Assembly: GCF_018324685.1 (NCBI RefSeq)
Contig: NZ_AP023354.1
Span: 2,542,001 to 2,606,000 of the forward strand
DNA from: Actinocatenispora sera
Lineage (GTDB): Bacteria; Actinomycetota; Actinomycetes; Mycobacteriales; Micromonosporaceae
Length of the DNA: 64,000 nt
Direction: 5' to 3'
The notes under the pieces were generated by a model, which was not told where the DNA came from, made no database searches, and saw nothing but the letters and a program-made list of their open reading frames with translations. Of the stretch, positions 1 through 64,000 are shown one piece after another; position 1 is the first letter of the stretch; every line of letters begins with the position of its first letter. Made by a program: the position numbers and the translations under genes.

Positions 1-1227
1 GCGGCGCTGTTCGACTTCATCCGGGCGGACCTGACGAACGGGCTGAAGCAGACGCTGTTCGGCCCGCGCAGCCATCAGGTGATCATGGCCGGGATGGACG
101 CCGCCTGGTGGCTCAACGACCACCTGGCCGAATGGCTCGGCGTCACGAACGCGGCGGACACGCTCAGCCAGTCGGCACCCCACAACGTGACCGCCGAGAT
201 GGGGCTGGCGCTGCTCAACGTCGCCGACGCGGTCCGCGGCCACCCGGAGGTGGTGGCGTTCCTGGAAGAGGTCGAGAACGACGACTTCGTGGCGGAACTG
301 GTGAACCTGCCCGGCGGCCGCGAGGCGCGCAACGAGATCCGCCGTTTCCTCAACTGGTACGGGATGCGCTGCCCCGGCGAAATCGACATCACCCGGCCGC
401 GCTGGATCGAACGGCCCAGCATGCTGCTGGCCGCGATCCTCGGCAACGTCAAGCGTTTCCAGTGGGGCGCCGGCGAGCAACGGTTCGAGCAGGGGGAGCG
501 GGAGGCCAGGGAGTTCGAGCGGGACGTACTGGCGCGGCTGCGCGCGCTGCCGGACGGCGCCGAGAAGGCCGCCGAGACCAAACGGATGATCGACCGGGTG
601 CGCACCTTCGCCGGTTACCGGGAGTACCCCAAGTACGCGATGGTCAGCCGGTACCTGCTGTACAAGCAGGCCATGATGCGCGAGGCCCAGTACCTGGTCG
701 AGGCCGACGTACTGGACGAGGCCACCGACGTCCACTTCCTCACCGTGGCCGAGTTCCAGGACGCCGTCCGCATCCGGTGGGTCGATCCCGAACTGATCCG
801 GCAACGCAAGGCGGACTTCGTCGCGTACCAGGCGCTCACGCCGCCGCGCGTGCTCACCTCCGACGGCGAGGCCGTCACCGGGACCTACCAGCGCGACGAC
901 CTGCCGGCCGGCGCGCTCGCCGGGATCGCGGTCTCCACCGGCACCGTCGAGGGGCGGGCCCGGGTGGTGCTCGACATGGCGCAGGCCGACCTCGACCCCG
1001 GCGACATCCTCGTCACCACGTTCACCGACCCCAGCTGGGTTCCGGTGTTCGTCGGGAGCGGCGGCCTGGTGACCGAGGTCGGTGGCCTGATGACGCACGG
1101 CGCCGTGATCGCCCGCGAGTACGGCCTGCCGGCGGTCGTCGGGGTGCAGAACGCGACCCGCCTGATCCGCGACGGCCAGCGAATCCGGGTCCACGGCACC
1201 GACGGCTACGTCGAACTGCTCGACTGA
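1..1227 (+). CDS. rph: Rifamycin phosphotransferase, C-terminal part (5' end outside window)
   Basis: The frame is open from base 1, so the N-terminal ATP-grasp part lies upstream; 408 codons remain. They cover the end of the central substrate-binding region and the C-terminal phosphohistidine (PEP-utilising, mobile) domain. The swivel motif GGLMTHGAVIAREYG is present, with the catalytic His codon at 1096-1098. Known for the family: ATP, rifamycin and water give 21-phosphorifamycin, AMP and phosphate through a phosphohistidine, which inactivates the antibiotic in the cytoplasm. The segment GYREYPKYAMVSRYLLYKQ fits Rph better than PEP synthase. A general PEP-synthase-like enzyme remains possible because the ATP-grasp half is unseen. 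Confidence 0.8.
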   Translation, partial: AALFDFIRADLTNGLKQTLFGPRSHQVIMAGMDAAWWLNDHLAEWLGVTNAADTLSQSAPHNVTAEMGLALLNVADAVRGHPEVVAFLEEVENDDFVAELVNLPGGREARNEIRRFLNWYGMRCPGEIDITRPRWIERPSMLLAAILGNVKRFQWGAGEQRFEQGEREAREFERDVLARLRALPDGAEKAAETKRMIDRVRTFAGYREYPKYAMVSRYLLYKQAMMREAQYLVEADVLDEATDVHFLTVAEFQDAVRIRWVDPELIRQRKADFVAYQALTPPRVLTSDGEAVTGTYQRDDLPAGALAGIAVSTGTVEGRARVVLDMAQADLDPGDILVTTFTDPSWVPVFVGSGGLVTEVGGLMTHGAVIAREYGLPAVVGVQNATRLIRDGQRIRVHGTDGYVELLD

Positions 1228-1380
1228 CACCGGCGATCCGGGCATGCGTCGGCGGCGACTCGCCCGGCGCGGGCCCGATCGGTGGCGAATCCCGCGCAGG
1301 TCGAGTGGCGGCGCGGCTCGCGTGCCGGTCGGGTGCCGGCACGGGTCGCGCGCAGGTCAGTGAGTGCCGGCGGGGGCGGC

Positions 1381-1422
1381 GCGCGGATCGAGCGGCGGGC
1401 GGCGCGGATCGAGCGGCGGATG
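1381..1422. repeat. Two-copy 21-bp direct repeat
   Basis: GCGCGGATCGAGCGGCGG is repeated head to tail with a 21-bp period (1381-1401 and 1402-1422, 19 of 21 positions equal). It lies in the 256-bp gap between rph and the next gene. No other feature was recognised in this gap except a TACGCT box near 1450. Confidence 0.7.
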
Positions 1423-1483
1423 GCGGCCGGGCGGCTCGAACCAGCTGGGTACGCTGGCCTGATTCGGACCGGAAGGTGGCGAG

Positions 1484-2980
1484 GTGGCCGGTAAGACGGG
1501 TGGCGCACGGCGGCGGTTCGGCTGGGTGATGCTCATCGGCCTGTCCGGAATCGCCGCGGCGTTGCTCGTGATTCACCTGCGGTGGCCGGCCCGGGTCGAT
1601 GCGATCACGCTGGTGCTGCTGGTTCTCGTCGCGCTGCCCGGGCTCGGCCTGGTGCTCGACTCGGCCGAGCTGCCCGGCGGCGTGAAGGTCCAGTTCCGCC
1701 GGCTGGAGCAACGCGTCGAACGCAACGAGCTCACCGCCGAGGCCGCGATCGGTGCCGCCACCGCCCATGCGACCCGGTCGGTCCGCCACCACGCGCCGGG
1801 AGCGCCCGCCCCGTTCGCGCCGGTCGCGGTCGACGGGCTCGGCGGCGCGGTCGCGGCCGACGGCACCGCCGGGCTCGCCGGCACCGTCGGACTCGCCGGG
1901 GCCGGCGGAGCCGCCGGGGTGCCCGGTCACGCCTTCTGCGTCGGCTGCGGTCGCCGGTTGACCGGCCGGTTCTGCGGCGACTGCGGTACCGACAGCCGCC
2001 CGTCGGCGCTCCCGAACGAGTCCGGCGTCCCCGCGGCGTCCGAAGCGACACCGATCGCCGAGCGCCCACGCACCCGGCCGGACATCGGCGACCCGACGAC
2101 GACCTGGCCATCGCACGGGCCGTGGGGTGCGGCGACCCCGGAACCGCCGTTGCCGTGGGGCTCCGAGACGATCGGGTCGGCGCCCACCAGCGGACCGGCG
2201 GCCGACGCCGGCACCGGGGGCCCCCGCCAATCCAGCTGGTACCCGGACCTCGCCGCTGCCGCCGGCGACCAGACGTCGGCCGACGGGAACGACGCCGTCG
2301 AAGCCGACGAGGAGGTCGACGACCGTACCGAACTCGTCGAGTCCGGCGAGGGCGAGCCCGGTACCGACGGTGCCGTCCCGGTGTCGCCGTCTCCCGATCC
2401 GGTCGACCAGCCGAGACGTCGGGTGCCGCCGGGGCCAGTGACCCCAGGGCCGGCCGCGTCCGGACCGGCGATGCCACGGCCAACGGTGTCCGGGCCGGCC
2501 GTGGCGGGGTCGTGGCCGGCGTCGCCGGTCGCCGCCCTCGTCGCCGAGTACGACCGGATCCGCCGTGACCGGCCGAGCGGGCCGCGCCGTACGTCGATGC
2601 TGACCGAGCTGTGCGGCCGGCTGATCGTCGAAACCGCAGCCGACCCGTCCTTCGACCCGGCGGCCGCGATGGGGTCGGCGGATCCGGGCTGGCGGCTCGC
2701 CGGCTACGCCGCGGTGTACGGCAGGCCGGACGCCGAGCTGCTCGGCCCGGTGATCGCCGCGCTGACGGCCGAGTCGGTGGCATTCAACCGGTACTGGGCG
2801 GTTCGGGCGGCCGGCAAGGTGCTCGACCGGTGGGAGCCGTTCTCGCCCGTCCCGCCGCACCTGCTGGGACGGCTGACCGACCTGCGGCGCCGGCTGGACC
2901 TCGACAGCGACGAGTGGTTCGAGCTCGACGCGATCCTGGCCGGGCTGCAGCACCCGGCGGTACCGCCGTACGGCAGCTGA
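1484..2980 (+). CDS. Membrane-anchored zinc-ribbon protein, unknown function
   Basis: 498 residues, GTG start with GGAAGG 7 nt upstream. There are two predicted membrane segments (about residues 12-31 and 37-57), then a short charged helix (FRRLEQRVERNEL) and an Ala/Gly-rich linker. A CxxC...CxxC zinc ribbon follows at about 152-175 (CVGCGRRL, FCGDCG). A long Pro/Gly/acidic disordered stretch leads to a folded C-terminal domain from about residue 345, with Trp- and Leu-rich helices reminiscent of HEAT-like or effector-associated helical domains. The zinc ribbon is of the kind found at the ends of actinobacterial membrane proteins. No enzymatic motif is visible and the function is unknown. Confidence 0.75.
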   Translation: MAGKTGGARRRFGWVMLIGLSGIAAALLVIHLRWPARVDAITLVLLVLVALPGLGLVLDSAELPGGVKVQFRRLEQRVERNELTAEAAIGAATAHATRSVRHHAPGAPAPFAPVAVDGLGGAVAADGTAGLAGTVGLAGAGGAAGVPGHAFCVGCGRRLTGRFCGDCGTDSRPSALPNESGVPAASEATPIAERPRTRPDIGDPTTTWPSHGPWGAATPEPPLPWGSETIGSAPTSGPAADAGTGGPRQSSWYPDLAAAAGDQTSADGNDAVEADEEVDDRTELVESGEGEPGTDGAVPVSPSPDPVDQPRRRVPPGPVTPGPAASGPAMPRPTVSGPAVAGSWPASPVAALVAEYDRIRRDRPSGPRRTSMLTELCGRLIVETAADPSFDPAAAMGSADPGWRLAGYAAVYGRPDAELLGPVIAALTAESVAFNRYWAVRAAGKVLDRWEPFSPVPPHLLGRLTDLRRRLDLDSDEWFELDAILAGLQHPAVPPYGS

Positions 2981-3030
2981 GACGGGCGGCTGGCGGGAGC
3001 GAGCCGTACGGCGGGTCGTAGCCTGGGCGG

Positions 3031-3915
3031 ATGAGTTCGCCGTACTCGGATCTGGGCCGGCCGCCGCTGTCGGCGGCGTCGCTGGCGCGGGCGCTGGTGC
3101 GCCCCGGCGAGCTGTGGACCGAGGTACGGGTGGTCTCCAGCACCGGCTCGACCAACACCGATGTGGCCGCCGCCGCGGCCGACGGTGCCGCCGAGGGGCT
3201 GGTCCTGCTCGCCGAGCAGCAGGTCGCCGGGAAGGGCCGGCTGGGGCGTACCTGGATCTCGCCGCCGCGGGCCGGGCTGCACGTCAGCGTGCTGCTGCGG
3301 CCCGGCCGTACCGATCCGGACGGCCACCGCCCGGTGCCCCCGGCCCGGTACGGGTGGCTCACCCTGCTCGCCGCGGTCGCGCTGCGCGACGCGGTGCACC
3401 GGCTGGCCGAGGTGTCCGCCGCGGTGAAGTGGCCGAACGACCTGCTCGTCGGGCCGGCCGGGGAGCCGGCGACGGGCAAGTGCGCCGGCATCCTGGCCGA
3501 GATGGTGCCCGACCCCGACGGCGCCGGCCCCGCGGTGGTGCTCGGCATCGGGCTGAACGTGACGCTGCGCGCGGACGAGCTGCCCCGCGCCGACGCGACG
3601 TCGCTCGCCCTCGCCGGCGGTACCTGTGCCGACCGGGATCCGCTGCTGCGGGCGCTGCTGCGCGGCCTGGCCGACTGGTACGGGCGGTACCGGGGGGCCG
3701 GCGGTGATCCGGTCGGCAGCGGCCTCGCCGCCGCGTACCGGCGGGTCAGCGGCACGCTCGGCAGCGAGGTACGGGTCGAGCTGCCGGACGGCGGCACGCT
3801 GGTCGGCCGGGCCATCGACGTCGACGACGACGGCCGGCTGGTCGTCACCCCGGCGGACGGTCGCCCGGTCCCGCTCGCCGCCGGCGACGTCACCCACGTC
3901 CGCCCCGCCTGCTGA
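3031..3915 (+). CDS. birA: Biotin--[acetyl-CoA-carboxylase] ligase
   Basis: 294 residues. The enzyme activates biotin as biotinyl-AMP and attaches it to the biotin carrier of acyl-CoA carboxylases. It lacks the N-terminal DNA-binding domain of E. coli BirA, as usual in actinobacteria. Visible motifs are the entry loop TGSTN, the adenylate loop GKGRLGRTW, KWPNDLL and the KCAGILAEM strand; a small C-terminal SH3-like domain follows (VELPDGGTLVGRAIDVD). The box TAGCCT at 3019-3024 stands 6 nt before the ATG, so the mRNA is probably leaderless. The nearby PH-domain protein matches the mycobacterial birA neighbourhood. Confidence 0.95.
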   Translation: MSSPYSDLGRPPLSAASLARALVRPGELWTEVRVVSSTGSTNTDVAAAAADGAAEGLVLLAEQQVAGKGRLGRTWISPPRAGLHVSVLLRPGRTDPDGHRPVPPARYGWLTLLAAVALRDAVHRLAEVSAAVKWPNDLLVGPAGEPATGKCAGILAEMVPDPDGAGPAVVLGIGLNVTLRADELPRADATSLALAGGTCADRDPLLRALLRGLADWYGRYRGAGGDPVGSGLAAAYRRVSGTLGSEVRVELPDGGTLVGRAIDVDDDGRLVVTPADGRPVPLAAGDVTHVRPAC

Positions 3916-4204
3916 GCACCCGCCCCCGGCGAGCTGTCGCCCGCCACGCTGTCGTCCCCGGTGAGCTGTCGCCGGACGGGCTTTCGCCCGGCCCCGGAAG
4001 CCTGCGACCGACTCCGAAGGTGTCCGCCGCGTCGCCAGCGCGCGGCGGCCGGCTCCGGGATGCCGCCCCACCCGGACGTGTTGCTGCCCCGCCTGGGGCG
4101 CCGCCAATTGCCGCATTCGGCCGCGCTGCCAGTGGTCATGGCTCAGGCTGGAAGCAACCTGTCGTGGCGCGGCCCCGGCAGGGTCGCGGGGGCGAGGAGG
4201 AGTG
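3916..4204. other. Intergenic region before the Asp23 operon
   Basis: 289 bp with no convincing gene. The first part has loose repeats of GAGCTGTCGCC. The last bases carry a strong ribosome binding site (GAGGAGG at 4194-4200) that fixes the ATG at 4205 as the start of the next gene. The promoter is not obvious. Confidence 0.5.
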
Positions 4205-4396
4205 ATGTCCCACCGGCAATACGCCTTCCTGGTCGGGTTGTTGATCGCCTGGCTGTGGGCGAGTGTCGGCTTCCTCGTCGCGGTCGGCGGGGTTGCTGCC
4301 GGGCTTGTCGGCTACGTGATCGTGCGGGTGCTGGAGGGCGACGTCAGCCTGGGTGACCTGACCGACCGGTTCGGCTCGTCGAAACGACCGCGCTGA
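4205..4396 (+). CDS. DUF2273-like small membrane protein
   Basis: 63 residues. GAGGAGG lies 4 nt before the ATG; an in-frame GTG at 4202 is too close to it. One long hydrophobic stretch (about residues 6-42, probably a hairpin of two short membrane helices) is followed by a soluble tail with DLTDRFGSSKRPR. Small proteins of this type are regular neighbours of Asp23/Gls24 genes in Gram-positive bacteria, and the next gene is Asp23. Likely a membrane component of the same envelope complex (inference). Confidence 0.8.
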   Translation: MSHRQYAFLVGLLIAWLWASVGFLVAVGGVAAGLVGYVIVRVLEGDVSLGDLTDRFGSSKRPR

Positions 4397-4436
4397 CGGC
4401 AGGCGGGGTCCGGCAGATACGAGGAAGGGGACCGTG

Positions 4437-4940
4437 ATGACGAGCAGTTCGTCTGCCGCGGTGGAGCGGGACGGTACCGAAGGTGCCGGTTCGGGTGGTG
4501 CACGCCCTACCGGGCCAGGTGGGCCGCGCAGCCACGCCGCGCTGACAACCGAGCACGGCCAGACCCGCATCGCGGACGCGGTGGTGGGCAAGATCGCCGG
4601 CCTGGCCGCGCGGGAGATCCCCGGCGTCTACTCGATGGGCACCGGGTTCGCCCGCCGGATGGGGCAGCTGCGCTCGCTGGTACCGGGCAGTACCGAGACC
4701 GACGCCGCGGCGCAGGGCGTGTCCGTGGAGGTCGGCGAGCGGGAGACCGCGGTCGACCTGGACGTGGTCACCTGGTACGGGCAGAGCATCGTCGAGGTGA
4801 CCGAGGCGGTGCGCAGCAACGTGATCGAACGGGTCGAGGGGATGACCGGGCTGCGGGTGGTCGAGGTGAACATCAACGTCGACGACATCTACGTCGAGGG
4901 CCAGGACGACAACGAGCCCAGCCAGTCGCGGGTGCAGTGA
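4437..4940 (+). CDS. Asp23/Gls24 family envelope stress protein
   Basis: 167 residues from the ATG at 4437; GAGGAAGGGG just upstream supports it, with a GTG at 4434 as the alternative. A disordered N-terminus of about 40 residues leads into the Asp23 fold: IADAVVGKIAGLAAREIPGVY, then VSVEVGERETAVDLDVVTWYG and IERVEGMTGLRVVEVNINVDDIYV. In Staphylococcus aureus, Asp23 is an abundant cytoplasmic protein held at the membrane by AmaP and linked to cell-wall stress. The four genes that follow touch or overlap each other, so a co-translated operon is likely. Confidence 0.9.
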   Translation: MTSSSSAAVERDGTEGAGSGGARPTGPGGPRSHAALTTEHGQTRIADAVVGKIAGLAAREIPGVYSMGTGFARRMGQLRSLVPGSTETDAAAQGVSVEVGERETAVDLDVVTWYGQSIVEVTEAVRSNVIERVEGMTGLRVVEVNINVDDIYVEGQDDNEPSQSRVQ

Positions 4941-4941
4941 G

Positions 4942-5274
4942 GTGCGCGGTTCGGACCGGGCCGGGCTGGCCCGCGCCGTCGCCGCCGCGGCCGGATCGAC
5001 GCCGGGGGTGGCCCGGTTGGTCGCCGGCGGGCTGATCCCGGCGGTCACGCACGTGCCCGGTGGGACCGTGACCGGGGTCCGCCTGGGCACCACCGCGGTG
5101 TCGGTGCACGTCGCGATCGACCGGTTCCCGCTGGAGCCGGTGATCACCGGAGTGGTGCAGGCGGTCGGCGCGGTACTGTCCGGCGCCCACGACGAGCGTC
5201 GGGTCGAGGTCGTCGTCGAGGACGTGGAGGACAGCGCGCTGCGCTCCGGCCCGTTCGCCACCGGGGCGTCGTGA
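4942..5274 (+). CDS. Short Asp23-like protein
   Basis: 110 residues, GTG start one base after the Asp23 stop. The core (TPGVARLVAGGLIPAV, then VRLGTTAVSVHVAIDRFPLEPVI and RRVEVVVEDVE) follows the same helix-strand pattern as the Asp23 protein before it, without the N-terminal extension, so it looks like a reduced paralogue. It may assemble with Asp23 at the membrane (inference). No catalytic motif is seen. Confidence 0.75.
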   Translation: MRGSDRAGLARAVAAAAGSTPGVARLVAGGLIPAVTHVPGGTVTGVRLGTTAVSVHVAIDRFPLEPVITGVVQAVGAVLSGAHDERRVEVVVEDVEDSALRSGPFATGAS

Positions 5275-5813
5275 TGCGGCTGGTCAACCGGCTGCTGGCG
5301 GTGGTGCTGGGCCTGGCCCTGCTGGCCGGCGGCCTGCTGCTCGCCGCCGAGGCGGTACTGGCCGCGGCCGGCCGCCGGCCGTGGCTGGTCCGGTTCGACA
5401 CCTGGCTGGGCCCGCTGCAACGCGCCACCCTGGGCGACCCGATCGTGCGGAGCATCGCTCTGGCCGTCGCCGCGCTCGGCCTGCTGCTGTTGATCCTGCA
5501 GGTACGGCCGTGGGCGCCGCGGCTGCTCGCGATCCGGCGCCGCACCGGGGTGGAACCGGTGCACTGGTCGGTGTACCGACGGTCGGTGGAACGCGAGCTG
5601 TGCGCCGCGGTCGACACCGTCGCCGGGGTCACCGAGACCACCGCACGGTTGCGCGGCAAGCGATCCCGGTGGCGGCTGACGGTCAGCCCGCGCGGCCGCG
5701 CCGACTCGCGGACGCAGGTACGCGAGGTGGTGGCCGGCCAGCTGGACCGGATCGCCGCACCGCTGCCGGTCAAGCTGCGGGTGTCGATGCGCCGGCCCCG
5801 GCGGGTGGCCTGA
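5274..5813 (+). CDS. Two-helix membrane protein of the Asp23 operon (DUF6286-like)
   Basis: 179 residues. The ATG at 5274 overlaps the previous TGA by one base. Two membrane helices (about residues 5-28 and 58-80) are separated by an amphipathic stretch. A basic cytoplasmic domain follows (RRTGVEPVHWSVYRRSVERELCAAVDTVAGV, given in part), ending in an RVSMRRPRRVA tail. The C-terminal domain resembles the Asp23/AmaP C-terminal unit in its strand pattern. Likely a membrane anchor or partner for the two Asp23-type proteins. Confidence 0.75.
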   Translation: MRLVNRLLAVVLGLALLAGGLLLAAEAVLAAAGRRPWLVRFDTWLGPLQRATLGDPIVRSIALAVAALGLLLLILQVRPWAPRLLAIRRRTGVEPVHWSVYRRSVERELCAAVDTVAGVTETTARLRGKRSRWRLTVSPRGRADSRTQVREVVAGQLDRIAAPLPVKLRVSMRRPRRVA

Positions 5814-6499
5814 TGGACCGCGGCAACCGGATCCTGTTCACGATCGTCGGCGCGGTCCTGCTGATCGCCGGGCTCGCCGTCGGGTTCGCCGGGTTCGGGT
5901 TGATCCCGCCTGTCGACTCGTCGACCCGGCTGCTGCCGGACTCGGTACGGGGCCGCTGGCACGACTGGGGCGTCGGGGCGTGGATCGTCGCGGCGGCGGT
6001 CGGCGTGCTGCTCGCCGTGCTGGGCGTGCTGCTGGTCCGCGGGCAGTTCCGTTCCGGGCGGGGCCGACCGATGCCCGACCTGCTGCTCACCGACCCGGCG
6101 CTGACACCGCCGAGCCGCGGCGTCCGTCCGGCCAATCCCGTGGCTGCTCCTGCCGAGGATGACGGTGCCGGCGCGGGCGCCGTGGCGGCCGGGGGCGACG
6201 ACGAACGGGGCACCGGGCCGGGGCGTACCCGGGTACGCACGGCTGCGCTGGTGCACGGGTTCGAGCGGGACCTGGCCCGCCATCCGAAGGTACGAAGGGT
6301 CAACGTGCTGCTCGCCGGCGACGCCGGCGCTCCCCGCGTGTACGCCCGGTTGGAGCTGCGCTCCGGTGTCGACGTGTCGCACGTGCAGGCGTACCTGTCC
6401 GAGAGCCTGGCCCGGTTCACCGCAACGACCGGACTGGCGCCGACCGACGTCGACGTCGTCGTGCAGCTCACCGACCGCGACCAGCTCCGCGTGCACTGA
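5813..6499 (+). CDS. amaP: AmaP-like alkaline shock membrane anchor protein
   Basis: 228 residues. The ATG at 5813 overlaps the preceding stop (TGATG). Two membrane helices at about residues 8-30 and 52-76 give an N-terminal hairpin. A disordered acidic/glycine linker follows, then a C-terminal alpha/beta domain (ERDLARHPKVRRVNVLLAG, YARLELRSGVDVSHVQAYL). Known for AmaP in S. aureus: it anchors Asp23 to the membrane. Topology, size and operon position all agree, although sequence similarity to firmicute AmaP is weak. Confidence 0.8.
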   Translation: MDRGNRILFTIVGAVLLIAGLAVGFAGFGLIPPVDSSTRLLPDSVRGRWHDWGVGAWIVAAAVGVLLAVLGVLLVRGQFRSGRGRPMPDLLLTDPALTPPSRGVRPANPVAAPAEDDGAGAGAVAAGGDDERGTGPGRTRVRTAALVHGFERDLARHPKVRRVNVLLAGDAGAPRVYARLELRSGVDVSHVQAYLSESLARFTATTGLAPTDVDVVVQLTDRDQLRVH

Positions 6500-6578
6500 C
6501 GGGGTCACGCCGGCGGGGCGGTACTGGCGCGAGTCGACTAGATTGCCGGGGAATCGGTCGATGTTGCAGGAGGTCGTC

Positions 6579-7070
6579 GTGGGTTTCCCGGAGAGCTTGC
6601 TCGTCACCGAGGAGCAGGTGGTGCTGAGCCTGCACCCGCACTGGAAGCGGCTGGTCGGCGCCGTCCTGTTCACGCTGCTGGTGGTGGCCGCGGCGATCGC
6701 CGGCCTGGTCTACACGCCGTGGCGGATCGTGCAGTACGTCATCCTCGGCGTCGCGGTGGTGCTGCTGATCGTCTACCCGCTGCGGCGGCTCATCGGCTGG
6801 GCCACCACGCACTACGTGTTCACCACGCACCGGATCCTGCTGCGTTCCGGGGTGATCTCCCGGTCCGGCCGGGACATCCCGCTGGACCGGATCAACGACG
6901 TGTCGTTCCAGCACAACATCTTCGAGCGGATGCTCGGCTGCGGCACCCTGGTGATCGAGTCGGCCGGTGAGCACGGGCAGATCGTGCTGAAGGACGTCCC
7001 GCACGTCGAGCGCACCCACGGCACGCTCTACCAGCTGGTCGAGCAGGACGACGGCCGTCCGGACGCCTGA
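6579..7070 (+). CDS. PH domain-containing membrane protein (bPH2 type)
   Basis: 163 residues. The GTG at 6579 is preceded by AGGAGG (6568-6573); an upstream in-frame ATG at 6561 has no ribosome binding site. Two membrane helices form a hairpin (about residues 22-62). They are followed by a bacterial pleckstrin-like domain: TTHRILLRSGVISRSGRDIPL, then INDVSFQHNIFERMLGCGTL and a strand-rich end. The equivalent gene sits beside birA in M. tuberculosis (Rv3278c, from memory). Function unknown; a role at the envelope is plausible because it follows the Asp23 operon. Confidence 0.85.
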   Translation: MGFPESLLVTEEQVVLSLHPHWKRLVGAVLFTLLVVAAAIAGLVYTPWRIVQYVILGVAVVLLIVYPLRRLIGWATTHYVFTTHRILLRSGVISRSGRDIPLDRINDVSFQHNIFERMLGCGTLVIESAGEHGQIVLKDVPHVERTHGTLYQLVEQDDGRPDA

Positions 7071-7168
7071 CCCCGGTACCGGTCCCCGGCGTTGATCATG
7101 AGGTGGTGGGCGCGAGCAAGCGCTTGCCGTCGATACCGCACCTTGATCAACTTTGCGCGGGACCCTGA

Positions 7169-7960
7169 TCAGCGGGACTGGCGGGCGATCAGGTCGATCA
7201 GGGCCGCATGCGTGTCGGCGTCCGTGGCGGCGACCAGACCGCCGATCCCGCTGCCGAGCGGTGCCCCGTCCAGCCCGGTGACCACGCAGCCGGCCGCCCG
7301 GCAGACCGCCACCCCGGCGGCGCCGTGCACACCCAGCGCCAGCGGCCCGTCCGTGACGTACGCGGCGCGCCGCCCGGCGGCCACCCAGGTCAGCGGCAGG
7401 CTGGTGGACAGCACCCGCGGGCGGAACCGGTCGGTGAAGCCCGGATCGGCGAGCAGCCGGACGGCGCGAAATCGTTCCCCGTTCGGGAACGGCGGGTCCA
7501 GGTTGACGTCCACCAGTCCCGACGCGCCGGACGGGACGAGCGGCTCGTCGCCGCCGGCCCGGCGCACTGCGGCCCGGCTGCCGTCGGTCCAGAACACCTC
7601 GTCGGCGAACGGGTCGGCCACCGCCGCGACGGTCCGGCCCGCCGCCTGCAACGCGACGTTCACCGCGACGAGCATCGTCCGGGCGGCGTAGTTGAGCGTG
7701 CCGCACAACGGATCCACCAGCCAGCGGCGGTCGGCGTCGGCCGGGCCGCTCTCGCCGTACTCCTCACCGAGCACCGCGTCCGCCGGCCGGGCGGATCGCA
7801 GTACGGCGAGGATCGCCCGTTCGGCCTCGAGGTCGGCAACCGTCGCGAAGTCACCGCCGCCCTTGTCCTGCCGGGCCAGCGACGTCCCGTACCGCTCGCG
7901 GACCACGGCCGCGCCAGCCCGAACCGCCGCCACCGCCAGCTCCGCGTCCCCGATCGCCAT
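7169..7960 (-). CDS. Inositol monophosphatase-family protein with altered metal ligands
   Basis: 263 residues with the IMPase fold order: a VADLEAERAI segment, GEEYGESG (motif 1), WLVDPLCGTLNYA (motif 2) and GVHGAAGVAVCRAAG (motif 3). In active members motif 2 reads DPxDGT and motif 3 reads WDxAAG. Here the second motif-2 Asp is Cys and the motif-3 Trp-Asp is Val-His. Motif 1 Glu and the first motif-2 Asp are kept. The protein may use a different metal, have another substrate, or be inactive. A TAGGGT box on the minus strand (7972-7967) lies 6 nt before the ATG, suggesting a leaderless transcript. Confidence 0.8.
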   Translation of the reverse strand: MAIGDAELAVAAVRAGAAVVRERYGTSLARQDKGGGDFATVADLEAERAILAVLRSARPADAVLGEEYGESGPADADRRWLVDPLCGTLNYAARTMLVAVNVALQAAGRTVAAVADPFADEVFWTDGSRAAVRRAGGDEPLVPSGASGLVDVNLDPPFPNGERFRAVRLLADPGFTDRFRPRVLSTSLPLTWVAAGRRAAYVTDGPLALGVHGAAGVAVCRAAGCVVTGLDGAPLGSGIGGLVAATDADTHAALIDLIARQSR

Positions 7961-7988
7961 CCGCTCACCCTATGCGCGCCGTCGCCCG

Positions 7989-8060
7989 AGTCGATCAAGG
8001 ACCTCGCGCCGTCGAGGGGCTTCCGCGCCGTCGATCAAGGACTCGGGCCGTCGATCAAAG
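7989..8060. repeat. Three copies of GTCGATCAAGGAC
   Basis: GTCGATCAAG occurs at 7990, 8030 and 8050 in the 172-bp gap between two minus-strand genes, near the 5' side of the IMPase-like gene. The spacing is 40 and 20 bp. The copies lie upstream of the IMPase -10 box and could be a regulator-binding array or decayed minisatellite. Confidence 0.55.
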
Positions 8061-8132
8061 CGGACTCGTGCGCGCTGCCCGCGCCGGTGCAGGACTCGTT
8101 GCCCACCTGCCGCGTCGATCCCGGACCCGGGG

Positions 8133-8621
8133 TCAGGTCGGGCGGCGGGCGAACCAGCCGCGGAAGCGCAGCTGCAGCACGGGCACGTCGCCGTCGGCAC
8201 CGCGGCGGGACAGGGAGCCGGCGAGCTGGACGGTACCCAGGCCGGGGCGGGTCGCCGACGGCGCGCGGTCCAGCACGTGCAGCTCACCGGTGAGCGTGTC
8301 GCCGGCGCGTACCGGTGCCTTCCAGCGCAGCTCCTCCAACCCTGGCGAGGCCGCGGCCGCGGCGCGGGACAGTACCCGGTCGACGTAGCCGCGCATGAAC
8401 AACGAGGCGGTGAACCAGCCGCTCGCGATCAGCCCGCCGTACTCGCTGTCGGCGGCGAGCTTCTCGTCCACGTGGTACCACTGCGGGTCGAAGCGCTGCG
8501 CGAACGCCAGCATCTCGGCGCCGTCGACGACGGTCTCGCCGAGGTCGAAGCTGCGGCCCGGAACGAGGTCCTCGTAGAACCACTGCGGCACCTCGCCGGT
8601 GCCGGAACGCGGTGCGGCCAC
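8133..8621 (-). CDS. MaoC-like hotdog dehydratase
   Basis: 162 residues, GTG start with GGAG 5 nt upstream. Hotdog-fold signature: an EDLVPGRSFDLGE start, then FAQRFDPQWYHVDEKLA (the Asp/His hydratase region), YGGLIASGWFTASL, and the RWKAPVRAGDTL strand. MaoC proteins hydrate or dehydrate acyl-CoA or acyl-ACP enoyl groups in the cytoplasm. The Asp-x4-His spacing matches the catalytic pair of the family. The substrate cannot be told. It is followed, on the same strand, by the IMPase-like gene. Confidence 0.85.
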   Translation of the reverse strand: MAAPRSGTGEVPQWFYEDLVPGRSFDLGETVVDGAEMLAFAQRFDPQWYHVDEKLAADSEYGGLIASGWFTASLFMRGYVDRVLSRAAAAASPGLEELRWKAPVRAGDTLTGELHVLDRAPSATRPGLGTVQLAGSLSRRGADGDVPVLQLRFRGWFARRPT

Positions 8622-8661
8622 TGCTACTCCGAACGGTTGCGACTCGGGCGACGGGCGATCG

Positions 8662-9228
8662 CTACTCGGGCCGGTCGCCGTGGTCTCCGTCGGCGGGCTC
8701 GGGCAGGCCGGTCGTCGGATCGACGACCGGATCCTCCGCGGGCAGGAACACCCACCTGCGGTAGGCGAAGAACCGGAACAGCGTACCGAGCGCCGTACCG
8801 ACGATCGAACCGGAGATGTTGTTCGCCAGCGTGGTCTGGAACACCGCCGGCCACTGCCCGCCGAGGATGTAGTAGCTGAATCCCAGGCACAGCAGGGAGA
8901 TCAGCAGCCCGACCGCGTTCATCACGAAGTAGAGGAAGTACTCCCGGGCCAGGTTGGTGTGCGGCCGGTTGCGCCACGTCCAGTACCGGTTGCCGACGAA
9001 CGCGAGGGTGGCCGCCACGGTCACCGAGATCGTCTTGGAAGTCAGCGGGCCGAGCCCGAGCAGCGACTCGCACACGTTGTAGATGCCGATGTCGACGAAG
9101 AAGTTGACCCCGCCGACGATGCCGAACTTGGCGACCTCGTGGATCAGCTGGCGGAAGCGGGCATACAGGCCGCGCAGCCCGCCGGCGCCGGGGGCTGCGG
9201 CCGCGCCCTCCGCTCGCGACTCCGCCAC
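8662..9228 (-). CDS. GtrA family membrane protein
   Basis: 188 residues from the GTG at 9228; TACTCT (9241-9236, minus) stands 7 nt before it. A longer frame starts at 9273. Four membrane helices of the GtrA type are visible: FGIVGGVNFFVDIGIYN, ISVTVAATLAFVGNRYWTW, YFLYFVMNAVGLLISLL and a fourth near LGTLFRFFAYRRWVF. GtrA proteins help move polyprenyl-linked sugars across the membrane for surface polysaccharide synthesis. A GtrA gene next to purK is also present in M. tuberculosis (Rv3277, from memory). Confidence 0.88.
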   Translation of the reverse strand: MAESRAEGAAAAPGAGGLRGLYARFRQLIHEVAKFGIVGGVNFFVDIGIYNVCESLLGLGPLTSKTISVTVAATLAFVGNRYWTWRNRPHTNLAREYFLYFVMNAVGLLISLLCLGFSYYILGGQWPAVFQTTLANNISGSIVGTALGTLFRFFAYRRWVFLPAEDPVVDPTTGLPEPADGDHGDRPE

Positions 9229-9386
9229 GCGGCCGAGAGTACCGACCGGCCCCGGCCGCCCCGCCGCGAGCACGCAAATCGGGCCCGGCCGCCGCGGGGC
9301 CGTTCACCCGGCTGGCCGACCGACCAGGAGATATCGCCCTCGATGCCGGGATCGCAGCCGTCGGCGACCACCGCATCCGGCGCCGG

Positions 9387-12071
9387 TCAGCCGGCGGGGC
9401 CGGCGATGGCGAGGGCGCCCACGGAGTACTTGTCCTGGCCGCCGGTGCTGAAGGTCAGCTGGCCGTCGGCGGACACCGACGCGGAGCGGGCGGTGACGTC
9501 GGTACCGAGCAGGTTCCAGTTCGGGTCCGCGGCCGACTCCGGTGCGCTGGCGGAGGCGCTGTGGCCGACGTCCGCGACGGTGGTGGAGCCGAACCGCAGG
9601 GTGTCGTCGCCGAGCCGGCCGTCCTCGCGCCGGTCGCCGTCCCACAGCGTCGCGCCGAGCCGGGCGGTACCGGCGGTGCCGACGCCGAGCCGCGCGACCA
9701 GCGGCGACCCGATCTGCTGGGCGCCGTCGAACACCGCGACGTTGCGGCTCGGCCCGCTCGGCAGGGTGACCACCACCTGCAGGCTCCAGCCGTCGAACAC
9801 CCCGCCCGTTGCGGTCCCGGTGTACACGTCGTCGGTGGCGAACGCCCAGGTGCCGCCGCCACCGTTGGCGAGCAGCGAGGTGACGTTCGCGCTGTACTGC
9901 CGGCCGCCGGGGAGGGCGGTCTGGGCGCCGGTGACGCCGTGCGTGCCGCCGGACGGGTCGATCAGCCGCACGCCGGCCGGCAGCGAGCCCGTGCTGCCGC
10001 GGCCGGCCCAGGTCAGCTGCGCGTACGCGACGCGCGCGCCGGCCGGCAGGCTCACCCGGGCGCGGCTGCGGGCGCCGGAACTCGCCGCGTGCGCGCCGCC
10101 GTCGCCGTGGTACGGGACGACCGTGCACTGGTCGTTGACCGCGCACGGCTTGCGCTGCCCGAGCGGCAGCGGGATGGGCAGCAGCCCGCCGCTGGTCCCG
10201 CGGATCAGCGTGTTGCCGGCGGACACCAGCTGTGCCCGCCCGGTGGCGGCGTACGCGGTGCGCATCTGTTGCGGCGCGACCACCACCGGGAAGCTCTCCG
10301 ACACCGCCTGCCCGGGTACCGCGACCCGCACCCGGACCGGCTGGAAGCCGGCCACCGAGCCGACGTCGACGTGCGGCCTGAGCGTGCTGCTGGCGCCGGT
10401 CGGCAGCAGCGCGTGGGTGCAGGTGATGGTGGCCTGGTGGCCGGTGCAGGTCCAGCCGCTGCCGGCCGCGCCGGAGCTGCCGGCGGTCATCGGGTTCGGC
10501 AGCGTGATCGTCACGGTCAGCCGGCCCGCCGCGGACGGGCTGGGCGAGGCGGACGGTGCCGGCGAGGCGCTCGCCGACGGGCTACCGCCCGGGCTGCCGT
10601 CGTACCCGCCGGCCGGCAGCTGCGCGGGCGCCACCGGGCCGAGGGCCGGCGCCTCGCTCGGTACCGGCGGGCCGGGTGCCGGATGCGGCGTGGACGGGTC
10701 GGTCGGCCGCAGGGCCGGGGCGGCGGGCGGCGGGGCCGTCGGGTCGGCGAACGGGATGAGTCCCTCGCCGTCGCCGCCACCCCCGCCGCCGGCCGGGTTG
10801 CTGATGGTGATGGGCAGCGCCGAGTCGGTGTCGCCCACCGACAGCGTGCCGGTGCTCAGCTTCGGCGGCGTCACCCGGTACGGCGGCTGGGCCGGCGCCG
10901 GCTGGCGTTTTTTCGGCGGCGCCGGAGCGTGCCCGCCGGTCGGTCCCGCGGTCGGATGCTGCGCCGGCGGCGTGGCGGCCGGGGGCGGCTGGTGTCCGGG
11001 CGGCTGCCCGCCGGGCGGGGCACCGGGCGGGGCGGCCGGCTGCGAACCGGCGGCGCGCGGCTGGTGCCGTGGCGGCGGCGCGGACGACGAGGTGAGCAGC
11101 AGCCCGACCACCAGGGCGACCGCGACCGCGGCGCCGCCGCCGATCGCGGCGTTGCGCGGGCCGATCTTCGTCCACAGGCCCTTGAACCACAGCAGCACCG
11201 CGTGCCAGGTGTGCTGGAACCACACCACCACGCCGGTACCGGCGACCGCGGCGGCCTTGGTGGCGCCGCCCAGCCCGAGGTAGGCCGACCAGGTCGTGCC
11301 GGCGATGACCGGTGCGATCAGCTCGCGCAGGCCGGAGTTGATCTCGCCGAGTTCGGTGTAGAGCAGGGTGCACTTGGCGCAGTCGGCGAGGTGCTCGTCG
11401 ACCTTGTGCCGCTCCCGCCGGGACAGCCCGTCCCGTACCCGGGTGCCGAGCCGTTCGGCCGCCCACCGGCACGCCGCGTCGGTCTCCCCGGCGATGTGCT
11501 CCTGCAGGTACATCTGCTTGAGCCGTTCCCGCGCCCGGTAGGCCAGCGCGGAGACCCCGTTGGCGGTCAGCCCGAGCAGCGGCGCCACCTCGGCCGGGCT
11601 CTCGCCCTCGATCTCGGTGTGCCACAGCACGGTCTGCCAGCGCTCCGGCAGCCGGCGGAACGCCCGCGCGGCGAGGCTGCGTTCCAGCCCCTCGCTCGCG
11701 GTGTCGATGAACGGGACGCCCGTCTCGTACTGCCCGATGTCGTCGGTGACGGTCAACCGCCGGTCCCGGCGCACCTGGTCGTAGAACAGGTTGCGCAGGC
11801 TGGTCAGCAGGTAGGCGCGGAACGCCTCGGTCGGGCCGTGTCCGGCCCGCAGCGTCGAGAGCACCTTCGCGAACGCCTCGGCGACCAGGTCGTCGACCGC
11901 CGCGGAGTCGCGGACCAGCGTACGGGCGAGGCGCTTCGCGGCGTCGACGTGGCGCAGGTAGAGCAGCCCGAACGCCACCGCGTCGCCGTCTCTGGTCGCC
12001 GCGATCAGTTCGGCGTCGCTGCGTTCGACCGAGGCCGCCGCGGTCGACCCCGGATCGGGTGAGGTTGTCAT
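9387..12071 (-). CDS. ECF sigma factor fused to zinc finger, membrane helix and extracellular domains
   Basis: 894 residues from the ATG at 12071; a GTG frame start at 12119 is less likely. Order: sigma region 2 (about 18-100), sigma region 4 (about 130-190, LPERWQTVLWHTEIEGES, LGLTANGVSALAYRARERL), an anti-sigma-type zinc finger (H227...C231xxC234), a membrane helix (about 307-327), a Pro/Ser/Ala-rich wall-spanning region (about 330-530), and beta-rich extracellular domains to the end (VAYAQLTWAGRG, GGVFDGWSLQVVVTLP). Sigma factor, anti-sigma factor and outside sensor are thus one polypeptide. ECF groups with such C-terminal extensions are known in actinobacteria. Release of the sigma part by conformational change or proteolysis is inference. 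Confidence 0.9.
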   Translation of the reverse strand: MTTSPDPGSTAAASVERSDAELIAATRDGDAVAFGLLYLRHVDAAKRLARTLVRDSAAVDDLVAEAFAKVLSTLRAGHGPTEAFRAYLLTSLRNLFYDQVRRDRRLTVTDDIGQYETGVPFIDTASEGLERSLAARAFRRLPERWQTVLWHTEIEGESPAEVAPLLGLTANGVSALAYRARERLKQMYLQEHIAGETDAACRWAAERLGTRVRDGLSRRERHKVDEHLADCAKCTLLYTELGEINSGLRELIAPVIAGTTWSAYLGLGGATKAAAVAGTGVVVWFQHTWHAVLLWFKGLWTKIGPRNAAIGGGAAVAVALVVGLLLTSSSAPPPRHQPRAAGSQPAAPPGAPPGGQPPGHQPPPAATPPAQHPTAGPTGGHAPAPPKKRQPAPAQPPYRVTPPKLSTGTLSVGDTDSALPITISNPAGGGGGGDGEGLIPFADPTAPPPAAPALRPTDPSTPHPAPGPPVPSEAPALGPVAPAQLPAGGYDGSPGGSPSASASPAPSASPSPSAAGRLTVTITLPNPMTAGSSGAAGSGWTCTGHQATITCTHALLPTGASSTLRPHVDVGSVAGFQPVRVRVAVPGQAVSESFPVVVAPQQMRTAYAATGRAQLVSAGNTLIRGTSGGLLPIPLPLGQRKPCAVNDQCTVVPYHGDGGAHAASSGARSRARVSLPAGARVAYAQLTWAGRGSTGSLPAGVRLIDPSGGTHGVTGAQTALPGGRQYSANVTSLLANGGGGTWAFATDDVYTGTATGGVFDGWSLQVVVTLPSGPSRNVAVFDGAQQIGSPLVARLGVGTAGTARLGATLWDGDRREDGRLGDDTLRFGSTTVADVGHSASASAPESAADPNWNLLGTDVTARSASVSADGQLTFSTGGQDKYSVGALAIAGPAG

Positions 12072-12346
12072 GACCGGCCGTTCTCTGGGGGGGGAGCGGT
12101 GCGTTGACCGACAAAACACGCTTACCGGTTCAACGGCCCAGCGCGATCTTGGTGACGGAGCGATCGCGTACCGTCTGCGCCCTTCTGTGACGGCCGTCCC
12201 AAAATTGCTGTCGCATTCGCGTCATGAACCGGGCCCGGCGGCGTCACTTCACCGGGGCCGCGCGCGCTGCGGCGGGGGGCTGTCGTCCGGACGGTTGCCA
12301 GCAGCGCTTCGCGCGGCCACAGGTGCCGGCCGACGAGGGAGGCGGT
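12072..12346. other. Divergent intergenic region, sigma fusion / GGDEF-like gene
   Basis: 275 bp. It holds the ribosome binding site GAGGGAGG (12335-12342) of the plus-strand gene and an A/T-richer patch at about 12193-12220. An eight-G run at 12088-12095 lies just upstream of the sigma-fusion ATG. No clear operator was recognised. Confidence 0.4.
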
Positions 12347-13192
12347 GTGGCAGGCAGCCACCGCAGGTTGACCAGCGTGCCCGGGGTGCCGGGCAGTTGG
12401 AGTTTCGGACGCAACCTGGAACAGATCCGCCAGACCTGGCGGCGCGAGTCGATCGCGTCCGGCTGGAGCCGGCCGCACGACTGGTGGGTACCGGAGGTCG
12501 ACGTGCTGGCCGCGGCGCTGAGCCGGGCCAGCACCACGTTCGCGCCGGGCCTGGGGCGCCCTCCGCTCGACGCGGCCGGACGGATCGGCGCGGCGGTACC
12601 GGCGTGCGCCGGGCTCGGGCAGGCCCGCGCCGAGGCGGGTGTCGGCCTCGCCGAGGCGCTCGACGACCTGGCCGCGCTGTACCGCACGCTGCCGGTCGGC
12701 GCGCCACCGCTGCCGGCGGTACGGGCGTTCGTGGAGTCCTGGGCGGACGTCTGGTTGCGGGTGGTGGCCGACGCCGGCTGCGTCGACCCGCTCACCGAGC
12801 TGGCCAGCCGCGGCTACCTGCGGGCCCGGCTCACCGAGCTGTACCGCGCCGCCGAGCAGACCGCCGAGCGGGTACCTGACCGGTACCGGCTGGTGGTCGT
12901 GACGCTGGAGGCGGCGGACCAGCCGGAGGGGCGGCCCGGTTGGCGCCTGCTGCTGCGCCGGGTGGCGGTCGCCGAGGCGCTGCGGGAGGCGTTCCCGGGC
13001 GGCGAGACGCTCGCCGCCGTCGCGCCGGACCGGGCGGTCGCGATCGTCGACCGGCGGCTGCCCGACCCGGTGAACCGGCTGCGCGAGGTGCTGGCCGGCC
13101 GGCCCGGCGTCGCCCCGGCCCGGGTGACCACGGCCGCGCTGCCCGAGCGGGTGGTGGGCCTCGCCGAGTTGCTCGCCGAACTCGGCGAATGA
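12347..13192 (+). CDS. Degenerate GGDEF-like protein
   Basis: 281 residues from the GTG at 12347, chosen for GAGGGAGG 4 nt upstream; the open frame runs back to 12224. The first half is helical (SFGRNLEQIRQTWRRESI, GLAEALDDLAALYRTLPV). The second half begins CVDPLTELASRGYLRARLTELY, which matches the DxLTGLxNR entry of diguanylate cyclases. No GG(D/E)EF active-site loop follows, so c-di-GMP synthesis is unlikely. It may be a nucleotide-binding or structural relic of that fold. Divergent from the sigma fusion. Confidence 0.7.
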   Translation: MAGSHRRLTSVPGVPGSWSFGRNLEQIRQTWRRESIASGWSRPHDWWVPEVDVLAAALSRASTTFAPGLGRPPLDAAGRIGAAVPACAGLGQARAEAGVGLAEALDDLAALYRTLPVGAPPLPAVRAFVESWADVWLRVVADAGCVDPLTELASRGYLRARLTELYRAAEQTAERVPDRYRLVVVTLEAADQPEGRPGWRLLLRRVAVAEALREAFPGGETLAAVAPDRAVAIVDRRLPDPVNRLREVLAGRPGVAPARVTTAALPERVVGLAELLAELGE

Positions 13193-13436
13193 CGTTGCCC
13201 GCCCAACCCACCCGGAACCGATCCGATCTGGGCAAACGCCGGATGCTCGGGGTGATCGGTCCCAGCGCCGGTGCCGACGTTCGTCGGACCCGGGCGCAGG
13301 GCATCGCCCCCCTTGCGGACTGGCGGCAGTCCCCGGCGCGAGCCGTTCCGTACCTCGGGGCGGAGCCGGGGACATACCCGGCAGCGGGCGGAGCCGCCGA
13401 GCGGTCGGTACGGCGCGGCCCATAGGCTGGGGCGCG

Positions 13437-14612
13437 ATGGACACGCGCACCAACCTCCCCGTGGTCGGCATGGTCGGGGCCGGGCAGCTCGCCCGGATGA
13501 CCCACCAGGCCGCGATCCCCCTCGGCCAGTCCCTGCGGATCCTCGCGGCCAACGCCGACGACGGCGCCGCGCTCGTCGCCAGCGACGTCCTGATCGGGTC
13601 GCACACCGATTTGGCCGCGCTGCGCGAGCTGGCCGCCGGCGCCGACGTGGTCACGTTCGATCACGAGCACGTGCCGGCCGAGCACATCCGCACCCTGCTC
13701 GCCGAGGGGCACAAGGTGTTTCCCGGCCCGGATGCGCTGATCTGCGCGCAGGACAAGCAGGTGATGCGGGAGCGGCTGGGCAAGCTCGGCGCGCCGTGCC
13801 CGCGCTGGGCACCGGTCGACACCCCGGCCGATCTCGACGCGTTCGCCGCCGGCAGCTGGCCGGTGGTGCTCAAGGCCGCGCGCGGCGGGTACGACGGCAA
13901 GGGCGTCTGGCTGGTCGGCTCGGCCGACGAGGGGCAGCGGCTGGTCACCGAGCTGCGGACCGCCGGTACCCCGCTGATCGTCGAGGAGCGGGTCGCGCTG
14001 CGCCGGGAACTGGCCGCGGTGGTGGCCCGCTCACCGTTCGGGCAGGTCGCCGCGTACCCGGTGGTCGAGACGGTGCAGGTGGACGGGATCTGCGTGGAGG
14101 TGATCGCGCCAGCGCCGGGGCTGCCCGAGCAGCGCGCGATCGAGGCGCAGCAACTGGCCATCCGGATCGCGAACGAGCTCGACGTGGTCGGCGTGCTCGC
14201 GGTCGAGCTGTTCGAGACCGGTGCCGGGGCGGACGAGGCGGGCGGCGGGCTGGTGGTCAACGAGCTCGCGATGCGACCGCACAACTCGGCGCACTGGACC
14301 ATCGAGGGCGCCCGTACCTCGCAGTTCGAGCAGCACCTGCGGGCGGTGCTGGACTACCCGCTCGGCGCCACCGGGCTGACCGCGCCGTGGGTGGTGATGG
14401 CCAACGTGCTCGGCGGCGAGCCGGGCGGGATGGGCATCGACGAGCGGCTGCACCACCTGATGGCGGAGCTGCCCGACGCGAAGGTCCACCTGTACGGCAA
14501 GCAGGTACGGCCGGGCCGCAAGATCGGCCACGTCACGGTGCTCGGTGACGACCTGGCGACGGTGCGCGACCGGGCTGCGCGCGCCGCGACCTGGCTGCGC
14601 GACGGCAGCTGA
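13437..14612 (+). CDS. purK: 5-(carboxyamino)imidazole ribonucleotide synthase
   Basis: 391 residues, ATP-grasp enzyme that carboxylates AIR to N5-CAIR with ATP and bicarbonate in purine synthesis. Visible features are the N-terminal glycine motif GMVGAGQLARMTHQAA, TFDHEHVP, the ATP-grasp loop KAARGGYDGKGVW, VEERV, and the end motif NELAMRPHNSAHWTIEG. TAGGCT (13423-13428) lies 8 nt before the ATG, so the mRNA may be leaderless. purE follows 108 nt after the stop. Confidence 0.97.
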   Translation: MDTRTNLPVVGMVGAGQLARMTHQAAIPLGQSLRILAANADDGAALVASDVLIGSHTDLAALRELAAGADVVTFDHEHVPAEHIRTLLAEGHKVFPGPDALICAQDKQVMRERLGKLGAPCPRWAPVDTPADLDAFAAGSWPVVLKAARGGYDGKGVWLVGSADEGQRLVTELRTAGTPLIVEERVALRRELAAVVARSPFGQVAAYPVVETVQVDGICVEVIAPAPGLPEQRAIEAQQLAIRIANELDVVGVLAVELFETGAGADEAGGGLVVNELAMRPHNSAHWTIEGARTSQFEQHLRAVLDYPLGATGLTAPWVVMANVLGGEPGGMGIDERLHHLMAELPDAKVHLYGKQVRPGRKIGHVTVLGDDLATVRDRAARAATWLRDGS

Positions 14613-14720
14613 GACGATCGGCGGCCCGTCCGCCGATCCCCGATGGGCCGCGCCGGGCCGGCGGTACGGCCGAGACTCCGGCGGCGAGCGTTCGCCGGAC
14701 CGACGACAGGCGAGGTACTC

Positions 14721-15227
14721 GTGGCGGAGCAGGCACCGACGGTCGGCGTGATCATGGGCAGCGACTCGGACTGGCCGACGATGCAGGCGGCCGGCGACGC
14801 GCTGGCCGAGTTCGACGTCGACTTCGAGGTACGGGTGGTCTCGGCGCACCGCACCCCGGCGCTGATGCTCGACTACGCCCGGCAGGCCGCCGACCGCGGC
14901 CTGCGGGTGATCATCGCCGGCGCCGGCGGCGCCGCGCACCTGCCGGGCATGGTCGCCTCGGCGACGTCGCTGCCGGTGATCGGGGTACCGGTGCCGCTCA
15001 AGCACCTGGACGGGCTGGACTCGCTGCTGTCGATCGTGCAGATGCCGGCCGGCATCCCGGTCGCGACCGTCTCGGTCGGCGGTGCCCGCAACGCCGGCCT
15101 GCTCGCCGTGCGCATGCTGGCGGCGTCCGACGCCGCGCTGCGGGACCGGATCGTGGCGTTCCAGCGTGACCTGGAGCGGATGGTCGCCGACAAGGACGCC
15201 ATGCTGCAGGAGCGCCTGCGCCCCTGA
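14721..15227 (+). CDS. purE: N5-carboxyaminoimidazole ribonucleotide mutase
   Basis: 168 residues from the GTG at 14721 (AGGCGAGG ends 5 nt upstream); an upstream GTG/ATG frame to 14643 is not supported. Class I PurE, converting N5-CAIR to 4-carboxy-AIR after PurK. The motifs [21 protein letters not shown] (catalytic His) and [12 protein letters not shown] are intact, and the octamer-forming C-terminal helix is present. It pairs with purK in the usual order. Confidence 0.97.
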
Positions 15228-15268
15228 CCGGCGCGGATCACCAGGTGCGGGACGGGGCACGATCCGGG

Positions 15269-16054
15269 TCAGCCGGTGCGGGAGGGCAGCGCGGCCCGGA
15301 ACGGCCGGGGGCGCCGCGGTGCCGGCCAGAGTTCGGCGAGGTCGGTCGGCCAGCTCGCGGTCCCGCGCTGGTCGCGCAGGGCCAGCGCGGTCGCGTACAG
15401 CTGGACGTCGCGCAGGTCGAGCCCGTGGCCGGCCGCGCGCAGCCGCTCCAGCACCGGTGCGACCTCCTCGGCCCACCAGCCGGCGGCCAGCGCCTCCCGG
15501 TCGGCCGGCGCGCAGCCGGCGAGGGTGCGCTCCAGCGCCCAGGACTGCGCGGAGTCGGCCAGCCGCAGCCACTCTGCCGGGCTGTCCAGCCACAGCTGGG
15601 TCCGGACCGGCTGCGGCAGCGGGACCCGGCGCAGGAACTCCAGCTCGGCCCGCTTGCTGGCCAGATCGGCCGCGCGCAGGCAGGCCATCCCGTACGCGAT
15701 GGTGCAGATCCGGCGAATCCGCGCGGCGATCACCAGCCGGCCGAGCTCACGGGCCACCGAGACGCGGTGGTGCCCGTCGGCGACGAAGTACAGCTCGCCG
15801 AGCTGGATCAGCTCGACCGGCGGCGGCTCCAGGCCGGTCGACATGGCATCGGCCAGGCTCCGCCAGCGCTGCTGCAGGTGGGCGCTGACCAGCCGGAACT
15901 CCTCGTCGAAGTCGCCCGCGCGGTCCACCGTGCCGACCACCTGGGTCAGCGGTACGTCGCCGACGCGGTCGTCCATCACGCCGTCGGCGCCCAGCGCGTC
16001 CAGCGCGTCGTCCAGCCGCATCAGCCCGGCCCGGGCCCGCCCAAACACCCGCAT
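15269..16054 (-). CDS. ParB/sulfiredoxin-like domain protein
   Basis: 261 residues from the ATG at 16054; the open frame extends to 16129. The central part (VELIQLGELYFVADGHHRVS) carries the DGxHR motif of ParB N-terminal/sulfiredoxin-fold domains. The C-terminal half is helical with many Trp residues (WLDSPAEWLRLADSAQSWALE in part). There is no ParB helix-turn-helix or CTP-hydrolysis box to support chromosome segregation. Similar proteins are widespread and unstudied in actinobacteria. Convergent with purE. Confidence 0.65.
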   Translation of the reverse strand: MRVFGRARAGLMRLDDALDALGADGVMDDRVGDVPLTQVVGTVDRAGDFDEEFRLVSAHLQQRWRSLADAMSTGLEPPPVELIQLGELYFVADGHHRVSVARELGRLVIAARIRRICTIAYGMACLRAADLASKRAELEFLRRVPLPQPVRTQLWLDSPAEWLRLADSAQSWALERTLAGCAPADREALAAGWWAEEVAPVLERLRAAGHGLDLRDVQLYATALALRDQRGTASWPTDLAELWPAPRRPRPFRAALPSRTG

Positions 16055-16154
16055 GCAACCACCAACTCGGTCACACTGGTGTCCATTCCGGCAGGCCGGG
16101 CCGGAGCGGGAAACAGTGACGACCCTCACGAGTGCCCAGCGGCAGCCGCGAACG

Positions 16155-16562
16155 TCAGCCGCGGGACCATTCGATGGCGGGGCAGGTGTCCATGACGACG
16201 GACAGGCCGGCCGCGGCCGCGCGGTCGGCGGCCGCCTCGTCGATCACACCGAGCTGCAGCCAGACCGCCCGGGCGCCGGCGGCGATCGCCTCGTCCACGT
16301 GCGCGCCGGCCACCTCGGAACGGCGGAAGATGTCGACCACGTCGATCGGCTCGTCGATCTCGGCGAGCGAGGCGACGCCGGGGCAGCCGAGCACCGACTC
16401 GCCGCGCGGGTTCACGGCGATGACGTGCTTGCCGCGGTCGAGCAGCACCTGCGCGATCCGGTACGCGGTGCGGGCCGGGTTGTCGGTGAGCCCGACCACC
16501 GCCCAGGTGTTCAGCTCGAGCACCCGGGCGATGGTGGCGCGGTCCTGGTACGGCGAGGTCAC
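16155..16562 (-). CDS. CoA-binding (YccU-type Rossmann) protein
   Basis: 135 residues, GTG start overlapping the ugd stop by four bases (GTGA), so the two are probably translated together. Rossmann fold of the succinyl-CoA-synthetase alpha-like CoA-binding type: WAVVGLTDNPARTAYRIAQ, then GKHVIAVNPRGESVLG, VDIFRRSEVAGAHVDEAI, AVWLQLGVIDEAAA and a C-terminal MDTCPAIEW. These small proteins bind CoA; their physiological role is unknown. Confidence 0.88.
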   Translation of the reverse strand: MTSPYQDRATIARVLELNTWAVVGLTDNPARTAYRIAQVLLDRGKHVIAVNPRGESVLGCPGVASLAEIDEPIDVVDIFRRSEVAGAHVDEAIAAGARAVWLQLGVIDEAAADRAAAAGLSVVMDTCPAIEWSRG

Positions 16563-17992
16563 AGGATCGGCCGGCCCATTCCGCGGTAGTCCCAGCCGGC
16601 CGCGATCCACGACACGTGGTCGAGGCAGTTCATCCCGTCGATGATCCGGCGCGCGCTGGCGAGCTCGCCGATCGCGTTCGGGTCGGCCCGGCGGAACTCG
16701 TCCCAGGCGGTGACCACGCAGGTCAGGTCGGCGCCGGTGACGGCCTCGGCGAGCGAGGCGACGTACTCGACGTCGGGCAGCTCGCGGCGGGCGTTCTTGG
16801 TCGCCTCGGGGTCGTAGATGACGATGTCCGCGTTGGCCTTGGCCAGCGCCTTGGCCACCGCGAGGCCGGGCGAGTTGCGCACGTCGTCGGTGTTGGGCTT
16901 GAAGGCCGCGCCGAGCACCGCGATCCGGACGCCGGCCAGGTCGGGGCCGGCCGGGCCGAGCGGCCGGTCGAGCAGGTCCGCGGCGAGCGCCAGGACGCGG
17001 TTGCGGCGGCGCTGGTTGACCAGGTCGACCTCGTGCAGGAACCGCAGCGCCTCGCCGGCGCCGATCTCCTGCGCGCGGGCCTGGAAGGCGCGGATGTCCT
17101 TGGGCAGGCAGCCGCCGCCGAAGCCGATCCCGGCGCGGAGGAACTTGTTGCCGATCCGGGAGTCGTACCCGATCGACTTGGCCAGCAGGGTCACGTCGGC
17201 GCCGGCCGCCTCGCACACCTCGGCCATCGCGTTGATGAACGAGATCTTGGTGGCGAGGAACGCGTTCGCGGCGACCTTGACCAGCTCGGCGGTGGCGTAG
17301 TCGGTGACCACGACCGGTACCTCGCGGTCCTCGGTGGCGGCCAGCTCGAACAGCGCCTTGTGCGACGCGTACAGCATCTGGCGGGCCCAGTCGGACTTGA
17401 CACCGAACACGACCCGGTTGGGGCGCAGCACGTCCTCGCAGGCGAACCCCTCGCGCAAAAACTCGGGGCTCCAGGCGATCTGCACGTCGACCCCGTCCGG
17501 GGCGTGCTTGCAGGCCAGCTCCTCCACCCAGTTCGCGGTACCGACCGGGACGGTCGACTTCCCGACGATCAGGGTGCGGCGGGTCAGGTGCGGCGCGAGC
17601 GTGGTGACCACCGACTCCACGTACGACAGGTCGGCGGCCTCGCCGTCGGCCCGCTGCGGCGTGTCGACGCAGATGAAGTGCACGTCACCGAACTCGGCCG
17701 CCTCCGCGTACGAGGTGGTGAACTTGAGCCGGCCGCTCTCCAGGTTGTGTTTGAGCAGCTCGTCGAGGCCGGGCTCGTGGATCGGGTTCTCCCCGGCGGA
17801 CAGCTTGGCGATCTTCGCCTCGTCGATGTCCACGCCGAGCACCTCGTAGCCCAGCTCGGCGAAGCACGCCGCGTAGGTCGAGCCGAGGTAGCCGCAGCCC
17901 AGGAACGTCAACCGCGGTCGCGGCGCGCCGGACGGCGGGGTGCTCGTGGCTTGCGGCTGCACGGGTGACGTGCTGGGGTACTGGACGGTCAC
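16559..17992 (-). CDS. ugd: UDP-glucose 6-dehydrogenase
   Basis: 477 residues, GTG start with GGAGA 5 nt upstream. It oxidises UDP-glucose twice with NAD+ to UDP-glucuronate, a precursor for capsule, wall glycans and sugar nucleotides. Visible features: the Rossmann loop FLGCGYLGSTYAACFAE, VDTPQ, GKSTVPVGTA, the central dimer helix with KVAANAFLATKISFIN, and the catalytic Cys in GFGGGCLPKD. The N-terminus has about 28 extra disordered residues. Possible partners are the nearby GtrA protein and glycosyltransferases (inference). Confidence 0.96.
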   Translation of the reverse strand: MTVQYPSTSPVQPQATSTPPSGAPRPRLTFLGCGYLGSTYAACFAELGYEVLGVDIDEAKIAKLSAGENPIHEPGLDELLKHNLESGRLKFTTSYAEAAEFGDVHFICVDTPQRADGEAADLSYVESVVTTLAPHLTRRTLIVGKSTVPVGTANWVEELACKHAPDGVDVQIAWSPEFLREGFACEDVLRPNRVVFGVKSDWARQMLYASHKALFELAATEDREVPVVVTDYATAELVKVAANAFLATKISFINAMAEVCEAAGADVTLLAKSIGYDSRIGNKFLRAGIGFGGGCLPKDIRAFQARAQEIGAGEALRFLHEVDLVNQRRRNRVLALAADLLDRPLGPAGPDLAGVRIAVLGAAFKPNTDDVRNSPGLAVAKALAKANADIVIYDPEATKNARRELPDVEYVASLAEAVTGADLTCVVTAWDEFRRADPNAIGELASARRIIDGMNCLDHVSWIAAGWDYRGMGRPIL

Positions 17993-18217
17993 GTTGTCTC
18001 CGCTCCGCGAGGGCGCTCCGACGCCGGGTCATCGTGGCAGATCGTTGCTGATTTTCGGATATATCCTGGCCGTTTCGGCCCGCTTCGCGCTGCCTCGGCG
18101 AGGATAGCGCTCCGGGCTCGGAGCTGGCCGACGGCAGATGCTACTCGTCGGTATCCTCACAGGGGTCAATGTGGATGCGGTGGCCTGCGATCGCCTTGGG
18201 CCAGTCGGGAGCGAGTC
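17993..18217. promoter_or_regulatory. Divergent promoter region ugd / acyl-CoA dehydrogenase
   Basis: 225 bp between divergent genes with a low-GC core at about 18040-18070. The core contains GGATATATCC, a perfect 10-bp palindrome (18057-18066), preceded by TTGCTGATTTTC. On the plus strand a TATCCT box lies near 18151. The palindrome could be an operator shared by both genes. Confidence 0.5.
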
Positions 18218-19387
18218 ATGAGCCTGAACAATCCGGATTTCGCGGTGTACGAGCTGCCCGAGGAGCACCAGACGATCCGCGAGGCGGTGCGTGCCGTCTG
18301 TGACGGCAAGGTCGCTCCGCACGCCGCCGAGGTCGACGAGAAGTCCGTCTTTCCGCAAGAAGCGTACGACGCGCTGCGGGCCAGCGACTTCCACGCACCG
18401 CACATTCCCACCGAATACGGAGGGGCCGGCGCTGACGCGCTCGCGACCGCGATCGTGATCGAGGAGGTGGCCCGCGCCTGCGCGTCCTCCTCGCTGATCC
18501 CGGCGGTGAACAAACTCGGCACCATGCCGCTGCTGCTGGCCGGCTCGGACGAGCTCAAGCAGAAGTACCTGCCGCCGGTGGCGCGCGGTGACGCGATGTT
18601 CTCGTACTGCCTGTCCGAGCCGGAGGCGGGCTCGGACGCGGCGTCGATGAAGACCCGCGCGGTGCGCGACGGCGACTTCTGGGTGCTCAACGGCGCCAAG
18701 CGGTGGATCACCAACGCCGGCGTCTCGGAGTACTACACGGTCTTCGCGGTCACCGACCCGGAGAAGCGGTCGAAGGGCATCTCCGCGTTCGTGGTGGAGA
18801 AGGGCGACGAGGGCGTCAGCTTCGGTGCGCCGGAGCACAAGCTGGGCATCAAGGGCTCACCGACCCGCGAGGTGTACTTCGACAACGTCCGCATTCCGGC
18901 CGACCGGATCATCGGCGTCGAGGGCGAGGGGTTCAAGACCGCCATGCGCACCCTCGACCACACCCGGGTCACGATCGCCGCGCAGGCGCTCGGCATCGCC
19001 CAGGGCGCGCTCGACTACGCCGCCGGCTACGTCAAGGAGCGCAAGCAGTTCGGCAAGCCGATCGCGGAGTTCCAGGGCGTCCAGTTCATGCTCGCCGACA
19101 TGGCGATGAAGCTGGAGGCGGCGCGGCAGATCACCTACGCCGCGGCCGGCAAGTCCGAGCGCGGCGACGCCGACCTGACGTTCTTCGGCGCGGCCGCCAA
19201 GTGCTATGCCTCGGACGCCGCGATGGAGATCACCACCGACGCGGTGCAGCTGCTCGGCGGGTACGGCTACACCAAGGACTACCCGCTGGAGCGGATGATG
19301 CGCGACGCCAAGATCACCCAGATCTACGAGGGCACCAACCAGGTGCAGCGCGTCGTGATGGCCCGCCAGGTTCTCGCTCGCTCGTAG
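18218..19387 (+). CDS. Acyl-CoA dehydrogenase (FadE25-like)
   Basis: 389 residues, ATG with GGGAGCGAG upstream. FAD enzyme of fatty or branched-chain acid oxidation: it forms the 2-enoyl-CoA and passes electrons to ETF. Motifs seen: FSYCLSEPEAGSDAASM, KRWITNAGV, the mid-domain ISAFVVEKG, and the C-terminal MRDAKITQIYEGTNQVQR with the catalytic Glu in YEGT. Its place near purE/purK corresponds to fadE25 of M. tuberculosis. A strong hairpin terminator follows 20 nt after the stop. Confidence 0.95.
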   Translation: MSLNNPDFAVYELPEEHQTIREAVRAVCDGKVAPHAAEVDEKSVFPQEAYDALRASDFHAPHIPTEYGGAGADALATAIVIEEVARACASSSLIPAVNKLGTMPLLLAGSDELKQKYLPPVARGDAMFSYCLSEPEAGSDAASMKTRAVRDGDFWVLNGAKRWITNAGVSEYYTVFAVTDPEKRSKGISAFVVEKGDEGVSFGAPEHKLGIKGSPTREVYFDNVRIPADRIIGVEGEGFKTAMRTLDHTRVTIAAQALGIAQGALDYAAGYVKERKQFGKPIAEFQGVQFMLADMAMKLEAARQITYAAAGKSERGDADLTFFGAAAKCYASDAAMEITTDAVQLLGGYGYTKDYPLERMMRDAKITQIYEGTNQVQRVVMARQVLARS

Positions 19388-19406
19388 CCAGACGCGCCTG
19401 ACCTGC

Positions 19407-19448
19407 GACGACGGCGGCGGTACCCGATCGGGTACCGCCGCCGTCGTC
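19407..19448 (+). terminator. Perfect 21-bp inverted-repeat terminator
   Basis: Bases 19407-19427 pair fully with 19428-19448, centred on TACCCGATCGGGTA. It sits 20 nt after the acyl-CoA dehydrogenase stop. There is no T-run, as is common for actinobacterial terminators. The long GC stem should stop transcription from the left, and from the right as well. Confidence 0.85.
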
Positions 19449-19485
19449 ATGGAGAGGCGCGACCATCTCGGAGCACCGTGCGCCG

Positions 19486-19866
19486 TCAGCCCTCGGAGCA
19501 CCACCTCGACCAGAGGAAACCGCCGCCGTACGGGGTTGACTCCGGCTCGTAGCGGAGACAGAAGAGTCCCAGGTGCACCAGGACCAGGCAGATCGCGAGA
19601 AGCAGCATCGACACCCGGCCACGCCGGCCGAGGGCGGCGAGCCCGCCCGAGACGGCCGCCAGCACGAGTCCCGCCGCGAACACCGTGACGATCAGCATCG
19701 TCGGCCGGTCCGTGACGCAGGTGAAGGAGCGATGCTCGATGACGAACGACTCGGCCTGGTACTGGGCGGCGGCGCGCTGCACCCACACGACCATCGCGAC
19801 CAGGCTGCCCGCGTCGAGCAGCGCCAGCGGCAGGAGGCGGCGCCACCGGTCCCGGAGCGCGGTCAT
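19486..19866 (-). CDS. Small integral membrane protein, unknown
   Basis: 126 residues, ATG with GGGAG 7 nt upstream. Three membrane segments are predicted (about 10-28, 57-77 and 86-104). An outside loop after helix 1 holds Cys50 (RSFTCVTDRP), and a second Cys is near the C-terminus (WSRWCSEG), so a disulfide is possible. It lies 55 nt after the MFS-like gene on the same strand, probably the same transcript. No family was recognised. Confidence 0.65.
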   Translation of the reverse strand: MTALRDRWRRLLPLALLDAGSLVAMVVWVQRAAAQYQAESFVIEHRSFTCVTDRPTMLIVTVFAAGLVLAAVSGGLAALGRRGRVSMLLLAICLVLVHLGLFCLRYEPESTPYGGGFLWSRWCSEG

Positions 19867-19921
19867 GACTCGGCTCCCTCCCGGGCATGAACCCGCATCG
19901 CCGGCCTGTCCTGCACGACCC

Positions 19922-20641
19922 TCAGCGGCGGGGCACCGCCGGCCGCTGGGGCGGGCGCCGGGCCAGCCCGACCACGGCGACTACGGCCACCGCCAGTCCG
20001 ACGATCAGCCCCAGGACCAGCGCGAACAGGAACCCGGTGCGGAAGCCCAGCTGCGTGGTGAACAGCCCGCCCAGCACGACACCGAGCACCGCCGCGAGCA
20101 CGGCGCCGGCACCGGCGACGACGGCGAGCGCCGTGCGCATGGCCGGCGCGACCCCGACAACCAGCGCGGCGGCGGTACCGACGAGCGCACCGGCAGCGAT
20201 GCCGGCGAGCACCCGGGACACCGTCAACACGGTGGCGTTCGGGGCGAACGCGGCGACGGCGAGGCCGATCACCAGCAGCGCGGCGGCCGGCACCGCGACA
20301 GCGTTCGGTGCCCGCCGGCCGAGCAGGTACCCGAGCGGGAGCAGCAGGACGGCCGCGACCAGGTACGGCAGGACGATCCGGGTCATCCCCTGCGCGCTGA
20401 CCAGGTGCAGGTCCCGGCTGATGGCCCGCAGCGTGGTTCCGGTCGCCAGCGTGCCGGCGAACACCGCCAGCCACGCCGCCGGTACGACCCCGGCGAGCGC
20501 CCACACCGGCCGCGCCGGACCCTGCCCGCCAACGGCCGTCCCGGCCATGCCCGGAGCCGTCGTGACGCCTGTCGGGACGGGGGCGCCCGGTGCGGGCGGG
20601 GTGCCCGGATCGCCGGCCGTGCCGGGTGCGGGGGGATTCAC
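19922..20641 (-). CDS. MFS-like membrane protein, half-size
   Basis: 239 residues from the GTG at 20641. After a Pro/Gly-rich cytoplasmic tail of about 40 residues come six membrane helices, with the MFS-like loop GYLLGRRAPNAVAV between helices 2 and 3 and RVLAGIAAGALVGTAAALVVG as helix 4. Typical MFS transporters have 12 helices, so this is one half. It could work as a homodimer, be a relic, or be a distinct family. Substrate unknown. Confidence 0.6.
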   Translation of the reverse strand: MNPPAPGTAGDPGTPPAPGAPVPTGVTTAPGMAGTAVGGQGPARPVWALAGVVPAAWLAVFAGTLATGTTLRAISRDLHLVSAQGMTRIVLPYLVAAVLLLPLGYLLGRRAPNAVAVPAAALLVIGLAVAAFAPNATVLTVSRVLAGIAAGALVGTAAALVVGVAPAMRTALAVVAGAGAVLAAVLGVVLGGLFTTQLGFRTGFLFALVLGLIVGLAVAVVAVVGLARRPPQRPAVPRR

Positions 20642-20793
20642 GGCACGAGAGTACAAGGCCGGCACAGCCCGGACAAGGCGTCCGGACAAGGCGCCCGGAC
20701 CGGTCCGGTACGGCCTGTCGCCGTTCACCGGCGGTCAGCTGTCGGAGCCCGGCCCGGGCCGCCTGTCCCCTGCCGGCGGCCCGGGCGGCTCCG

Positions 20794-23142
20794 TCAGTCG
20801 ACGGCGGGCGCCGGTACGAGCGGGCGCGGTAGGACGCCCGACAACGGGGCGGCCGGGCCGAACGGGTCGGGGTCCTCGCCGTGGAAGACCTTGCGGACCA
20901 CCCGCTCGGTCGCGTGCCCGTCGTCGTACGGGCAGAACACGGCGCGGAAGCGGCGCCGGGCGGCGTCCAGCTCGGGCGAGGCGTACGCACCGGTCCGCAG
21001 CGCGGTGAGCAGCTCCTCGCTGGTCCGGGCGACCAGGCCGGGCGCTTCGGCCATCAGGTCGAAGTACGCGCCGCGCAGCGTCCGGTAGAGCTCCCAGTCC
21101 GGCGCGAAGACGACCACCGGCCGGTCCAGGACGAGGAAGTCGAACATCGCCGACGAGTAGTCGGTGAGCAGCACGTCGGCGATCGGGTACAGGTCCTGGA
21201 TGTCGCCACGGTCGGAGACGTCGATGACCCGCCCGTCGGCGTCGGTCCCGTCGCCGCCGCGATCGAGGTGGTGGCCGCGGACCAGCAGCCGGGAGTTCGG
21301 GCCGAGCGCGTCGGCCAGCTCCCGGTGATCGATCAGCGGATCACCCGGCTTGCGGTACTCCCGGAAAGTCGGCGCGTAGAGCACCACCTTCTCGTCGGCG
21401 CCGATGCCGAGCTCGGCGCGCAACCGGGCCGCGGAGTCGGCCGGGGCGGTGGTCAGGACGTCGTTGCGCGGGGAGCCGTACTCCAGCGTGGTGACGCTGA
21501 TCGGGTAGGCGTGTTCCCAGACGACGCTGCAGTACGGGCTGGACGAGATGGCGTAGTCCCAACGGTCGCACTTGCGCAGCAGCTCGGCGAAGTTGTTCTG
21601 CGCCGCCAGGATCGGCGAGTTCTGCGTGTCGATGCCCATCGCCTTCAGCGGAGTGCCGTGGTGGGTCTGGATGTGCACGCTGCCGGGCCGTTTCGGTGTC
21701 GACACCGGGAAGTTGACGTTGTTGAACAGGTACCTGGCCCGCGCCAGCACCCGGTAGTAGGCAGCGCTCCCGTTCACCGCGTACTCGACGCCGGGTGGCA
21801 TGGTCGCGACCGCCTCCGGCTTGACCAGCCAGATCCCGCGGACGTTCGGGGCCAGCTCGCGTGCCTTCTCGTAGATGGCCCGGTTGTGGCAGCCGTAGCC
21901 CGCGCCCCAGTAGATCTCGTACACGGCGAGGTTCTCGTCGACCGGAAGCTTGCACTGCACCCGGTAGTAGCGGTACAGCAGCGACCGCTTCAGGCGGTAC
22001 TTGAGTCGCCCGCCGCGCCGGCGCAGCCCGCGTACCTTGCCGCGGGCCATCCGGAGCGCCCGGAGCGCGAGGCGAGGTCCGCTGAACCTGGCCCAGGATC
22101 CCTGCTTGAGCAGCCGGTACCGCACCGGGTGACCCAGCTCCGGCGGCGGCGTCCAGCCGGCCGGCTCGTGCGCCCGGCACAGCCGGGCCGCGCCGGCGAA
22201 GAACCGCCGGCGCAGCGAGTTGGCCGGATGGTCGGAGCCCAGCCGCGGGCTCCCGCCGAGCAGGACCAGCAGGTGGTCGACCATCCGGCCGTAAACCACC
22301 GGCAGGATCGGTGTCGCACGGTCGCCGAGGGCAGCCAGCCGCTCGAAGGTCAGCTGGTACTGGTCGAGCATGACCAGGTGCTTCTCGCCGTTGGTGCGCA
22401 GGATCGAGCCGTGCCGGCGCTGCCGGTAGTAGACAACGACCTGGTCGAGGATCGTGATCCGGTCGGCGGCGCACAGCAGCGGGTAGGTGAACGGCAGGTC
22501 CTCGTAGTACCCGGGCGGGAACTCGAGGTTCCACCGCAGCAGGTTCTCCCGGCGCACGATCTTCGTCCAGGCGCAGGGGAACACCTGCAGCAGTTGCGGG
22601 AACTCGTCGATCCGGAAGACCTCGGGCGCACCCTGCAGCTGCGCGGCGGCGGAGTTGCGCACGATGCGGTTGTCCCAGTACGCCCGCGCGTAGTCGACGA
22701 CCAGGACGTCGGGCGCGGTGGCCGCGAGGCGCTCGGCGATCGCGGTCAGTGACTCCGGCGCGATCCAGTCGTCGGAATCGACGAACCAGACGTACTCGCC
22801 GGTGGCGAGCTTCAGCCCGGCGTTGCGGGCCGGTCCGAGCCCACCGTTGACCGGCAGGTGCACCGCGGTGACCCGCGGGTCGGCCGCCTCGTACTCATCG
22901 ATGATCGCGCCGGAGTGGTCCGGGGAGCGATCGTCGACGGCGATCACCTCGATGTCGCGGAACTGTTGGTTCAGCAGCGAGTCCAGGCAGTCACGCAGGT
23001 ATCCCTGGACCTTGTACACGGGCACGACGATGCTCAGGAGGGGCAAGACATTCACCTTGGGCGTCAGGGACGGTGGGCAGGGGAGAGAGGTGCCACCTAC
23101 ACGCGGTGCCGTGCGCGCCGGTGGCGCCTGTCGCTCGGCCAT
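20794..23142 (-). CDS. GT2 glycosyltransferase fused to CDP-glycerol glycerophosphotransferase (TagF-like)
   Basis: 782 residues; the start may instead be the GTG at 23055 (MNVLPLLSIVVPVYK). The N-terminal third is a GT-A family 2 domain: LSIVVPVYKVQGYLRDCLDS, VIAVDDRSPDHSG, NGGLGPARNAGL, and the DxD-like FVDSDDW. The C-terminal half (from about 390) is a TagB/TagF-type polyglycerol-phosphate transferase, with IQTHHGTPLKAMG, SSPYCSVVWEHAY, LYAPTFREY, VRGHHLD and LLTDYSSAMFDFLVLDRP. Such fusions build teichoic-acid-like wall polymers at the inner membrane face. No other tag/tar gene is in view. Confidence 0.9.
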   Translation of the reverse strand: MAERQAPPARTAPRVGGTSLPCPPSLTPKVNVLPLLSIVVPVYKVQGYLRDCLDSLLNQQFRDIEVIAVDDRSPDHSGAIIDEYEAADPRVTAVHLPVNGGLGPARNAGLKLATGEYVWFVDSDDWIAPESLTAIAERLAATAPDVLVVDYARAYWDNRIVRNSAAAQLQGAPEVFRIDEFPQLLQVFPCAWTKIVRRENLLRWNLEFPPGYYEDLPFTYPLLCAADRITILDQVVVYYRQRRHGSILRTNGEKHLVMLDQYQLTFERLAALGDRATPILPVVYGRMVDHLLVLLGGSPRLGSDHPANSLRRRFFAGAARLCRAHEPAGWTPPPELGHPVRYRLLKQGSWARFSGPRLALRALRMARGKVRGLRRRGGRLKYRLKRSLLYRYYRVQCKLPVDENLAVYEIYWGAGYGCHNRAIYEKARELAPNVRGIWLVKPEAVATMPPGVEYAVNGSAAYYRVLARARYLFNNVNFPVSTPKRPGSVHIQTHHGTPLKAMGIDTQNSPILAAQNNFAELLRKCDRWDYAISSSPYCSVVWEHAYPISVTTLEYGSPRNDVLTTAPADSAARLRAELGIGADEKVVLYAPTFREYRKPGDPLIDHRELADALGPNSRLLVRGHHLDRGGDGTDADGRVIDVSDRGDIQDLYPIADVLLTDYSSAMFDFLVLDRPVVVFAPDWELYRTLRGAYFDLMAEAPGLVARTSEELLTALRTGAYASPELDAARRRFRAVFCPYDDGHATERVVRKVFHGEDPDPFGPAAPLSGVLPRPLVPAPAVD

Positions 23143-23486
23143 GATCTATGTCGCACACCGCAACCGATCGGCACACGTGGGAGCGTTGCTGCGCGGTGAC
23201 GCACCGCAACGGCGCCGCGTGAATCTCTCTTCATCGAAGAAGACGCTCGGGATGCTCGATTCGTTGGGCGGGTGGGAATTGCCACGTCGCGCAACCGGCG
23301 GGCGGCCTGGGGCGTCAGCGCCGTCCGCGCCGCGGCTACCGAGGCGGGCGTTGCCGAGGCCGGCGGCGAACGCCACACCGGTCCCGGCGACGACGGCGAC
23401 CGGGGTGTCGTCGCTCCGTGGTACGGGGGTCGAATGGCTCCGCGGTACGACGCTTGCGACGTCCGTCGACACCTAACGTCCTGGGC
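23143..23486. other. 344-bp intergenic region, no certain gene
   Basis: Lies between divergent genes. Short frames exist on both strands (a 108-codon minus-strand frame 23146-23472; a plus-strand frame from an ATG at 23141), but none has a ribosome binding site or recognisable protein. A somewhat A/T-richer patch is at about 23220-23270. TAACGT at 23474-23479 is the likely -10 of the next gene. Confidence 0.4.
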
Positions 23487-24023
23487 ATGACGACGTACCC
23501 GCCCGCCCCGATCCGTGTCCTGCACTCGGTACCGGCCGCCGCCGGTCGCGGTGCGCTGCTGTTGCCCCGCGGGCTGGTGGCGCTGGCCGCCACCCTCGCC
23601 GGACGGCCCGCCACGGCCGCCGGGGTGCTGCGGCCCGGTGCCGTCGAGACCGCGAGAACCGGTGTGGGGCACCGGATCTGGGCGAGCCTGGTCGCGGTGG
23701 TGCTCGGTGTGCTCGCGCTGATCCCGGTCGGCGCCGAGGTGCTCTGCGTGGCGCGCGGGCTGTGCTACGGGCTGGTCGATCGCGGCCCGTACGACCACTC
23801 CTGGGGCGGGCCGACGCTCGCCGGCGCCTGGGCCGCGCACTTCGCGATCAGCCTGCCGTTCGTGGCGGTCGGCCTGCTCGTCCTCGCCGGGCTCGACGGC
23901 CTGCACCGCGGGTTCACCGCCCCGCTGGCCGGCCGGCGTACCCCGGCCTGGGCGCCGCCGGTGGCGCTGGTGGCCTGCGCGGCCGGCGCGGTGCTGTTCA
24001 CCGCCTGGCTCCGGCAGATCTGA
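23487..24023 (+). CDS. Membrane protein of unknown function
   Basis: 178 residues from the ATG at 23487, with TAACGT 7 nt upstream (likely leaderless); the open frame begins at 23418. Three membrane segments are predicted: a long one at about 66-88 (IWASLVAVVLGVLALIPVGAE), one at about 117-140 and one at about 155-174. The loop after helix 1 carries two Cys (LCVARGLCYGL), then a PYDHSWGGP loop. No family recognised. The last codons form the start of a tandem repeat that continues downstream. Confidence 0.7.
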   Translation: MTTYPPAPIRVLHSVPAAAGRGALLLPRGLVALAATLAGRPATAAGVLRPGAVETARTGVGHRIWASLVAVVLGVLALIPVGAEVLCVARGLCYGLVDRGPYDHSWGGPTLAGAWAAHFAISLPFVAVGLLVLAGLDGLHRGFTAPLAGRRTPAWAPPVALVACAAGAVLFTAWLRQI

Positions 24024-24116
24024 CCGGGAGCACCGCAGAGCTGGCCGACGCCCACCGCAGATCCGACCGGGAGCACCGCAGAGCTGGCCGGGCCGCCCAC
24101 CGCAGATCTGACGGGG
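24014..24116. repeat. Tandem repeat, 43-45 bp unit, 2.3 copies
   Basis: Copies at 24014-24056 and 24057-24101 and a partial one at 24102-24116. Each starts GCAGATC(T/C)GACCGGG and includes AGCACCGCAGAGCTGGCCG. The first copy contains the final codons and stop (TGA 24021-24023) of the preceding gene, so the gene end itself has been duplicated. Confidence 0.8.
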
Positions 24117-24169
24117 CGCATCGCGCGGCAGGTCGACGCCGGGCCGGACGCACTGGCAGGATCCACCGC

Positions 24170-24997
24170 ATGGCTACCTTCCTCGCGGCCGACGGGACGC
24201 GGCTCGCCTACCGGATGCTCGGCGACGGTGCCCCGATCGTGTGCGTGCCCGGCGGACCGACCGACTCGGTGTACCTGGGCGACCTCGGCGGCCTCTCCGG
24301 GTACCGCCGGGTCATCGTGCCGGACCTGCGCGGCACCGGCGGTTCCGCGATCCCGGCCGACCCCGCCTCGTACCGGTGTGACCGGCTGGTGGACGACCTC
24401 GAGGCGCTGCGGGTGCACCTCGGGCTCGACCGCATCGACCTGCTCGGCCACTCCGCCGGCGGCAACATCGCGGTGCAGTACCTGGCCCGGTACCCGGCGC
24501 GGGTGCGGCGGCTGGCGCTGGCGTGCCCGAGCCCGCGGGCGGTCGGCATCGACATCACCCCGGCGATGCGGCTCGAACTGGCCCGGCAGCGCGAGGCCGA
24601 GCCCTGGTTCCCGGCCGCGTACGCCGCGCTGCGCACCGCGGCCGGGGGCGGCCCCGCGGACCGGGACGCGATCGCGCCGTTCTTCTGGGGCCGCTGGGAC
24701 GAGGCGGCGCGCCACCATCCGGGCAACCGGCCGCACACCAACCCGGATCTGGTCGAGGGATACCTGGCCGACGGCGCGTTCGACCCGCCGGCCACCCGGG
24801 CCGCGCTCGCCGCGTTCGGCGGGCCGGTGCTGGTGCTCGCCGGCGAGCTCGACATGAACAGCCCGCCGGCCCCGATGGCCGAGTACGCCGCGCTGTTCCC
24901 GCACGGCACGCTCGCGGTGCAGCCGGGTGCCGGACACTACCCGTGGGTCGACGACGCGACCCGCTTCCTGGCCGTCCTGAACGGTTTCCTGGACTGA
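24170..24997 (+). CDS. Alpha/beta hydrolase
   Basis: 275 residues. Alpha/beta hydrolase fold with oxyanion loop VCVPGGPTDS, nucleophile elbow GHSAGG, acid in VLAGELDMNSPP and His in QPGAGHYPWVDD. The cap region is short and Trp-rich. The PGGP oxyanion motif resembles proline iminopeptidase-type enzymes, but their selectivity residues cannot be confirmed, so only a general hydrolase call is safe. A CAGGAT box lies 7 nt before the ATG. Confidence 0.85.
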   Translation: MATFLAADGTRLAYRMLGDGAPIVCVPGGPTDSVYLGDLGGLSGYRRVIVPDLRGTGGSAIPADPASYRCDRLVDDLEALRVHLGLDRIDLLGHSAGGNIAVQYLARYPARVRRLALACPSPRAVGIDITPAMRLELARQREAEPWFPAAYAALRTAAGGGPADRDAIAPFFWGRWDEAARHHPGNRPHTNPDLVEGYLADGAFDPPATRAALAAFGGPVLVLAGELDMNSPPAPMAEYAALFPHGTLAVQPGAGHYPWVDDATRFLAVLNGFLD

Positions 24998-25197
24998 GTG
25001 GCCTACCGGAACCCGTTGCGTCGCAACGGGTCCGGTGCCGTGCGCGGGCCGACGGTCGTGGTGGTGCGGGTGCCGACCCCCGGCCCGCGCTGGCCCCGCT
25101 GTGACCGGTAGCGGTGCCGGCGATCGGTGTTGCGACGCGGGGCGCGCCCGCGTGACGCTCCGGACCGTTGCGGGCGGCCGGGTCCTACCCTGCGGTC

Positions 25198-25623
25198 ATG
25201 GATGAGGGAGTCCCGGTACTGGTTCACGCGACGGACCCGTACCGCAGATTGGCCCGTCGGCCGTTGAATTTCTGGCTGTCGGTCGACAGCGGAACGCCGA
25301 CGGCGCTACCGCTGGGCGGCCCGAGCCGGCTCACGCTGCCGCCCGGACGGCACGAGCTGCGGTTCGCGTACCCGGTCCCCCAGGACGACCAGGACGGCTG
25401 CCGGATCCTGGTCGACACGACGGCCGGGTCGCCGGTCTCGGTGTACTACGCGGCCCCGCTCTCCCGCTCCCAGCCGGGGGTGGTCGGCTACCAACCCGAC
25501 CCGCGGGCGCAGCGCACCGGCAGGGCATTACGGGTGGCCAACCGTGGAGTGCTCATCCTGATGGGGGCGCTGGTGCTGCTGGGCATCGTGGCGGTCCTCG
25601 CGTTCCTGCTCCAGCTGGGGTAG
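25198..25623 (+). CDS. Tail-anchored small membrane protein, unknown
   Basis: 141 residues from the ATG at 25198. TACCCT (25186-25191) lies 6 nt before it, and the frame extends to 25168 without support. The N-terminal 100 residues form a beta-rich cytoplasmic domain (PVLVHATDPYRRLARRPLNF in part, LPPGRHELRFAYPVP). One C-terminal membrane helix follows (about 117-138, VLILMGALVLLGIVAVLAFLL). No family recognised; conserved-looking small actinobacterial membrane protein. Confidence 0.7.
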   Translation: MDEGVPVLVHATDPYRRLARRPLNFWLSVDSGTPTALPLGGPSRLTLPPGRHELRFAYPVPQDDQDGCRILVDTTAGSPVSVYYAAPLSRSQPGVVGYQPDPRAQRTGRALRVANRGVLILMGALVLLGIVAVLAFLLQLG

Positions 25624-25657
25624 TCGTCGGTTCCCCGGGTGGGGGCCGGACAGCGGC

Positions 25658-25690
25658 CACCGTCGGCCGTGCCGGGCACGGCCGACGGTG
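25658..25690. terminator. Bidirectional hairpin terminator
   Basis: CACCGTCGGCCGTGCC (25658-25673) pairs with GGCACGGCCGACGGTG (25675-25690); an effective stem of about 14-15 bp. It sits between the convergent genes ending at 25623 and 25700 and can serve both. Confidence 0.8.
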
Positions 25691-25699
25691 GGCGAGCGC

Positions 25700-26338
25700 T
25701 CAGCGCGGCTCCGGTGGACGGCCGATGGACGGGCCGCCCGGCTCCTCGGTACCGGGCTGCACCCGGGTCGGCTGCTCCTCGGCGGCCGGGCGGGTCGTCC
25801 CCGCGTCGGTGGTCAGCGAGCCCGGACGGCTGCCGGACAGCGGGAACTGCCGGCCGGTCGCCTCCCCGGTGCCCATTCCGGTCCGACCCGGCGCCACCTG
25901 CTCGGTGTGCCCGCCGGCACCGGTGCGGGACGGCCAGCGCTGCCAGCGCCGCACGCTGGCGATCGCGACCAGCATCGCCAGCCCGAGTACCGCGAACAGC
26001 CCGCTGCGCGCCGGCCTGGTCCAGATGTCGGTCTGGCCGAGCACGCTGTGCGGCAGCCAGTTGAGGAACCCGGGCCACTGCACGTACAGCGCCTGCAGCA
26101 CCAGGTAGCCGATGCCGGCGATCAGCGGACCGCTCGGCGAGATCCGGGTCGAGGCGATCAACCCGATCAGCAGGCCGCCGATCGCGAGGAACAGCAGCGG
26201 CCACGAGTACGTACCCCAGTTGTGGCTGGAGATGCCGGAAACCGCCGTGGCGCCGAGTTTGGCCTGGGCCCAACCCAGCACGCCCCACGCGACGATCGCG
26301 ACCACGATCCCGGCGATGAGACTGGTGAGGTGTCGCAT
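25700..26338 (-). CDS. Four-helix membrane protein with disordered tail
   Basis: 212 residues, ATG with GGAGG 5 nt upstream. Four membrane helices fill the first 130 residues (LTSLIAGIVVAIVAWGVLG, PLLFLAIGGLLIGLIAS, LIAGIGYLVLQALYV, LFAVLGLAMLVAIASV). A Gly/Thr/Pro-rich cytoplasmic tail of about 80 residues follows. Similar proteins are common and uncharacterised in Micromonosporaceae-like genomes. No motif suggests transport or catalysis. Confidence 0.7.
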   Translation of the reverse strand: MRHLTSLIAGIVVAIVAWGVLGWAQAKLGATAVSGISSHNWGTYSWPLLFLAIGGLLIGLIASTRISPSGPLIAGIGYLVLQALYVQWPGFLNWLPHSVLGQTDIWTRPARSGLFAVLGLAMLVAIASVRRWQRWPSRTGAGGHTEQVAPGRTGMGTGEATGRQFPLSGSRPGSLTTDAGTTRPAAEEQPTRVQPGTEEPGGPSIGRPPEPR

Positions 26339-26522
26339 GTCTGCCTCCCTCGACAGCGAGCCGAGGCGTCACGACTTGGGGACCGCAACGCGCCAGGCCG
26401 TCCACCGAGTCGCTACCTCCCGGGCCGATCAACGCGGCCCGCCGGGTCAGGCGGTGTGGCGGCCGTCCGGCGCCAGGCGGGACGAGAAAACCGGCCCCAC
26501 GCTCGACCGTACCGTGTCGGGC

Positions 26523-27026
26523 ATGAACCTGCTCGCTGGCAAACCCACGTCGTACTCCCGGGTAACACTCAGTCGGATCATGACCGCCGCCGACGTCAAC
26601 CTGTACGGAACCGTGCACGGTGGCGTGATCATGAAGTTCGTGGACGACGCGGCCGGCGCCGCCGCGGCCCGGCACTCCGGCGGCAACGCCGTCACCGCGG
26701 CCATCGACGAGATCGTCTTCGCGGCACCCGTTCGGGTGGGTGACCTGGTACACGCGCACGCCGCCGTGAACTGGACCGGCAGCTCGTCGCTGGAGGTCGG
26801 CGTGCGGGTGGTCGCCGAGCGCTGGGACACCGCCGGTACCGAACCGGTCGAGGTGGCCACCGCCTACCTGGTGTTCGTCGGTATCGACGCGGACGGCAAA
26901 CCGCGCTCGATCCCGCCGGTACTGCCGGAGACCCCGGACGACGAGCGCCGGCAGCGCGAGGCGGAGATCCGACGAAAGCACCGCCTCGCCCGCCGCGACG
27001 CCATAGCCCAGTCCCGCACCGCCTGA
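26523..27026 (+). CDS. Acyl-CoA thioesterase (hotdog fold, ACOT type)
   Basis: 167 residues. TACCGT (26510-26515) lies 7 nt before the ATG, so a leaderless mRNA is likely. The motif ADVNLYGTVHGGVIMKFVDD is the ACOT/YciA-type active site (Asn and the HGG-Asp pair). VNWTGSSSLEVGVRVVAE and ATAYLVFVGIDADGKP complete the single hotdog domain. The enzyme hydrolyses acyl-CoA to free acid and CoA; chain length unknown. The basic C-terminal helix is typical of the family. Confidence 0.92.
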   Translation: MNLLAGKPTSYSRVTLSRIMTAADVNLYGTVHGGVIMKFVDDAAGAAAARHSGGNAVTAAIDEIVFAAPVRVGDLVHAHAAVNWTGSSSLEVGVRVVAERWDTAGTEPVEVATAYLVFVGIDADGKPRSIPPVLPETPDDERRQREAEIRRKHRLARRDAIAQSRTA

Positions 27027-27079
27027 CCGGGTCGGTCGCTCAGCCGAGTGCGTGAGCATGTGGGTCATAGCCTCGGGGC

Positions 27080-27184
27080 GTGGTCGACTTCTCTCGACTG
27101 ACGGCTCGCAGAGCCGTCCAACTGCTCGCCTCGGAGGGGTTGATCACGGTCGTGCAAGGCCGGGGAATTTTTGTGACGGGGTAG
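27080..27184 (+). pseudogene. Remnant of a GntR-type winged-helix gene
   Basis: The 34-codon frame encodes LTARRAVQLLASEGLITVVQ followed by GRGIFVTG and a stop. This is the second half of a GntR winged helix: recognition helix, then the wing ending GRGxFV. The first half of the HTH is missing, with an in-frame stop at 27068-27070. A TAGCCT box stands 6 nt before the GTG at 27080, so it could be expressed, but a functional DNA-binding unit is absent. It lies 30 bp from a MITE-like element. Confidence 0.6.
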
Positions 27185-27214
27185 CGCACGTCCGCGCGGT
27201 TCGCGGCGAACGCA

Positions 27215-27384
27215 CTAGGGTCTGTTTCGGGGCCCCCGGCCGAGCGAGGCGAGTCCCGTTTGTCTGCTCGCAAGGCGGAGGGCAGTTCGTGTGCCGGGCT
27301 TGCACACGGGCTGTCCGACAACGCCGCGAGCGGGCAAACGGGGCCGCCGCAGCCGGCACGCGGGACTTGCGAAACAGACCCTAG
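27215..27384. mobile_element. MITE-like element, 170 bp, 15-bp perfect terminal inverted repeats
   Basis: CTAGGGTCTGTTTCG at 27215-27229 and its exact reverse complement at 27370-27384. The outer CTAG is palindromic and may be a target duplication. Further in, 28-30 bp from the ends, GTTTGTCTGCTCGC and, on the other strand, GTTTGCCCGCTCGC match at 12 of 14 positions. The arms are thus long and imperfect. No transposase is encoded; the ends resemble those of IS5-family elements of actinobacteria, which could mobilise it. The right end supplies the stop codon of the adjacent GntR gene. Confidence 0.75.
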
Positions 27385-27635
27385 CCGCGGACGTAGCTGC
27401 CGCGGCCGGTGACGGTGTAGACGAGTTCGCGTTCCTGCAGGTCGCGGATCACCCTGCGCGCGGTCATGATGGCGATGCCGTACTCCTGCCGCATGGCGGT
27501 CTGCGATGGGATGGCGTCGTCCTTGTGGAACTCCCCGGCCTTGATCCGCCGGGCGATGTCGTCCGCCACCTGCTTCCATACCGGGACCGGCCCACCGTGT
27601 CGGATCTCCATACCGCTGAGCATGGCGACGCACAC
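27381..27635 (-). CDS. GntR family mini-regulator (DNA-binding domain only)
   Basis: 84 residues from the GTG at 27635 (GAGG upstream); ATGs at 27623 or 27611 are alternatives. It is almost only a GntR winged helix: VPVWKQVADDIARRIKAGEF, then IPSQTAMRQEYGIAIMTARR and ELVYTVTGRGSYVRG. No effector-binding domain follows. The stop codon TAG lies in the terminal repeat of the MITE-like element, so the original gene may have been longer. It is divergent from a small-gene pair across an A/T-rich promoter zone. Confidence 0.85.
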   Translation of the reverse strand: MCVAMLSGMEIRHGGPVPVWKQVADDIARRIKAGEFHKDDAIPSQTAMRQEYGIAIMTARRVIRDLQERELVYTVTGRGSYVRG

Positions 27636-27767
27636 CCGACCTCGTAGATGTATATCAATCTGTAGCGCGATGTAGATCGGTATAGACTTCACGGCTAAGA
27701 TCGGTTTGGTCCGTTGTGTGCTCGGTCCGCGGCGAAGGCCGTGACCTTGCCCGAAAGTGGGGTCCAC
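27636..27767. promoter_or_regulatory. Divergent promoter/operator zone, GntR / small operon
   Basis: A distinctly A/T-rich island (about 27640-27705) in very GC-rich surroundings. It has repeated elements GTAGATGTATATC and GATGTAGATCGGTATAGAC. TATAGA and TATACA boxes occur on both strands. A likely site of GntR autoregulation and of the promoter for the plus-strand small genes. Confidence 0.55.
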
Positions 27768-28016
27768 ATGTCGAAAGCCTCTGAGCCTGTCATCCGGTAC
27801 CGCACGCCGCGCGCCGGCGACCAGGTCTTCCTCTGCCCGGCAGCGGGAGTGCACGGCCGGGGCAGTTTCTGGGCCATGGTCGTCAGCACGGCGCCGGCCC
27901 TCGTCCCGCAAGCGCTGTACGTACGGGTCGTGCCGGTCGACGAGATCGACGGCGCGGCGCGCGTGCAGACGTTCTACGTGCGACTCGCCGGGTTGCTGAC
28001 CCGGGTCATGTCGTGA
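27768..28016 (+). CDS. Small hypothetical protein next to GntR
   Basis: 82 residues from the ATG at 27768 (AAAGTGGGG about 10 nt upstream); the frame opens at 27714. A short beta-rich domain: VIRYRTPRAGDQVFLCPA, SFWAMVVSTAP, LYVRVVPVDEID, QTFYVRLAGLL. The strand order looks like a small SH3-like barrel. Function unknown. The position across from the GntR gene suggests it is the regulated target. It overlaps the next small gene by four bases. Confidence 0.65.
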   Translation: MSKASEPVIRYRTPRAGDQVFLCPAAGVHGRGSFWAMVVSTAPALVPQALYVRVVPVDEIDGAARVQTFYVRLAGLLTRVMS

Positions 28017-28105
28017 CCGTCCCGCTCGCCGCCGGTTGGGTCCTGTCGTTGTTCCTCGCCTTCGCCTTCGCCATCGGCCTCGTCGTCGGCCACGGCCAGC
28101 GGTGA
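28013..28105 (+). CDS. 30-residue single-span membrane peptide
   Basis: Starts with a GTG that overlaps the previous stop (GTGA), so translation is probably coupled. The product is MTVPLAAGW followed by a single hydrophobic helix rich in Leu, Phe, Ala and Val, then GHGQR. Micropeptides of this kind often sit with a partner membrane or regulatory protein. Its length makes the call tentative, but the frame uses mainly G/C-ending codons and is bounded by exact overlaps on both sides. Confidence 0.5.
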   Translation: MTVPLAAGWVLSLFLAFAFAIGLVVGHGQR

Positions 28106-28221
28106 CGGAGGGTTCCTTGGCGGGGTCACCGCAGCCTCGGCGACGAGGTCTCCGACCAACAGCGGCTCTCGGCCCCGCCGGCCGCCGGAGCCATCGCGAC
28201 CTGGTCAGGAGCCGGGGGTGA
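28102..28221 (+). CDS. Possible 39-residue basic peptide
   Basis: Again begins with a GTGA overlap with the gene before it. Product MTEGSLAGSPQPRRRGL followed by an Arg-rich end; no domain. It could be a third coupled micro-gene or chance. The acetoacetyl-CoA synthetase gene starts 62 nt further on. Confidence 0.2.
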   Translation: MTEGSLAGSPQPRRRGLRPTAALGPAGRRSHRDLVRSRG

Positions 28222-28283
28222 CGGGGGAGGCGTGGGTGGGCAAGATGGGGGCCGGTCACGACGGGGTGATGCGAGGAGGCGGT

Positions 28284-30287
28284 ATGGGCGGGATCGACCA
28301 GGACGCGACCGGCGAGGCGGGCGAGACCGGCACGGTGCTGTGGTCACCGCCGGCGGATGTCGCCGACCGTACCCGCGTCGGTGACTACCTGCGCTGGCTG
28401 CGCGAGCACCGCGGGCGCGACTTCGCCGGCTACGCCGAGCTGTACGACTGGTCGGTCACCGATCTGCCCGGCTTCTGGTCCTCGGTCTGGGAGTACTTCG
28501 ACCTCACGCCCGGCGTGCCGGCCGGCCCGGCGCTGGCCGAGGACCGGATGCCCGGGGCCCGCTGGTTCCCGGAGGCCCGGCTGAACTACGCGCAGCGGGT
28601 GCTCGCGATGCCCGGGATGGCCGACGATGATCTCGCGGTGATCGGACGCTCGCAGAGCCGCGGCTCGGTCGAGCTGACCGTCGCGCAGCTGCGCGACCAG
28701 GTGGCCCGCGCCCGGGCCGGCCTGCTGCGGCTCGGTGTCGGCAAGGGCGACCGGGTCGCGGCGTACCTGCCGAACGTGCCGGAGACGGTGGTGCTGATGC
28801 TGGCCGCCGCGAGCCTGGGCGCGGTGTTCTCCAGCTGCGCGCCGGAGTTCGGTACCCGCAGCGTCTGCGACCGGTGGCAGCAGATCGAGCCGAGCGTGCT
28901 GGTCGCGGTCGACGGCTACCGGTACGGCAGCAAGGCGATCGACCGTACCGCCGAGGTCGCGGCGATCCGGGCGGCACTGCCCAGCGTCCGGCACACCGTC
29001 GTCCTGTCCTGTCTGGACGGTGTCGCGCCGGTGCCGGAAGCGCTGTCCTGGCAGGAGTTCACCGCCGAGGCCGGGCCACTGGAGTTCGAGCAGGTCGGCT
29101 TCGACCACCCGCTCTACGTGCTCTACTCGTCCGGTACCACCGGGCTGCCGAAGCCGATCGTGCACGGCCACGGCGGCATCCTGCTCGAACACGTCAAGTC
29201 GCACGCCCTGCACGCCGATCTGGGTCCCGGCGACCGCTTCTTCTGGTTCTCCACCACCGGCTGGATGATGTGGAACTACCTGGTGAGCGCGCCGGCGGTG
29301 GGCGCCGCGATCGTGCTGTACGACGGGAATCCCGGGCACCCGGACCTCGGCGCGCTGTGGCGGCTCGCGGCCGAGACCGGGGTGACGTTCTTCGGTACCT
29401 CCGCGCCGTTCCTGCTGTCCTGCCGCAAGGCGGAGCTGGTGCCGAAGGAGCTGGCCGACCTGGGCCGGATCCGCGGTGTCGGCTCCACCGGCGCCCCGCT
29501 GCCGCCGGAGGGCTTCCGCTGGGTGTACGACAAGGTCGGCGCCGACGTGCTGCTGTCCTCGTTCTCCGGCGGGACCGACGTGTGCACCGGCTTCGTCGGC
29601 GGCTCGCCGCTGCTGCCGGTGTACGAGGGAGAGATCTCCGGGCGCTGCCTCGGCTGCGCGGTGGAGTCGTTCGACGCCAACGGAACCCCGCAGCGCGACC
29701 GGCTCGGCGAGCTGGTCATCACCCGGCCGATGCCGTCGATGCCGGTCGGGTTCTGGGGCGACACCGACGGCTCCCGCTACCGCGACGCGTACTTCTCGGT
29801 GTTCCCCGGTGTCTGGCGGCACGGCGACTGGATCACCATCACCTCGCGCGGCACCTGCCTGATCACCGGGCGCTCCGACGCCACCCTCAACCGCGGCGGG
29901 GTACGGCTGGGTACCGCCGAGTTCTACTCGGTCGTCGAGGGGCTGCCGCAGGTCGCGGACTCGGTGGTGGTGCACCTGGAGGACGACGAGGGCGGCGCCG
30001 GCGAGCTGCTGCTGTTCGTCGTGCCGGCCGAGGGGGTCGAGCTGGACGACGAGCTGCGCCGCACCATCAACACCGCGCTGCGGTCCAACCTGTCGCCCCG
30101 GCACGTACCGGACGCGATCTACCAGGTGCCGGCCGTGCCGCACACGCTGTCGGCGAAGAAGCTGGAGGTGCCGGTCAAGCGGATCCTGACCGGGACGCCG
30201 GCCGACTCGGCCGCCGCGAAGGGCGCGCTGGCCAACCCGGAGTCGCTGTCGGCGTTCGAGCAGCTCGCCCGGGAGCGGCAGAGCTGA
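28284..30287 (+). CDS. aacS: Acetoacetate--CoA ligase
   Basis: 667 residues from the ATG at 28284 (GAGGAGG ends 4 nt upstream); the frame begins at 28218. ANL superfamily enzyme: acetoacetate, ATP and CoA give acetoacetyl-CoA, AMP and PPi. Visible features are the N-terminal ACS domain (DLPGFWSSVWEYFDL), the P-loop YSSGTTGLPKPIVHGHGG, FFWFSTTGWMMWN, GWITITS-type hinge GDWITITSRGTCLITGRSD, LNRGGVRLGTAEFY and the C-terminal KKLEVPVKRIL with catalytic Lys. Length and motifs match AacS rather than acetyl-CoA synthetase. Used in ketone-body or PHB-related metabolism. Confidence 0.92.
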   Translation: MGGIDQDATGEAGETGTVLWSPPADVADRTRVGDYLRWLREHRGRDFAGYAELYDWSVTDLPGFWSSVWEYFDLTPGVPAGPALAEDRMPGARWFPEARLNYAQRVLAMPGMADDDLAVIGRSQSRGSVELTVAQLRDQVARARAGLLRLGVGKGDRVAAYLPNVPETVVLMLAAASLGAVFSSCAPEFGTRSVCDRWQQIEPSVLVAVDGYRYGSKAIDRTAEVAAIRAALPSVRHTVVLSCLDGVAPVPEALSWQEFTAEAGPLEFEQVGFDHPLYVLYSSGTTGLPKPIVHGHGGILLEHVKSHALHADLGPGDRFFWFSTTGWMMWNYLVSAPAVGAAIVLYDGNPGHPDLGALWRLAAETGVTFFGTSAPFLLSCRKAELVPKELADLGRIRGVGSTGAPLPPEGFRWVYDKVGADVLLSSFSGGTDVCTGFVGGSPLLPVYEGEISGRCLGCAVESFDANGTPQRDRLGELVITRPMPSMPVGFWGDTDGSRYRDAYFSVFPGVWRHGDWITITSRGTCLITGRSDATLNRGGVRLGTAEFYSVVEGLPQVADSVVVHLEDDEGGAGELLLFVVPAEGVELDDELRRTINTALRSNLSPRHVPDAIYQVPAVPHTLSAKKLEVPVKRILTGTPADSAAAKGALANPESLSAFEQLARERQS

Positions 30288-30299
30288 CGCGCCGGCCCG

Positions 30300-30342
30300 G
30301 CACGGATCCGGCGGCCGGTGTCGGCCGGCCGTCGGATCGTGC
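30300..30342. terminator. Imperfect long hairpin between convergent genes
   Basis: GCACGGATCCGGCGGCCGG (from 30300) pairs with the segment ending CGGATCGTGC at 30342, with one-base bulges and a short loop. It lies between aacS and the DUF1877 gene and overlaps neither stop codon. Confidence 0.6.
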
Positions 30343-30344
30343 GG

Positions 30345-30803
30345 TCAGAACGAGAAGAACATCAGGGCTGGGGCGCGGGCGGCGGACACGGTGGCGAAGA
30401 ACCCCGTGAGTGCCTGGTAACCCCAGCGCAGCTGTTCGAGGTCGTCGGCTGCCCACAGGTGGCGGCCCGGGTCGATCTCCCGCCTGCTCAGCTCGGCCGG
30501 GTCGTAGTGCGCGGCCAGCTGCTCCCAGGTGGTGTCGCGCAACGTCTTCGCCACGTGCTCGACCTCGTCGGGCTCCCAGGCGAACAGCGTGCCGTCGTCG
30601 TCGACCGGTTCGCCGCCGGCGCCGAGGATGTCGATGCCGACGCCGGCGCGGCCGAACAGGAACTCCAGTCCCGGCCAGCTTCTGTCCACGTCGGCATCGG
30701 GAACGTCGTCGCCCCAGTCCTGCTCCCAGGCCCATTCCGGGTCGTCGCGGGCGGTTGCCAGCTGCTCGGGTGTCACCTGGGTGAACCAGATCGTCACGCT
30801 CAT
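30345..30803 (-). CDS. DUF1877 family (YfbM-like) protein
   Basis: 152 residues, ATG with GGAGGA 9 nt upstream. It begins MSVTIWFTQVTPEQL and contains WPGLEFLFG, DGTLFAWEPDEVEHVAKTL and YDPAELSRREIDPG. This is the usual DUF1877 order of a helix, a YfbM-like W-x-G-L-xxLL region, and a VxxxAxxL helix. The family is cytoplasmic, sporadic and of unknown function. It ends convergent with aacS. Confidence 0.85.
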   Translation of the reverse strand: MSVTIWFTQVTPEQLATARDDPEWAWEQDWGDDVPDADVDRSWPGLEFLFGRAGVGIDILGAGGEPVDDDGTLFAWEPDEVEHVAKTLRDTTWEQLAAHYDPAELSRREIDPGRHLWAADDLEQLRWGYQALTGFFATVSAARAPALMFFSF

Positions 30804-30883
30804 CGCGGGATGTCCTCCGGTGGCCGCCGTCGTCGTCCGGCGATGGTGCCACACCGGTACGACGGTGCCACCCACCGTTGCGG

Positions 30884-31711
30884 TCAGCTCTTGAGGAAGT
30901 CGAGCAGGTCGGTGTTGAACTGCTCGCGGGTGCCGGCGACGCTGGCCAACCCGTGCGCGGCGCCCGGGTACACCTTGAGGGTGGCGTTCGGGATGATCGT
31001 CGCCGCCTGCTGCGACGCCGGGACGATCGGGACGATCTGATCGTCGTCGCCGTGCACCAGCAGCGTCGGTACGTCGATCCGGCGCAGGTCGGGGGTGAAG
31101 TCGGTCTCGGAGAACTGGGCCACGCAGTCGATCGCGCCCTTGATCGTCTGCTGCATCGCCATCCGCCAGAAGTCGTCCCGGTTGCCCTGGGTGACCTTGT
31201 TCCCGGGCCGGTTCGCGCCGAAGAACGGCTCGCTGAGGTCCCGCCAGAACTGTGCCCGCCCGTTGCGGAGGCCGTCCCGGATGCCGTCGAAGACCTCCAT
31301 CGGCGTACCGTCCGGGTTGCCGTCGGTCTTGAGCATCAGCGGCGGTACCGCACCGACCGTGACCATCTTGGCGATCCGGGCGGTGCCGTGCCGCCCGACG
31401 TACCGGGCAATCTCGCCGCCGCCCATCGAGTGCGCGACGAGTACCACGTCGTGCAGGTCGAGCTTCTCGATCAGCGCGGCGAGGTCGTCGGCGAACGTGT
31501 CGTAGTCGTACCCGTGCCACACCTTCGACGAGCGGCCGTGTCCGCGCCGGTCGTGCGCGATGCCGCGGTACCCGTTCTCCGCCACGCACAGCATCTGGTC
31601 TTCCCAGGCGTCCGCGTTGAGCGGCCAGCCGTGGCTGAACACGACGGGTTGCCCGCTGCCCCAGTCCTTGTAGTAGATCTCCGTCCCGTCCGCGACGGTC
31701 ACGTAGCCCAT
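30884..31711 (-). CDS. Alpha/beta hydrolase, non-heme chloroperoxidase/esterase type
   Basis: 275 residues. Starts [20 protein letters not shown], with oxyanion loop [21 protein letters not shown], nucleophile AHSMGGGE, acid in [10 protein letters not shown] and His in GAAHGLA. The order and the short cap with PPLMLKT match the arylesterase/cofactor-free haloperoxidase group. Such enzymes hydrolyse esters and can form peracids. The physiological substrate is unknown. Strong family match. Confidence 0.93.
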
Positions 31712-31923
31712 GACGCCTCCCGTTGATCTTCTGTGCGGAAGGACCGTCCGCGACGCCGTTTCGTGAGTTCCGCGGTGGGTCCTGTGCCGAGGCTCGCAGC
31801 ATCGGTGCGGCGGGCCGCCCGGAACGGGGAAATCAGCGCCCGGATTGGCCGAGAATCGGACCCGGCATCGGACGGTCGGACGAGCGGCGGGCGGGTCTAC
31901 GCGGTGTCGCCCGTACCGGCAAC

Positions 31924-32077
31924 GCGCGGACGAACCCGGCGCAGCCGGGCGGCGGTTGCGATGCGGACGGACCCGGCGCAGACGGGCGACTGCCGCAAGG
32001 CGCGGACGGAGCCGGCGCAGCCGGGCGGCGGCTGGCGACGCGCGGACGAACCCGGCGAAGCCGGGCGGCGGCTAGGA
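31924..32077. repeat. Tandem repeat, about 37-40 bp unit, 4 copies
   Basis: Copies start at 31924, 31963, 32000 and 32040. Each reads GCGGACGRACCCGGCG, then a GCAGCCGGGCGGCGG-type end. The last copy runs up to and includes the stop codon (TAG on the minus strand, 32074-32072) of the TetR gene. The rest of the 360-bp gap 31712-32071 holds nothing else recognisable. Confidence 0.8.
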
Positions 32078-32698
32078 AGACACGTCGGGGGCCAGGCCGG
32101 CGAGCAGGGTGTCGACCAGGGCGGCGGCCCGGTGCTCGGCCTGCGCGGGGTCGAGCTCGCGCTGCGCGAACGTGTCCAGGAACGCGTGCTGCAGGCAGCC
32201 GCCGATCAGCAGCCGGGCGGCCGCGGCGCAGTCGGCGTCGGCCCGGATCCGGCCGGCGCGCTGCTCGGCGCGCAGGTACCCGGTGAGGCCGTCGACCGGT
32301 TTGTGCGGGCCGGCGCCGCGGCGGTCCAGCTCGGCCCGGTGTGCGGCGAGCAGGGCCGGTTCGGAGAACAGCGACGCGCCGATCGGGTAGCTGTCGTGGT
32401 AGAAGGCCTGCATACGGGCGGCGATGGCGACGAGGTTGTCGCGCAACGAGCCGTCCGGTTCGGCGGTGAGCACCCCGCCGAGCCGGGGCAGGCGTTCCTT
32501 CAGCACCGCGAGGAACAGGTCGGTCTTGTCGTCGAAGTGCTTGTACAGGGTGGCCTCGGAGTAGCCGGCCGCGCGGGCGATCTGCTTGGTGGTGGCCCGG
32601 GCGAGCCCGTCGCGGTGCATCACCTGGGCCGCCGCGTCGAGGATCCGGTCCCGGGTACCGCCACGTGCCGGGGTGCCGCGGTCGGGGATGCTCGGCAC
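32072..32698 (-). CDS. TetR/AcrR family regulator
   Basis: 208 residues, GTG with GGAGG 4-5 nt upstream. N-terminal HTH: TRDRILDAAAQVMHRDGLA, then TTKQIARAAGYSEATLYKHF; the rest is the helical ligand/dimer domain. It is divergent from an NAD(P)-binding reductase, and the intergenic region has a long imperfect palindrome at 32714-32759. The usual arrangement is autorepression and repression of the divergent gene, relieved by a small ligand (inference). Confidence 0.92.
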   Translation of the reverse strand: MPSIPDRGTPARGGTRDRILDAAAQVMHRDGLARATTKQIARAAGYSEATLYKHFDDKTDLFLAVLKERLPRLGGVLTAEPDGSLRDNLVAIAARMQAFYHDSYPIGASLFSEPALLAAHRAELDRRGAGPHKPVDGLTGYLRAEQRAGRIRADADCAAAARLLIGGCLQHAFLDTFAQRELDPAQAEHRAAALVDTLLAGLAPDVSS

Positions 32699-32713
32699 GA
32701 TGCCTCCTTGACG

Positions 32714-32759
32714 GGTTAGTGGTTGCTCACCATACTAGGTGGGTGAGCACTTACTAACC
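32714..32759. promoter_or_regulatory. TetR operator, nested inverted repeats
   Basis: Outer arms GGTTAGT / ACTAACC and inner arms TGCTCACC / GGTGAGCA, symmetric about a centre near 32736. The site fills the gap between the divergent TetR and reductase genes. It is ideally placed for a dimeric repressor acting on both promoters. Confidence 0.75.
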
Positions 32760-32773
32760 TGAAGGGCGCGCTA

Positions 32774-33400
32774 ATGCTGATCACCGTCTTCGGCGCAACC
32801 GGCCGCATCGGTACCCACGTCGTACGGCAGGCGCTCGAGGCGGGGCACAAGGTCGTCGCCGTGGTCCGGGACCCGGCCCGGCTCGACGTGGCCGCCACCC
32901 CGGCGCTGCGGGTGCACACCGCCGAGGTGCTCGAACCGGACCGCATCACCCCGGCGGTGGACGGCTGCGACGCGGTCGTGTCCGCGCTCGGTCCGCGCGG
33001 CCGCGGGCCGACCACCGTGTGCTCCGCCGGCACCCGGGCCGAGCTGGCGGCGATGGCCGCCACCGGGGTGCGCCGGCTGGTCGTGGTCAGCGCCAACGGT
33101 GCCTACATCGACGACGGGGACAACCTGCTCAACCGGCTCGTGGTCAAGCCGCTGCTCGGCCGGCTGCTGCGGGACGGGTTCACCGACACCCGGCGCTCCG
33201 ACGACCAGGTACGGGCGAGCGACACGGACTGGACGATCATGCGCCCGCCGCGGCTCACCGACGGGCCACACCGGCCCTACCGCACCGCCCTGGACCGCAA
33301 CATCGGCATCACCATCGCCCGTACCGATGTGGCCGCCGCGATCCTCGCCGCGCTCGCCGACGACGCGACGATCGGCCACACCCTCGGCGTCGGCTACTGA
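32774..33400 (+). CDS. NAD(P)H-binding SDR-like protein (NmrA/atypical SDR)
   Basis: 208 residues, ATG just after the TetR operator. Rossmann entry ITVFGATGRIGTHVVRQALEAG, then VVAVVRDPARL, DAVVSALGPRG, LVVVSANGAY and TIMRPPRLTDG. The YxxxK catalytic pair of classical SDRs is absent, which fits atypical SDRs (flavin-reductase or NmrA-like redox sensors). Likely induced through the divergent TetR in response to a small molecule. Confidence 0.88.
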   Translation: MLITVFGATGRIGTHVVRQALEAGHKVVAVVRDPARLDVAATPALRVHTAEVLEPDRITPAVDGCDAVVSALGPRGRGPTTVCSAGTRAELAAMAATGVRRLVVVSANGAYIDDGDNLLNRLVVKPLLGRLLRDGFTDTRRSDDQVRASDTDWTIMRPPRLTDGPHRPYRTALDRNIGITIARTDVAAAILAALADDATIGHTLGVGY

Positions 33401-33434
33401 GCCGCCCAGCCGTGCCGGCCCACACTGCACGGCC

Positions 33435-33453
33435 ATCGTCCACTGTGGACGAT
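33435..33453. terminator. Short perfect hairpin between convergent genes
   Basis: ATCGTCCAC - T - GTGGACGAT: nine perfect base pairs around one base, ending at the stop codon of the minus-strand TIGR03089 gene. Confidence 0.6.
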
Positions 33454-34193
33454 CAGGTACGGGTGGTGACCCGTTCGGTGGCGGCGATCGCGTCCAGCCG
33501 CTCCGCATCGGCGTTGCGGACCAGGACCACCGAGGCGCCGAGCATCAGCGGCGCGAACAGCCAGGCCACCGGGTCCGGCTCGGCGTCGACCGGTACCAGC
33601 AGCCGGCCGCCGGGCAGCAGGCCGGACTCGCCGGCATGCCGCCGGGCCCGGTCCGCGAGCGCGGTCTGGTGCACCGGTTCCGGTTCGTACCAGGCGATCC
33701 CGCTCGGATCCGCCGGCGCCGAGGAGTACCGGTCACCGAACGCGCGCACCGCCACCACGTAGTCCTGCGCGCCGTCCGGTACCTCGCGCAACGGCATCGC
33801 CATCGGCGCCAGCCCGAGCAGGTACGTCTCGGCCGGGCGTGCGGCACGCGCTTGCTCGGCCCGGTCCACGGTGGCGAACGCGACGTCGACCGGGGTCGGC
33901 CCGGTGGCCGCCGCCCCGAACCGGACCGGTACCCCGGCGGTCAGGCAGCCCAGCAGCACCGCGGCGGTCTGCCAGTGCGCCGGCAGCAGCACCGCGGCGC
34001 TGTCGTCGGGGCCCAGCGCGGCGCCGTCGACCAGCAGGTTCGCCGTCTTCGCGACCCAGTTGTCCAGCGTCGCCGCGGACAGCTCGGTACGCTCGCCGAG
34101 CCGCTCGTCGTAGTACGTGATCAGCGGCGCGTTCTGGTTCGCGCGCAGCGCCGCGGCCAGCGCCGCGGGCACGGTGGACGGATCGCTCGACAC
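33453..34193 (-). CDS. TIGR03089 family protein
   Basis: 246 residues, GTG start (34193) with TATGGT (34205-34200, minus) 6 nt upstream, so probably leaderless. The family resembles the N-terminal part of acyl-adenylating enzymes (APLITYYDERLGERTELSAA in part; NWVAKTANLLVDGA; HWQTAAVLLGCLTAGV). It lacks the P-loop and the C-terminal catalytic domain, so adenylation activity is not expected. A member lies in the same gene neighbourhood in M. tuberculosis (Rv3268, from memory). Function unknown. Confidence 0.85.
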   Translation of the reverse strand: MSSDPSTVPAALAAALRANQNAPLITYYDERLGERTELSAATLDNWVAKTANLLVDGAALGPDDSAAVLLPAHWQTAAVLLGCLTAGVPVRFGAAATGPTPVDVAFATVDRAEQARAARPAETYLLGLAPMAMPLREVPDGAQDYVVAVRAFGDRYSSAPADPSGIAWYEPEPVHQTALADRARRHAGESGLLPGGRLLVPVDAEPDPVAWLFAPLMLGASVVLVRNADAERLDAIAATERVTTRT

Positions 34194-34466
34194 GGCCACA
34201 CCATAGCGTCGGCGAGGTGCCGGCCGGAGGCCGGGCGCGTCGTGCTGCGCCGCCGATGGCCCGCCGAACTGCGGTGCTGCCGCGGTCAGGTGAACGGGCG
34301 GTACCGGGGCGGGCCGTCGCCGTGGCGCCCGTCGTTCGCGACGCTTCCGGCGTAGGCTGGCATGCTGGCACCCGGCGCGGCGCGGCCCACCGCGCGGCGG
34401 ATGCCGGGGAACACGAGATGGCGACTTCGCGTCAGCGAAGCGCGCAGCTGCTGGGGAGTGGTCGGG

Positions 34467-35615
34467 ATGGCCGGAGGCGAACTGCCCCGGGTGCTGTTCG
34501 ACGCGACGAGCGTGCCGGCCGACCGAGGTGGCGTCGGGCGATACGTGGACGGGCTGTTGCACGCGCTGTCCCGGGTCCAGCACGGCCTGACCGTCGTCTG
34601 CCAGCGCACCGACGCCGAGCGGTACTCGCGGCTGCTGCCGCACGCCGACGTCGTGGTCGGCCCGGCCGCGGTGTCGCACCGGCCGGCCCGGCTGGCCTGG
34701 GAGCAGACCGGCCTGCCGCTGCTGGCCCAGCAGCACGCCGCGCACGTGATCCACTCGCCGTTCTACACCTGCCCGCTGCGGGCCGCCTGCCCGGTGACGG
34801 TGACGGTGCACGACGCGACGTTCTTCACCGAGCCGGACCACTACGAGAAGGCGCGCGGCACGTTCTTCCGGTCCGCCATCAAGACCTCGCTGCGCCGCGC
34901 GGCGCGGGTGATCGTGCCGAGCAAGGCGACCCGGGACGAGCTGATCCGGCTGCTGGATGCCGACCCGGCCCGGCTGGACGTCGCCTACCACGGCGTCGAC
35001 CCGGATGCGTTCCACCCGCCGTCGGCCGACGAGCAGGCCCGGGTGGCGGCGCGGCTCGGCCTGGCCGACACGCCGTACATGGCGTTCCTCGGTGCCAAGG
35101 AGCCGCGCAAGAACGTGCCCGAGCTGATCCGCGGCTGGGTGCGCGCGGTGTCGGCCCGGGAGCACCCGCCGGCGCTGGTGCTGGCCGGCGGCAACGGGCA
35201 CGACGAGGAGATCGACAAGGCGGTCGCCGAGGTGCCGCCGCACCTGCGGCTGCTGCGGCCGGGCTACCTGCGCTACGCCGACCTGCCCGGCTACCTGGGC
35301 GGTGCGCTGGTCGCCGCCTACCCCAGCCACGGCGAGGGGTTCGGGCTGCCGGTGCTGGAGGCGATGGCCTGCGGCGCGGCGGTGCTGACCACGCCGCGGT
35401 TGTCGCTGCCGGAGGTGGGCGGCGACGCGGTGGCCTACACCGGTGAGTCGGCCGAGGAGATCGGGCACGATCTGGCCGCGCTGCTCGACGACGACGCGCG
35501 CCGGGCCGACCTGGGCCGCCGCGGGTACGAGCGGTCCCGGGAGTTCACCTGGGAGCAGAGCGCCGAGGTGCACCTCGCCGCCTGGACCAGGGCCGCCGCC
35601 CTGGTGACCGCCTGA
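34467..35615 (+). CDS. Family 4 glycosyltransferase (GT-B)
   Basis: 382 residues from the ATG at 34467 (GGGGAG upstream); the open frame starts at 34362, directly behind a TAGGCT box. GT-B fold: VLFDATSVPADRGGVGRYVDG with the glycine loop, VHDATFFTEPDHY, FLGAKEPRKNVPELI at the nucleotide-sugar domain, and YPSHGEGFGLPVLEAMACG with the E-x7-E pair. The enzyme transfers a sugar from a nucleotide donor, plausibly GDP-mannose because the next gene makes it. The acceptor is unknown, perhaps wall or lipid glycan. Confidence 0.9.
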   Translation: MAGGELPRVLFDATSVPADRGGVGRYVDGLLHALSRVQHGLTVVCQRTDAERYSRLLPHADVVVGPAAVSHRPARLAWEQTGLPLLAQQHAAHVIHSPFYTCPLRAACPVTVTVHDATFFTEPDHYEKARGTFFRSAIKTSLRRAARVIVPSKATRDELIRLLDADPARLDVAYHGVDPDAFHPPSADEQARVAARLGLADTPYMAFLGAKEPRKNVPELIRGWVRAVSAREHPPALVLAGGNGHDEEIDKAVAEVPPHLRLLRPGYLRYADLPGYLGGALVAAYPSHGEGFGLPVLEAMACGAAVLTTPRLSLPEVGGDAVAYTGESAEEIGHDLAALLDDDARRADLGRRGYERSREFTWEQSAEVHLAAWTRAAALVTA

Positions 35616-35694
35616 CTCCGGCGCCGCCGGCCCGACCCGATCACTCCCTGGTGCCGTCCAGGTAGCTTTCAGTTCGGCCGGTTAGTCTGCCGAG

Positions 35695-36804
35695 ATGACC
35701 GACGAGGGCGGCTTCTACGCGGTGATACCGGCGGGCGGTAGCGGCACCCGGCTGTGGCCGCTGTCGCGCGCCGGCCGACCCAAGTTCCTGCACCACCTGA
35801 CCGGCTCGGACCGCACGCTGCTGCAGGCGACGATCGACCGGCTGGTGCCGTTCGCCCCCGCCGAACGCACGTTCGTGGTGACCGGGGTGGCGCACGCGGC
35901 CGGGGTGGCGCGGCAGCTGCCGGCGCTGCCGGCGGACAACATCCTGGTCGAGCCGTCGCCGCGCGACTCCTGCGCCGCGATCGGGCTGGCCGCGATGGTC
36001 ATCGCGCGCCGCGACCCGGACGCGATCATGGGCTCGTTCGCCGCCGACCACCTGGTCCGCTTCACCGAACGGTTCCATTCCTCGGTACGGGAGGCGATCG
36101 ACACCGCTCGGTCCGGCTACCTGACCACGATCGGCATCACCCCGACCGAGCCCGAGACCGGGTACGGCTACCTGCGCTGCACCGAGACGCTCGACGGCGG
36201 GCCGGCGCGGCTGGTCGGCGAGTTCAAGGAGAAGCCTTCGCACGAGGTGGCCGTCGAGTACGTCGAGTCCGGGAAGTACCTCTGGAACGCCGGCATGTTC
36301 GTCTGGTCGGTGCGCGCGTTCCTGGCCGAGCTGGCCCGCCAGCAGCCGGATCTGCACGACGGGCTGAGCCGGGTGGTCGCCAGCTGGGACTCGCCGCAGC
36401 GGGAGGAGGTGATCGGCGAGATCTGGCCGACGCTGCCGAAGATCTCCGTCGACTACGCGGTGATGGAGGGCGCGGCGCGCGCCGGTCGGGTCGCGACCGT
36501 GCCGGGCAGCTTCGGCTGGACCGACGTCGGCGACTTCCACACCCTCGGCGTGGTGCTGCCGATGGACGACGACGGCAACGTCGTGGTCCGGGGCGAGGAG
36601 CGCGGCGGTGAGGTACTCGCCATCGACGCGCACGACACGGTGGTGGTGCCGCGGTCCGGCCGGCTCGTCGCCGCCCTCGGCGTGCACGACCTGGTGGTGG
36701 TCGACACCAACGACGCGGTGCTGGTCTGCCCGCGCAACCGCGCCCAGGACGTCAAGAAGCTCGTCGACCGCCTCAAGGAACGCGGCGAGCGCGAACTGAT
36801 CTGA
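35695..36804 (+). CDS. manC: Mannose-1-phosphate guanylyltransferase
   Basis: 369 residues, making GDP-mannose from mannose-1-phosphate and GTP. Motifs: VIPAGGSGTRLWPLSR, RPKFL, VEPSPRDSCAAIG, FAADH, GYGYLR, FKEKPS, WNAGMFVWS and FGWTDVGDF. The phosphomannose-isomerase domain of bifunctional ManC is absent; that step is done by manA at 50.4 kb. TAGTCT (35683-35688) stands 6 nt before the ATG. It works with manB (46.3 kb) and manA to form GDP-mannose from fructose-6-phosphate. Confidence 0.95.
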   Translation: MTDEGGFYAVIPAGGSGTRLWPLSRAGRPKFLHHLTGSDRTLLQATIDRLVPFAPAERTFVVTGVAHAAGVARQLPALPADNILVEPSPRDSCAAIGLAAMVIARRDPDAIMGSFAADHLVRFTERFHSSVREAIDTARSGYLTTIGITPTEPETGYGYLRCTETLDGGPARLVGEFKEKPSHEVAVEYVESGKYLWNAGMFVWSVRAFLAELARQQPDLHDGLSRVVASWDSPQREEVIGEIWPTLPKISVDYAVMEGAARAGRVATVPGSFGWTDVGDFHTLGVVLPMDDDGNVVVRGEERGGEVLAIDAHDTVVVPRSGRLVAALGVHDLVVVDTNDAVLVCPRNRAQDVKKLVDRLKERGERELI

Positions 36805-36985
36805 GGGGTGTGCTCGCCCGCGGCGGAGGCTTGAGGACACATCGCCGAGGCGTTCGAGAACCCCGCGTGCCGGCTTCCAGCGCCGACCCGGCTCCGAAAC
36901 AGGCTAGGGGATCTTCCAGACCTCGCGCGTGTCGCGGCGTGCCAACGGTCCTCGGCCCGACGGCGGACCGAGGACGCGATCTCGC

Positions 36986-38455
36986 TCAGACCCGGGCCGC
37001 GAGCGGGCGGACCCACCTCGACAGAGCGTCCGCCAGGCCGGCGGTGTCCCCGTCGGTGCCGCTCGCCCAGGCGACGTGGCCGTCCGGGCGGACCAGGGCC
37101 GCGGCCGGCGCCGGTACCGCGCCGAGCACCGGCAGCTGCCAGGTCGCCGCGGTGCCGTGAGCGGGAACGTGGTCGACCGCGTCGGCCCAGTCTGTCGGTA
37201 CCGCAACGGGTGTGGCGCCGAGGTCCAGCAGCACCGGCCGGCCCGAGTGCAGCAGCTGGTAGGCGCGGCGGCCGCCGGGCAGGTCGACGTCGGGCAGCCG
37301 GCGGCCGACCAGCGGATGCCCGTCGCCCAGCGGGTAGGCCACGTCCAGCGCGGTGATCATCGCGGCCAGCTGCTCGTTGGCCGCGGGCTGCGCGATCAAC
37401 CCGGCCACGGTGGCCCGCAGCGCCTCGGTCTGGGCGTCGTACCGGCCGAGCGCCACCTGCGCGCGGGTGTTGTCCAGCACCCGGGCACCGATCGGGTGCC
37501 GCTCGTCGTGGTACGTGTCGAGCAGCGCCTCGGTGGCGTCGCCGCGCAGGACCGCGGCGAGCTTCCAGCCCAGGTTGACCGCGTCCTGCACGCCGGTGTT
37601 GAGGCCCTGCCCGCCCGCCGGGTAGTGGATGTGCGCGGCGTCGCCGGCGAGTAGTACCCGGCCCAGCCGGTACCGGTCGGCCTGCCGGGCGGCGTCGCCG
37701 TACCGGGACAGCCAGCGCGGCGAGTGCAGCCCGAAGTCGGTACCGGCGATCTCGGTCAGGGTGGTGCGCAGCTGGTCGAGCGTGACCGGCCCGTCCTGCG
37801 CGAGCACGCCGGTCTGGGTGGTCATCACCCGGTACCAGCCGGCCTCGAAGCCGAGCACGCTGTAGTCGCCGCGGTCGGTGCGGTGCTGGAAGACGTTCCC
37901 GGCGGGCGGGTCGGCCAGCTCGACGTCGCCGAGCAGCGAGGTCAGCGTGGCGTCGGTACCGGCGTAGCCGATGCCGGCGAGGCGTCGCACCGCGCTGCGG
38001 CCGCCGTCGCAGCCGACCAGGTACCGGCCGGTGACGGTGCCGCCGTCGGCGAGCGTGACGGTGACGCCGTCGTGGTCCTGGTGCAGCCCGGTCACCTCCG
38101 CGTTGCGCCGGATCGTCACGCCGAGGCTCGCGGCGTGCTCGGCGAGCAGCCGCTCGACGTGTGACTGCAGCAGGGCCAGCAGGTGCGGGTAGCGGGTGGG
38201 CAGGTTCTCGAGGCGCAGCCACAGCCCGGAGAAGTGGGCCACCTGCAGCGGCCGACCCTCGGCGAGGAACGGTTCGACCATGCCGCGCTGGTCGAGCACC
38301 TCGAGCGTGCGGGCGTGCAGGCCACCGGCCCGGGACTCGGTGGTGGTGGCTCCCGCGCGCTGTTCCAGGATCAGCACGTCGGCGCCGGCGAGGGCGAGTT
38401 CGCAGCCGAGCATCAGGCCGGTCGGGCCGGCTCCGGCGATCACCACATCGGCCAT
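36986..38455 (-). CDS. FAD-dependent aromatic hydroxylase-type monooxygenase
   Basis: 489 residues. Group A flavoprotein monooxygenase: GxGxxG in VVIAGAGPTGLMLGCELA, the DG motif in GCDGGRSAVRRLAG, the GD motif in LLAGDAAHIHYPAGGQGLN, and a thioredoxin-like C-terminal domain (from about 390). It hydroxylates an aromatic or polyketide substrate with NAD(P)H and O2. The family includes polyketide tailoring and antibiotic-inactivating enzymes (RdmE/PgaE, Rox). A TetR gene is divergent across a strong operator, so induction by a toxic aromatic compound is a reasonable guess. Confidence 0.92.
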   Translation of the reverse strand: MADVVIAGAGPTGLMLGCELALAGADVLILEQRAGATTTESRAGGLHARTLEVLDQRGMVEPFLAEGRPLQVAHFSGLWLRLENLPTRYPHLLALLQSHVERLLAEHAASLGVTIRRNAEVTGLHQDHDGVTVTLADGGTVTGRYLVGCDGGRSAVRRLAGIGYAGTDATLTSLLGDVELADPPAGNVFQHRTDRGDYSVLGFEAGWYRVMTTQTGVLAQDGPVTLDQLRTTLTEIAGTDFGLHSPRWLSRYGDAARQADRYRLGRVLLAGDAAHIHYPAGGQGLNTGVQDAVNLGWKLAAVLRGDATEALLDTYHDERHPIGARVLDNTRAQVALGRYDAQTEALRATVAGLIAQPAANEQLAAMITALDVAYPLGDGHPLVGRRLPDVDLPGGRRAYQLLHSGRPVLLDLGATPVAVPTDWADAVDHVPAHGTAATWQLPVLGAVPAPAAALVRPDGHVAWASGTDGDTAGLADALSRWVRPLAARV

Positions 38456-38465
38456 GGCAGCTCTC

Positions 38466-38516
38466 CTTAACGTCGTTAAATTTAACGCTGTTAAGGATGG
38501 CTCGAACGCTGTTAAG
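38466..38516. promoter_or_regulatory. TetR operator: 30-bp palindrome plus extra half-site
   Basis: CTTAACGTCGTTAAA joined to TTTAACGCTGTTAAG (38466-38495): 13 of 15 positions pair. A third copy of the half-site, AACGCTGTTAAG, lies at 38505-38516 and overlaps the TAAGCT -10 box of the TetR gene. A repressor here would block both divergent promoters. Confidence 0.88.
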
Positions 38517-38524
38517 CTGTCAAC

Positions 38525-39190
38525 GTGTCGAAGGTGCGAACCGGATCACGTCTCCACCGCGAAGCGATCGCCGCCGCCGGGCTGCGGCTGCTCGACGACA
38601 CCGGGCTGGACGGGCTGACCATGCGTGCCGTCGCCGCGGCGCTCGACGTGCAGGCCCCCGCGCTCTACTGGCACATCCGCAACAAGCAGGAACTGCTCGA
38701 CGCGATGGCCGAGCGCATCTTCGTCGCCGTCGCCGACGGGGTGCACGCGCCCGCCGCCGGCGACGACTGGATGCGGTGGTCCGCCGACGTGGTCCGGCGC
38801 CTACGCCGCGAGCTGCTCCGACACCGCGACGGCGCCCGCGTGCTCGCCGGTACCGACGTGTCCCACCCGGCGGTGCACGGGGTGATCGAGCTGACCCTGC
38901 GCACCCTGACCGACGCGGGCTTCGGCGCCCGGCAGGCGGCCCGGGCTTTCCCGACGCTGCTGCACTACACGATCGGCTTCACCATCGAGGAGCAGGCCCG
39001 CGCCGGCGAGGCGTACCCGGAGAACCCGTACGAGCCGGAGCGCATGGCACAGACCATCGACCCGGCCCGGTTCCCGCTCACCGCCGCCACCATCGGCGAC
39101 ATGTTCGACCCCGACACCGACGCCGCCTTCGACGAGGGTCTCCAGCTCATCCTCACCGGCATGGCCGCCCTGCTCCCGGCCGACTCCTAG
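38525..39190 (+). CDS. TetR family regulator (TetR_C type)
   Basis: 221 residues, GTG start. TAAGCT (38513-38518) is 6 nt upstream, so the transcript is probably leaderless. HTH: HREAIAAAGLRLLDDTGLDG, then MRAVAAALDVQAPALYWHIRNK. The C-terminal domain (LLRHRDGARVLAGTD, LHYTIGFTIEEQAR) is of the tetracycline-repressor C type. It very likely binds the TTAACG palindrome between itself and the FAD monooxygenase and responds to that enzyme's substrate. Confidence 0.93.
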   Translation: MSKVRTGSRLHREAIAAAGLRLLDDTGLDGLTMRAVAAALDVQAPALYWHIRNKQELLDAMAERIFVAVADGVHAPAAGDDWMRWSADVVRRLRRELLRHRDGARVLAGTDVSHPAVHGVIELTLRTLTDAGFGARQAARAFPTLLHYTIGFTIEEQARAGEAYPENPYEPERMAQTIDPARFPLTAATIGDMFDPDTDAAFDEGLQLILTGMAALLPADS

Positions 39191-39291
39191 CCGGCGAGGT
39201 ACGCGGCGACCAGCTGCCGCCAGACGTCGGGATGGGTGTACCAGAAGTCGTGCGGCACCAATGGCACCCGGTGCAACGACGCGCCGGGTCA
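39187..39291 (-). pseudogene. C-terminal remnant of a hydrolase-like gene
   Basis: About 33 codons on the minus strand read PLVPHDFWYTHPDVWRQL then VAAYLAG and a stop. The segment looks like the end of an alpha/beta-hydrolase (HDFWYTHP with the final helix). The upstream part is missing; instead the NUDIX stop codon lies at its edge. It is good evidence of a deletion at the right border of the monooxygenase-TetR insertion. Confidence 0.45.
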
Positions 39292-39819
39292 GCGGAAGGC
39301 GGCGAGGGCGGGGGCGATCAGGTGCTCGGTGGCGGAGGCGAGCGGGGTCGGCAGCTCGTCCGGGCGGAACCAGCCGAGCGCGTCGGACTCGGCACTGACC
39401 CGCTCGCGCGCGTCCGGCGGCGCGAGCACCGCGTACCGCACGTCGTGGTGGAACGAGTCGCGGCCGGCGCAGCGCACCGGATGGATGTCCAGGTCGATCG
39501 GCTCCGGATGCAGCCGCAGCCCGTCGATGCCGGACTCCTCGGTCGCCTCCCGCAGCGCCGCGGCGGCGATCGACGGGTCGCCCGCCTCGACGTGCCCGCC
39601 CAGCTGTACCCAGCGGTGGAACCTGCCGTGCAGGCACAGCAGCACCCGGCTCAGGTCGGCCGAGACGACGAGCGCGCTCGCCGTGACGTGCCCCGGGTCG
39701 TACCCGCGGGTCAGCGCCACCGGCCCGGCGTCCAGCAGCGCCAGGCTGCGGTCCCGCGGCTCGCCGGCGCGCCAGCCCGACAGCACCCGCACCGCATCGT
39801 CGTACAGCTCGGCCATCAT
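39289..39819 (-). CDS. NUDIX hydrolase
   Basis: 176 residues. The ATG overlaps the fbiB stop (ATGATG), so it belongs to the fbiA-fbiB transcript. The Nudix box GGHVEAGDPS...REATEESGI is present, with one extra residue and Asp at the first acidic position, as often seen in actinobacterial members. The C-terminus has WFRPDELPTPL. NUDIX enzymes cleave nucleoside diphosphates linked to other groups. A role linked to F420 precursors or GTP by-products is suggested only by position. Confidence 0.9.
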   Translation of the reverse strand: MMAELYDDAVRVLSGWRAGEPRDRSLALLDAGPVALTRGYDPGHVTASALVVSADLSRVLLCLHGRFHRWVQLGGHVEAGDPSIAAAALREATEESGIDGLRLHPEPIDLDIHPVRCAGRDSFHHDVRYAVLAPPDARERVSAESDALGWFRPDELPTPLASATEHLIAPALAAFR

Positions 39820-41228
39820 CGCTCCAGGTAGGCGTCACTGGGGTCGTCGTCGGCCGGTACGACCGGGTGTGCCGGGAAGCCGGCGGCGATGGCGCCAAGG
39901 AACTGCCAGCTCGCTGGTACGTCGAGTGCGGCACCCAGCGCCACCGGATCCGGCGGGTCGATCAGGCCGGGCGTGACCATCACGTGTACCAGGCCCTCGG
40001 CGGCCAGCGCGTCGGCGGCGCAGGCGATCCCGTCCATCTGCCGCAGGACCGCGGCGATCATCTCCGGGTCCTCGTCGTCCAGGTCGAACGCGTCCATCGA
40101 TTCGGTGCGGAACACCACCAGCAGCACCGGCGCGCGCGACACCAGGTCGGTGTCGATCTCGCCCGGCAGCAGCTCGGTCAGTGCTCGGCGCGCGGCCGGT
40201 GAGCTGACCCGCACGTACCGCCAGAGGTCCGGTTCGCTGGCCTGGCCCCGCATGACGACGACGGCACGGCGTACCGCGGGGTCCGGGACGGGCTCGTCGG
40301 ACAGCTCGTCGCCGGCGAGCCGGGCGGCGAGCACGTCGCGCCGGCCGGCGGCCCGGGCCTCCGCGGTGCCCAGCGAGAACATGTCCTCGGCGGACGGTCG
40401 TACCAGGGCGGCGGCGCCGGGGCCGTCGTCGGCGGCGACCGGGCCCAGGCCGCGTACCACCGCGACCGGCACGCCGGAGGTCTTGCCCTTGACCAGGTCG
40501 GCGGCGGCGGCGAGCTCGTCGATCACCGCCGCCGCGGTCACCGACAGGTCGTTGCCGTACGGGTCGGTCTGCCCCCGGTGGTCGCGCAGCGGCGCGAGCC
40601 CGGCGGCGCCGATCGCCACGTCGGTCTGGCCGTTGCGCCAGGTGCGGCCCATCGTGTCGGTGACCACGACCGCGACCCGGATGCCGAGCCGGGCGCCCAG
40701 TTCGGCCCGCAACGCGCGGGCGGACGCGTCCGGGTCGACCGGCAGCAGCACCAGCTGCGAGGTGTCCACATTGGATGCATCGACGCCCGCGGCGGCGAGC
40801 ACCAGCCCGTGCCGGGTCTGCACGATCCGGGTCCGGCCGCGGGTGGCGACCACGCGCACCGTCTCGGCCGTCACCGCCTCCTGCCGGGCGGCCTCCCGGC
40901 CTTCGGGGTCCGCCGGCGCCGGCACCAGCCGGCCCTCCGCCTTGCTGACGATCTTGCTGGTGACCACCAGGATGTCGTCGTCCCGCAGGCCCGCACCGAG
41001 CTTCGCGATCATCGCGCCCAGGTCGTCGCCGGGGGTGACCTCCCCGATCCCGGCCAGCGGCAGAACCTCGATCCGCGTCGCCGCCCCGGCCCGCTCCGTT
41101 CCACCCGAGTTCGCCGCGCCGGTCGGCTCCGTTCCACCCGGGGTCGCCGCGCCGGTCGGCTCCGTTCCACCCGGGGTCGCCGGGCCGGGCCGCGGGCTCG
41201 GGCCGGCCGGTGCGGCCGGCTCAGCCAC
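39816..41228 (-). CDS. fbiB: F420:gamma-glutamyl ligase / FMN-dependent FbiB
   Basis: 470 residues, GTG start inside the end of fbiA (8-bp overlap). The N-terminal CofE domain (about 50-290) adds glutamates to F420-0: GDDLGAMIAKLG, DDDILVVTSKIVSKAEGR, VVVTDTMGRTWRNGQTDVAIG, KGKTSGVPVAVVRGLG. The C-terminal part is nitroreductase-like (RAVVVMRGQASEPDLWRYVRV, QMDGIACAADALAAEGL), which in FbiB binds FMN and reduces dehydro-F420-0. The first 50 residues are an odd low-complexity tail made of three 11-residue repeats. Confidence 0.94.
   Translation of the reverse strand: MAEPAAPAGPSPRPGPATPGGTEPTGAATPGGTEPTGAANSGGTERAGAATRIEVLPLAGIGEVTPGDDLGAMIAKLGAGLRDDDILVVTSKIVSKAEGRLVPAPADPEGREAARQEAVTAETVRVVATRGRTRIVQTRHGLVLAAAGVDASNVDTSQLVLLPVDPDASARALRAELGARLGIRVAVVVTDTMGRTWRNGQTDVAIGAAGLAPLRDHRGQTDPYGNDLSVTAAAVIDELAAAADLVKGKTSGVPVAVVRGLGPVAADDGPGAAALVRPSAEDMFSLGTAEARAAGRRDVLAARLAGDELSDEPVPDPAVRRAVVVMRGQASEPDLWRYVRVSSPAARRALTELLPGEIDTDLVSRAPVLLVVFRTESMDAFDLDDEDPEMIAAVLRQMDGIACAADALAAEGLVHVMVTPGLIDPPDPVALGAALDVPASWQFLGAIAAGFPAHPVVPADDDPSDAYLER
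41095..41190. repeat. 33-bp in-frame tandem repeat in fbiB
   Basis: Copies at 41095-41127, 41128-41160 and 41161-41190, each coding for PGGTEPTGAA with small changes. Because the unit is 33 bp the reading frame is kept. It lengthens the disordered N-terminus of FbiB and is likely to vary in number between strains. Confidence 0.85.
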
Positions 41229-42180
41229 GGGCCAGACCGATCGCGTCGGTGACGATGGCGGCGGTCTCCGCCTCGTCGGTCATCAGCAGCGGGCGGGCCA
41301 GCACCCGTACCCCCGGTACCGTCGTCGCGGCGTCGACCGGGTCGACCAGCCAGCCGGACAGCAGCCCGCCGTCGCCGGCCGCGCCGAACATCCGGCCCAC
41401 CCCGGCGGCGCTGACCTCGACCCCGATCGCGGTCAGGCACTTGTCGGCCATGCCGCGCACCGGCGCGCCGCCGATGATCGGCGCGATCCCGGCGACCGGC
41501 GCGGTGCCGGCGACCAGGGCGTCGCGCAGCCCCGGTACCGCCAGGATCGGGCCGATGCTGACCACCGGATTGCTCGGCGCGAGCAGCACCACGTCGGCGG
41601 CGGCGAGCGCGTCGAGTACCCCGGCGGCCGGCTTGGCCTGGTCGGCGTCGACGAACACGAACCGCTGCGCCGGCGGCTCGGCGTGGTAGCGCACCCACCA
41701 CTCCTGGAAGTGCAGTGCGCGCGGTGCGGCCTCGCCGTCGACGGTGGCGACCACGTGGGTCTCCATCCGGTCGTCGGTGGCCGGCAACAGCCGGATGCCG
41801 GGCTGCCAGCGGGCGCACAGTGCCTCGGTGACCGCCGACAGCGGGTAGCCGGCGGCGAGCATCCGGGTGCGAACCAGGTGGGTGGCGAGGTCCCGGTCGC
41901 CGAGCCCGAACCAGGTCGGCTCGGCACCGTAGGCGGCGAGCTCGTCCCGGACCGCCCAGGTCTCGCCGGCCCGGCCCCAGCCGCGTTCCGGGTCCGCGCC
42001 ACCGCCCAGCGCGTACATCACGCTGTCCAGGTCGGGGCAGATCCGGACGCCGTGCAGGGTGACGTCGTCGCCGGTGTTGACGATCGCGGTGACCTCGTGG
42101 CCGCCGGCCGCGGCGAAGGCACGCACCCCCGCCAGGAACCGGGCGCCACCGATGCCACCCGCGAGTACCACGATGCGCAT
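41221..42180 (-). CDS. fbiA: 2-phospho-L-lactate transferase
   Basis: 319 residues from the ATG at 42180; the open frame runs to 42324. CofD/FbiA joins the phospho-lactate/phosphoenolpyruvate-guanosine intermediate to Fo to form (dehydro)F420-0. Motifs: VVLAGGIGGARFLAGV, VNTGDDVTLHGVRICPDLDSV (in part), WFGLGDRDLATHLVRT, LLPATDDRMETHV, LLAPSNPVVSIGPIL and GGAPVRGMADK. It heads the fbiA-fbiB-NUDIX operon. Confidence 0.95.
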   Translation of the reverse strand: MRIVVLAGGIGGARFLAGVRAFAAAGGHEVTAIVNTGDDVTLHGVRICPDLDSVMYALGGGADPERGWGRAGETWAVRDELAAYGAEPTWFGLGDRDLATHLVRTRMLAAGYPLSAVTEALCARWQPGIRLLPATDDRMETHVVATVDGEAAPRALHFQEWWVRYHAEPPAQRFVFVDADQAKPAAGVLDALAAADVVLLAPSNPVVSIGPILAVPGLRDALVAGTAPVAGIAPIIGGAPVRGMADKCLTAIGVEVSAAGVGRMFGAAGDGGLLSGWLVDPVDAATTVPGVRVLARPLLMTDEAETAAIVTDAIGLARG

Positions 42181-42403
42181 GCCGACAATCCTCCCGCACG
42201 CCCCGGGCGCGGCGCCGAGCCGGTCCGGACCGGCGCAGAAGTGCGCTCCGCGCACATTCCGGTACCGTGCGTGTACTACCAGCGTGGCTCCGCGCTCGCC
42301 ATGCTGGGTACCGCGTGATACCACGGGGGGCGCGCCGCGGTTAGTCTCGTCGGGACATGGATGCCCACGAAACCACTGCGCTGTGCTACCCGAAGGGGGA
42401 GCT

Positions 42404-43576
42404 GTGACAACCCAGACGGCGGCCGACGAGAAGGACCCGACGGCCAGTCAGTACACGAAACCCATCCGGCTCATCGCCGCGTTCATTCTGCTTGGCGCCA
42501 CTGCGCTGGTGCTGCTGGCGAACATCATCGAGCTGATCCCGACCGACCAGACGTCGTTCACGGTGCGGGCTGGCAGCGGAGTGACCGGCTTCCTCGGCTG
42601 GGCGACGGTGCTGCCGCCGGTGGTGGCGGTGCTGCTGGTCAGCCACTGGCGGCCGATGCTCGCGCAGACGAAGATCGTCGCCCTGATCGCCATGATCGAG
42701 TACGGCGTGATGCTGCTGCTCGGCCTGATCGGCACGATCGCCGGTGCGTACCACAACTTCACCAACACCGGGGCCTACGCGGGCATCGGTGACGCGGCCG
42801 GTGTGCTGCTGGCGAGCCTCGCGCTGCTCGCCCTCGGTGGTGCCGGCGGGCTGGTGACGTTCCTGGTGTTCCGCGGCCTGGCGGCGCCGAAGCCGGCGGC
42901 GCTCGGGCAGTACGGGCAGGCCGGCTACGGCCAGCAGGGCTACCCGCAGCAGGGCTACGGCCAGCAGCAGTACGCCCAGCAGCAGTACGCGCAGCAGCAG
43001 GCCCAGGCCGCGCAGTACGGCCAGGCGCAGCAGCAGGCCGCCGACCCGGCGGCGCAGCAGGCGGCCCAGCAGCAGGCCGCCCAGCAGGCGGCCCAGCAGC
43101 AGGCGGCGCAGCAGGGTGCCGCCCAGCAGTACGGCCAGCAGGCGTACGGGCAGCAGGCCCAGGCGACCGGCTACGGCCAGCAGGCCGGCTACGGCCAGCA
43201 GGCCGGCTACGGCCAGCAGCAGGGCTACGGCCAGCAGCAGTACGGTGCGGCGGCGCCGACCTCGGGTGCGGCCGCGCCGACCTCCGGTGCCGCGGCCCCG
43301 ACCTCCGGCGCCGGCCAGGCCCAGCAGGCGCAGCACGCCCAGCAGGGCGGGTACGGCTGGCCGAACCAGGCCGGCGGGTCGTCGTCCTGGCCGGCCGGTC
43401 AGCAGGGTCAGCAGCCGCCGGCCGCGCAGGGCGCGGCGACCGCCGCGTGGCCGACCACGCCGGCGGCGGGCAACTGGCAGCAGCAGGCCGAGCAGGCCGA
43501 GCCGGAGAACCCGGACGAGGGGCAGCGCACCCAGCTGATCACGCCGGAAATGCGGCAGCGCCAGCAGAACCAGTGA
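42404..43576 (+). CDS. Four-helix membrane protein with Gln/Ala/Gly/Tyr-rich low-complexity tail
   Basis: 390 residues, GTG with AAGGGGGA upstream; a TAGTCT box lies about 50 nt before the start. Four membrane helices occupy about residues 20-165 (LIAAFILLGATALVLLANII, VLPPVVAVLLVSHW, LIAMIEYGVMLLLGLIGTIA, VLLASLALLALGGAGGLV). The cytoplasmic tail of about 220 residues is built of GYGQQ, AQQQ and AAPTSG repeats, a prion-like composition. It ends with acidic ENPDEGQRTQLITPEM. Such tails can phase-separate or be wall-associated. Function unknown. Confidence 0.85.
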   Translation: MTTQTAADEKDPTASQYTKPIRLIAAFILLGATALVLLANIIELIPTDQTSFTVRAGSGVTGFLGWATVLPPVVAVLLVSHWRPMLAQTKIVALIAMIEYGVMLLLGLIGTIAGAYHNFTNTGAYAGIGDAAGVLLASLALLALGGAGGLVTFLVFRGLAAPKPAALGQYGQAGYGQQGYPQQGYGQQQYAQQQYAQQQAQAAQYGQAQQQAADPAAQQAAQQQAAQQAAQQQAAQQGAAQQYGQQAYGQQAQATGYGQQAGYGQQAGYGQQQGYGQQQYGAAAPTSGAAAPTSGAAAPTSGAGQAQQAQHAQQGGYGWPNQAGGSSSWPAGQQGQQPPAAQGAATAAWPTTPAAGNWQQQAEQAEPENPDEGQRTQLITPEMRQRQQNQ

Positions 43577-43806
43577 CGCCCCGGCGGGACGGCTCGATGC
43601 CGCCCCGCCGAACCCTCGTGGCCCGGCCGGGATCGGCCGGGCCACGGTCGTTGCCGGGCCGGCGTGGTGTTTGTCGCCGGCCCGCGAAGTCGGTGAATCT
43701 CGTCCGGAAACGGCCGCGACTGGGTAGCCTGGTTGCCACTCGTACCCCAGTTCCTGCCGCTCCGCACGAAACGCACGCCGAACGGGCCTATTTATCAGGT
43801 TCGGCT
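43577..43806. other. Intergenic region upstream of whiB promoter
   Basis: Contains the terminator listed separately. Beyond it there is a TAGCCT box at about 43726 with no gene behind it, and an A/T-rich TATTTATCAGG at about 43790. No protein-coding potential was recognised. A very long minus-strand open frame through here is a GC-composition shadow. Confidence 0.4.
43618..43645 (+). terminator. Hairpin terminator after the Q-rich membrane protein
   Basis: GTGGCCCGGCCG (43618-43629) pairs perfectly over a GGAT loop with CGGCCGGGCCAC (43634-43645), 42 nt after the stop codon. Confidence 0.85.
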
Positions 43807-43836
43807 TGACGACGCACGCATTACACGCGTGTAATT
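43807..43836 (+). promoter_or_regulatory. whiB promoter with 16-bp palindromic operator
   Basis: TTGACG (43807-43812) and TGTAAT (43831-43836) are spaced 18 bp as -35 and -10. The perfect palindrome ATTACACGCGTGTAAT (43821-43836) covers the spacer and -10, where a bound regulator would block RNA polymerase. Transcription would start near 43843, leaving a 5' leader of about 145 nt. Confidence 0.75.
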
Positions 43837-43842
43837 TTGGTG

Positions 43843-43987
43843 ACGGACATTGGTTGGCCCGGTGCCGTGGTGGGACGCGGCACCGTGTCCAGCGGCAAAG
43901 TCCGCGCGCAACAACTGAACGGGGCCTTCCGCGTGGGGGGTGAGCATCGGTGTTCGTGGCCGATGCGCGGAGCTAGGAGGCACGTAG
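43843..43987 (+). promoter_or_regulatory. Long structured 5' leader of whiB
   Basis: About 145 nt between the inferred start of transcription and the ATG, unusual in a region where most starts look leaderless. CGGTGCCG (43860-43867) can pair with CGGCACCG (43878-43885). AGGAGG lies 6 nt before the ATG. It may allow post-transcriptional control; no known riboswitch was recognised. Confidence 0.5.
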
Positions 43988-44245
43988 ATGGACGGCCGGG
44001 AGACGGTGGCCGACCTGATGGAGGACGCACCGGAGTGGCAGGAGCGGGCCTTGTGCGCGCAGACCGATCCGGAGGCGTTCTTCCCGGAAAAGGGGGGGTC
44101 GACCCGGGAAGCGAAGCGCATCTGCTCGCGCTGTGAGGTGCAGGCGGAGTGCTTGGAATACGCATTGGGCAAGGACGAGCGGTTCGGCATCTGGGGCGGA
44201 TTGTCGGAGCGCGAACGGCGAAAGTTGAAGCGCCGGGCCGGCTGA
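43988..44245 (+). CDS. whiB2: WhiB family Fe-S transcription regulator (WhiB2/WhmD type)
   Basis: 85 residues. Four cysteines (23, 46, 49, 55) in the C-x22-C-x2-C-x5-C pattern bind a [4Fe-4S] cluster that senses NO and O2. FGIWGG (66-71) and the basic end ERERRKLKRRAG contact sigma-A and DNA. WhiB/WhmD orthologues control septation and, in spore formers, sporulation. The neighbourhood (fbiA/B on one side, zincin, DUF3499 and manB on the other) matches whiB2 of M. tuberculosis. A hairpin terminator follows. Confidence 0.96.
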   Translation: MDGRETVADLMEDAPEWQERALCAQTDPEAFFPEKGGSTREAKRICSRCEVQAECLEYALGKDERFGIWGGLSERERRKLKRRAG

Positions 44246-44267
44246 GGCCGACGCCGGCGAGATGCAG

Positions 44268-44304
44268 AAGGCCCGGTGATGGCGGGGGCGCCACACCGGG
44301 CCTT
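44268..44304. terminator. Hairpin between whiB2 and convergent zincin gene
   Basis: AAGGCCCGGTG (44268-44278) pairs with CACCGGGCCTT (44294-44304): 11 perfect base pairs, 15-nt loop, followed by TGCCG. Confidence 0.85.
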
Positions 44305-44348
44305 GCCGTATCCGAAACGGTTCGCCCACACTGCAATTCCCGCGCCGA

Positions 44349-44804
44349 TCAGTCCGGGTCGACGTCCTCGGGGTCGAGCCCGAGCAGGTTCGCCACCTGT
44401 TCGACGATCACGTCCTTGACCAGATCGGCCAGATCCTCCCGGTCCACCGCGCGCAGCTCCAGGGGCCGGCGGTACAGCACGATGCGGGGCGGGACGCTGC
44501 CGGACCCGCCGGCCCGGCCGGGCAGCAACCGGGCGATCGGGACCTCGCCGTCCTCCAGCACGTCGGCGTCGTAGACGTTCAGCGCCGGCGGTACGTCCTC
44601 GACGGCGAACTCCACGCCGCTGAGCTCCTGGGTGAACCGGTGGTCGAGCAGCTCGACGGCGTCTCGGACCATCTCGTCGAACAGCTGCGCGCGGGTGCGC
44701 GACAGCGGCAGCGAGGCCGGCACCAGCCGTCCGCGCAGGCCACGGCCGCGCCGGTCCCGGTGCGGACCGGCCGGCCGGCTGGTTTGACGTGGTCGCGTGC
44801 TCAC
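44349..44804 (-). CDS. Zincin-like metallopeptidase family protein, active site lost
   Basis: 151 residues from the GTG at 44804; TACGCT (44816-44811, minus) stands 6 nt upstream. PF06262-type protein: FDEMVRDAVELLDHRF, GVEFAVEDVPPAL, RIVLYRRPLELRA, and the terminal helix DLVKDVIVEQVANLLGLDP. The active HExxH of this family is here VEQVAN: both His are gone and only Glu remains, so protease activity is unlikely. The gene is in the conserved whiB2-manB block, which argues for a retained non-catalytic function. Confidence 0.85.
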   Translation of the reverse strand: MSTRPRQTSRPAGPHRDRRGRGLRGRLVPASLPLSRTRAQLFDEMVRDAVELLDHRFTQELSGVEFAVEDVPPALNVYDADVLEDGEVPIARLLPGRAGGSGSVPPRIVLYRRPLELRAVDREDLADLVKDVIVEQVANLLGLDPEDVDPD

Positions 44805-44948
44805 GCAGCCAGCGTAGTGCGCCGCCCGCGCCCGGCGGCACACCGGCACGACCGGGAAGGGGTGGCCGGCGCGGGTGGGCATTGTCGCTCGGCGTGTCGA
44901 GGCCCAACCGGACGAACGACGCAGCGGCGGGCGTTACCGTGATCGGTC

Positions 44949-45305
44949 GTGAGGTCTCCACGGCGTTGCACCAGAACCGGCTGCCCGAACCCGGCTGTCG
45001 CGACGCTGACCTACGTCTACGCGGACTCCACCGCGGTCGTCGGCCCGCTCGCGGCCTTCGCCGAACCCCACTCGTACGACCTGTGCGAGCAGCACGCGTT
45101 GCGCCTGACCGCACCGCGCGGCTGGGACCTGGTCCGACACGAGGGCGAGTTCGAGGCGCCGGCGCCCACCACGGACGATCTGGTCGCGCTGGCCGAGGCG
45201 GTGCGCGAGGCGGGCCGGCCGGTGCGGCGGGAGGAGCCGGAGCGGGACGACGAGCGCGAGGTGGGCCGGCGGGGCCATCTGCGGGTGATCCCGCCACCGG
45301 CCTGA
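44949..45305 (+). CDS. DUF3499 family protein
   Basis: 118 residues, GTG start with TACCGT (44935-44940) 8 nt upstream. The N-terminal half looks like a small zinc-binding fold: RRCTRTGCPNPAVATLTYVY, HSYDLCEQHALRL. The C-terminal third is charged and disordered. It sits between the degenerate zincin and manB as in other actinobacteria. The function is unknown; the CxxxxC...CxxH pattern suggests metal or nucleic-acid binding. Confidence 0.9.
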   Translation: MRSPRRCTRTGCPNPAVATLTYVYADSTAVVGPLAAFAEPHSYDLCEQHALRLTAPRGWDLVRHEGEFEAPAPTTDDLVALAEAVREAGRPVRREEPERDDEREVGRRGHLRVIPPPA

Positions 45306-45317
45306 GCGCGCCGTCCC

Positions 45318-45362
45318 GGCGATGACACCCGCGGCCGGATGGCGATGACACCCGCGGCCGGA
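45318..45362. repeat. Two-copy 22-bp direct repeat
   Basis: GGCGATGACACCCGCGGCCG plus GA, at 45318-45339 and 45341-45362, identical. It lies between the DUF3499 stop and the next gene. Confidence 0.8.
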
Positions 45363-45417
45363 ATTCCCCGGGCGACAGGCCTGCCCGACTGGGCCGGATT
45401 CGTGCCACGCTTGATCG

Positions 45418-46179
45418 ATGAGCGAGCGCCAGCGAGCGAACCCGGAGCAGCGTGCGTCGAGCAGTCAGCGTGCTCCGCTGACGGTCACCGAGGTGCGACG
45501 CACCGGTCCGCTCGTCGACGCGGTGTACACGGACATCCTGCAGCCGTCGTTCCCGCCCGCGGAGCTGGTGTCGCTGGCCGCGCTGCGGGACGCGATCACG
45601 GCCCGGCGGGCCACCCTGACCGTCGCGCTGGACGCCACCGGTGAACCGTGGGGTGCCGCGGTCGGCGAGTGGTACGAGTCGGCCCGGGTGATGCTGCTCG
45701 GCTACCTCGCGGCGCGGCCGGGCAGCCGCGGCCACGGGGTCGGCGGCCGGCTGCTGGAGCAGGCGATCCGGACCTGGTCGGAGCGGTACCGACCGTGCGT
45801 GGTGCTCGCCGAGGTGGAGCGGCCGGACCGGCACCGGGCCTCGCTGGCGCACGGCGATCCCACCGGCCGGCTGCGCTTCTACCAGCGGTACGGGGCGAGC
45901 GCGCTGGACCTGCCCTACTTCCAGCCGGCGCTGCGGGCCGACGAGGACCGGGAGTACGGGATGCTGCTGATCGCGCTGCACGTCGAGCAGCAGTACCGCC
46001 GGGAGGAGCGGGCGATCGACGCAGAGCCGGTGCGCCGGTTCTGGTTGGACCACCTGGGCGCCACCGAGGGCGCCCCGGCCGACTCCGCGGCCCGGCGGAT
46101 GGCGGCCGCGCTCGCCGCCGAACAGGTGGCGGTGCGCCCGCTCGACCAGTACCGGAACATCGCGGTCGCCGCCGGCTGA
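45418..46179 (+). CDS. GNAT N-acetyltransferase
   Basis: 253 residues. GNAT core: AVYTDILQPSFPPAELV, WGAAVGEWYESARVMLLGYLA, the acetyl-CoA loop RPGSRGHGVGGRLLEQAI (RGHGVGG is the Q/RxxGxG/A signature), then VVLAEVERPD and YQRYGASALDLPYF. It transfers an acetyl group from acetyl-CoA to an unknown amine. The extra C-terminal 60 residues are helical. It is inserted between DUF3499 and manB relative to the mycobacterial order. Confidence 0.88.
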   Translation: MSERQRANPEQRASSSQRAPLTVTEVRRTGPLVDAVYTDILQPSFPPAELVSLAALRDAITARRATLTVALDATGEPWGAAVGEWYESARVMLLGYLAARPGSRGHGVGGRLLEQAIRTWSERYRPCVVLAEVERPDRHRASLAHGDPTGRLRFYQRYGASALDLPYFQPALRADEDREYGMLLIALHVEQQYRREERAIDAEPVRRFWLDHLGATEGAPADSAARRMAAALAAEQVAVRPLDQYRNIAVAAG

Positions 46180-46293
46180 CCGGCTCGCCACCCCCGCATT
46201 CGGGGGTCCTGGTCGCACACCACGTCGTGGCCGGTCCGCCCGGGTCGGTACCCTTCGGGGCATCCGACTCCGGAGGACGGACGGGAGCGTGCG

Positions 46294-47655
46294 GTGGACC
46301 TGACCGAGATCGTCAAGGCGTACGACGTGCGCGGCGTGGTGCCCGACCAGCTCGACGAGCGGGTCGCGCGGGCGGTGGGTGCCGCGTTCGTCCGGGTGAC
46401 CGGGGCGGACCGGATCGTCGTCGCGCACGACATGCGCAACTCGTCGCCGCTGCTGGTGGCCGCGTTCGCGGAGGGCGCGACCGGCCAGGGCGCCGACGTG
46501 GTGAACGCCGGGCTCGGCCCGACCGACATGCTCTACTACGCCTCCGGGTCGCTCGACCTGCCCGGCGCGATGTTCACCGCGAGCCACAACCCGGCCCGGT
46601 ACAACGGCATCAAGATGTGCCGGGCGGGTGCCCGGCCGATCGGCCAGGAGACCGGCCTGGCCGACATCCGCGACCTGGCGCAGCAGTTCCTGGACGAGGC
46701 GCCGGCGCCCGCCGCCACCACCGGGACGGTGACCGAGCGCGACCTGCTGACCGACTACGGGAAGCACCTGCGGTCGCTGGTCGACCTGTCCGGGATCCGC
46801 CGGCTGAAGGTCGTGGTGGACGCCGGGAACGGGATGGGCGGCTACAGCGTGCCGACGGTGCTCGGCGACGAGAAGCTGCCGGCGCTGCCGCTGGAGATCG
46901 TCCCGATGTACTTCGAGCTGGACGGCTCGTTCCCGAACCACGAGGCGAACCCGTTGGAGCCGGCGAACATCGTCGACCTGCAGGAAAAGGTCGGCGCGGT
47001 CAATGCCGACATCGGTCTGGCGTTCGACGGCGACGCGGACCGGTGCTTCGTGGTCGACGAGCGCGGCGAGCCGGTGCCGCCGTCGGCGATCACCGCGCTG
47101 GTGGCGACCCGGGAGCTGGCGAAGGTGCCGGGCGCGACGATCATCCACAACCTGATCGTGTCGCACGCGGTACCGGAGATCGTGCGCGAGCACGGCGGCG
47201 AACCGGTGCGCACCCGGGTCGGGCACTCGTTCATCAAGGCGGAGATGGCGAAGACCGGCGCGGTGTTCGGCGGCGAGCACTCGGCGCACTACTACTTCAA
47301 GGACTTCTGGTTCGCCGACACCGGGATGCTGGCCGCGATGCACGTGCTGGCCGCGCTCGGCGGGCAGGACCGGCCGCTGTCGCAGCTGGTGGCCGAGTTC
47401 AGCCGGTACGTGGCGTCCGGCGAGGTGAACTCGACCGTCGACGACCAGGCCGGCCGGGTGGCCGCGGTGAAGGCGCGGTTCGCCGACGCCCAGCTGGACG
47501 AGCTGGACGGGCTGACCGTGCAGTTCGACGACGGGTCCTGGTTCAACCTGCGCGCCTCGAACACCGAGCCGTTGCTGCGGCTCAACGTGGAGGCCCGGGA
47601 CGAGCAGCGGATGGCGCAGCTGCGCGACGAGGTGCTGGCCGTCGTCCGCGGCTGA
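46294..47655 (+). CDS. manB: Phosphomannomutase/phosphoglucomutase
   Basis: 453 residues, GTG start. Alpha-D-phosphohexomutase with all four loops: phosphoserine TASHNPARYNGIK, metal-binding AFDGDADRCF, sugar-binding GGEHSAHYYF and phosphate-binding RASNTEPLLRLNVE. It converts mannose-6-phosphate to mannose-1-phosphate for manC. Also conserved in the whiB2 block of actinobacteria. Two-copy and longer repeats follow after the stop. Confidence 0.96.
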   Translation: MDLTEIVKAYDVRGVVPDQLDERVARAVGAAFVRVTGADRIVVAHDMRNSSPLLVAAFAEGATGQGADVVNAGLGPTDMLYYASGSLDLPGAMFTASHNPARYNGIKMCRAGARPIGQETGLADIRDLAQQFLDEAPAPAATTGTVTERDLLTDYGKHLRSLVDLSGIRRLKVVVDAGNGMGGYSVPTVLGDEKLPALPLEIVPMYFELDGSFPNHEANPLEPANIVDLQEKVGAVNADIGLAFDGDADRCFVVDERGEPVPPSAITALVATRELAKVPGATIIHNLIVSHAVPEIVREHGGEPVRTRVGHSFIKAEMAKTGAVFGGEHSAHYYFKDFWFADTGMLAAMHVLAALGGQDRPLSQLVAEFSRYVASGEVNSTVDDQAGRVAAVKARFADAQLDELDGLTVQFDDGSWFNLRASNTEPLLRLNVEARDEQRMAQLRDEVLAVVRG

Positions 47656-47666
47656 CCTGCGAGAGT

Positions 47667-47829
47667 CGGCGCCACCGGCGACACGATCAGCCGGCGCCAC
47701 CGGCGACACGATCAGCCGGCGCCGCCGGCGAGACGAGCCGGCTCGGCCGGCGAGGCGACTTGCCGGCCCGGCCGGCGACGAGGATCTGCCGGCGGCGGCC
47801 GGCGAGGACCATGCGCCGGCCGTGGCCGG
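47667..47829. repeat. Tandem repeat, 25-bp unit, about 6 decaying copies
   Basis: Two exact copies of a 25-bp unit starting CGGCGCCACCGGCGACACG (47667-47691, 47692-47716) are followed by four increasingly altered ones to about 47829. The array fills most of the 198-bp gap between manB and the Trm112 gene, so expansion has occurred from the manB end. Confidence 0.82.
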
Positions 47830-47853
47830 TGCGAACAACGGGAGGTGAGCGTC

Positions 47854-48060
47854 ATGTCCGAGACCACCCCGGCGGTGCTGGACGATGACCTGCTGTCGAT
47901 CCTGGCGTGCCCGGACGAGCATCACGCGCCGCTGACCTACGACGCCGCGGCGCAGACGCTGACCTGCACCGAGTGCCACCGGGTCTTCGACGTGGTGGAC
48001 GGCATTCCGGTGCTGCTGCTGGACGAGGCGCACGGCGGCCCGGCCGAGTCCGAGTCGTGA
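47854..48060 (+). CDS. Trm112-like (UPF0434/YcaR) small zinc-ribbon-like protein
   Basis: 68 residues from the ATG at 47854 (GGAGG 8 nt upstream). Trm112 domain: DDLLSILACPDEHHAPLTY, TLTCTECHRVF, VVDGIPVLLLDEA. It has one single Cys (ACPD) and a CxxC, so metal binding may be partial. Trm112 proteins activate methyltransferases in eukaryotes and archaea; in bacteria the role is unclear. Next gene is a SIS protein. Confidence 0.9.
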   Translation: MSETTPAVLDDDLLSILACPDEHHAPLTYDAAAQTLTCTECHRVFDVVDGIPVLLLDEAHGGPAESES

Positions 48061-48127
48061 CCGCGCAGCCTGGTCGCACCCCGCGCCGGCGGCCGTCCGC
48101 CGCGGCGCGCACGGCGGAGGTGGCGGC

Positions 48128-49336
48128 ATGACCGAGCCCGGTACCGAAGGCGTCAGCGGGCACCGCGACATCGACGAGGCGCTGCTGGACGACCCGGCCC
48201 GCATCGACGCCGCGGACCCCGGCTTCATGCTGCGGGCCATCGCGTCCGGCGGGCCGCAGATCCGGGAGGCGATGTCGCTCGCGGCCGAGGCCGACCTGGC
48301 GTCGCTGGCCGACGAGGGCCGGCCGCGATCGCTGGTGGTGGCCGGTGCCGGCACCGCGGCGCGGACCGGTGACGTGCTGGCCGCGGTGGCCGGGCCGCGC
48401 TGCCCGGTACCGGTGGTCGCGCACCGCAGCGCCGGCGTGCCCGGCTGGGTCGGCGCCGCCGACACCGTACTGGCGGTGTCCGCGTCCGGCCGCAGCCCGG
48501 AGGCGCTGGCGGCGGCCGAGGCGGCGGCGCGGCGCGGGGCCCGGCTGGTGGCGATCGGTGCGCCCGGCTCCGAGCTGGCCGCGCTGGCCGAGCGGGCCCG
48601 GGCGCCGTTCATCCCGGTACCGCGGCGGGCGCCGGCGCGCGCCAGCCTGTGGGCGCTGACCGTACCGGTGCTGCTGGCCGGGCGGGCGCTGGGGTTGCTG
48701 CGGATGGCGGAGGCGGACCTGGCCGAGGCGGCGACCCGGCTGGACGACGACGCCGAGCGCTGCAAGGTCGGCAACGACGCGTTCACCAACCCGGCGAAGG
48801 CGCTCGCACTGGACCTGGCCAACTCGCTGCCGGTGGTGTGGGGCTCCACCCCGCTCGCGGCGGTGGCCGCCGGCCGGTTCGCCGAGATGCTGGCCGCGAA
48901 CGCGCGGTACCCGTCGGTGGCGGACTCGCTGCTGGAGGCCGGTCGCGGCAGCGTCGGGCTGCTGGACGGGGTGTTCGGCGCGCTGGCCGAGTCGCAGCGC
49001 GACATCTTCGCCGACGAGCCGGAGGAGGGTGGCACCCGGCTTCGGCTGGTGATCCTGCGCGACGACGGTTTCGAGTCGGGTACCCCGGCGGAGGACAACG
49101 ACGGGGACGAGCCGCCGGCGGTGGAGAGCCGCCGCGCGGAGGCGGTGCAGTCGATGGCGGAGCGGCGCGGGGTGCGCTGCACGGTGCTGCGGGCCGACGG
49201 CGCGTCACCGCTGGAGCGGCTGGCGTCGCTGACCGCGGTGCCCGACTTCGCCTCGGTCTACCTGGCGCTGGCGCACGGGTTCGACCCGATGGCGGTACCG
49301 GCGGTGTCGGAGATGAAGGACTTCGTCACGCCATGA
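48128..49336 (+). CDS. SIS domain sugar isomerase-like protein (TobH/PMI-PGI type)
   Basis: 402 residues. Starts with a helical segment (DIDEALLDDPARIDAADPGF), then a first SIS domain with VVAGAGTAARTGDVLAA and VLAVSASGRSPEAL, then a C-terminal phosphoglucose/phosphomannose isomerase-like domain (NPAKALALDLANSLPVVWGS, AMAVPAVSEM). Similar genes lie beside manA in M. tuberculosis (Rv3256c). Whether it catalyses fructose-6-P/mannose-6-P isomerisation is uncertain because the catalytic Glu/His are not obvious. Confidence 0.85.
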   Translation: MTEPGTEGVSGHRDIDEALLDDPARIDAADPGFMLRAIASGGPQIREAMSLAAEADLASLADEGRPRSLVVAGAGTAARTGDVLAAVAGPRCPVPVVAHRSAGVPGWVGAADTVLAVSASGRSPEALAAAEAAARRGARLVAIGAPGSELAALAERARAPFIPVPRRAPARASLWALTVPVLLAGRALGLLRMAEADLAEAATRLDDDAERCKVGNDAFTNPAKALALDLANSLPVVWGSTPLAAVAAGRFAEMLAANARYPSVADSLLEAGRGSVGLLDGVFGALAESQRDIFADEPEEGGTRLRLVILRDDGFESGTPAEDNDGDEPPAVESRRAEAVQSMAERRGVRCTVLRADGASPLERLASLTAVPDFASVYLALAHGFDPMAVPAVSEMKDFVTP

Positions 49337-49361
49337 TTCGTCACCCGATGAGAGGCAGATC

Positions 49362-50303
49362 GTGAGCTCGTCCGGCGGTACCAAGGCGGTGTTGGCGGCG
49401 CTGGGCGCCAACCTGGGCATCGCGGTGGTGAAGTTCCTCGCGTTCCTGCTGACCCAGTCGTCGTCGATGCTGGCCGAGTCGATCCACTCGGTGGCGGACT
49501 CGGGCAACCAGGTGTTGCTGCTGATCGGCGGTAAGCGGGCGCGGCGCAACCCGGACCCGGAGCACCCGTTCGGCTACGGCCGGGAGCGCTACATCTACGG
49601 GTTCATCGTGGCGATCGTGCTGTTCGCGGTCGGTGGCCTGTTCGCGCTGTACGAGGGCTACCACAAGGTGATCCATCCGGAGGCGATCCACTCCTGGCAG
49701 TGGGTGCCGATCGTGGTGCTGGTGGTCAGCATCGCGCTGGAGGGCAACTCCTTCCGTACCGCGCTCAAGGAGTCGGCGACCGAGCGGCGCAAGGTCGGCT
49801 TCCTCGGCTACATCCGGCGGGCGAAGAACCCGGAGCTGCCGGTGGTGCTGCTGGAGGACTCGGCGGCGCTGCTGGGCCTGGTCTTCGCGCTGTTCGGGGT
49901 CGGGCTGACGCTGCTGACCGGCAACGGCGTGTTCGACGGCATCGGTACCCTCGCGATCGGCGCACTGCTGGTGTGTGTCGCCGCGACGCTGGCGGTGGAG
50001 ACCAAGAGCCTGCTGCTGGGCGAGTCGGCGACCGTGGCGAACGTGCGGGCGATCGAGACGGCGGTGCTGGACGGGCCGGAGGCCGAGCGCATCATCCACA
50101 TGCGCACGATGCACCTCGGCCCGGAGGAGTTGCTGGTCGCGGTCAAGGTGGCGGTGCACCACGACGACACGGCGCAGGAGGTGGCCCGCGGCATCGACGC
50201 GATCGAGGCGCGGATCCGCGCCGCGGTGCCGATCGCGCACGTCATCTACATCGAGCCGGACCTGTACCGGGCGGCTGCCGCGAAGCAGCAGAAACAGTCC
50301 TGA
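49362..50303 (+). CDS. Cation diffusion facilitator family transporter
   Basis: 313 residues, GTG start. Six membrane helices: VLAALGANLGIAVVKFLAFL, then SMLAESIHSVADSGNQ with the HxxxD metal site of helix 2, YIYGFIVAIVLFAVGGLFA, PIVVLVVSIALEG, VVLLEDSAALLGLVFALFGV with the second metal Asp, and GIGTLAIGALLVCVAATLAV. A C-terminal cytoplasmic ferredoxin-like domain follows. Exports Zn2+ or a similar divalent cation by proton antiport. manA, a zinc enzyme, follows. Confidence 0.93.
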   Translation: MSSSGGTKAVLAALGANLGIAVVKFLAFLLTQSSSMLAESIHSVADSGNQVLLLIGGKRARRNPDPEHPFGYGRERYIYGFIVAIVLFAVGGLFALYEGYHKVIHPEAIHSWQWVPIVVLVVSIALEGNSFRTALKESATERRKVGFLGYIRRAKNPELPVVLLEDSAALLGLVFALFGVGLTLLTGNGVFDGIGTLAIGALLVCVAATLAVETKSLLLGESATVANVRAIETAVLDGPEAERIIHMRTMHLGPEELLVAVKVAVHHDDTAQEVARGIDAIEARIRAAVPIAHVIYIEPDLYRAAAAKQQKQS

Positions 50304-50368
50304 CGCCGGCGGCGTCGATACAGGTTCTGACGCCGGCGGCGTCGATACAGGTTCTGACGCCGGCGGCG
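50300..50368. repeat. 27-bp tandem repeat, 2.6 copies
   Basis: Units at 50300-50326, 50327-50353 and a partial at 50354-50368, reading CTGACGCCGGCGGCGTCGAT plus ACAGGTT. The first copy contains the TGA stop of the cation transporter, so the last base of the gene and its stop have been copied. Confidence 0.85.
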
Positions 50369-50411
50369 AGGCGGGCGCGATGCCAACGGTGTCGGTGGAG
50401 GGGGAGCGGAC

Positions 50412-51578
50412 ATGCGTGCACTGACCGGGCGGATCCAGCCGTACGCGTGGGGGTCGCGGGTCGCGATCGCGGCGATCCAGGGCCGGCCGGTGCCGTCCGA
50501 GACGCCGGAGGCGGAGCTCTGGCTCGGTGCGCACCCGGCTGCACCGTCCACAGTAGACGGTGGAGGGACGCTGGCCGACCTGATCGCCGCCGATCCGGCC
50601 GCGACGCTCGGGCCGGCACAGCGCTTCGGCCGGCTGCCGTTCCTGCTCAAGCTGCTCGCCGCGGACCAGCCGCTGTCGCTGCAGGTGCACCCGGACGCGG
50701 CCCAGGCGCGCGCCGGCTTCGACGCCGAGAACGCCGCCGGCGTACCGCTCTCCGCGCCGGAGCGCAACTACTCCGATCCGTACCACAAGCCGGAGATGAT
50801 CGTCGCGCTGACCGACTTCGACGCGCTGTGCGGGTTCGCGCCGCCGCAGCGGTCGGCGGACCTGCTCGCCGGGCTGGCCGTACCGGAGCTGGACCCGGTG
50901 GTGGCGGCGCTGCGGTCGGAGCGGGCGGCGGACGGGATCCGGGCCGCGGTCGCCGCGTTGCTCGCGGTGCCGGTGCGCACCGTCGAGACGGCGGTCCGTG
51001 CCGCCGCCGCGGGCGGCGACCGGGCGCCCGGGTACCGGCTGATGGTGGAGCTGGCGCGCCGGCACCCGGGTGATCCCGGCGTGCTGGTCGCGGTGCTGCT
51101 CAACCAGGTGCGGCTGCGGCCGGGGCAGGCGCTGTACGCGCCGGCCGGCTGCCTGCACGCCTACCTCGACGGGGTCGGCGTCGAGCTGATGGCGGCCAGC
51201 GACAACGTGTTGCGCGGCGGGCTGACCCCCAAGCACGTCGACGTGCCCGAACTGCAGCGGCTGCTGCGGTACGAACCGGCGCCGCCACCGATCGCCGACC
51301 CGGTGCCGGTCGCCGGCGGGCTGGAGAGCTACCCGCAACTGCTGCCCGGGGTGGCGGAGTTCGCGCTGTCGGTGGCGCGGGTCGGCGGCCCGCACCGCCG
51401 GGTCGAACTCGCCGCGACCGGGCCGCGGGTGCTGTTCTGCGTGCACGGCCGGGTGATCGCCAACGACGGGGCGGGCGAGCTGTCGCTCGGGCCGGGCGAG
51501 GCGGCGTTCGTGCCGGCCGACCGCCGCGCCGTCCGGCTCTCCGGGTACGGCGAACTGTTCCAGGCGACCACCGCCTGA
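50412..51578 (+). CDS. manA: Mannose-6-phosphate isomerase, class I
   Basis: 388 residues, ATG with GGAGGGGGAG upstream. Zinc enzyme interconverting fructose-6-P and mannose-6-P. Zinc ligands in LQVHPDAAQA and YHKPEMIVAL are visible, with PAGCLHAYLDGVGVELMAASDN and the ELFQAT end. Two cupin domains as expected. With manB and manC it completes GDP-mannose supply. Separated by 16 nt from a convergent reductase gene. Confidence 0.96.
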   Translation: MRALTGRIQPYAWGSRVAIAAIQGRPVPSETPEAELWLGAHPAAPSTVDGGGTLADLIAADPAATLGPAQRFGRLPFLLKLLAADQPLSLQVHPDAAQARAGFDAENAAGVPLSAPERNYSDPYHKPEMIVALTDFDALCGFAPPQRSADLLAGLAVPELDPVVAALRSERAADGIRAAVAALLAVPVRTVETAVRAAAAGGDRAPGYRLMVELARRHPGDPGVLVAVLLNQVRLRPGQALYAPAGCLHAYLDGVGVELMAASDNVLRGGLTPKHVDVPELQRLLRYEPAPPPIADPVPVAGGLESYPQLLPGVAEFALSVARVGGPHRRVELAATGPRVLFCVHGRVIANDGAGELSLGPGEAAFVPADRRAVRLSGYGELFQATTA

Positions 51579-51594
51579 CCCGCACGCGGCACCG

Positions 51595-52176
51595 CTACGC
51601 GGCCGTCAACGGCCCGGCCAGCTGGTACCTGGTCAGCACGACACCGGAGGGCGTCGTCTGCGTCTCCGCCAGCTCGAGCGACCGGGCCGGCGTGCCCTCG
51701 GCGACGAAGCGCTTCCCGGTACCCAGCACGACCGGGTAGACGATCAGCACGACCTCGTCCGCCAGTCCCTGTTCGAGCAGCGTCGAGGTGAGCGTGGAGC
51801 TGCCGCAGAGCACGAGGTCCGGGCCGTCGTCCGCCTTGACCCGGCGAACCCCCTCGGCCACGTCCGGCCCCAACGGCTCGGCCGGGCCCCAGTGCAAGGT
51901 CTCCGGGCGGTGCGTCGCGACGAACTTGGTCGCCGCGTTGAGCCGGTCCGCCATCGGATTGGCCGGCACCGTGGGCCAGAACCGTGCCCACAGGTCGTAG
52001 GTGCGCCGGCCGAGGAGCAGGTCGAAGCGCTCGCCGTGCATGGCGAGCACGGCGTCCCGGCCCTCGGGTGTCCGGAACGGCACGTTCCAGTTGGGGTAGG
52101 GGAAATCGTCGCCGTCGACGGAGTGCTGGACCACCCCGTCCAGCGAGACGTGTTCGATGATCTTGAGCCTTCGCAT
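51595..52176 (-). CDS. Dihydrofolate reductase family protein (RibD C-terminal type)
   Basis: 193 residues, ATG with GGAGGAG 5 nt upstream. Fold markers: KIIEHVSLDGVVQHSVDGDD, FDLLLGRRTYDLWARFWPT, LNAATKFVATHRP, LVLCGSSTLTSTLLEQGLADE and IVYPVVLGTGKRFV. This is the common YyaP/YwjB-like stand-alone reductase, which probably uses NADPH on an unknown substrate. It is not the essential folate DHFR. Confidence 0.92.
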   Translation of the reverse strand: MRRLKIIEHVSLDGVVQHSVDGDDFPYPNWNVPFRTPEGRDAVLAMHGERFDLLLGRRTYDLWARFWPTVPANPMADRLNAATKFVATHRPETLHWGPAEPLGPDVAEGVRRVKADDGPDLVLCGSSTLTSTLLEQGLADEVVLIVYPVVLGTGKRFVAEGTPARSLELAETQTTPSGVVLTRYQLAGPLTAA

Positions 52177-52240
52177 GCGAGCTCCTCCGGTTCCGGCGTT
52201 CGTGTTCGTCCGGCTGGTAGACGCCGGGCCGGAGCGGAAC

Positions 52241-53044
52241 TCATCGATCGCGGTCGCCGGCCGGAGCGGGGGCCGATCCGGCGCGGGCGAGCAGGTGGAA
52301 GACGCGGCTGAGCCCCCGGTACGGGTCCCGCCGGCTCGCCGCGAGCTCCACCTCGGCGATGTCGGGCAGCTCGGCGTCGTCGGCGACGAGCGTGAGCCAG
52401 TCGCTGAACAGCCAGAGCCCGTACCAGGCGAGCGGGGCGGCGCCGTGGCTGGCGAACAGCGCGGACAAGCCGGCCACGGTGTCGGCGCGGGTGTCGAGCC
52501 CCAGCACGCCGCGCTCGCCGCCGGCGTCGAACGCGGCCAACGCATCGCGCCACCGGTGTGCCAGCGCCGGGCGCACCGCCAGGGTGGCGGCGTTGAGGCC
52601 GAGCACCGACACGATGCCCTCCGGCGCGACGCAGCCGCACAGCGCCGCGATCATCGGCGCCGGGTCGGGCAGGTACATCAGGACGCCGTGGCAGAGCACC
52701 GCGTCGTACCGGTGCGCCCCGGCGAGGTCGACCGCGTCCTCTCCGCGGCCCGCCAGCAGCCGGACCCGGTCTCGTACCGCCGTGGGTTCGGCGTCGAGCC
52801 GTCGCTGTGCAGCGGCCAGCATCGCCGCGGACGAGTCGAGCAGGGTGATCCGGTATCCCAGGCGCGCCAAGGGAAACGACTGGTGGCCGGCGCCGCCGCC
52901 GACGTCGAGGATGGTGGCCGGCGGCGGCGGCAGGTGGGCCAGCAGGTGCCGGTGCAGCACGTAGGTGCGCACCTTGCCCTTCACCGTCGCGTACGCGCCC
53001 TCGACGAAGGGATCCGCCAGGCTTGCCCACACGTCGTCGACCAT
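52241..53044 (-). CDS. Class I SAM-dependent methyltransferase
   Basis: 267 residues from the ATG at 53044 (GGAGG 8 nt upstream); the frame opens at 53098. Motif I ILDVGGGAGHQSFPLA, motif post-I ITLLDSSAAMLAAAQ, YDAVLCHGVLMYLPDP (motif II/III) and EGIVSVLGLNAATL. Close in design to CmoA/SmtA-like small-molecule or tRNA-uridine methyltransferases; the extra C-terminal helices (LGLDTRADTVAGLSALF, WYGLWLFSDWL) resemble SmtA/CmoM. Substrate not determinable. Confidence 0.9.
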   Translation of the reverse strand: MVDDVWASLADPFVEGAYATVKGKVRTYVLHRHLLAHLPPPPATILDVGGGAGHQSFPLARLGYRITLLDSSAAMLAAAQRRLDAEPTAVRDRVRLLAGRGEDAVDLAGAHRYDAVLCHGVLMYLPDPAPMIAALCGCVAPEGIVSVLGLNAATLAVRPALAHRWRDALAAFDAGGERGVLGLDTRADTVAGLSALFASHGAAPLAWYGLWLFSDWLTLVADDAELPDIAEVELAASRRDPYRGLSRVFHLLARAGSAPAPAGDRDR

Positions 53045-53071
53045 CCCGCCATCCTCCCGTACCGGCGGCGC

Positions 53072-53140
53072 GGGGTGTCCGCGAAGCCGGCGCGACACCG
53101 GCTCGCGCCGGCGGGGCGGAGGGGTGTCCGCGAAGCCGGC
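53072..53140. repeat. 20-bp direct repeat, two copies 49 bp apart
   Basis: GGGGTGTCCGCGAAGCCGGC at 53072-53091 and 53121-53140. It lies between the methyltransferase start and the TetR stop. Confidence 0.7.
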
Positions 53141-53166
53141 CCGACCCGGAGCCTTGCGGAGGCCAA

Positions 53167-53745
53167 TCAGGCCTCGGGCGTGGCGGCGAGGCCGGCGAGC
53201 GTGGCGCGGACCAGCCGGCGCACCGCGGCCGGGCCTCGGCCGCGGGCGGCCTCCAGTGCGTGCAGGCAGAAGCCGGCGAGCTCGTCGGCGTGCGTGTCGT
53301 CGGGCAGGTCGCCGGCCGCGGCGGCGTCGGTGATCAGCTCGCGGACGAACTCGTGCAGGCGGCGGTGCGCGTCGGCGACATGGGCCCCACGGTGCAGCAA
53401 CGCGGCGGCCGGATCGGACGCCGCGTGCCCGGCGCGGCTCGCCTTCGCGTACGCGGTCAGGACGGCCTCGAGGCGCGGGCCGGCGCCTTCGGTGCGGTCG
53501 CGCACCCGGACCAGCTCGGCCAGGTGGGCGTCGATGCGCCGTTCGTGCCAGGTGAGGAGGATCGACTCGACGTCCGGGAAGTACTTGTACAGCGTGGCGC
53601 GGCCGATGCCGGTGTCCTTGGCGATCTGCGACATCGTGACGCCGCTGAGGCCGTGCTCGGCGATCAGCGCGGCGGTGGCCGCGATCGTCGCCTCGCGCAC
53701 CGCGTCGCGATGTGCCTCGATCGTCTGGCTCCAGATCTTCGGCAT
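53167..53745 (-). CDS. TetR family regulator
   Basis: 192 residues from the ATG at 53745; TATGCT (53757-53752, minus) lies 6 nt upstream, a leaderless pattern. The frame opens at 53799. HTH: RDAVREATIAATAALIAEHG, VTMSQIAKDTGIGRATLYKY. The C-terminal domain is helical. Divergent from a cytochrome P450 across a low-GC region, so it probably controls that P450. Confidence 0.92.
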   Translation of the reverse strand: MPKIWSQTIEAHRDAVREATIAATAALIAEHGLSGVTMSQIAKDTGIGRATLYKYFPDVESILLTWHERRIDAHLAELVRVRDRTEGAGPRLEAVLTAYAKASRAGHAASDPAAALLHRGAHVADAHRRLHEFVRELITDAAAAGDLPDDTHADELAGFCLHALEAARGRGPAAVRRLVRATLAGLAATPEA

Positions 53746-53872
53746 GCCGGTAGCATACACGATGGACAGATTAAAGACAGACTGACTTGACAAGGACACA
53801 ATGTATTGAAAAACTGAGGGTGGTCAGGGCGGCGCGACGCCGCCGAACGCCGATCCGTCCCGAGGTGCAGCC
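53746..53872. promoter_or_regulatory. Divergent control region TetR / P450
   Basis: Low-GC patch at 53757-53815 with direct repeats of GACAGA (53764, 53775) and a TTGACA at 53787-53792 for the P450. An 18-nt hairpin GGCGGCGCGACGCCGCCG follows at 53828-53845. The TetR -10 TATGCT lies at 53757-53752. Confidence 0.6.
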
Positions 53873-55195
53873 GTGTCCCAGTCCGAACCACAGACCTCCG
53901 CCGGCTCGATCGCGGCCCCGACCGGCGTACGGGAACCGTCGAGCGATGCCGGCGCGACACTTGTCGAGCGGCTGCTCGCGCCCGCCGGCCGGGTCGACCC
54001 CTACCCGCTCTACGCCGAGGCGCACCGGCTCGGCCCGGTGACCCGGATCGCCGACACGCTGTACCTGGTCAGCGGGTACCAGGCGGTCGACCAGCTGCTG
54101 CGGGACCCGGGCTTCGGCCTGCACCCCGCCGCGACCGGGCCGGGCGCCGACGGGCCGCTCGACCTGCTGAGCCGGTCGATCCTGCGTGCGAACCCGCCGG
54201 ACCATCCGCGGATGCGGTCGTTGATCGGGAAGGTGTTCACCCGGCGCCGGGTGGCCGCGCTCGCCCCGCGGGTCGAACAGGCGGTCGACGAGCTGCTCGA
54301 CGAGCTCGCCGCCGAGCGCGGGCCGGTCGACTTCATGGACCGGTTCGCGTTCCGGCTGCCGGTCACGGTGATCTGCGCGCTGCTCGGCGTGCAGACGCGT
54401 GACCACGCGCTGCTACGGTCGCTGGCCGCCGACCTGACCGAGGTGCTCGAACTGACCGGGCCGACCACGCCGGCGGCCGAAGCGGCCGCCACGGCCCTGG
54501 CCGAACGCTTCGCCGGGCTGATCGCCGCCCGGCGCGCCGAACCGCGGGACGACCTGGTCAGCGCGCTGGTCGCGGTGCGGGACGCCGACGACGGCAGGCT
54601 GTCGGACGCCGAGCTGCTCGGCAACCTGATCCTGCTGCTGGTCGCCGGCTTCGAGACGACCACGAGCCTGCTCGGCAGCGGCCTCGCACTGCTGCTCGAC
54701 CGCCCGGATCTGCTCGCCACCCTGCACGCCGCCACGTCGGTCGTCGCGACCGCGCCCCCGGCCGGCGCCGCCACCGAGGCTGGCGCCGGTGACGCGGCGG
54801 TCGCCGGCTTCGTCGAGGAGGTGCTGCGGTACGAGTCGCCCGTGCAGGTGCTGACCCGCACCGCGCTGGTCGACGGGCGATCCGTGGCCGACCTGCCGGT
54901 ACCGCGGGGTGCCGACCTGATCGCCGTGGTCGGCGCGGCCAACCGGGACCCGGCCCGTTACCGTGACCCGGACCTCTTCGACCCCACGCGGACCGGCGTG
55001 CGGCCGCTCAGCTTCGGTGCGGGGGCGCACATCTGCCTGGGCAACAGCCTCGCCCGGCTCGAGGCGACCGTGGCGTTCGCCCGGCTGGTACGCCGGTTTC
55101 CCGCGATGCTCGCCGCCGGCGACCCGGTGCGCCGGGACCGGCTGGTGCTGCGCGGCCTGCAGTCCCTGCCGGTCCGCCTCGGCGCGGCGGGCTGA
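53873..55195 (+). CDS. Cytochrome P450
   Basis: 440 residues, GTG with GAGGTGC upstream. Soluble bacterial P450 (CYP105/107-like length). I-helix LVAGFETTTSL (with Glu before the Thr pair), K-helix ExxR in FVEEVLRYESPV, and the heme loop LSFGAGAHICLGNSLARLE with Cys388 as thiolate ligand. It oxidises a small substrate with electrons from a ferredoxin; no ferredoxin gene is next to it. TetR control is likely. The substrate cannot be inferred. Confidence 0.96.
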   Translation: MSQSEPQTSAGSIAAPTGVREPSSDAGATLVERLLAPAGRVDPYPLYAEAHRLGPVTRIADTLYLVSGYQAVDQLLRDPGFGLHPAATGPGADGPLDLLSRSILRANPPDHPRMRSLIGKVFTRRRVAALAPRVEQAVDELLDELAAERGPVDFMDRFAFRLPVTVICALLGVQTRDHALLRSLAADLTEVLELTGPTTPAAEAAATALAERFAGLIAARRAEPRDDLVSALVAVRDADDGRLSDAELLGNLILLLVAGFETTTSLLGSGLALLLDRPDLLATLHAATSVVATAPPAGAATEAGAGDAAVAGFVEEVLRYESPVQVLTRTALVDGRSVADLPVPRGADLIAVVGAANRDPARYRDPDLFDPTRTGVRPLSFGAGAHICLGNSLARLEATVAFARLVRRFPAMLAAGDPVRRDRLVLRGLQSLPVRLGAAG

Positions 55196-55204
55196 CCGTC
55201 CGGA

Positions 55205-55223
55205 CGGCGGCGCGACGCCGCCG
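55205..55223. terminator. GC hairpin between P450 and SnoaL-like gene
   Basis: CGGCGGCG, CGA loop, CGCCGCCG: eight base pairs. The same 18-mer (GGCGGCGCGACGCCGCCG) also occurs upstream of the P450 at 53828-53845, so identical hairpins flank the gene. Confidence 0.6.
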
Positions 55224-55231
55224 GCGGAGCC

Positions 55232-55633
55232 TCAGGGCTGCAGCGGGACGCGGCGGGCGCGCACCGTACGGTGGCTGATCCGCCAGCCGTCCGGGGTGTG
55301 CACCACGGTGTCCTCGTAGGTGGCGCTGCCGCAGCTGCGGTCGGTGTGGATCGCGATCGCCTTCGACCACGCGCGCACCCGGCCGTCGTCGAGCTCGGTG
55401 AGCACGGTGTTGGTCACGTGGTGGGCGAGCGGGTTGCCCTCGCCGAGCGCGTACCCGGCCTCGATGACGGCGGTGACGCCGTGCAGCACGCCGCCGCCGA
55501 CGTTGCTGACGTCGTACGCGATGTCGGCGGTGAACAGTTCGCGCAGCCGGTCGAGCTGCCCGCTGTCCGCGAACAGTCCGTGCAGGTTGATCAGGTCGGT
55601 GATGGCGACCCGGTCGTCGGTGGTCAGGCTCAT
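55232..55633 (-). CDS. SnoaL-like / NTF2-fold protein
   Basis: 133 residues from the ATG at 55633 (GGAGGA 7 nt upstream). NTF2-like fold: DRVAITDLINLHGLFADSGQ, LRELFTADIAYDV, HHVTNTVLTELDDGRVRAWS, and TVVHTPDGWRISHRTV at the end. Proteins of this type include polyketide cyclases, dehydrases and limonene-epoxide-hydrolase-like enzymes, or non-enzymatic binders. Divergent from a TetR regulator with twin palindromic operators. Next to a P450 on the other side. Confidence 0.88.
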   Translation of the reverse strand: MSLTTDDRVAITDLINLHGLFADSGQLDRLRELFTADIAYDVSNVGGGVLHGVTAVIEAGYALGEGNPLAHHVTNTVLTELDDGRVRAWSKAIAIHTDRSCGSATYEDTVVHTPDGWRISHRTVRARRVPLQP

Positions 55634-55707
55634 CGGTGTTCCTCCTGTGTCGGGACGCCGAGCAGGCACGACGCACCACGCGCATGGTTCGCGCGCTCGC
55701 GGATGGC

Positions 55708-55760
55708 TACACTCCCGGCATCCGGGGAATTCCCCGTTTCAACGTACTGGGGAGCTCCCC
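55708..55760 (+). promoter_or_regulatory. Promoter and twin palindromic operators (SnoaL-like / TetR)
   Basis: TACACT at 55708-55713 is a likely -10 for the TetR gene. Two perfect 12-bp palindromes, GGGGAATTCCCC (55724-55735) and GGGGAGCTCCCC (55749-55760), have centres 25 bp apart. The TetR protein encoded 20 bp further on is the obvious ligand. Confidence 0.82.
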
Positions 55761-55779
55761 ACTTGTCCAGGAGGTGCCG

Positions 55780-56325
55780 GTGGCCGCACGCAGGGTCGAC
55801 GCCGCCCGCAACGCCGAGCGGCTGCTCGCCGCGGCCCGGGAGCTGTTCGACGAGGCCGGGCCGGACGTACCGCTGGACGAGGTGGCGCGGCGCGCCGGCG
55901 TCGGCAACGCCACCCTCTACCGCAACTTCCCGACCCGCGGCGACCTGCTCGTCGCGGTGTACACCGACGAGGTGGCCGAGCTGTGCGCCCGCGGCGATGC
56001 CGCGACGGCCGCGAACCCGGCGGACGCGCTGTTCGACTGGCTGGGCGAGTTCGTCGCGCACGTCGCCACCAAGCGCGCGCTGGCGCACGCGGCGACCAGC
56101 GGCGAGCACCGCACCGAACGGTTCGAGCAGTGGCATGCGGCGATGCACCGGACCGCGGCCGGGCTGGTCGACCGGGCCCGCCGGGCCGGCGTGGTGCGTC
56201 CCGACCTCGACCCGGCGGATCTGCTGGCGCTGGCCAGCGGGATCGCGCTGGCCAGCGGGACCGCCGACTCGGCCGGTCGGCTGCTCGCCCTGATCCGGCA
56301 CGGCATCGAGGTACCGCCGGAGTGA
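55780..56325 (+). CDS. TetR family regulator
   Basis: 181 residues from the GTG at 55780 (AGGAGG 5 nt upstream); a longer frame reaches 55636. HTH: NAERLLAAARELFDEAGPDV, LDEVARRAGVGNATLYRNF. The C-terminal domain is of the helical SACE_7040/TetR_C_13-like type (NPADALFDWLGEFVAHVA). Likely binds the two GGGGnnnnCCCC palindromes upstream and controls the divergent SnoaL-like gene. Confidence 0.92.
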   Translation: MAARRVDAARNAERLLAAARELFDEAGPDVPLDEVARRAGVGNATLYRNFPTRGDLLVAVYTDEVAELCARGDAATAANPADALFDWLGEFVAHVATKRALAHAATSGEHRTERFEQWHAAMHRTAAGLVDRARRAGVVRPDLDPADLLALASGIALASGTADSAGRLLALIRHGIEVPPE

Positions 56326-56361
56326 CCAGCGCGGCGCGCTGCCGGGCCGTTCGCGGCGGTC

Positions 56362-56520
56362 GCGATGTCGTCGGCCCGTCAGCGTGGTGACAGCCGCCGT
56401 CACGGTGTCGTCGGGCCGGTCAGTGCGGCGACAGCCGCAGTCTCGGTGTCATCGGCCGGTCAGCGTGGCGACGCCGCCGGCCGCGGTGTCGTCGGTCGAT
56501 CAGCGCGGCGACAGCCGGCG
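56362..56520. repeat. Tandem repeat, about 40-bp unit, 4 copies
   Basis: Units of GGTGTCGTCGG(C/G)CGGTCAGCG-type sequence with a GGCGACAGCCGC end. The last copy overlaps the stop (TGA on the minus strand) of the lactonase-like gene at 56500. It fills the gap between two convergent genes. Confidence 0.75.
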
Positions 56521-57420
56521 CAGCGGGCAGCGGGCCGTGGCCGGCAGCGCGACCGGCCGGTGCGCGGTCGGGGTCAGATCCGCGCCGACGTCCAGCGGAT
56601 CGCGCAGGTGCGCCGGAGCGAGCGGGACGCCGTGCTCGGCCGCGTACCGCAGCAGCCGGCGCCGGCTGTCGACCGCGGCGCCGGGCCCCGTCTCGTACCG
56701 GTAGGGCAGCTCCGGCCAGCGCGCCTGGGCGGGATGCACCAGCACGTCGCCGGCCAGTACGGCCCCGTCGGTGAGCACGCTCTGGTGGCCGGGCGTGTGC
56801 CCGGGCGTCGGCAGCAGCCGGTACCCGCCGGGCATCGTCGTCTCCCCGTCGACCACCCGCAGCTGGCCGGCCGCCAGCACGGGTGCCACCAGCCGGGCGT
56901 ACGTGCCGGTCCCGGCGACGTGGTCGAGCTCGGCGCGCTGCACCACGTACTCGGCGCGCGCGAACAGCGGCCCGCCGGCAGCCCCGCTCCCGCCGGTACC
57001 GGCATCCCGGTGGTCGCCGACGTCCCCACCGGTGCGGGCGGGGGTGGCGGTCTGGACCGGGGGTGCGGCGGGGGCGATGTTCCAGCCGGCGTGGTCGAGG
57101 TGGACGTGGGTGAGGACCACGGTGTCGATCTCGGCCGGGGTCACGCCGGCCTCGGCCAGCAGCGCCGGCAGCCGCCCGGCGGTACCCAGCCAGTCCGCAC
57201 CCGGTGCGCCGGCCGGCCCGACGCCGGTGTCGACCAGCGTGGCCCGGCCCTCGTCGGTGAGCAGGAAGCAGTGCACGTGCAGTACCCAGCCGGCCGCGGC
57301 GGCGTTGCCCGGTGCGCTGCCGGCGGCCCAGTCCCGGTGCCGCCCCGCCCATCCCGGCAGCGCCTCCTCGACCGGCTCGGGAAACATCGCCACCGCGTCG
57401 CACAGCATCGTCACGTCCAC
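56500..57420 (-). CDS. MBL-fold metallohydrolase (lactonase-like)
   Basis: 306 residues, GTG start. Metal motifs: VLTHVHLDHAGWN (HxHxDH), LPTPGHTPGHQSV and VLAGDVLVHP. The N-terminus DVTMLCDAVAMFPEPVEEAL resembles the AttM/AiiA group that hydrolyses lactones, and the PGHTPGHQS loop is typical of them. A 25-residue low-complexity insert (VQTATPARTGGDVGDHRDAG in part) interrupts the fold after the first metal motif. Could degrade signalling or other lactones. Substrate unproven. Confidence 0.88.
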   Translation of the reverse strand: MDVTMLCDAVAMFPEPVEEALPGWAGRHRDWAAGSAPGNAAAAGWVLHVHCFLLTDEGRATLVDTGVGPAGAPGADWLGTAGRLPALLAEAGVTPAEIDTVVLTHVHLDHAGWNIAPAAPPVQTATPARTGGDVGDHRDAGTGGSGAAGGPLFARAEYVVQRAELDHVAGTGTYARLVAPVLAAGQLRVVDGETTMPGGYRLLPTPGHTPGHQSVLTDGAVLAGDVLVHPAQARWPELPYRYETGPGAAVDSRRRLLRYAAEHGVPLAPAHLRDPLDVGADLTPTAHRPVALPATARCPLRRLSPR

Positions 57421-57507
57421 GGTCCGTTCCTACCGCAGGCGCGGGCGAGCCGGCATCCGCCGGGCGGTTTCCGCCGGACCCGGCGTGCCGCCGGACCCGC
57501 GGGCAGG

Positions 57508-58293
57508 TCAGGTGAGGCGGGTGGTGCGGGTGGCGACCGCGGCCGGCAGTACCGCCCAGAACGCCAGCACCAGGTACGGGCCGGGGCCCGGTGCGGTGCC
57601 GGCGGCGAGCGCGTCGGTCAGGCCGTTCGCGAGCGCACCCGAGGGCAGCAGGCCGACCACGTCGGCCAGCCCGGCCGGCAGCGACGAGGCCGGCACCGCG
57701 ATGCCGCCGGCGAGCAGCAGGATGAACCACACCGCATTGGCCACGGCCAGCACGATCTCGGCCCGTACCGACCCGCCGAGCAGCACGCCGAGCGCGCCGA
57801 ACGCGAGGGCACCCAGTACCAGCAGGGCGACCGACTCACCGATCCCGGCCAGGTGCGGCGACCAGCCCAGCAGCGCGGCCACCGCGCCGAGCACGATCAG
57901 CTGTACGACGATGACCAGCACGCCGGAGAGCACCCGGCCGGCGACGAGCAGCCAGCGCGGCAGGGCGGTCGCGGCGAGCCGCTTGAGCACCCCGTACCGC
58001 CGGTCGAAGCCGAGCGAGATCGCCTGGCTGGTGAACCCGGTGGACATGATCGCGAGCGCGATGACCCGCGGGGTGACCCAGTCGACCCGGGGCGTACCGA
58101 CGTCGATGATGGGCAGTTCGGTCAGTCCGACCAGCAGCGCCAGCGGGATGATCAGGGTCAGCAGCAGCTGCTCGCCGTTGCGCAGCGCGAGCTTGGTCTC
58201 GGTCGCGGTCTGTGCCAGCAGCATCCGGCCGAGCCGGCCGCGTCCCGGCGCCGGCGTGAACGTCCCCGCCGCGAACCTTGCCTGCTCGCTCAC
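57508..58293 (-). CDS. ABC transporter permease (DrrB/ABC-2 type)
   Basis: 261 residues, GTG start overlapping a 39-codon ORF by four bases. About six membrane helices of the ABC-2 type: LLLTLIIPLALLVGLTELP, VIALAIMSTGFTSQAISLGF, RVLSGVLVIVVQLIVLGAVA, LLVLGALAFGALGVLLGGS, VLAVANAVWFILLLAGGIAV. The permease partners the ATPase encoded just upstream. Exporters of this class move drugs, lipids or polysaccharides out of the cell. Confidence 0.93.
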   Translation of the reverse strand: MSEQARFAAGTFTPAPGRGRLGRMLLAQTATETKLALRNGEQLLLTLIIPLALLVGLTELPIIDVGTPRVDWVTPRVIALAIMSTGFTSQAISLGFDRRYGVLKRLAATALPRWLLVAGRVLSGVLVIVVQLIVLGAVAALLGWSPHLAGIGESVALLVLGALAFGALGVLLGGSVRAEIVLAVANAVWFILLLAGGIAVPASSLPAGLADVVGLLPSGALANGLTDALAAGTAPGPGPYLVLAFWAVLPAAVATRTTRLT

Positions 58294-58405
58294 CGCCGCA
58301 CCTCCCGCAGCCGGACCGGGGCGGACCGGTGCGGTCGGAACTCCTGCGTACCAACGGATTTCGCGCCCTCCGGTGCCGGAACGCCGGCGCGGCGCCGGTG
58401 CTCGT

Positions 58406-58409
<4 letters not shown>
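58290..58409 (-). CDS. 39-codon ORF bridging the ABC ATPase and permease
   Basis: Its ATG overlaps the ATPase stop (ATGA) and its TGA overlaps the permease start (GTGA). It therefore spans the whole gap without one spare base, a design typical of translational coupling. The peptide is MNEHRRRAGVPAPEGAKSVG followed by a basic end rich in Arg and Pro. No membrane segment. It could be a genuine microprotein of the transporter or simply a coupling device that carries ribosomes to the permease start. Confidence 0.55.
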
Positions 58410-59383
<974 letters not shown>

Positions 59384-59669
59384 CGTCGCAGCGTATGCCG
59401 GTGCGTACCGGTGGGCGGCGTGGGGGAGTGCCGGCTGCCGGCCGGGTCACTCGCGGCGCCGGTACGGCACGCTCCGGCGACCGGCGCCGGCCGCCGTGGC
59501 GTCCGGCTGGCCAGGGTCTGCAATCCGTGCCGCGAGCCGCAACAATTGATGGAAGATCGGCGAACCGCTTGACACCATGATGATTCTCAGTAACGCTACG
59601 ACTACGGAACGTAAATCGGTGGTTCGGGTGCGGCACGAACCACGGTGAAGGCGCGGGGCGGACGAGGTT
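59384..59669. other. Intergenic region with a promoter-like A/T patch
   Basis: 286 bp between the ABC ATPase start and the RDD stop. At 59525-59615 GC content falls. TTGACA (59569-59574) and a TAACGC at 59591 are spaced 16 bp on the plus strand; ATGATGATTCTCA sits between them. No plus-strand gene follows for 1.1 kb, so any transcript would be antisense to the RDD gene. Confidence 0.45.
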
Positions 59670-60554
59670 TCACGGTACGGGGGGCACTGTGAAGCCACGA
59701 CCGCCCCGCGCGCCGCTTCCCGCCGCGGCCGGCTCGGCCGCCGGACCCGGCGCCGGCTCGGCCAGGATCCGGGCCGCGATGCCCCGGCGCACCGCCTGCC
59801 GGTGCAGCGACCGGCGATGCCGCTCCGCCACCACGGCGGCAAGGTACGCCCAGCCCGGGGTGCCGGGTGGCACCGGCGGCGTCGTCTGCGCCGCCACCTT
59901 CGAGGCCAGGGCCAACCCGAGCCTGGTCCGCGCCGGCTCGCCGATCCGCCGGTTGCGGGCGAGATAGTGCCGCACCGTGTTGGCCAGCTGATCGTCCAGC
60001 CCGGTCAGGTCCAACCGCCGCGCCCAACCGGTCAGCTGGGGCGGCATCGCCGGCACCCACCCCCACGACTGGGGGCTGCGCTCGTGCACCACCAGCGTGC
60101 CGGCGGCCAGATCACCCAACCGCCGGCCGGAACGCTCGCCGACCATCACCCCCAGGCACAGCAACCAGCTCAGCGGCGGTACCAGCAGGCCCGGCCACTC
60201 CACCGCGAGCCCCACCAGCGCCCGGGTCAACGCGTGCCGGAACCCGATCGGGCCGCCGTCGATGCGCACCACCCGCAGCCCGAGCGCGAACTTGCCGATC
60301 GACCGGCCTCCGGTGAGCGTCTCCACCAGTACCGGCGGGGCCAGGAAGACCAGCACCGTGGCGACGACCACCACGCCGTGCGCGAACGCGCTCGAGCGCG
60401 ACAGCATCAGCGGCACCGCCACCGTCGCCACCAGCAGGGCGAACGGCACCTGCAGCGACAGGTCGAGCACGAACGCGAGCGTCCGGGACCCGAGCCGGGC
60501 CGGTCGCAGCTCGACCGCGACGGCCTCGCCGTCCACCACCGTCCCGTCGCCCAT
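59670..60554 (-). CDS. RDD family membrane protein
   Basis: 294 residues from the ATG at 60554; CAGGAT lies 6 nt upstream, and the open frame extends to 60716. RDD signature: LRPARLGSRTLAFVLDLSLQ with the Arg and Asp of helix 1, then GGRSIGKFALGLRVVRIDGG. Three or four membrane helices come first; the C-terminal half is soluble and helical (LTGLDDQLANTVRHYLARNR). RDD proteins are poorly known, some being Na+/H+ antiporters. It is divergent from SpoIIM, a common actinobacterial pairing. Confidence 0.9.
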   Translation of the reverse strand: MGDGTVVDGEAVAVELRPARLGSRTLAFVLDLSLQVPFALLVATVAVPLMLSRSSAFAHGVVVVATVLVFLAPPVLVETLTGGRSIGKFALGLRVVRIDGGPIGFRHALTRALVGLAVEWPGLLVPPLSWLLCLGVMVGERSGRRLGDLAAGTLVVHERSPQSWGWVPAMPPQLTGWARRLDLTGLDDQLANTVRHYLARNRRIGEPARTRLGLALASKVAAQTTPPVPPGTPGWAYLAAVVAERHRRSLHRQAVRRGIAARILAEPAPGPAAEPAAAGSGARGGRGFTVPPVP

Positions 60555-60693
60555 CCGCACATCCTGCGGTATCGCGTCCAGTCCGGACAACCACGCGGCC
60601 CGTGGCGTGACCGGCCCGGGCGCCGGTGATCGCGGGGCCGGTGCCGCCGGTCGGCGGGATTCCGGCGTGGCGGCGCGACCGTATGCTGCCGGG

Positions 60694-61689
60694 GTGGATC
60701 TGGACGCCTTCGTCACCGAGCACCGGGACGAGTGGCGCCGGCTGGAGGCGCTGTCCGGCCGGCACCGCCCGGACGCCGGCGAGGCGGACGAGCTGATCGC
60801 GCTCTACCAGCGCACCGCCACCCACCTGTCGATGGTGCGCAGCCAGGCGCCCGACCCGGCGCTGGTGGCGCACCTGTCCCGGCTGGTGCTGCGCGCCCGG
60901 GCCAGCATCACCGGCGGCCGCTCGTTCCGCCCGAGCGACCTGCTGCGGTTCGTCACCGTCACCTTTCCCGCCGCGGTGTATCGCACCTGGCGCTGGTGGT
61001 GCACCGTCGCGGTGTCGTTCCTGGCCGTGTCCGCCGCGCTGACCGCGTGGTTCGTCGCGCATCCGGAGGCGCTGCGGGCGCTGATCGGGGACGGCGGCGC
61101 GCGCAGCCTCGCCGACCACGAGTTCGCCGACTACTACCGGGCCGCGCCAGCCCAGGACTTCGCTTTCGAGGTGTGGACCAACAACGCGCTGGTCGCCGGG
61201 CTCTGCCTGGCCGGCGGCATCCTGCTGCTCCCGGTCCTGCTGGTACTGGCGCAGAACGCGCTGGTGGTGGCCGTAGACGCCGGCGCGATGCTGGGGCAGG
61301 GGCGCGCCGACGTGTTCTTCGGGCTGCTCGCCCCGCACGGGCTGCTGGAGCTGACCGCGGTGTTCGTCGCCGCCGGTACCGGGCTGCGCATCGGCTGGTC
61401 CTGGGTGGCGCCCGGGCCGTACCTGACCCGGGCCCAGTCGCTCGCCGGCGCCGCCCGGTCCGGCGTCGTGGTGGCGCTCGGGCTGGTCGGGGTGCTCGCG
61501 GTCAGCGGCGCGATCGAGGCGTTCGTGACCCCGTCGCCGCTGCCGACCGCGGTCCGGGTCGGCATCGGCGTGCTCGCGCTGGCCGCGTTCCTGACCTACG
61601 TGGTGCACTTCGGCCGCCGCGCCGCCGCCGTCGGCGAAACCGGTGACCTCGCCCCCGATCTCCGCGAGGCCACCGCCCCCGCCTGCTGA
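60694..61689 (+). CDS. SpoIIM (stage II sporulation protein M)-like membrane protein
   Basis: 331 residues from the GTG at 60694, preceded by TATGCT (60682-60687) at 6 nt. The cytoplasmic start (MDLDAFVTEHRDEWRRLEAL) is followed by helices WWCTVAVSFLAVSAALTAWF, ALVAGLCLAGGILLLPVLLV, a HGLLELTAVFVAAGTGLRIGW segment and two more. HGxxE is the SpoIIM/DUF95 hallmark. In Bacillus SpoIIM joins the peptidoglycan-hydrolysing DMP complex; in actinobacteria the role is unknown. Together with the divergent RDD gene it forms a common pair. Confidence 0.92.
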   Translation: MDLDAFVTEHRDEWRRLEALSGRHRPDAGEADELIALYQRTATHLSMVRSQAPDPALVAHLSRLVLRARASITGGRSFRPSDLLRFVTVTFPAAVYRTWRWWCTVAVSFLAVSAALTAWFVAHPEALRALIGDGGARSLADHEFADYYRAAPAQDFAFEVWTNNALVAGLCLAGGILLLPVLLVLAQNALVVAVDAGAMLGQGRADVFFGLLAPHGLLELTAVFVAAGTGLRIGWSWVAPGPYLTRAQSLAGAARSGVVVALGLVGVLAVSGAIEAFVTPSPLPTAVRVGIGVLALAAFLTYVVHFGRRAAAVGETGDLAPDLREATAPAC

Positions 61690-61715
61690 CAGCGGGTGGG
61701 GCGGAGGGACGTCGC

Positions 61716-62021
61716 TTACTCGTCGGGGAGCTTGGCGGCGAGCACGTCGACGCGATCGACGTAGGGCGCCCCGGCGAACAGTCCTGCGGCCGCAGCGGCG
61801 TTCAGCGCCTCGCCGTTGGCGTCCCAGTGCGCCTCGCGGTCGGCCTCGTTGGCGAAGGCGTCGAAGATGGCGAAGGTCGTCGGCCCCAGCCGCAGCGCGA
61901 ACCAGGCGACCGCCAGGCCCTCCTTCCGCACGTGCTCCACTGCCGATTCCAGCATGGCCTCGACGTCGGGCACCTTGTCCGGCTTGGCCTCGACGCGGAC
62001 GAGCAATCCGGTGTTGACCAT
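61716..62021 (-). CDS. Antibiotic biosynthesis monooxygenase (ABM) domain protein
   Basis: 101 residues from the ATG at 62021 (TAGGAG 7 nt upstream). Small ferredoxin-like ABM fold: LLVRVEAKPDKVPDVEAMLE, FALRLGPTTFAIFDAFANEA, ALNAAAAAGLFAG. Family members are cofactor-free monooxygenases such as YgiN, or heme-degrading enzymes; the residues needed for heme binding are not evident. Divergent from a TetR gene over palindromic sites, so induced by a small molecule, perhaps a quinone. Confidence 0.9.
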   Translation of the reverse strand: MVNTGLLVRVEAKPDKVPDVEAMLESAVEHVRKEGLAVAWFALRLGPTTFAIFDAFANEADREAHWDANGEALNAAAAAGLFAGAPYVDRVDVLAAKLPDE

Positions 62022-62041
62022 TCGCGCGCTCCTACTTCTGT

Positions 62042-62100
62042 AATGATCATTCAAGAAGTAACCTAGCAGACATTGCTAGCGATCGCTATAGAATGGGCAC
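62042..62100. promoter_or_regulatory. Operators and promoter between ABM and TetR genes
   Basis: Three symmetric elements: AATGATCATT (62042-62051), CTAGCA-N5-TGCTAG (62063-62079) and TAGCGATCGCTA (62077-62088). TAGAAT (62089-62094) lies 6 nt before the TetR ATG as a leaderless -10. The TetR dimer probably binds at the central one. Confidence 0.75.
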
Positions 62101-62709
62101 ATGAAGACGGGCCGACCGCGGTCGTTCGATCGCACCGAGGCGCTCGAGGGTGCCATGGCCGTGTTCTGGGAGCACGGCTACGACGCGACGTCGATCGCCC
62201 TCCTCACTCAGGCGCTCGGCATCGGCGCGCCCAGCGTGTACGCGGCCTTCGGCGACAAGCGGTCCTTGTTCCTTGCGGCGCTCGACCGGTACCTCCGCAC
62301 CTACGGCTCCTTCACCGAACGCGCGTTGGCTGAGGAACCGAAGGCCCGAGACGCCGTCGAACGCCTGCTGCGCGAGGCGGCGGTCGCGTACACCAGGCCC
62401 GAACATCCGCGCGGTTGCCTGCTGATCACCGCCGCGACCAACTGCTCCCCACAATCCGCTGACATCGCCGCCCACCTGCGTGACCTCCGCGCCGCGGGCC
62501 GCCGCGTGCTCCACGACAAGATCGCCACCGCGACGCGAACGGGCGACATCCCCGCCCGCACCGACCCCCGGGCCCTCGCGGCCTTCTACACCGCCGTACT
62601 CCAGGGCATGTCCGCGCAGGCTCGCGACGGCGCCACGAGAACCGACCTGGAACAGATCGCCGAGACAGCCCTCCGCGCCTGGCCAGCAGTGCCTTCCCGA
62701 CTCCACTGA
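62101..62709 (+). CDS. TetR family regulator (YcdC/CgmR-like)
   Basis: 202 residues, leaderless-type start. It begins MKTGRPRSFDRTEALEGAMA, with HTH IALLTQALGIGAPSVYAAFGDK. The C-terminal domain (RGCLLITAATNCSPQSADIA) is of the TetR_C_7-like group found with reductases and monooxygenases. Likely represses itself and the ABM gene. Confidence 0.93.
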   Translation: MKTGRPRSFDRTEALEGAMAVFWEHGYDATSIALLTQALGIGAPSVYAAFGDKRSLFLAALDRYLRTYGSFTERALAEEPKARDAVERLLREAAVAYTRPEHPRGCLLITAATNCSPQSADIAAHLRDLRAAGRRVLHDKIATATRTGDIPARTDPRALAAFYTAVLQGMSAQARDGATRTDLEQIAETALRAWPAVPSRLH

Positions 62710-62727
62710 TCCGCAGCCGCAGCCGGC

Positions 62728-62754
62728 CGACGCTTGCCCGCGCCGGCAGCGTCC
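62728..62754. terminator. Weak hairpin between TetR and response-regulator genes
   Basis: GACGCT (62729-62734) can pair with AGCGTC (62748-62753) over a 13-nt loop, between two convergent genes. Confidence 0.35.
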
Positions 62755-62759
62755 GTCGG

Positions 62760-63404
62760 TCAGGTGTCGAGGTAGTGGAGGATGGCGAGGATGCGGCGGC
62801 TGTGGGTGGAGCGCTCGGGCAGGTCGAGCTTGGTAAAGATCGCGTTGACGTGCTTCTCCACCGCACTGCGGGAGACGAACAGCTGGGCGCCGATCGACGC
62901 GTTGGTGTGGCCCTGCGCCATCAGGTCCAGCACGCTGCGTTCCCGCTCGGTCAGGCGGGACAGCGGATCGGTGTGGCTGGTGGCGGCGAGCAGCTGGCGG
63001 ACCACCTCGGGGTCGAAGGCGGTACCGCCGGCGCCGACCCGTACCAGCGCGTCGAGGAACTCGCCGACGTCGACCACCCGGTCCTTGAGCAGGTAGCCGA
63101 CGCCGGCCGGGTCGCCGGTGAGCAGCCGCGTCGCGTACCGCTTCTCGACGTACTGGGAGAGCACCAGCACCGCGACCTCCGGCCACCGCTGCCGGATGGT
63201 CAGCGCGGCGCGCAACCCCTCGTCGGTGTGCGTCGGCGGCATCCGTACGTCCAGCACGGCCACCTGCGGCCGGTCCTCGGCGACCGCGGCGAGCAGCGCG
63301 TCCGCGTCGCCGACCGCGGCGACGACCTGGTGGCCCTCCTCGGCCAGCAGCCGGACCAGCCCCTCGCGCAGCAGCGCCGAGTCCTCCGCCAGCGCTATCC
63401 GCAC
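62760..63404 (-). CDS. NarL/LuxR-type response regulator
   Basis: 214 residues, GTG start inside the end of the kinase gene (10-bp overlap). Receiver domain: RIALAEDSALLREGLVRLL with acidic pair, VAVLDVRMPP (phospho-Asp), LVLSQYVEKRYA and GYLLKDRV (conserved Lys). C-terminal HTH: LTERERSVLDLMAQGHTNAS, IGAQLFVSRSAVEKHVNAIF. It receives phosphate from the adjacent kinase and activates transcription of unknown genes. Confidence 0.96.
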   Translation of the reverse strand: MRIALAEDSALLREGLVRLLAEEGHQVVAAVGDADALLAAVAEDRPQVAVLDVRMPPTHTDEGLRAALTIRQRWPEVAVLVLSQYVEKRYATRLLTGDPAGVGYLLKDRVVDVGEFLDALVRVGAGGTAFDPEVVRQLLAATSHTDPLSRLTERERSVLDLMAQGHTNASIGAQLFVSRSAVEKHVNAIFTKLDLPERSTHSRRILAILHYLDT

Positions 63405-64000
63405 GACGGCTCCGCGGCGCAGGCCGGGATCTCGGCGGTGACCAGGGTGGGACCGCCGGGTGGGCTGAACACCGAAAGCCGCCCGTCGACCGCGGCGAGC
63501 CGGCGGGCCAGTCCGGACAGGCCGGGCCCGGCCGGGTCGGCGCCGCCGCAGCCGTCGTCGTGCACCTCGATCCGGATCACGCCGGCCGCCTCGGTCAGCC
63601 GTACGGTCGCGGCGCGCGCGGTGGCGTGCTTGGCCGCGTTGGTGATCGCCTCGCACACCACGAAGTAGCAGGCCGCCTCGACGCCGGCCGGCGGGCGGGC
63701 CCGCAGCCGGTGGTCCAGCCGTACCGGCAGGCCGGCTCGTTCGGCGACCGACTCCAGCGCCGCGGGCAGGCCGGCGGAGTCCAGCGCCGACGGGTACACG
63801 CGCCAGGCCACCTCGCGCAGCTCCACCAGCGCCCGGCGGGACTCCTCGTGCGCGGCGCGCAGCAGGTCGGTGGAGCGCTGCGGGTCGGTGGCGCGGCGGG
63901 CCCGGCCGAGCAGCATGCCGAGCGCCACCAGGCGCTGCTGCACGCCGTCGTGCAGGTCGCGCTCGATCCGGCGGCGTTCGCCGTCGACCGCGGCGACCAC
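63395..64000 (-). CDS. Sensor histidine kinase, C-terminal part (5' end outside window)
   Basis: 201 codons are present and the frame runs off the right edge. HisKA_3 dimerisation segment: ERRRIERDLHDGVQQRLVAL with the phosphorylated His, then the HATPase domain VCEAITNAAKHATA (N-box), VHDDGCGGADPAG (G1) and GLSGLARRLAAVDGRL (G2). It is a NarX/DesK-type kinase. The sensing domain is not visible, so the signal cannot be guessed. Forms an operon with the response regulator. Confidence 0.94.
   Translation of the reverse strand: MVAAVDGERRRIERDLHDGVQQRLVALGMLLGRARRATDPQRSTDLLRAAHEESRRALVELREVAWRVYPSALDSAGLPAALESVAERAGLPVRLDHRLRARPPAGVEAACYFVVCEAITNAAKHATARAATVRLTEAAGVIRIEVHDDGCGGADPAGPGLSGLARRLAAVDGRLSVFSPPGGPTLVTAEIPACAAEPSCG

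Follow-up and report, generated by a model that had tools for sequence, protein, structure and literature searches.

Can a single protein carry the state of the cell surface directly to a choice of promoters, and which promoters would it read? The question is raised by a gene in the 64-kb window (the whole stretch of DNA analysed here), whose product joins an ECF sigma factor, an anti-sigma zinc finger, a membrane helix and a part that most likely lies outside the cell. The preliminary description of this DNA had the coordinates right and gave no strand; the protein is encoded on the minus strand, and the plus-strand frame across 9387-12071 is spurious. The start is backed by three same-genus copies, each of which likewise opens with MTTSP, and the 894-aa protein is not a chance frame, because full-length relatives occur in other actinobacterial families. 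The gene and its parts up to the membrane are listed here.

9387..12071, minus strand, gene of the 894-aa sigma/zinc finger/membrane/extracellular fusion (start ATG at 12071, stop at 9387-9389)
11757..11963, minus strand, sigma region 2, residues 37-105 (Pfam Sigma70_r2, 2.4e-11)
11520..11669, minus strand, sigma region 4, residues 135-184 (Pfam Sigma70_r4_2, 3.3e-6; also from the predicted model)
11370..11471, minus strand, zf-HC2 anti-sigma zinc finger, residues 201-234 (Pfam, 9.4e-7; C201, H227, C231, C234)
11265..11321, minus strand, conserved hydrophobic stretch, residues 251-269
11094..11150, minus strand, membrane helix, residues 308-326 (hydropathy 2.41; model helix at 313-327)

Family counts given below cover the nearest relatives, namely the best 80 of at least 507, and the named relatives listed belong to Actinomycetota. 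Twelve added loci have a best identity of 84% or less to the earlier 86, and three of them share the genus of the window. The structure alignments A4 and A5 leave aside plasmid-record loci and further rows, A5 consisting of 58 of 80 genome-contig loci plus the window.

Sigma regions 2 and 4, which had been claimed before, both lie above the Pfam cut-offs, and the assignment to ECF sigma factors agrees with NCBIfam TIGR02937 (1.5e-18) and with PDB profile matches, which are ECF sigma factors. Region 2 is helical in the predicted model, where blocks of 10 residues mostly reach a pLDDT of 96-98, and the invariant residues of both regions (59 rows) are compatible with binding to core RNA polymerase. 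The HxxxCxxC motif noted earlier corresponds to H227/C231/C234 in a zf-HC2 domain above its cut-off; these three residues are invariant in a 59-row alignment and C201 is kept at 90% or more, with predicted helices at 199-212, 218-230 and 232-257. The zinc finger would presumably inhibit the sigma part, although its docking there gains no support from the model of residues 1-334 (pTM 0.43).

The membrane helix expected near 307-327 is a strong one, found at residues 308-326. The conserved hydrophobic stretch at 251-269 (IAPxxLGxxxxxYL in relatives), which is absent from the preliminary description, would place the tail inside the cell if it crossed the membrane, and so counts against an outside topology. 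In the hydrophobic zone behind the zinc finger, the best 19 residues average 1.78, reaching 1.6 in 65 of the 77 proteins listed, and the zone is weak in the window protein (1.18 at 251-269 and 1.37 at 265-283). Among the same number of listed proteins, many of them close relatives, the K+R content before the helix exceeds that behind it in 54, equals it in 16 and falls below it in 7. In 70 of 77, an even number of cysteines follows the helix (none at all in two of these), again with many close relatives among them. Together with domains akin to those of surface proteins, the charge bias and the even cysteine count suggest that the beta-rich tail most likely lies outside the cell, as had been proposed.

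Behind the helix, the tail is divided into the following parts, the boundaries of the last two being approximate.

10857..11090, minus strand, Pro-rich tether, residues 328-405, 35% Pro
10797..10856, minus strand, candidate first strand element of a DUF11-like domain, residues 406-425 (...ALPITISNP...)
10527..10796, minus strand, low-complexity Pro/Ala/Gly insert inside the DUF11-like domain, residues 426-515
10212..10526, minus strand, remainder of the DUF11-like domain (D1), about residues 516-620, with the Cys pair C542/C551
9390..10124, minus strand, DUF3344-like surface-protein domain (D2), about residues 650-894

The spacer had been put at about 200 residues; it breaks down into 78 residues of Pro-rich tether, 20 of strand element and 90 of Pro/Ala/Gly-rich insert, and the tether is shorter than claimed because the strand element at 406-425, paired by eye with LPITVxN of Pseudonocardiales members, ends it. 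D1 matches the Pseudonocardiales-type domain with an hhalign probability of 97.9, for a profile built from 15 of 22 chosen Pseudonocardiales rows, the text pattern having missed seven. Residues 515-894 were modelled with a pLDDT of 77.7. By tblastn, D2 matches a Thermus protein that is annotated DUF11, and also a DUF11-domain protein of Deinococcus. The outer module is common to 11 of the 87 proteins listed, window included, and DUF3344 (PF11824) matches two of these 11 module tails (best 9.4e-5) and, below the cut-off, the D2-related Thermus protein (0.0023), with no Pfam match to it in the window protein. As judged from these matches, the outer part combines a DUF11-like with a DUF3344-like domain, as in surface proteins. 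A search of PDB sequences with the tail profile gave one weak match, a streptococcal surface protein (0.016), which was not used as evidence.

DUF11 has been named as a stalk domain, while DUF3344 overlaps one predicted adhesin cluster whose binding is unclear (PMC9210967), and DUF3344 proteins of Methanoperedens plasmids were predicted to be extracellular (PMC9674854). The outer domains are those of DUF11/DUF3344 surface proteins and fibrillar adhesins; unlike such surface proteins, which have no sigma part, the window protein connects domains of this kind, across the membrane, with a sigma factor.

Actinobacterial sigma/anti-sigma membrane fusions are known mainly from sequence. According to previous studies, ECF52 (with SCO4117) and ECF53 are such fusions, for which proteolytic release is expected (PMC5826349, PMC8999054), and the one-component idea was published by Pinto et al. 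in 2019 (cited in PMC8103513). The preliminary description was right that a sigma/anti-sigma fusion is present here; the fusion itself is not new, as both the overall layout and the idea were already published. What goes beyond the available published description is the outer part, the conserved locus and the paired promoter-like elements; among the literature matches listed, which mostly lie outside subscription literature, no paper deals with an ECF sigma factor bearing DUF11 or DUF3344 domains, or with this locus.

Like ECF52, a group confined to Actinobacteria, the window protein unites regions 2 and 4 with a zinc finger, a membrane helix, a Pro-rich extension and an extracellular domain (PMC5826349, PMC8999054). 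However, published descriptions give the ECF52 extension a carbohydrate-binding module (smart00776 in the case of SCO4117), where the window protein has DUF11-like and DUF3344-like domains, and SCO4117 adjoins atrA, where the window gene adjoins a GGDEF-like gene, GtrA and purK/purE. ECF52 identity was dropped after a carbohydrate-binding module had been sought and not found: Pfam gave no such family in the whole protein up to E 1 (sigma and zinc-finger families only), and neither Pfam nor NCBIfam gave one in the 11 module tails, searches that a very distant module could escape. As well, all 25 listed of the 59 NCBIfam matches to the whole protein are sigma families. In ECF53 and ECF48, a zinc finger and one to two membrane helices are described as fused to the C-terminal end, and release by proteolysis is expected (PMC8999054); some ECF52/53 members carry predicted hydrolase or binding domains (PMC10766802). 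The zinc finger and helix trait of ECF53 is present in the window protein, and ECF53, compared by description only, is a serious candidate for its home. IutY of Pseudomonas putida (ECF243) is likewise a sigma factor fused to a membrane-bound anti-sigma and uses regulated proteolysis, but it serves iron-starvation cell-surface signalling in answer to aerobactin, and the passage on it in PMC8999054 mentions neither a stalk nor a surface-protein module.

The genes and elements around the sigma gene are listed below.

8662..9273, minus strand, next downstream, GtrA-family membrane protein gene (Pfam GtrA_DPMS_TM, 2.9e-25)
12132..12156, minus strand, ECF-type promoter-like element toward the sigma gene, GTCACCAAGATCGCGCTGGGCCGTT
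12221..12245, plus strand, ECF-type promoter-like element toward the divergent gene, GTCATGAACCGGGCCCGGCGGCGTC
12368..13192, plus strand, divergent conserved gene of a probable degenerate GGDEF protein (start TTG 12368 or GTG 12377)
13437..14612, plus strand, purK, syntenic neighbour (Pfam)
14643..15227, plus strand, purE, syntenic neighbour (Pfam AIRC, 1e-64)

As judged by comparison of the loci listed, the surroundings of the sigma fusion are conserved: GtrA lies downstream of the sigma gene in 61 of 72, 69 of 87 have a homologue of the divergent gene no more than 2.5 kb upstream of the sigma anchor, and in 60 of 77 a divergent purK lies upstream at a distance of up to 7 kb. PADLOC gave no match up to 0.01. 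The divergent protein has three GGDEF structures as its top, though weak, PDB profile matches (0.0059, 0.0073 and 0.13); across 19 members, Pfam gave no match to the GGDEF family, and hhalign against one GGDEF protein gave a probability of 1.2. The GG(D/E)EF active-site motif is missing, with GGET or similar in its place (set by eye), and the product is probably a degenerate GGDEF protein.

The two promoter-like elements share the pattern GTCAY-N16-CGTY, whose shape, with 'CGT' at -10, fits ECF promoters. Both of its occurrences in the window fall in this intergenic region, 64 bp apart and facing in opposite directions; since two were found against 3.49 expected, which is chance level, only their placement in the window is telling, not their count. 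Among the 99 loci listed, the pattern faces the divergent gene in 70 (1.8 expected) and the sigma gene in 19 (2.0 expected), 80 having no sigma-facing element, while spacers of 14, 15, 17 and 18 occur in 0-4 loci in either direction (1.2-2.1 expected). These counts were made in the same loci from which the pattern was derived, and related sequences are not independent. All four copies of the genus have the sigma-facing pattern, and in L117 and L119, of the same genus, the divergent-facing element has a -10 box other than CGT. Where the divergent gene is missing, neither element is found in 22 of the 26 loci listed; the presence of the GGDEF-like gene was entered by hand in the 87- and 99-locus tests, from one query at a looser limit for L117-L128. 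A tree-aware test of an earlier motif form against the divergent gene, resting on only five independent pairs on well-supported branches, was not significant (median p 0.25 strict, 0.5 relaxed). The first motif scan covered 75 of 87 upstream regions, 12 having no anchor, and later scans with another anchor covered all 87 or 99. In the window's own genome, the divergent-facing pattern is not enriched, and no regulon is claimed, because its 15 matches equal the 15 of the reversed control.

Two other candidates were rejected. A classical GAAC...CGT upstream of the sigma gene gave single scattered matches in four of seven regions of the 11-member module group, and another shared promoter-like pair, sought in 12 loci without the GGDEF-like gene, reached at best 6 of 12, which is unconvincing as ten shuffles reach 4-5.

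ECF41 sigma factors are soluble and are not known to have a membrane helix or zinc finger. Their promoter, TGTCACA-n16-CGTC, resembles GTCAY-N16-CGTY, and they too have a regulatory C-terminal extension (PMC3426412), which is of the SnoaL_2 type (PMC8103513). The promoter of SCO4117, the best understood actinobacterial sigma/anti-sigma membrane fusion (PMC8999054), is unsettled, the authors' motif differing from the predicted one (PMC5826349).

The reading that we favour, and hold to be fairly probable, is a membrane-tethered ECF sigma factor with its own anti-sigma domain that is freed by proteolysis, regulates its own gene and activates the divergent one. At rest, zf-HC2 directly behind region 4 would keep the sigma part from acting and hold it on the inner side of the membrane, with the Pro-rich tether bearing the DUF11-like stalk domain and the DUF3344-like domain outside. 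A change at the surface, such as a bound ligand, contact with matrix, or a damaged envelope or tail, would set off stepwise proteolysis and free the sigma part, which would then transcribe from GTCAY-N16-CGTY at its own promoter and at the promoter of its most conserved target, the divergent gene for a probably degenerate GGDEF protein. A precise prediction of promoters, one facing element per divergent gene, comes here from comparison alone.

The signal might also pass without cleavage: a ligand or tension on the outer domain might shift the helix and loosen the zinc finger, the intact protein then reading membrane-near promoters. The ECF52 proposal lists conformational change along with proteolysis (PMC5826349), and the conserved hydrophobic stretch by the zinc finger could relay movement. 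We nevertheless think this rather unlikely, as IutY, reportedly the one experimentally characterised member of the mechanistic class, is activated by proteolysis, which for ECF48, ECF52 and ECF53 is expected (PMC8999054), and a SCO4117 variant from which the zinc finger, the membrane region and the binding module have been removed continues to affect its own gene as well as development (PMC5826349). With somewhat greater, though still modest, probability, the elements may serve another regulator, either an ECF sigma factor or a DNA-binding protein, with the targets of the fused sigma elsewhere. The motif was first seen as GACG boxes directly repeated at a distance of 22 bp, which could be a repressor site; the divergent-facing pattern shows no genome-wide enrichment, and the 22 loci with neither element keep the sigma gene. 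However, the fixed 16-bp spacing, CGTY at -10 and an element facing each of the two divergent genes speak against this, and so does the occurrence of the elements next to the sigma gene in members of several families, ECF sigma factors generally regulating their own genes (PMC3426412). We infer that the elements are promoters read by the fused sigma factor, so that a likely pair of switch sites directly adjoins its gene.

Returning to the favoured sensor, its outer part varies between relatives. Tails were clustered from L001-L086, window not among them, using the 76 complete ones of at least 120 aa with the zinc-finger pattern; 56 of these 76, DUF11-type tails in Pseudonocardiales, group together. 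On the same sigma/zinc-finger core, L004 carries a ricin-B lectin and L003 a Big_6 Ig-like domain, the latter below Pfam's cut-off, and by this comparison outer modules vary on a conserved core. Within the genus, identity is 99, 97 and 82% in the sigma part and 90, 82 and 57% in the tail, which would suit a fixed output with changing input. The locus would offer, with its most conserved candidate target, natural sensor swaps on a single core. L003 adjoins a sortase/pilin operon, and L004 adjoins the gene for a sortase-dependent surface protein.

Such neighbours, and domains of stalk and surface type, would also suit an outer part that is chiefly structural or adhesive, the sigma part reporting its loss or secretion and not an outside ligand. 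For the window protein this is unlikely: it has no LPxTG- or LAxTG-type motif, its module is single with no visible repeats, and no pilus or sortase gene is among the ten window neighbours scanned. Doubtful still, and slightly more so, is a wider scheme in which an adhesin-like domain outside the wall would sense contact or matrix, the sigma part, once freed, would fire the back-to-back promoters, the GGDEF-like output would feed cyclic-dinucleotide or related signalling, and the outer module (stalk, lectin or Ig-like) would be exchanged between lineages on a fixed core.

The overall layout of the window protein, in which sigma factor, zinc finger, membrane helix and outer part are fused, is already known as ECF52/ECF53. 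All ECF52 features are present in it except the carbohydrate-binding module, and because this module was not found, the ECF52 assignment was dropped. What is added to the known layout is a surface-protein sensor module, a conserved locus and paired promoter-like elements. Neither such a sensor module on a sigma fusion nor the conserved locus was met in the literature searched, and the original classification papers may describe the locus or the promoter. The gene and its Pfam domains are as follows:

12071 down to 9387, minus strand: 894-residue sigma-fusion gene
Residues 37-105 of the window protein: sigma region 2 (Pfam)
Residues 135-184 of the window protein: sigma region 4 (Pfam)
Residues 201-234 of the window protein: zf-HC2 zinc finger (Pfam)

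No further Pfam family was found in a scan of the whole protein up to an E value of 1. An in-frame upstream GTG at 12119 is a less likely start, since three same-genus copies carry the same MTTSP N-terminus at the lower ATG. Across 59 aligned rows, H227, C231 and C234 never change, and C201 is kept in at least 90%. The N-terminal model (residues 1-334, mean pLDDT 80.9) contains two helical sigma domains, the helices of the zinc finger at 199-257 and a further helix at 313-327; their relative placement is unreliable because the pTM is only 0.43.

Sequence comparison of the related proteins indicates that the sensor is exchanged on a fixed sigma/zinc-finger core. Among 76 tails, 56 fall in one Pseudonocardiales/Actinopolyspora cluster and 10 in the cluster of the DUF11-like/DUF3344-like module, and single relatives carry a ricin-B lectin (L004) or a Big_6 Ig-like domain below the Pfam cut-off (L003). 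The Amycolatopsis copy L057 has a short, different tail, which by eye looks SH3-like. Within the window's genus, the core is 99, 97 and 82% identical, versus 90, 82 and 57% for the tail. On the core tree the module group requires three changes: seven module rows, the window's included, group together in a single clade (SH-aLRT 96), with the rest placed elsewhere. The number of module gains is uncertain, given several long branches and support below 80 on 31 of the 84 inner branches.

The module, searched with an iterated profile of residues 511-894, is present in 11 of 87 proteins (window and L001-L086), namely those of the window, Nonomuraea, Stackebrandtia, Glycomyces, Rhizocola, Allorhizocola, Hamadaea, Catellatospora, two Nocardiopsis and one Actinomycetes MAG. 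Its first domain is DUF11-like with a Cys pair and matches the domain of the Pseudonocardiales members in a profile comparison using 15 of 22 chosen rows (probability 97.9); Pfam DUF11 itself gave no match reaching the window tail. The second is DUF3344-like, Pfam DUF3344 matching two of the 11 members (best 9.4e-5). The model of residues 515-894, built from ten sequences, is almost entirely beta (pLDDT 77.7, pTM 0.80), with some loops below 50. Tblastn with the tail gave matches in Deinococcus (one protein, 1e-6) and in Thermus (two loci, 6e-4 and 6e-3); of these three, the two that were scanned contain DUF11 domains. The module is single-copy in its own genome. At 0.001 it was matched in 22 of 41 genomes, the set being its own and those of 40 relatives; the three other members of the genus are all among the 22, and some matches are incomplete or fall in other large open frames.

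The single strongly hydrophobic stretch of the window protein is 308-326. Among 77 proteins with a clear helix, many of them close relatives and hence not 77 independent tests, K+R within 25 residues of the helix favours the N-terminal side in 54, is balanced in 16 and favours the other side in seven; the Cys that follow the helix are even in number in 70 (none at all in two of these). Together with the likeness of the tail domains to surface-protein domains, these biases point to a tail outside the cell. A second hydrophobic stretch, 251-269 (window 11265-11321), lies between zinc finger and membrane helix and speaks against this placement, since the tail would be inside if it spanned the membrane. 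The stretch is conserved, G258 and Y264 being unchanged across the 59 rows; its hydrophobicity is low in the window protein and higher in most relatives. It may sit at or within the inner leaflet, or pack against the sigma part, and it matters for topology and perhaps for release.

When every spaced pair of tetramers was counted in 75 regions upstream of the sigma gene, GACG-N18-GACG was present in 54; the highest count for any pair was 15 in one shuffled set and 44, for a GC-rich pair, in a coding control. With the second box as TGACG, the element occurs in 56 of 87 regions (0.60 expected by chance) and only 87 times in the 1.36 Mb of all loci on both strands, those 56 included. Of the 69 loci that have the divergent gene, 54 carry this form, versus 2 of the 18 that lack it, and if one mismatch is tolerated in the first box (7.22 of 87 expected), the figures become 68 of 69 versus 6 of 18; a tree-based test of motif against divergent gene was not significant, with only five independent pairs. 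Read toward the divergent gene, the same element is GTCAY-N16-CGTY, and the window contains two copies:

12132-12156, minus strand: GTCAY-N16-CGTY promoter-like element
12221-12245, plus strand: GTCAY-N16-CGTY promoter-like element

These are the only two in the window, in one intergenic region and facing opposite genes; the total is not above chance (3.49 expected). The sigma-facing copy was first spotted by eye in the window's genus, and the pattern was then run on 99 loci, the same loci from which it was derived, with shared inheritance inflating the counts: at spacer 16, 70 loci have it facing the divergent gene (1.8 expected) and 19 have it facing sigma (2.0 expected), versus 4, 2, 1 and 1 and 0, 3, 3 and 2, respectively, at spacers 14, 15, 17 and 18. 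The sigma-facing element is found in all four genus copies and 15 further loci, and in none of 26 loci lacking the divergent gene. Two same-genus copies have altered divergent-side -10 boxes, and the divergent-facing form has no genome-wide enrichment. According to PMC3426412, typical ECF promoters have CGT at -10 and AAC at -35, the latter being absent here, and the ECF41 promoter is TGTCACA-n16-CGTC.

In the most likely scheme, the zinc finger would restrain the sigma part, the outer module would act as sensor, and the sigma part, freed through proteolysis, would drive both its own gene and the divergent one. We consider this whole scheme fairly probable, our confidence being slightly lowered because no sigma-facing element is present in 80 of the 99 loci and because the N-terminal model does not show the zinc finger docked on the sigma part. 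The proteolytic step is proposed by analogy, since the sources describe IutY as a precedent, expect the same for ECF48/52/53 (PMC8999054) and report effects of truncated SCO4117 (PMC5826349). In Streptomyces sp. NBC_01001 an annotated PrsW-family intramembrane protease gene (L005:9424-10735) lies about 2.8 kb from the related sigma fusion, and its product is a candidate for the releasing protease at that locus. On a plasmid of permafrost Arthrobacter alpinus (L003:285-6827), the sigma fusion with the weak Big_6 match stands directly behind genes for an LPXTG pilin, a class C sortase and a SpaA-type pilin, which suggests that such sigma factors are linked to pilus or surface-protein assembly. 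The reading frame is seemingly broken in the Pro-rich spacer of the same-genus copy L118 and seemingly ends before or near the membrane region in the related L027 and L084; a similar split is reported for S. clavuligerus in PMC5826349. Sequencing errors across GC-rich repeats, decay and a genuine on/off switch are all candidate causes of such breaks.

Among 80 genome-contig loci, the best 80 of at least 507 relatives, GtrA is the following same-strand gene in 61 of the 72 where there is space and the frame is complete, and purK sits upstream in divergent orientation in 60 of the 77 with space. The divergent gene (window 12368-13192) has a homologue close upstream of the sigma gene in 69 of 87 loci. 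Its product is probably a degenerate GGDEF protein, judged from a DPLTGL helix and GGET where GGDEF is expected, both seen by eye, and from a 19-row profile whose weak matches to PDB sequences are headed by three GGDEF structures (0.0059, 0.0073 and 0.13). A single-sequence hhalign test gave a probability of 1.2, and Pfam GGDEF families matched none of the 19 members, for which only two families were listed, as weak single matches (0.045 and 0.071). In four Micromonosporaceae loci without this gene (L039, L047, L067 and L076) the divergent neighbour is a gene of 609-629 aa and the promoter elements are absent; the sole neighbour scanned, that of L039, is a PEP carboxykinase. Beside purE, the window also has a called 286-aa minus-strand gene (15269-16129) with no Pfam match up to 0.01.
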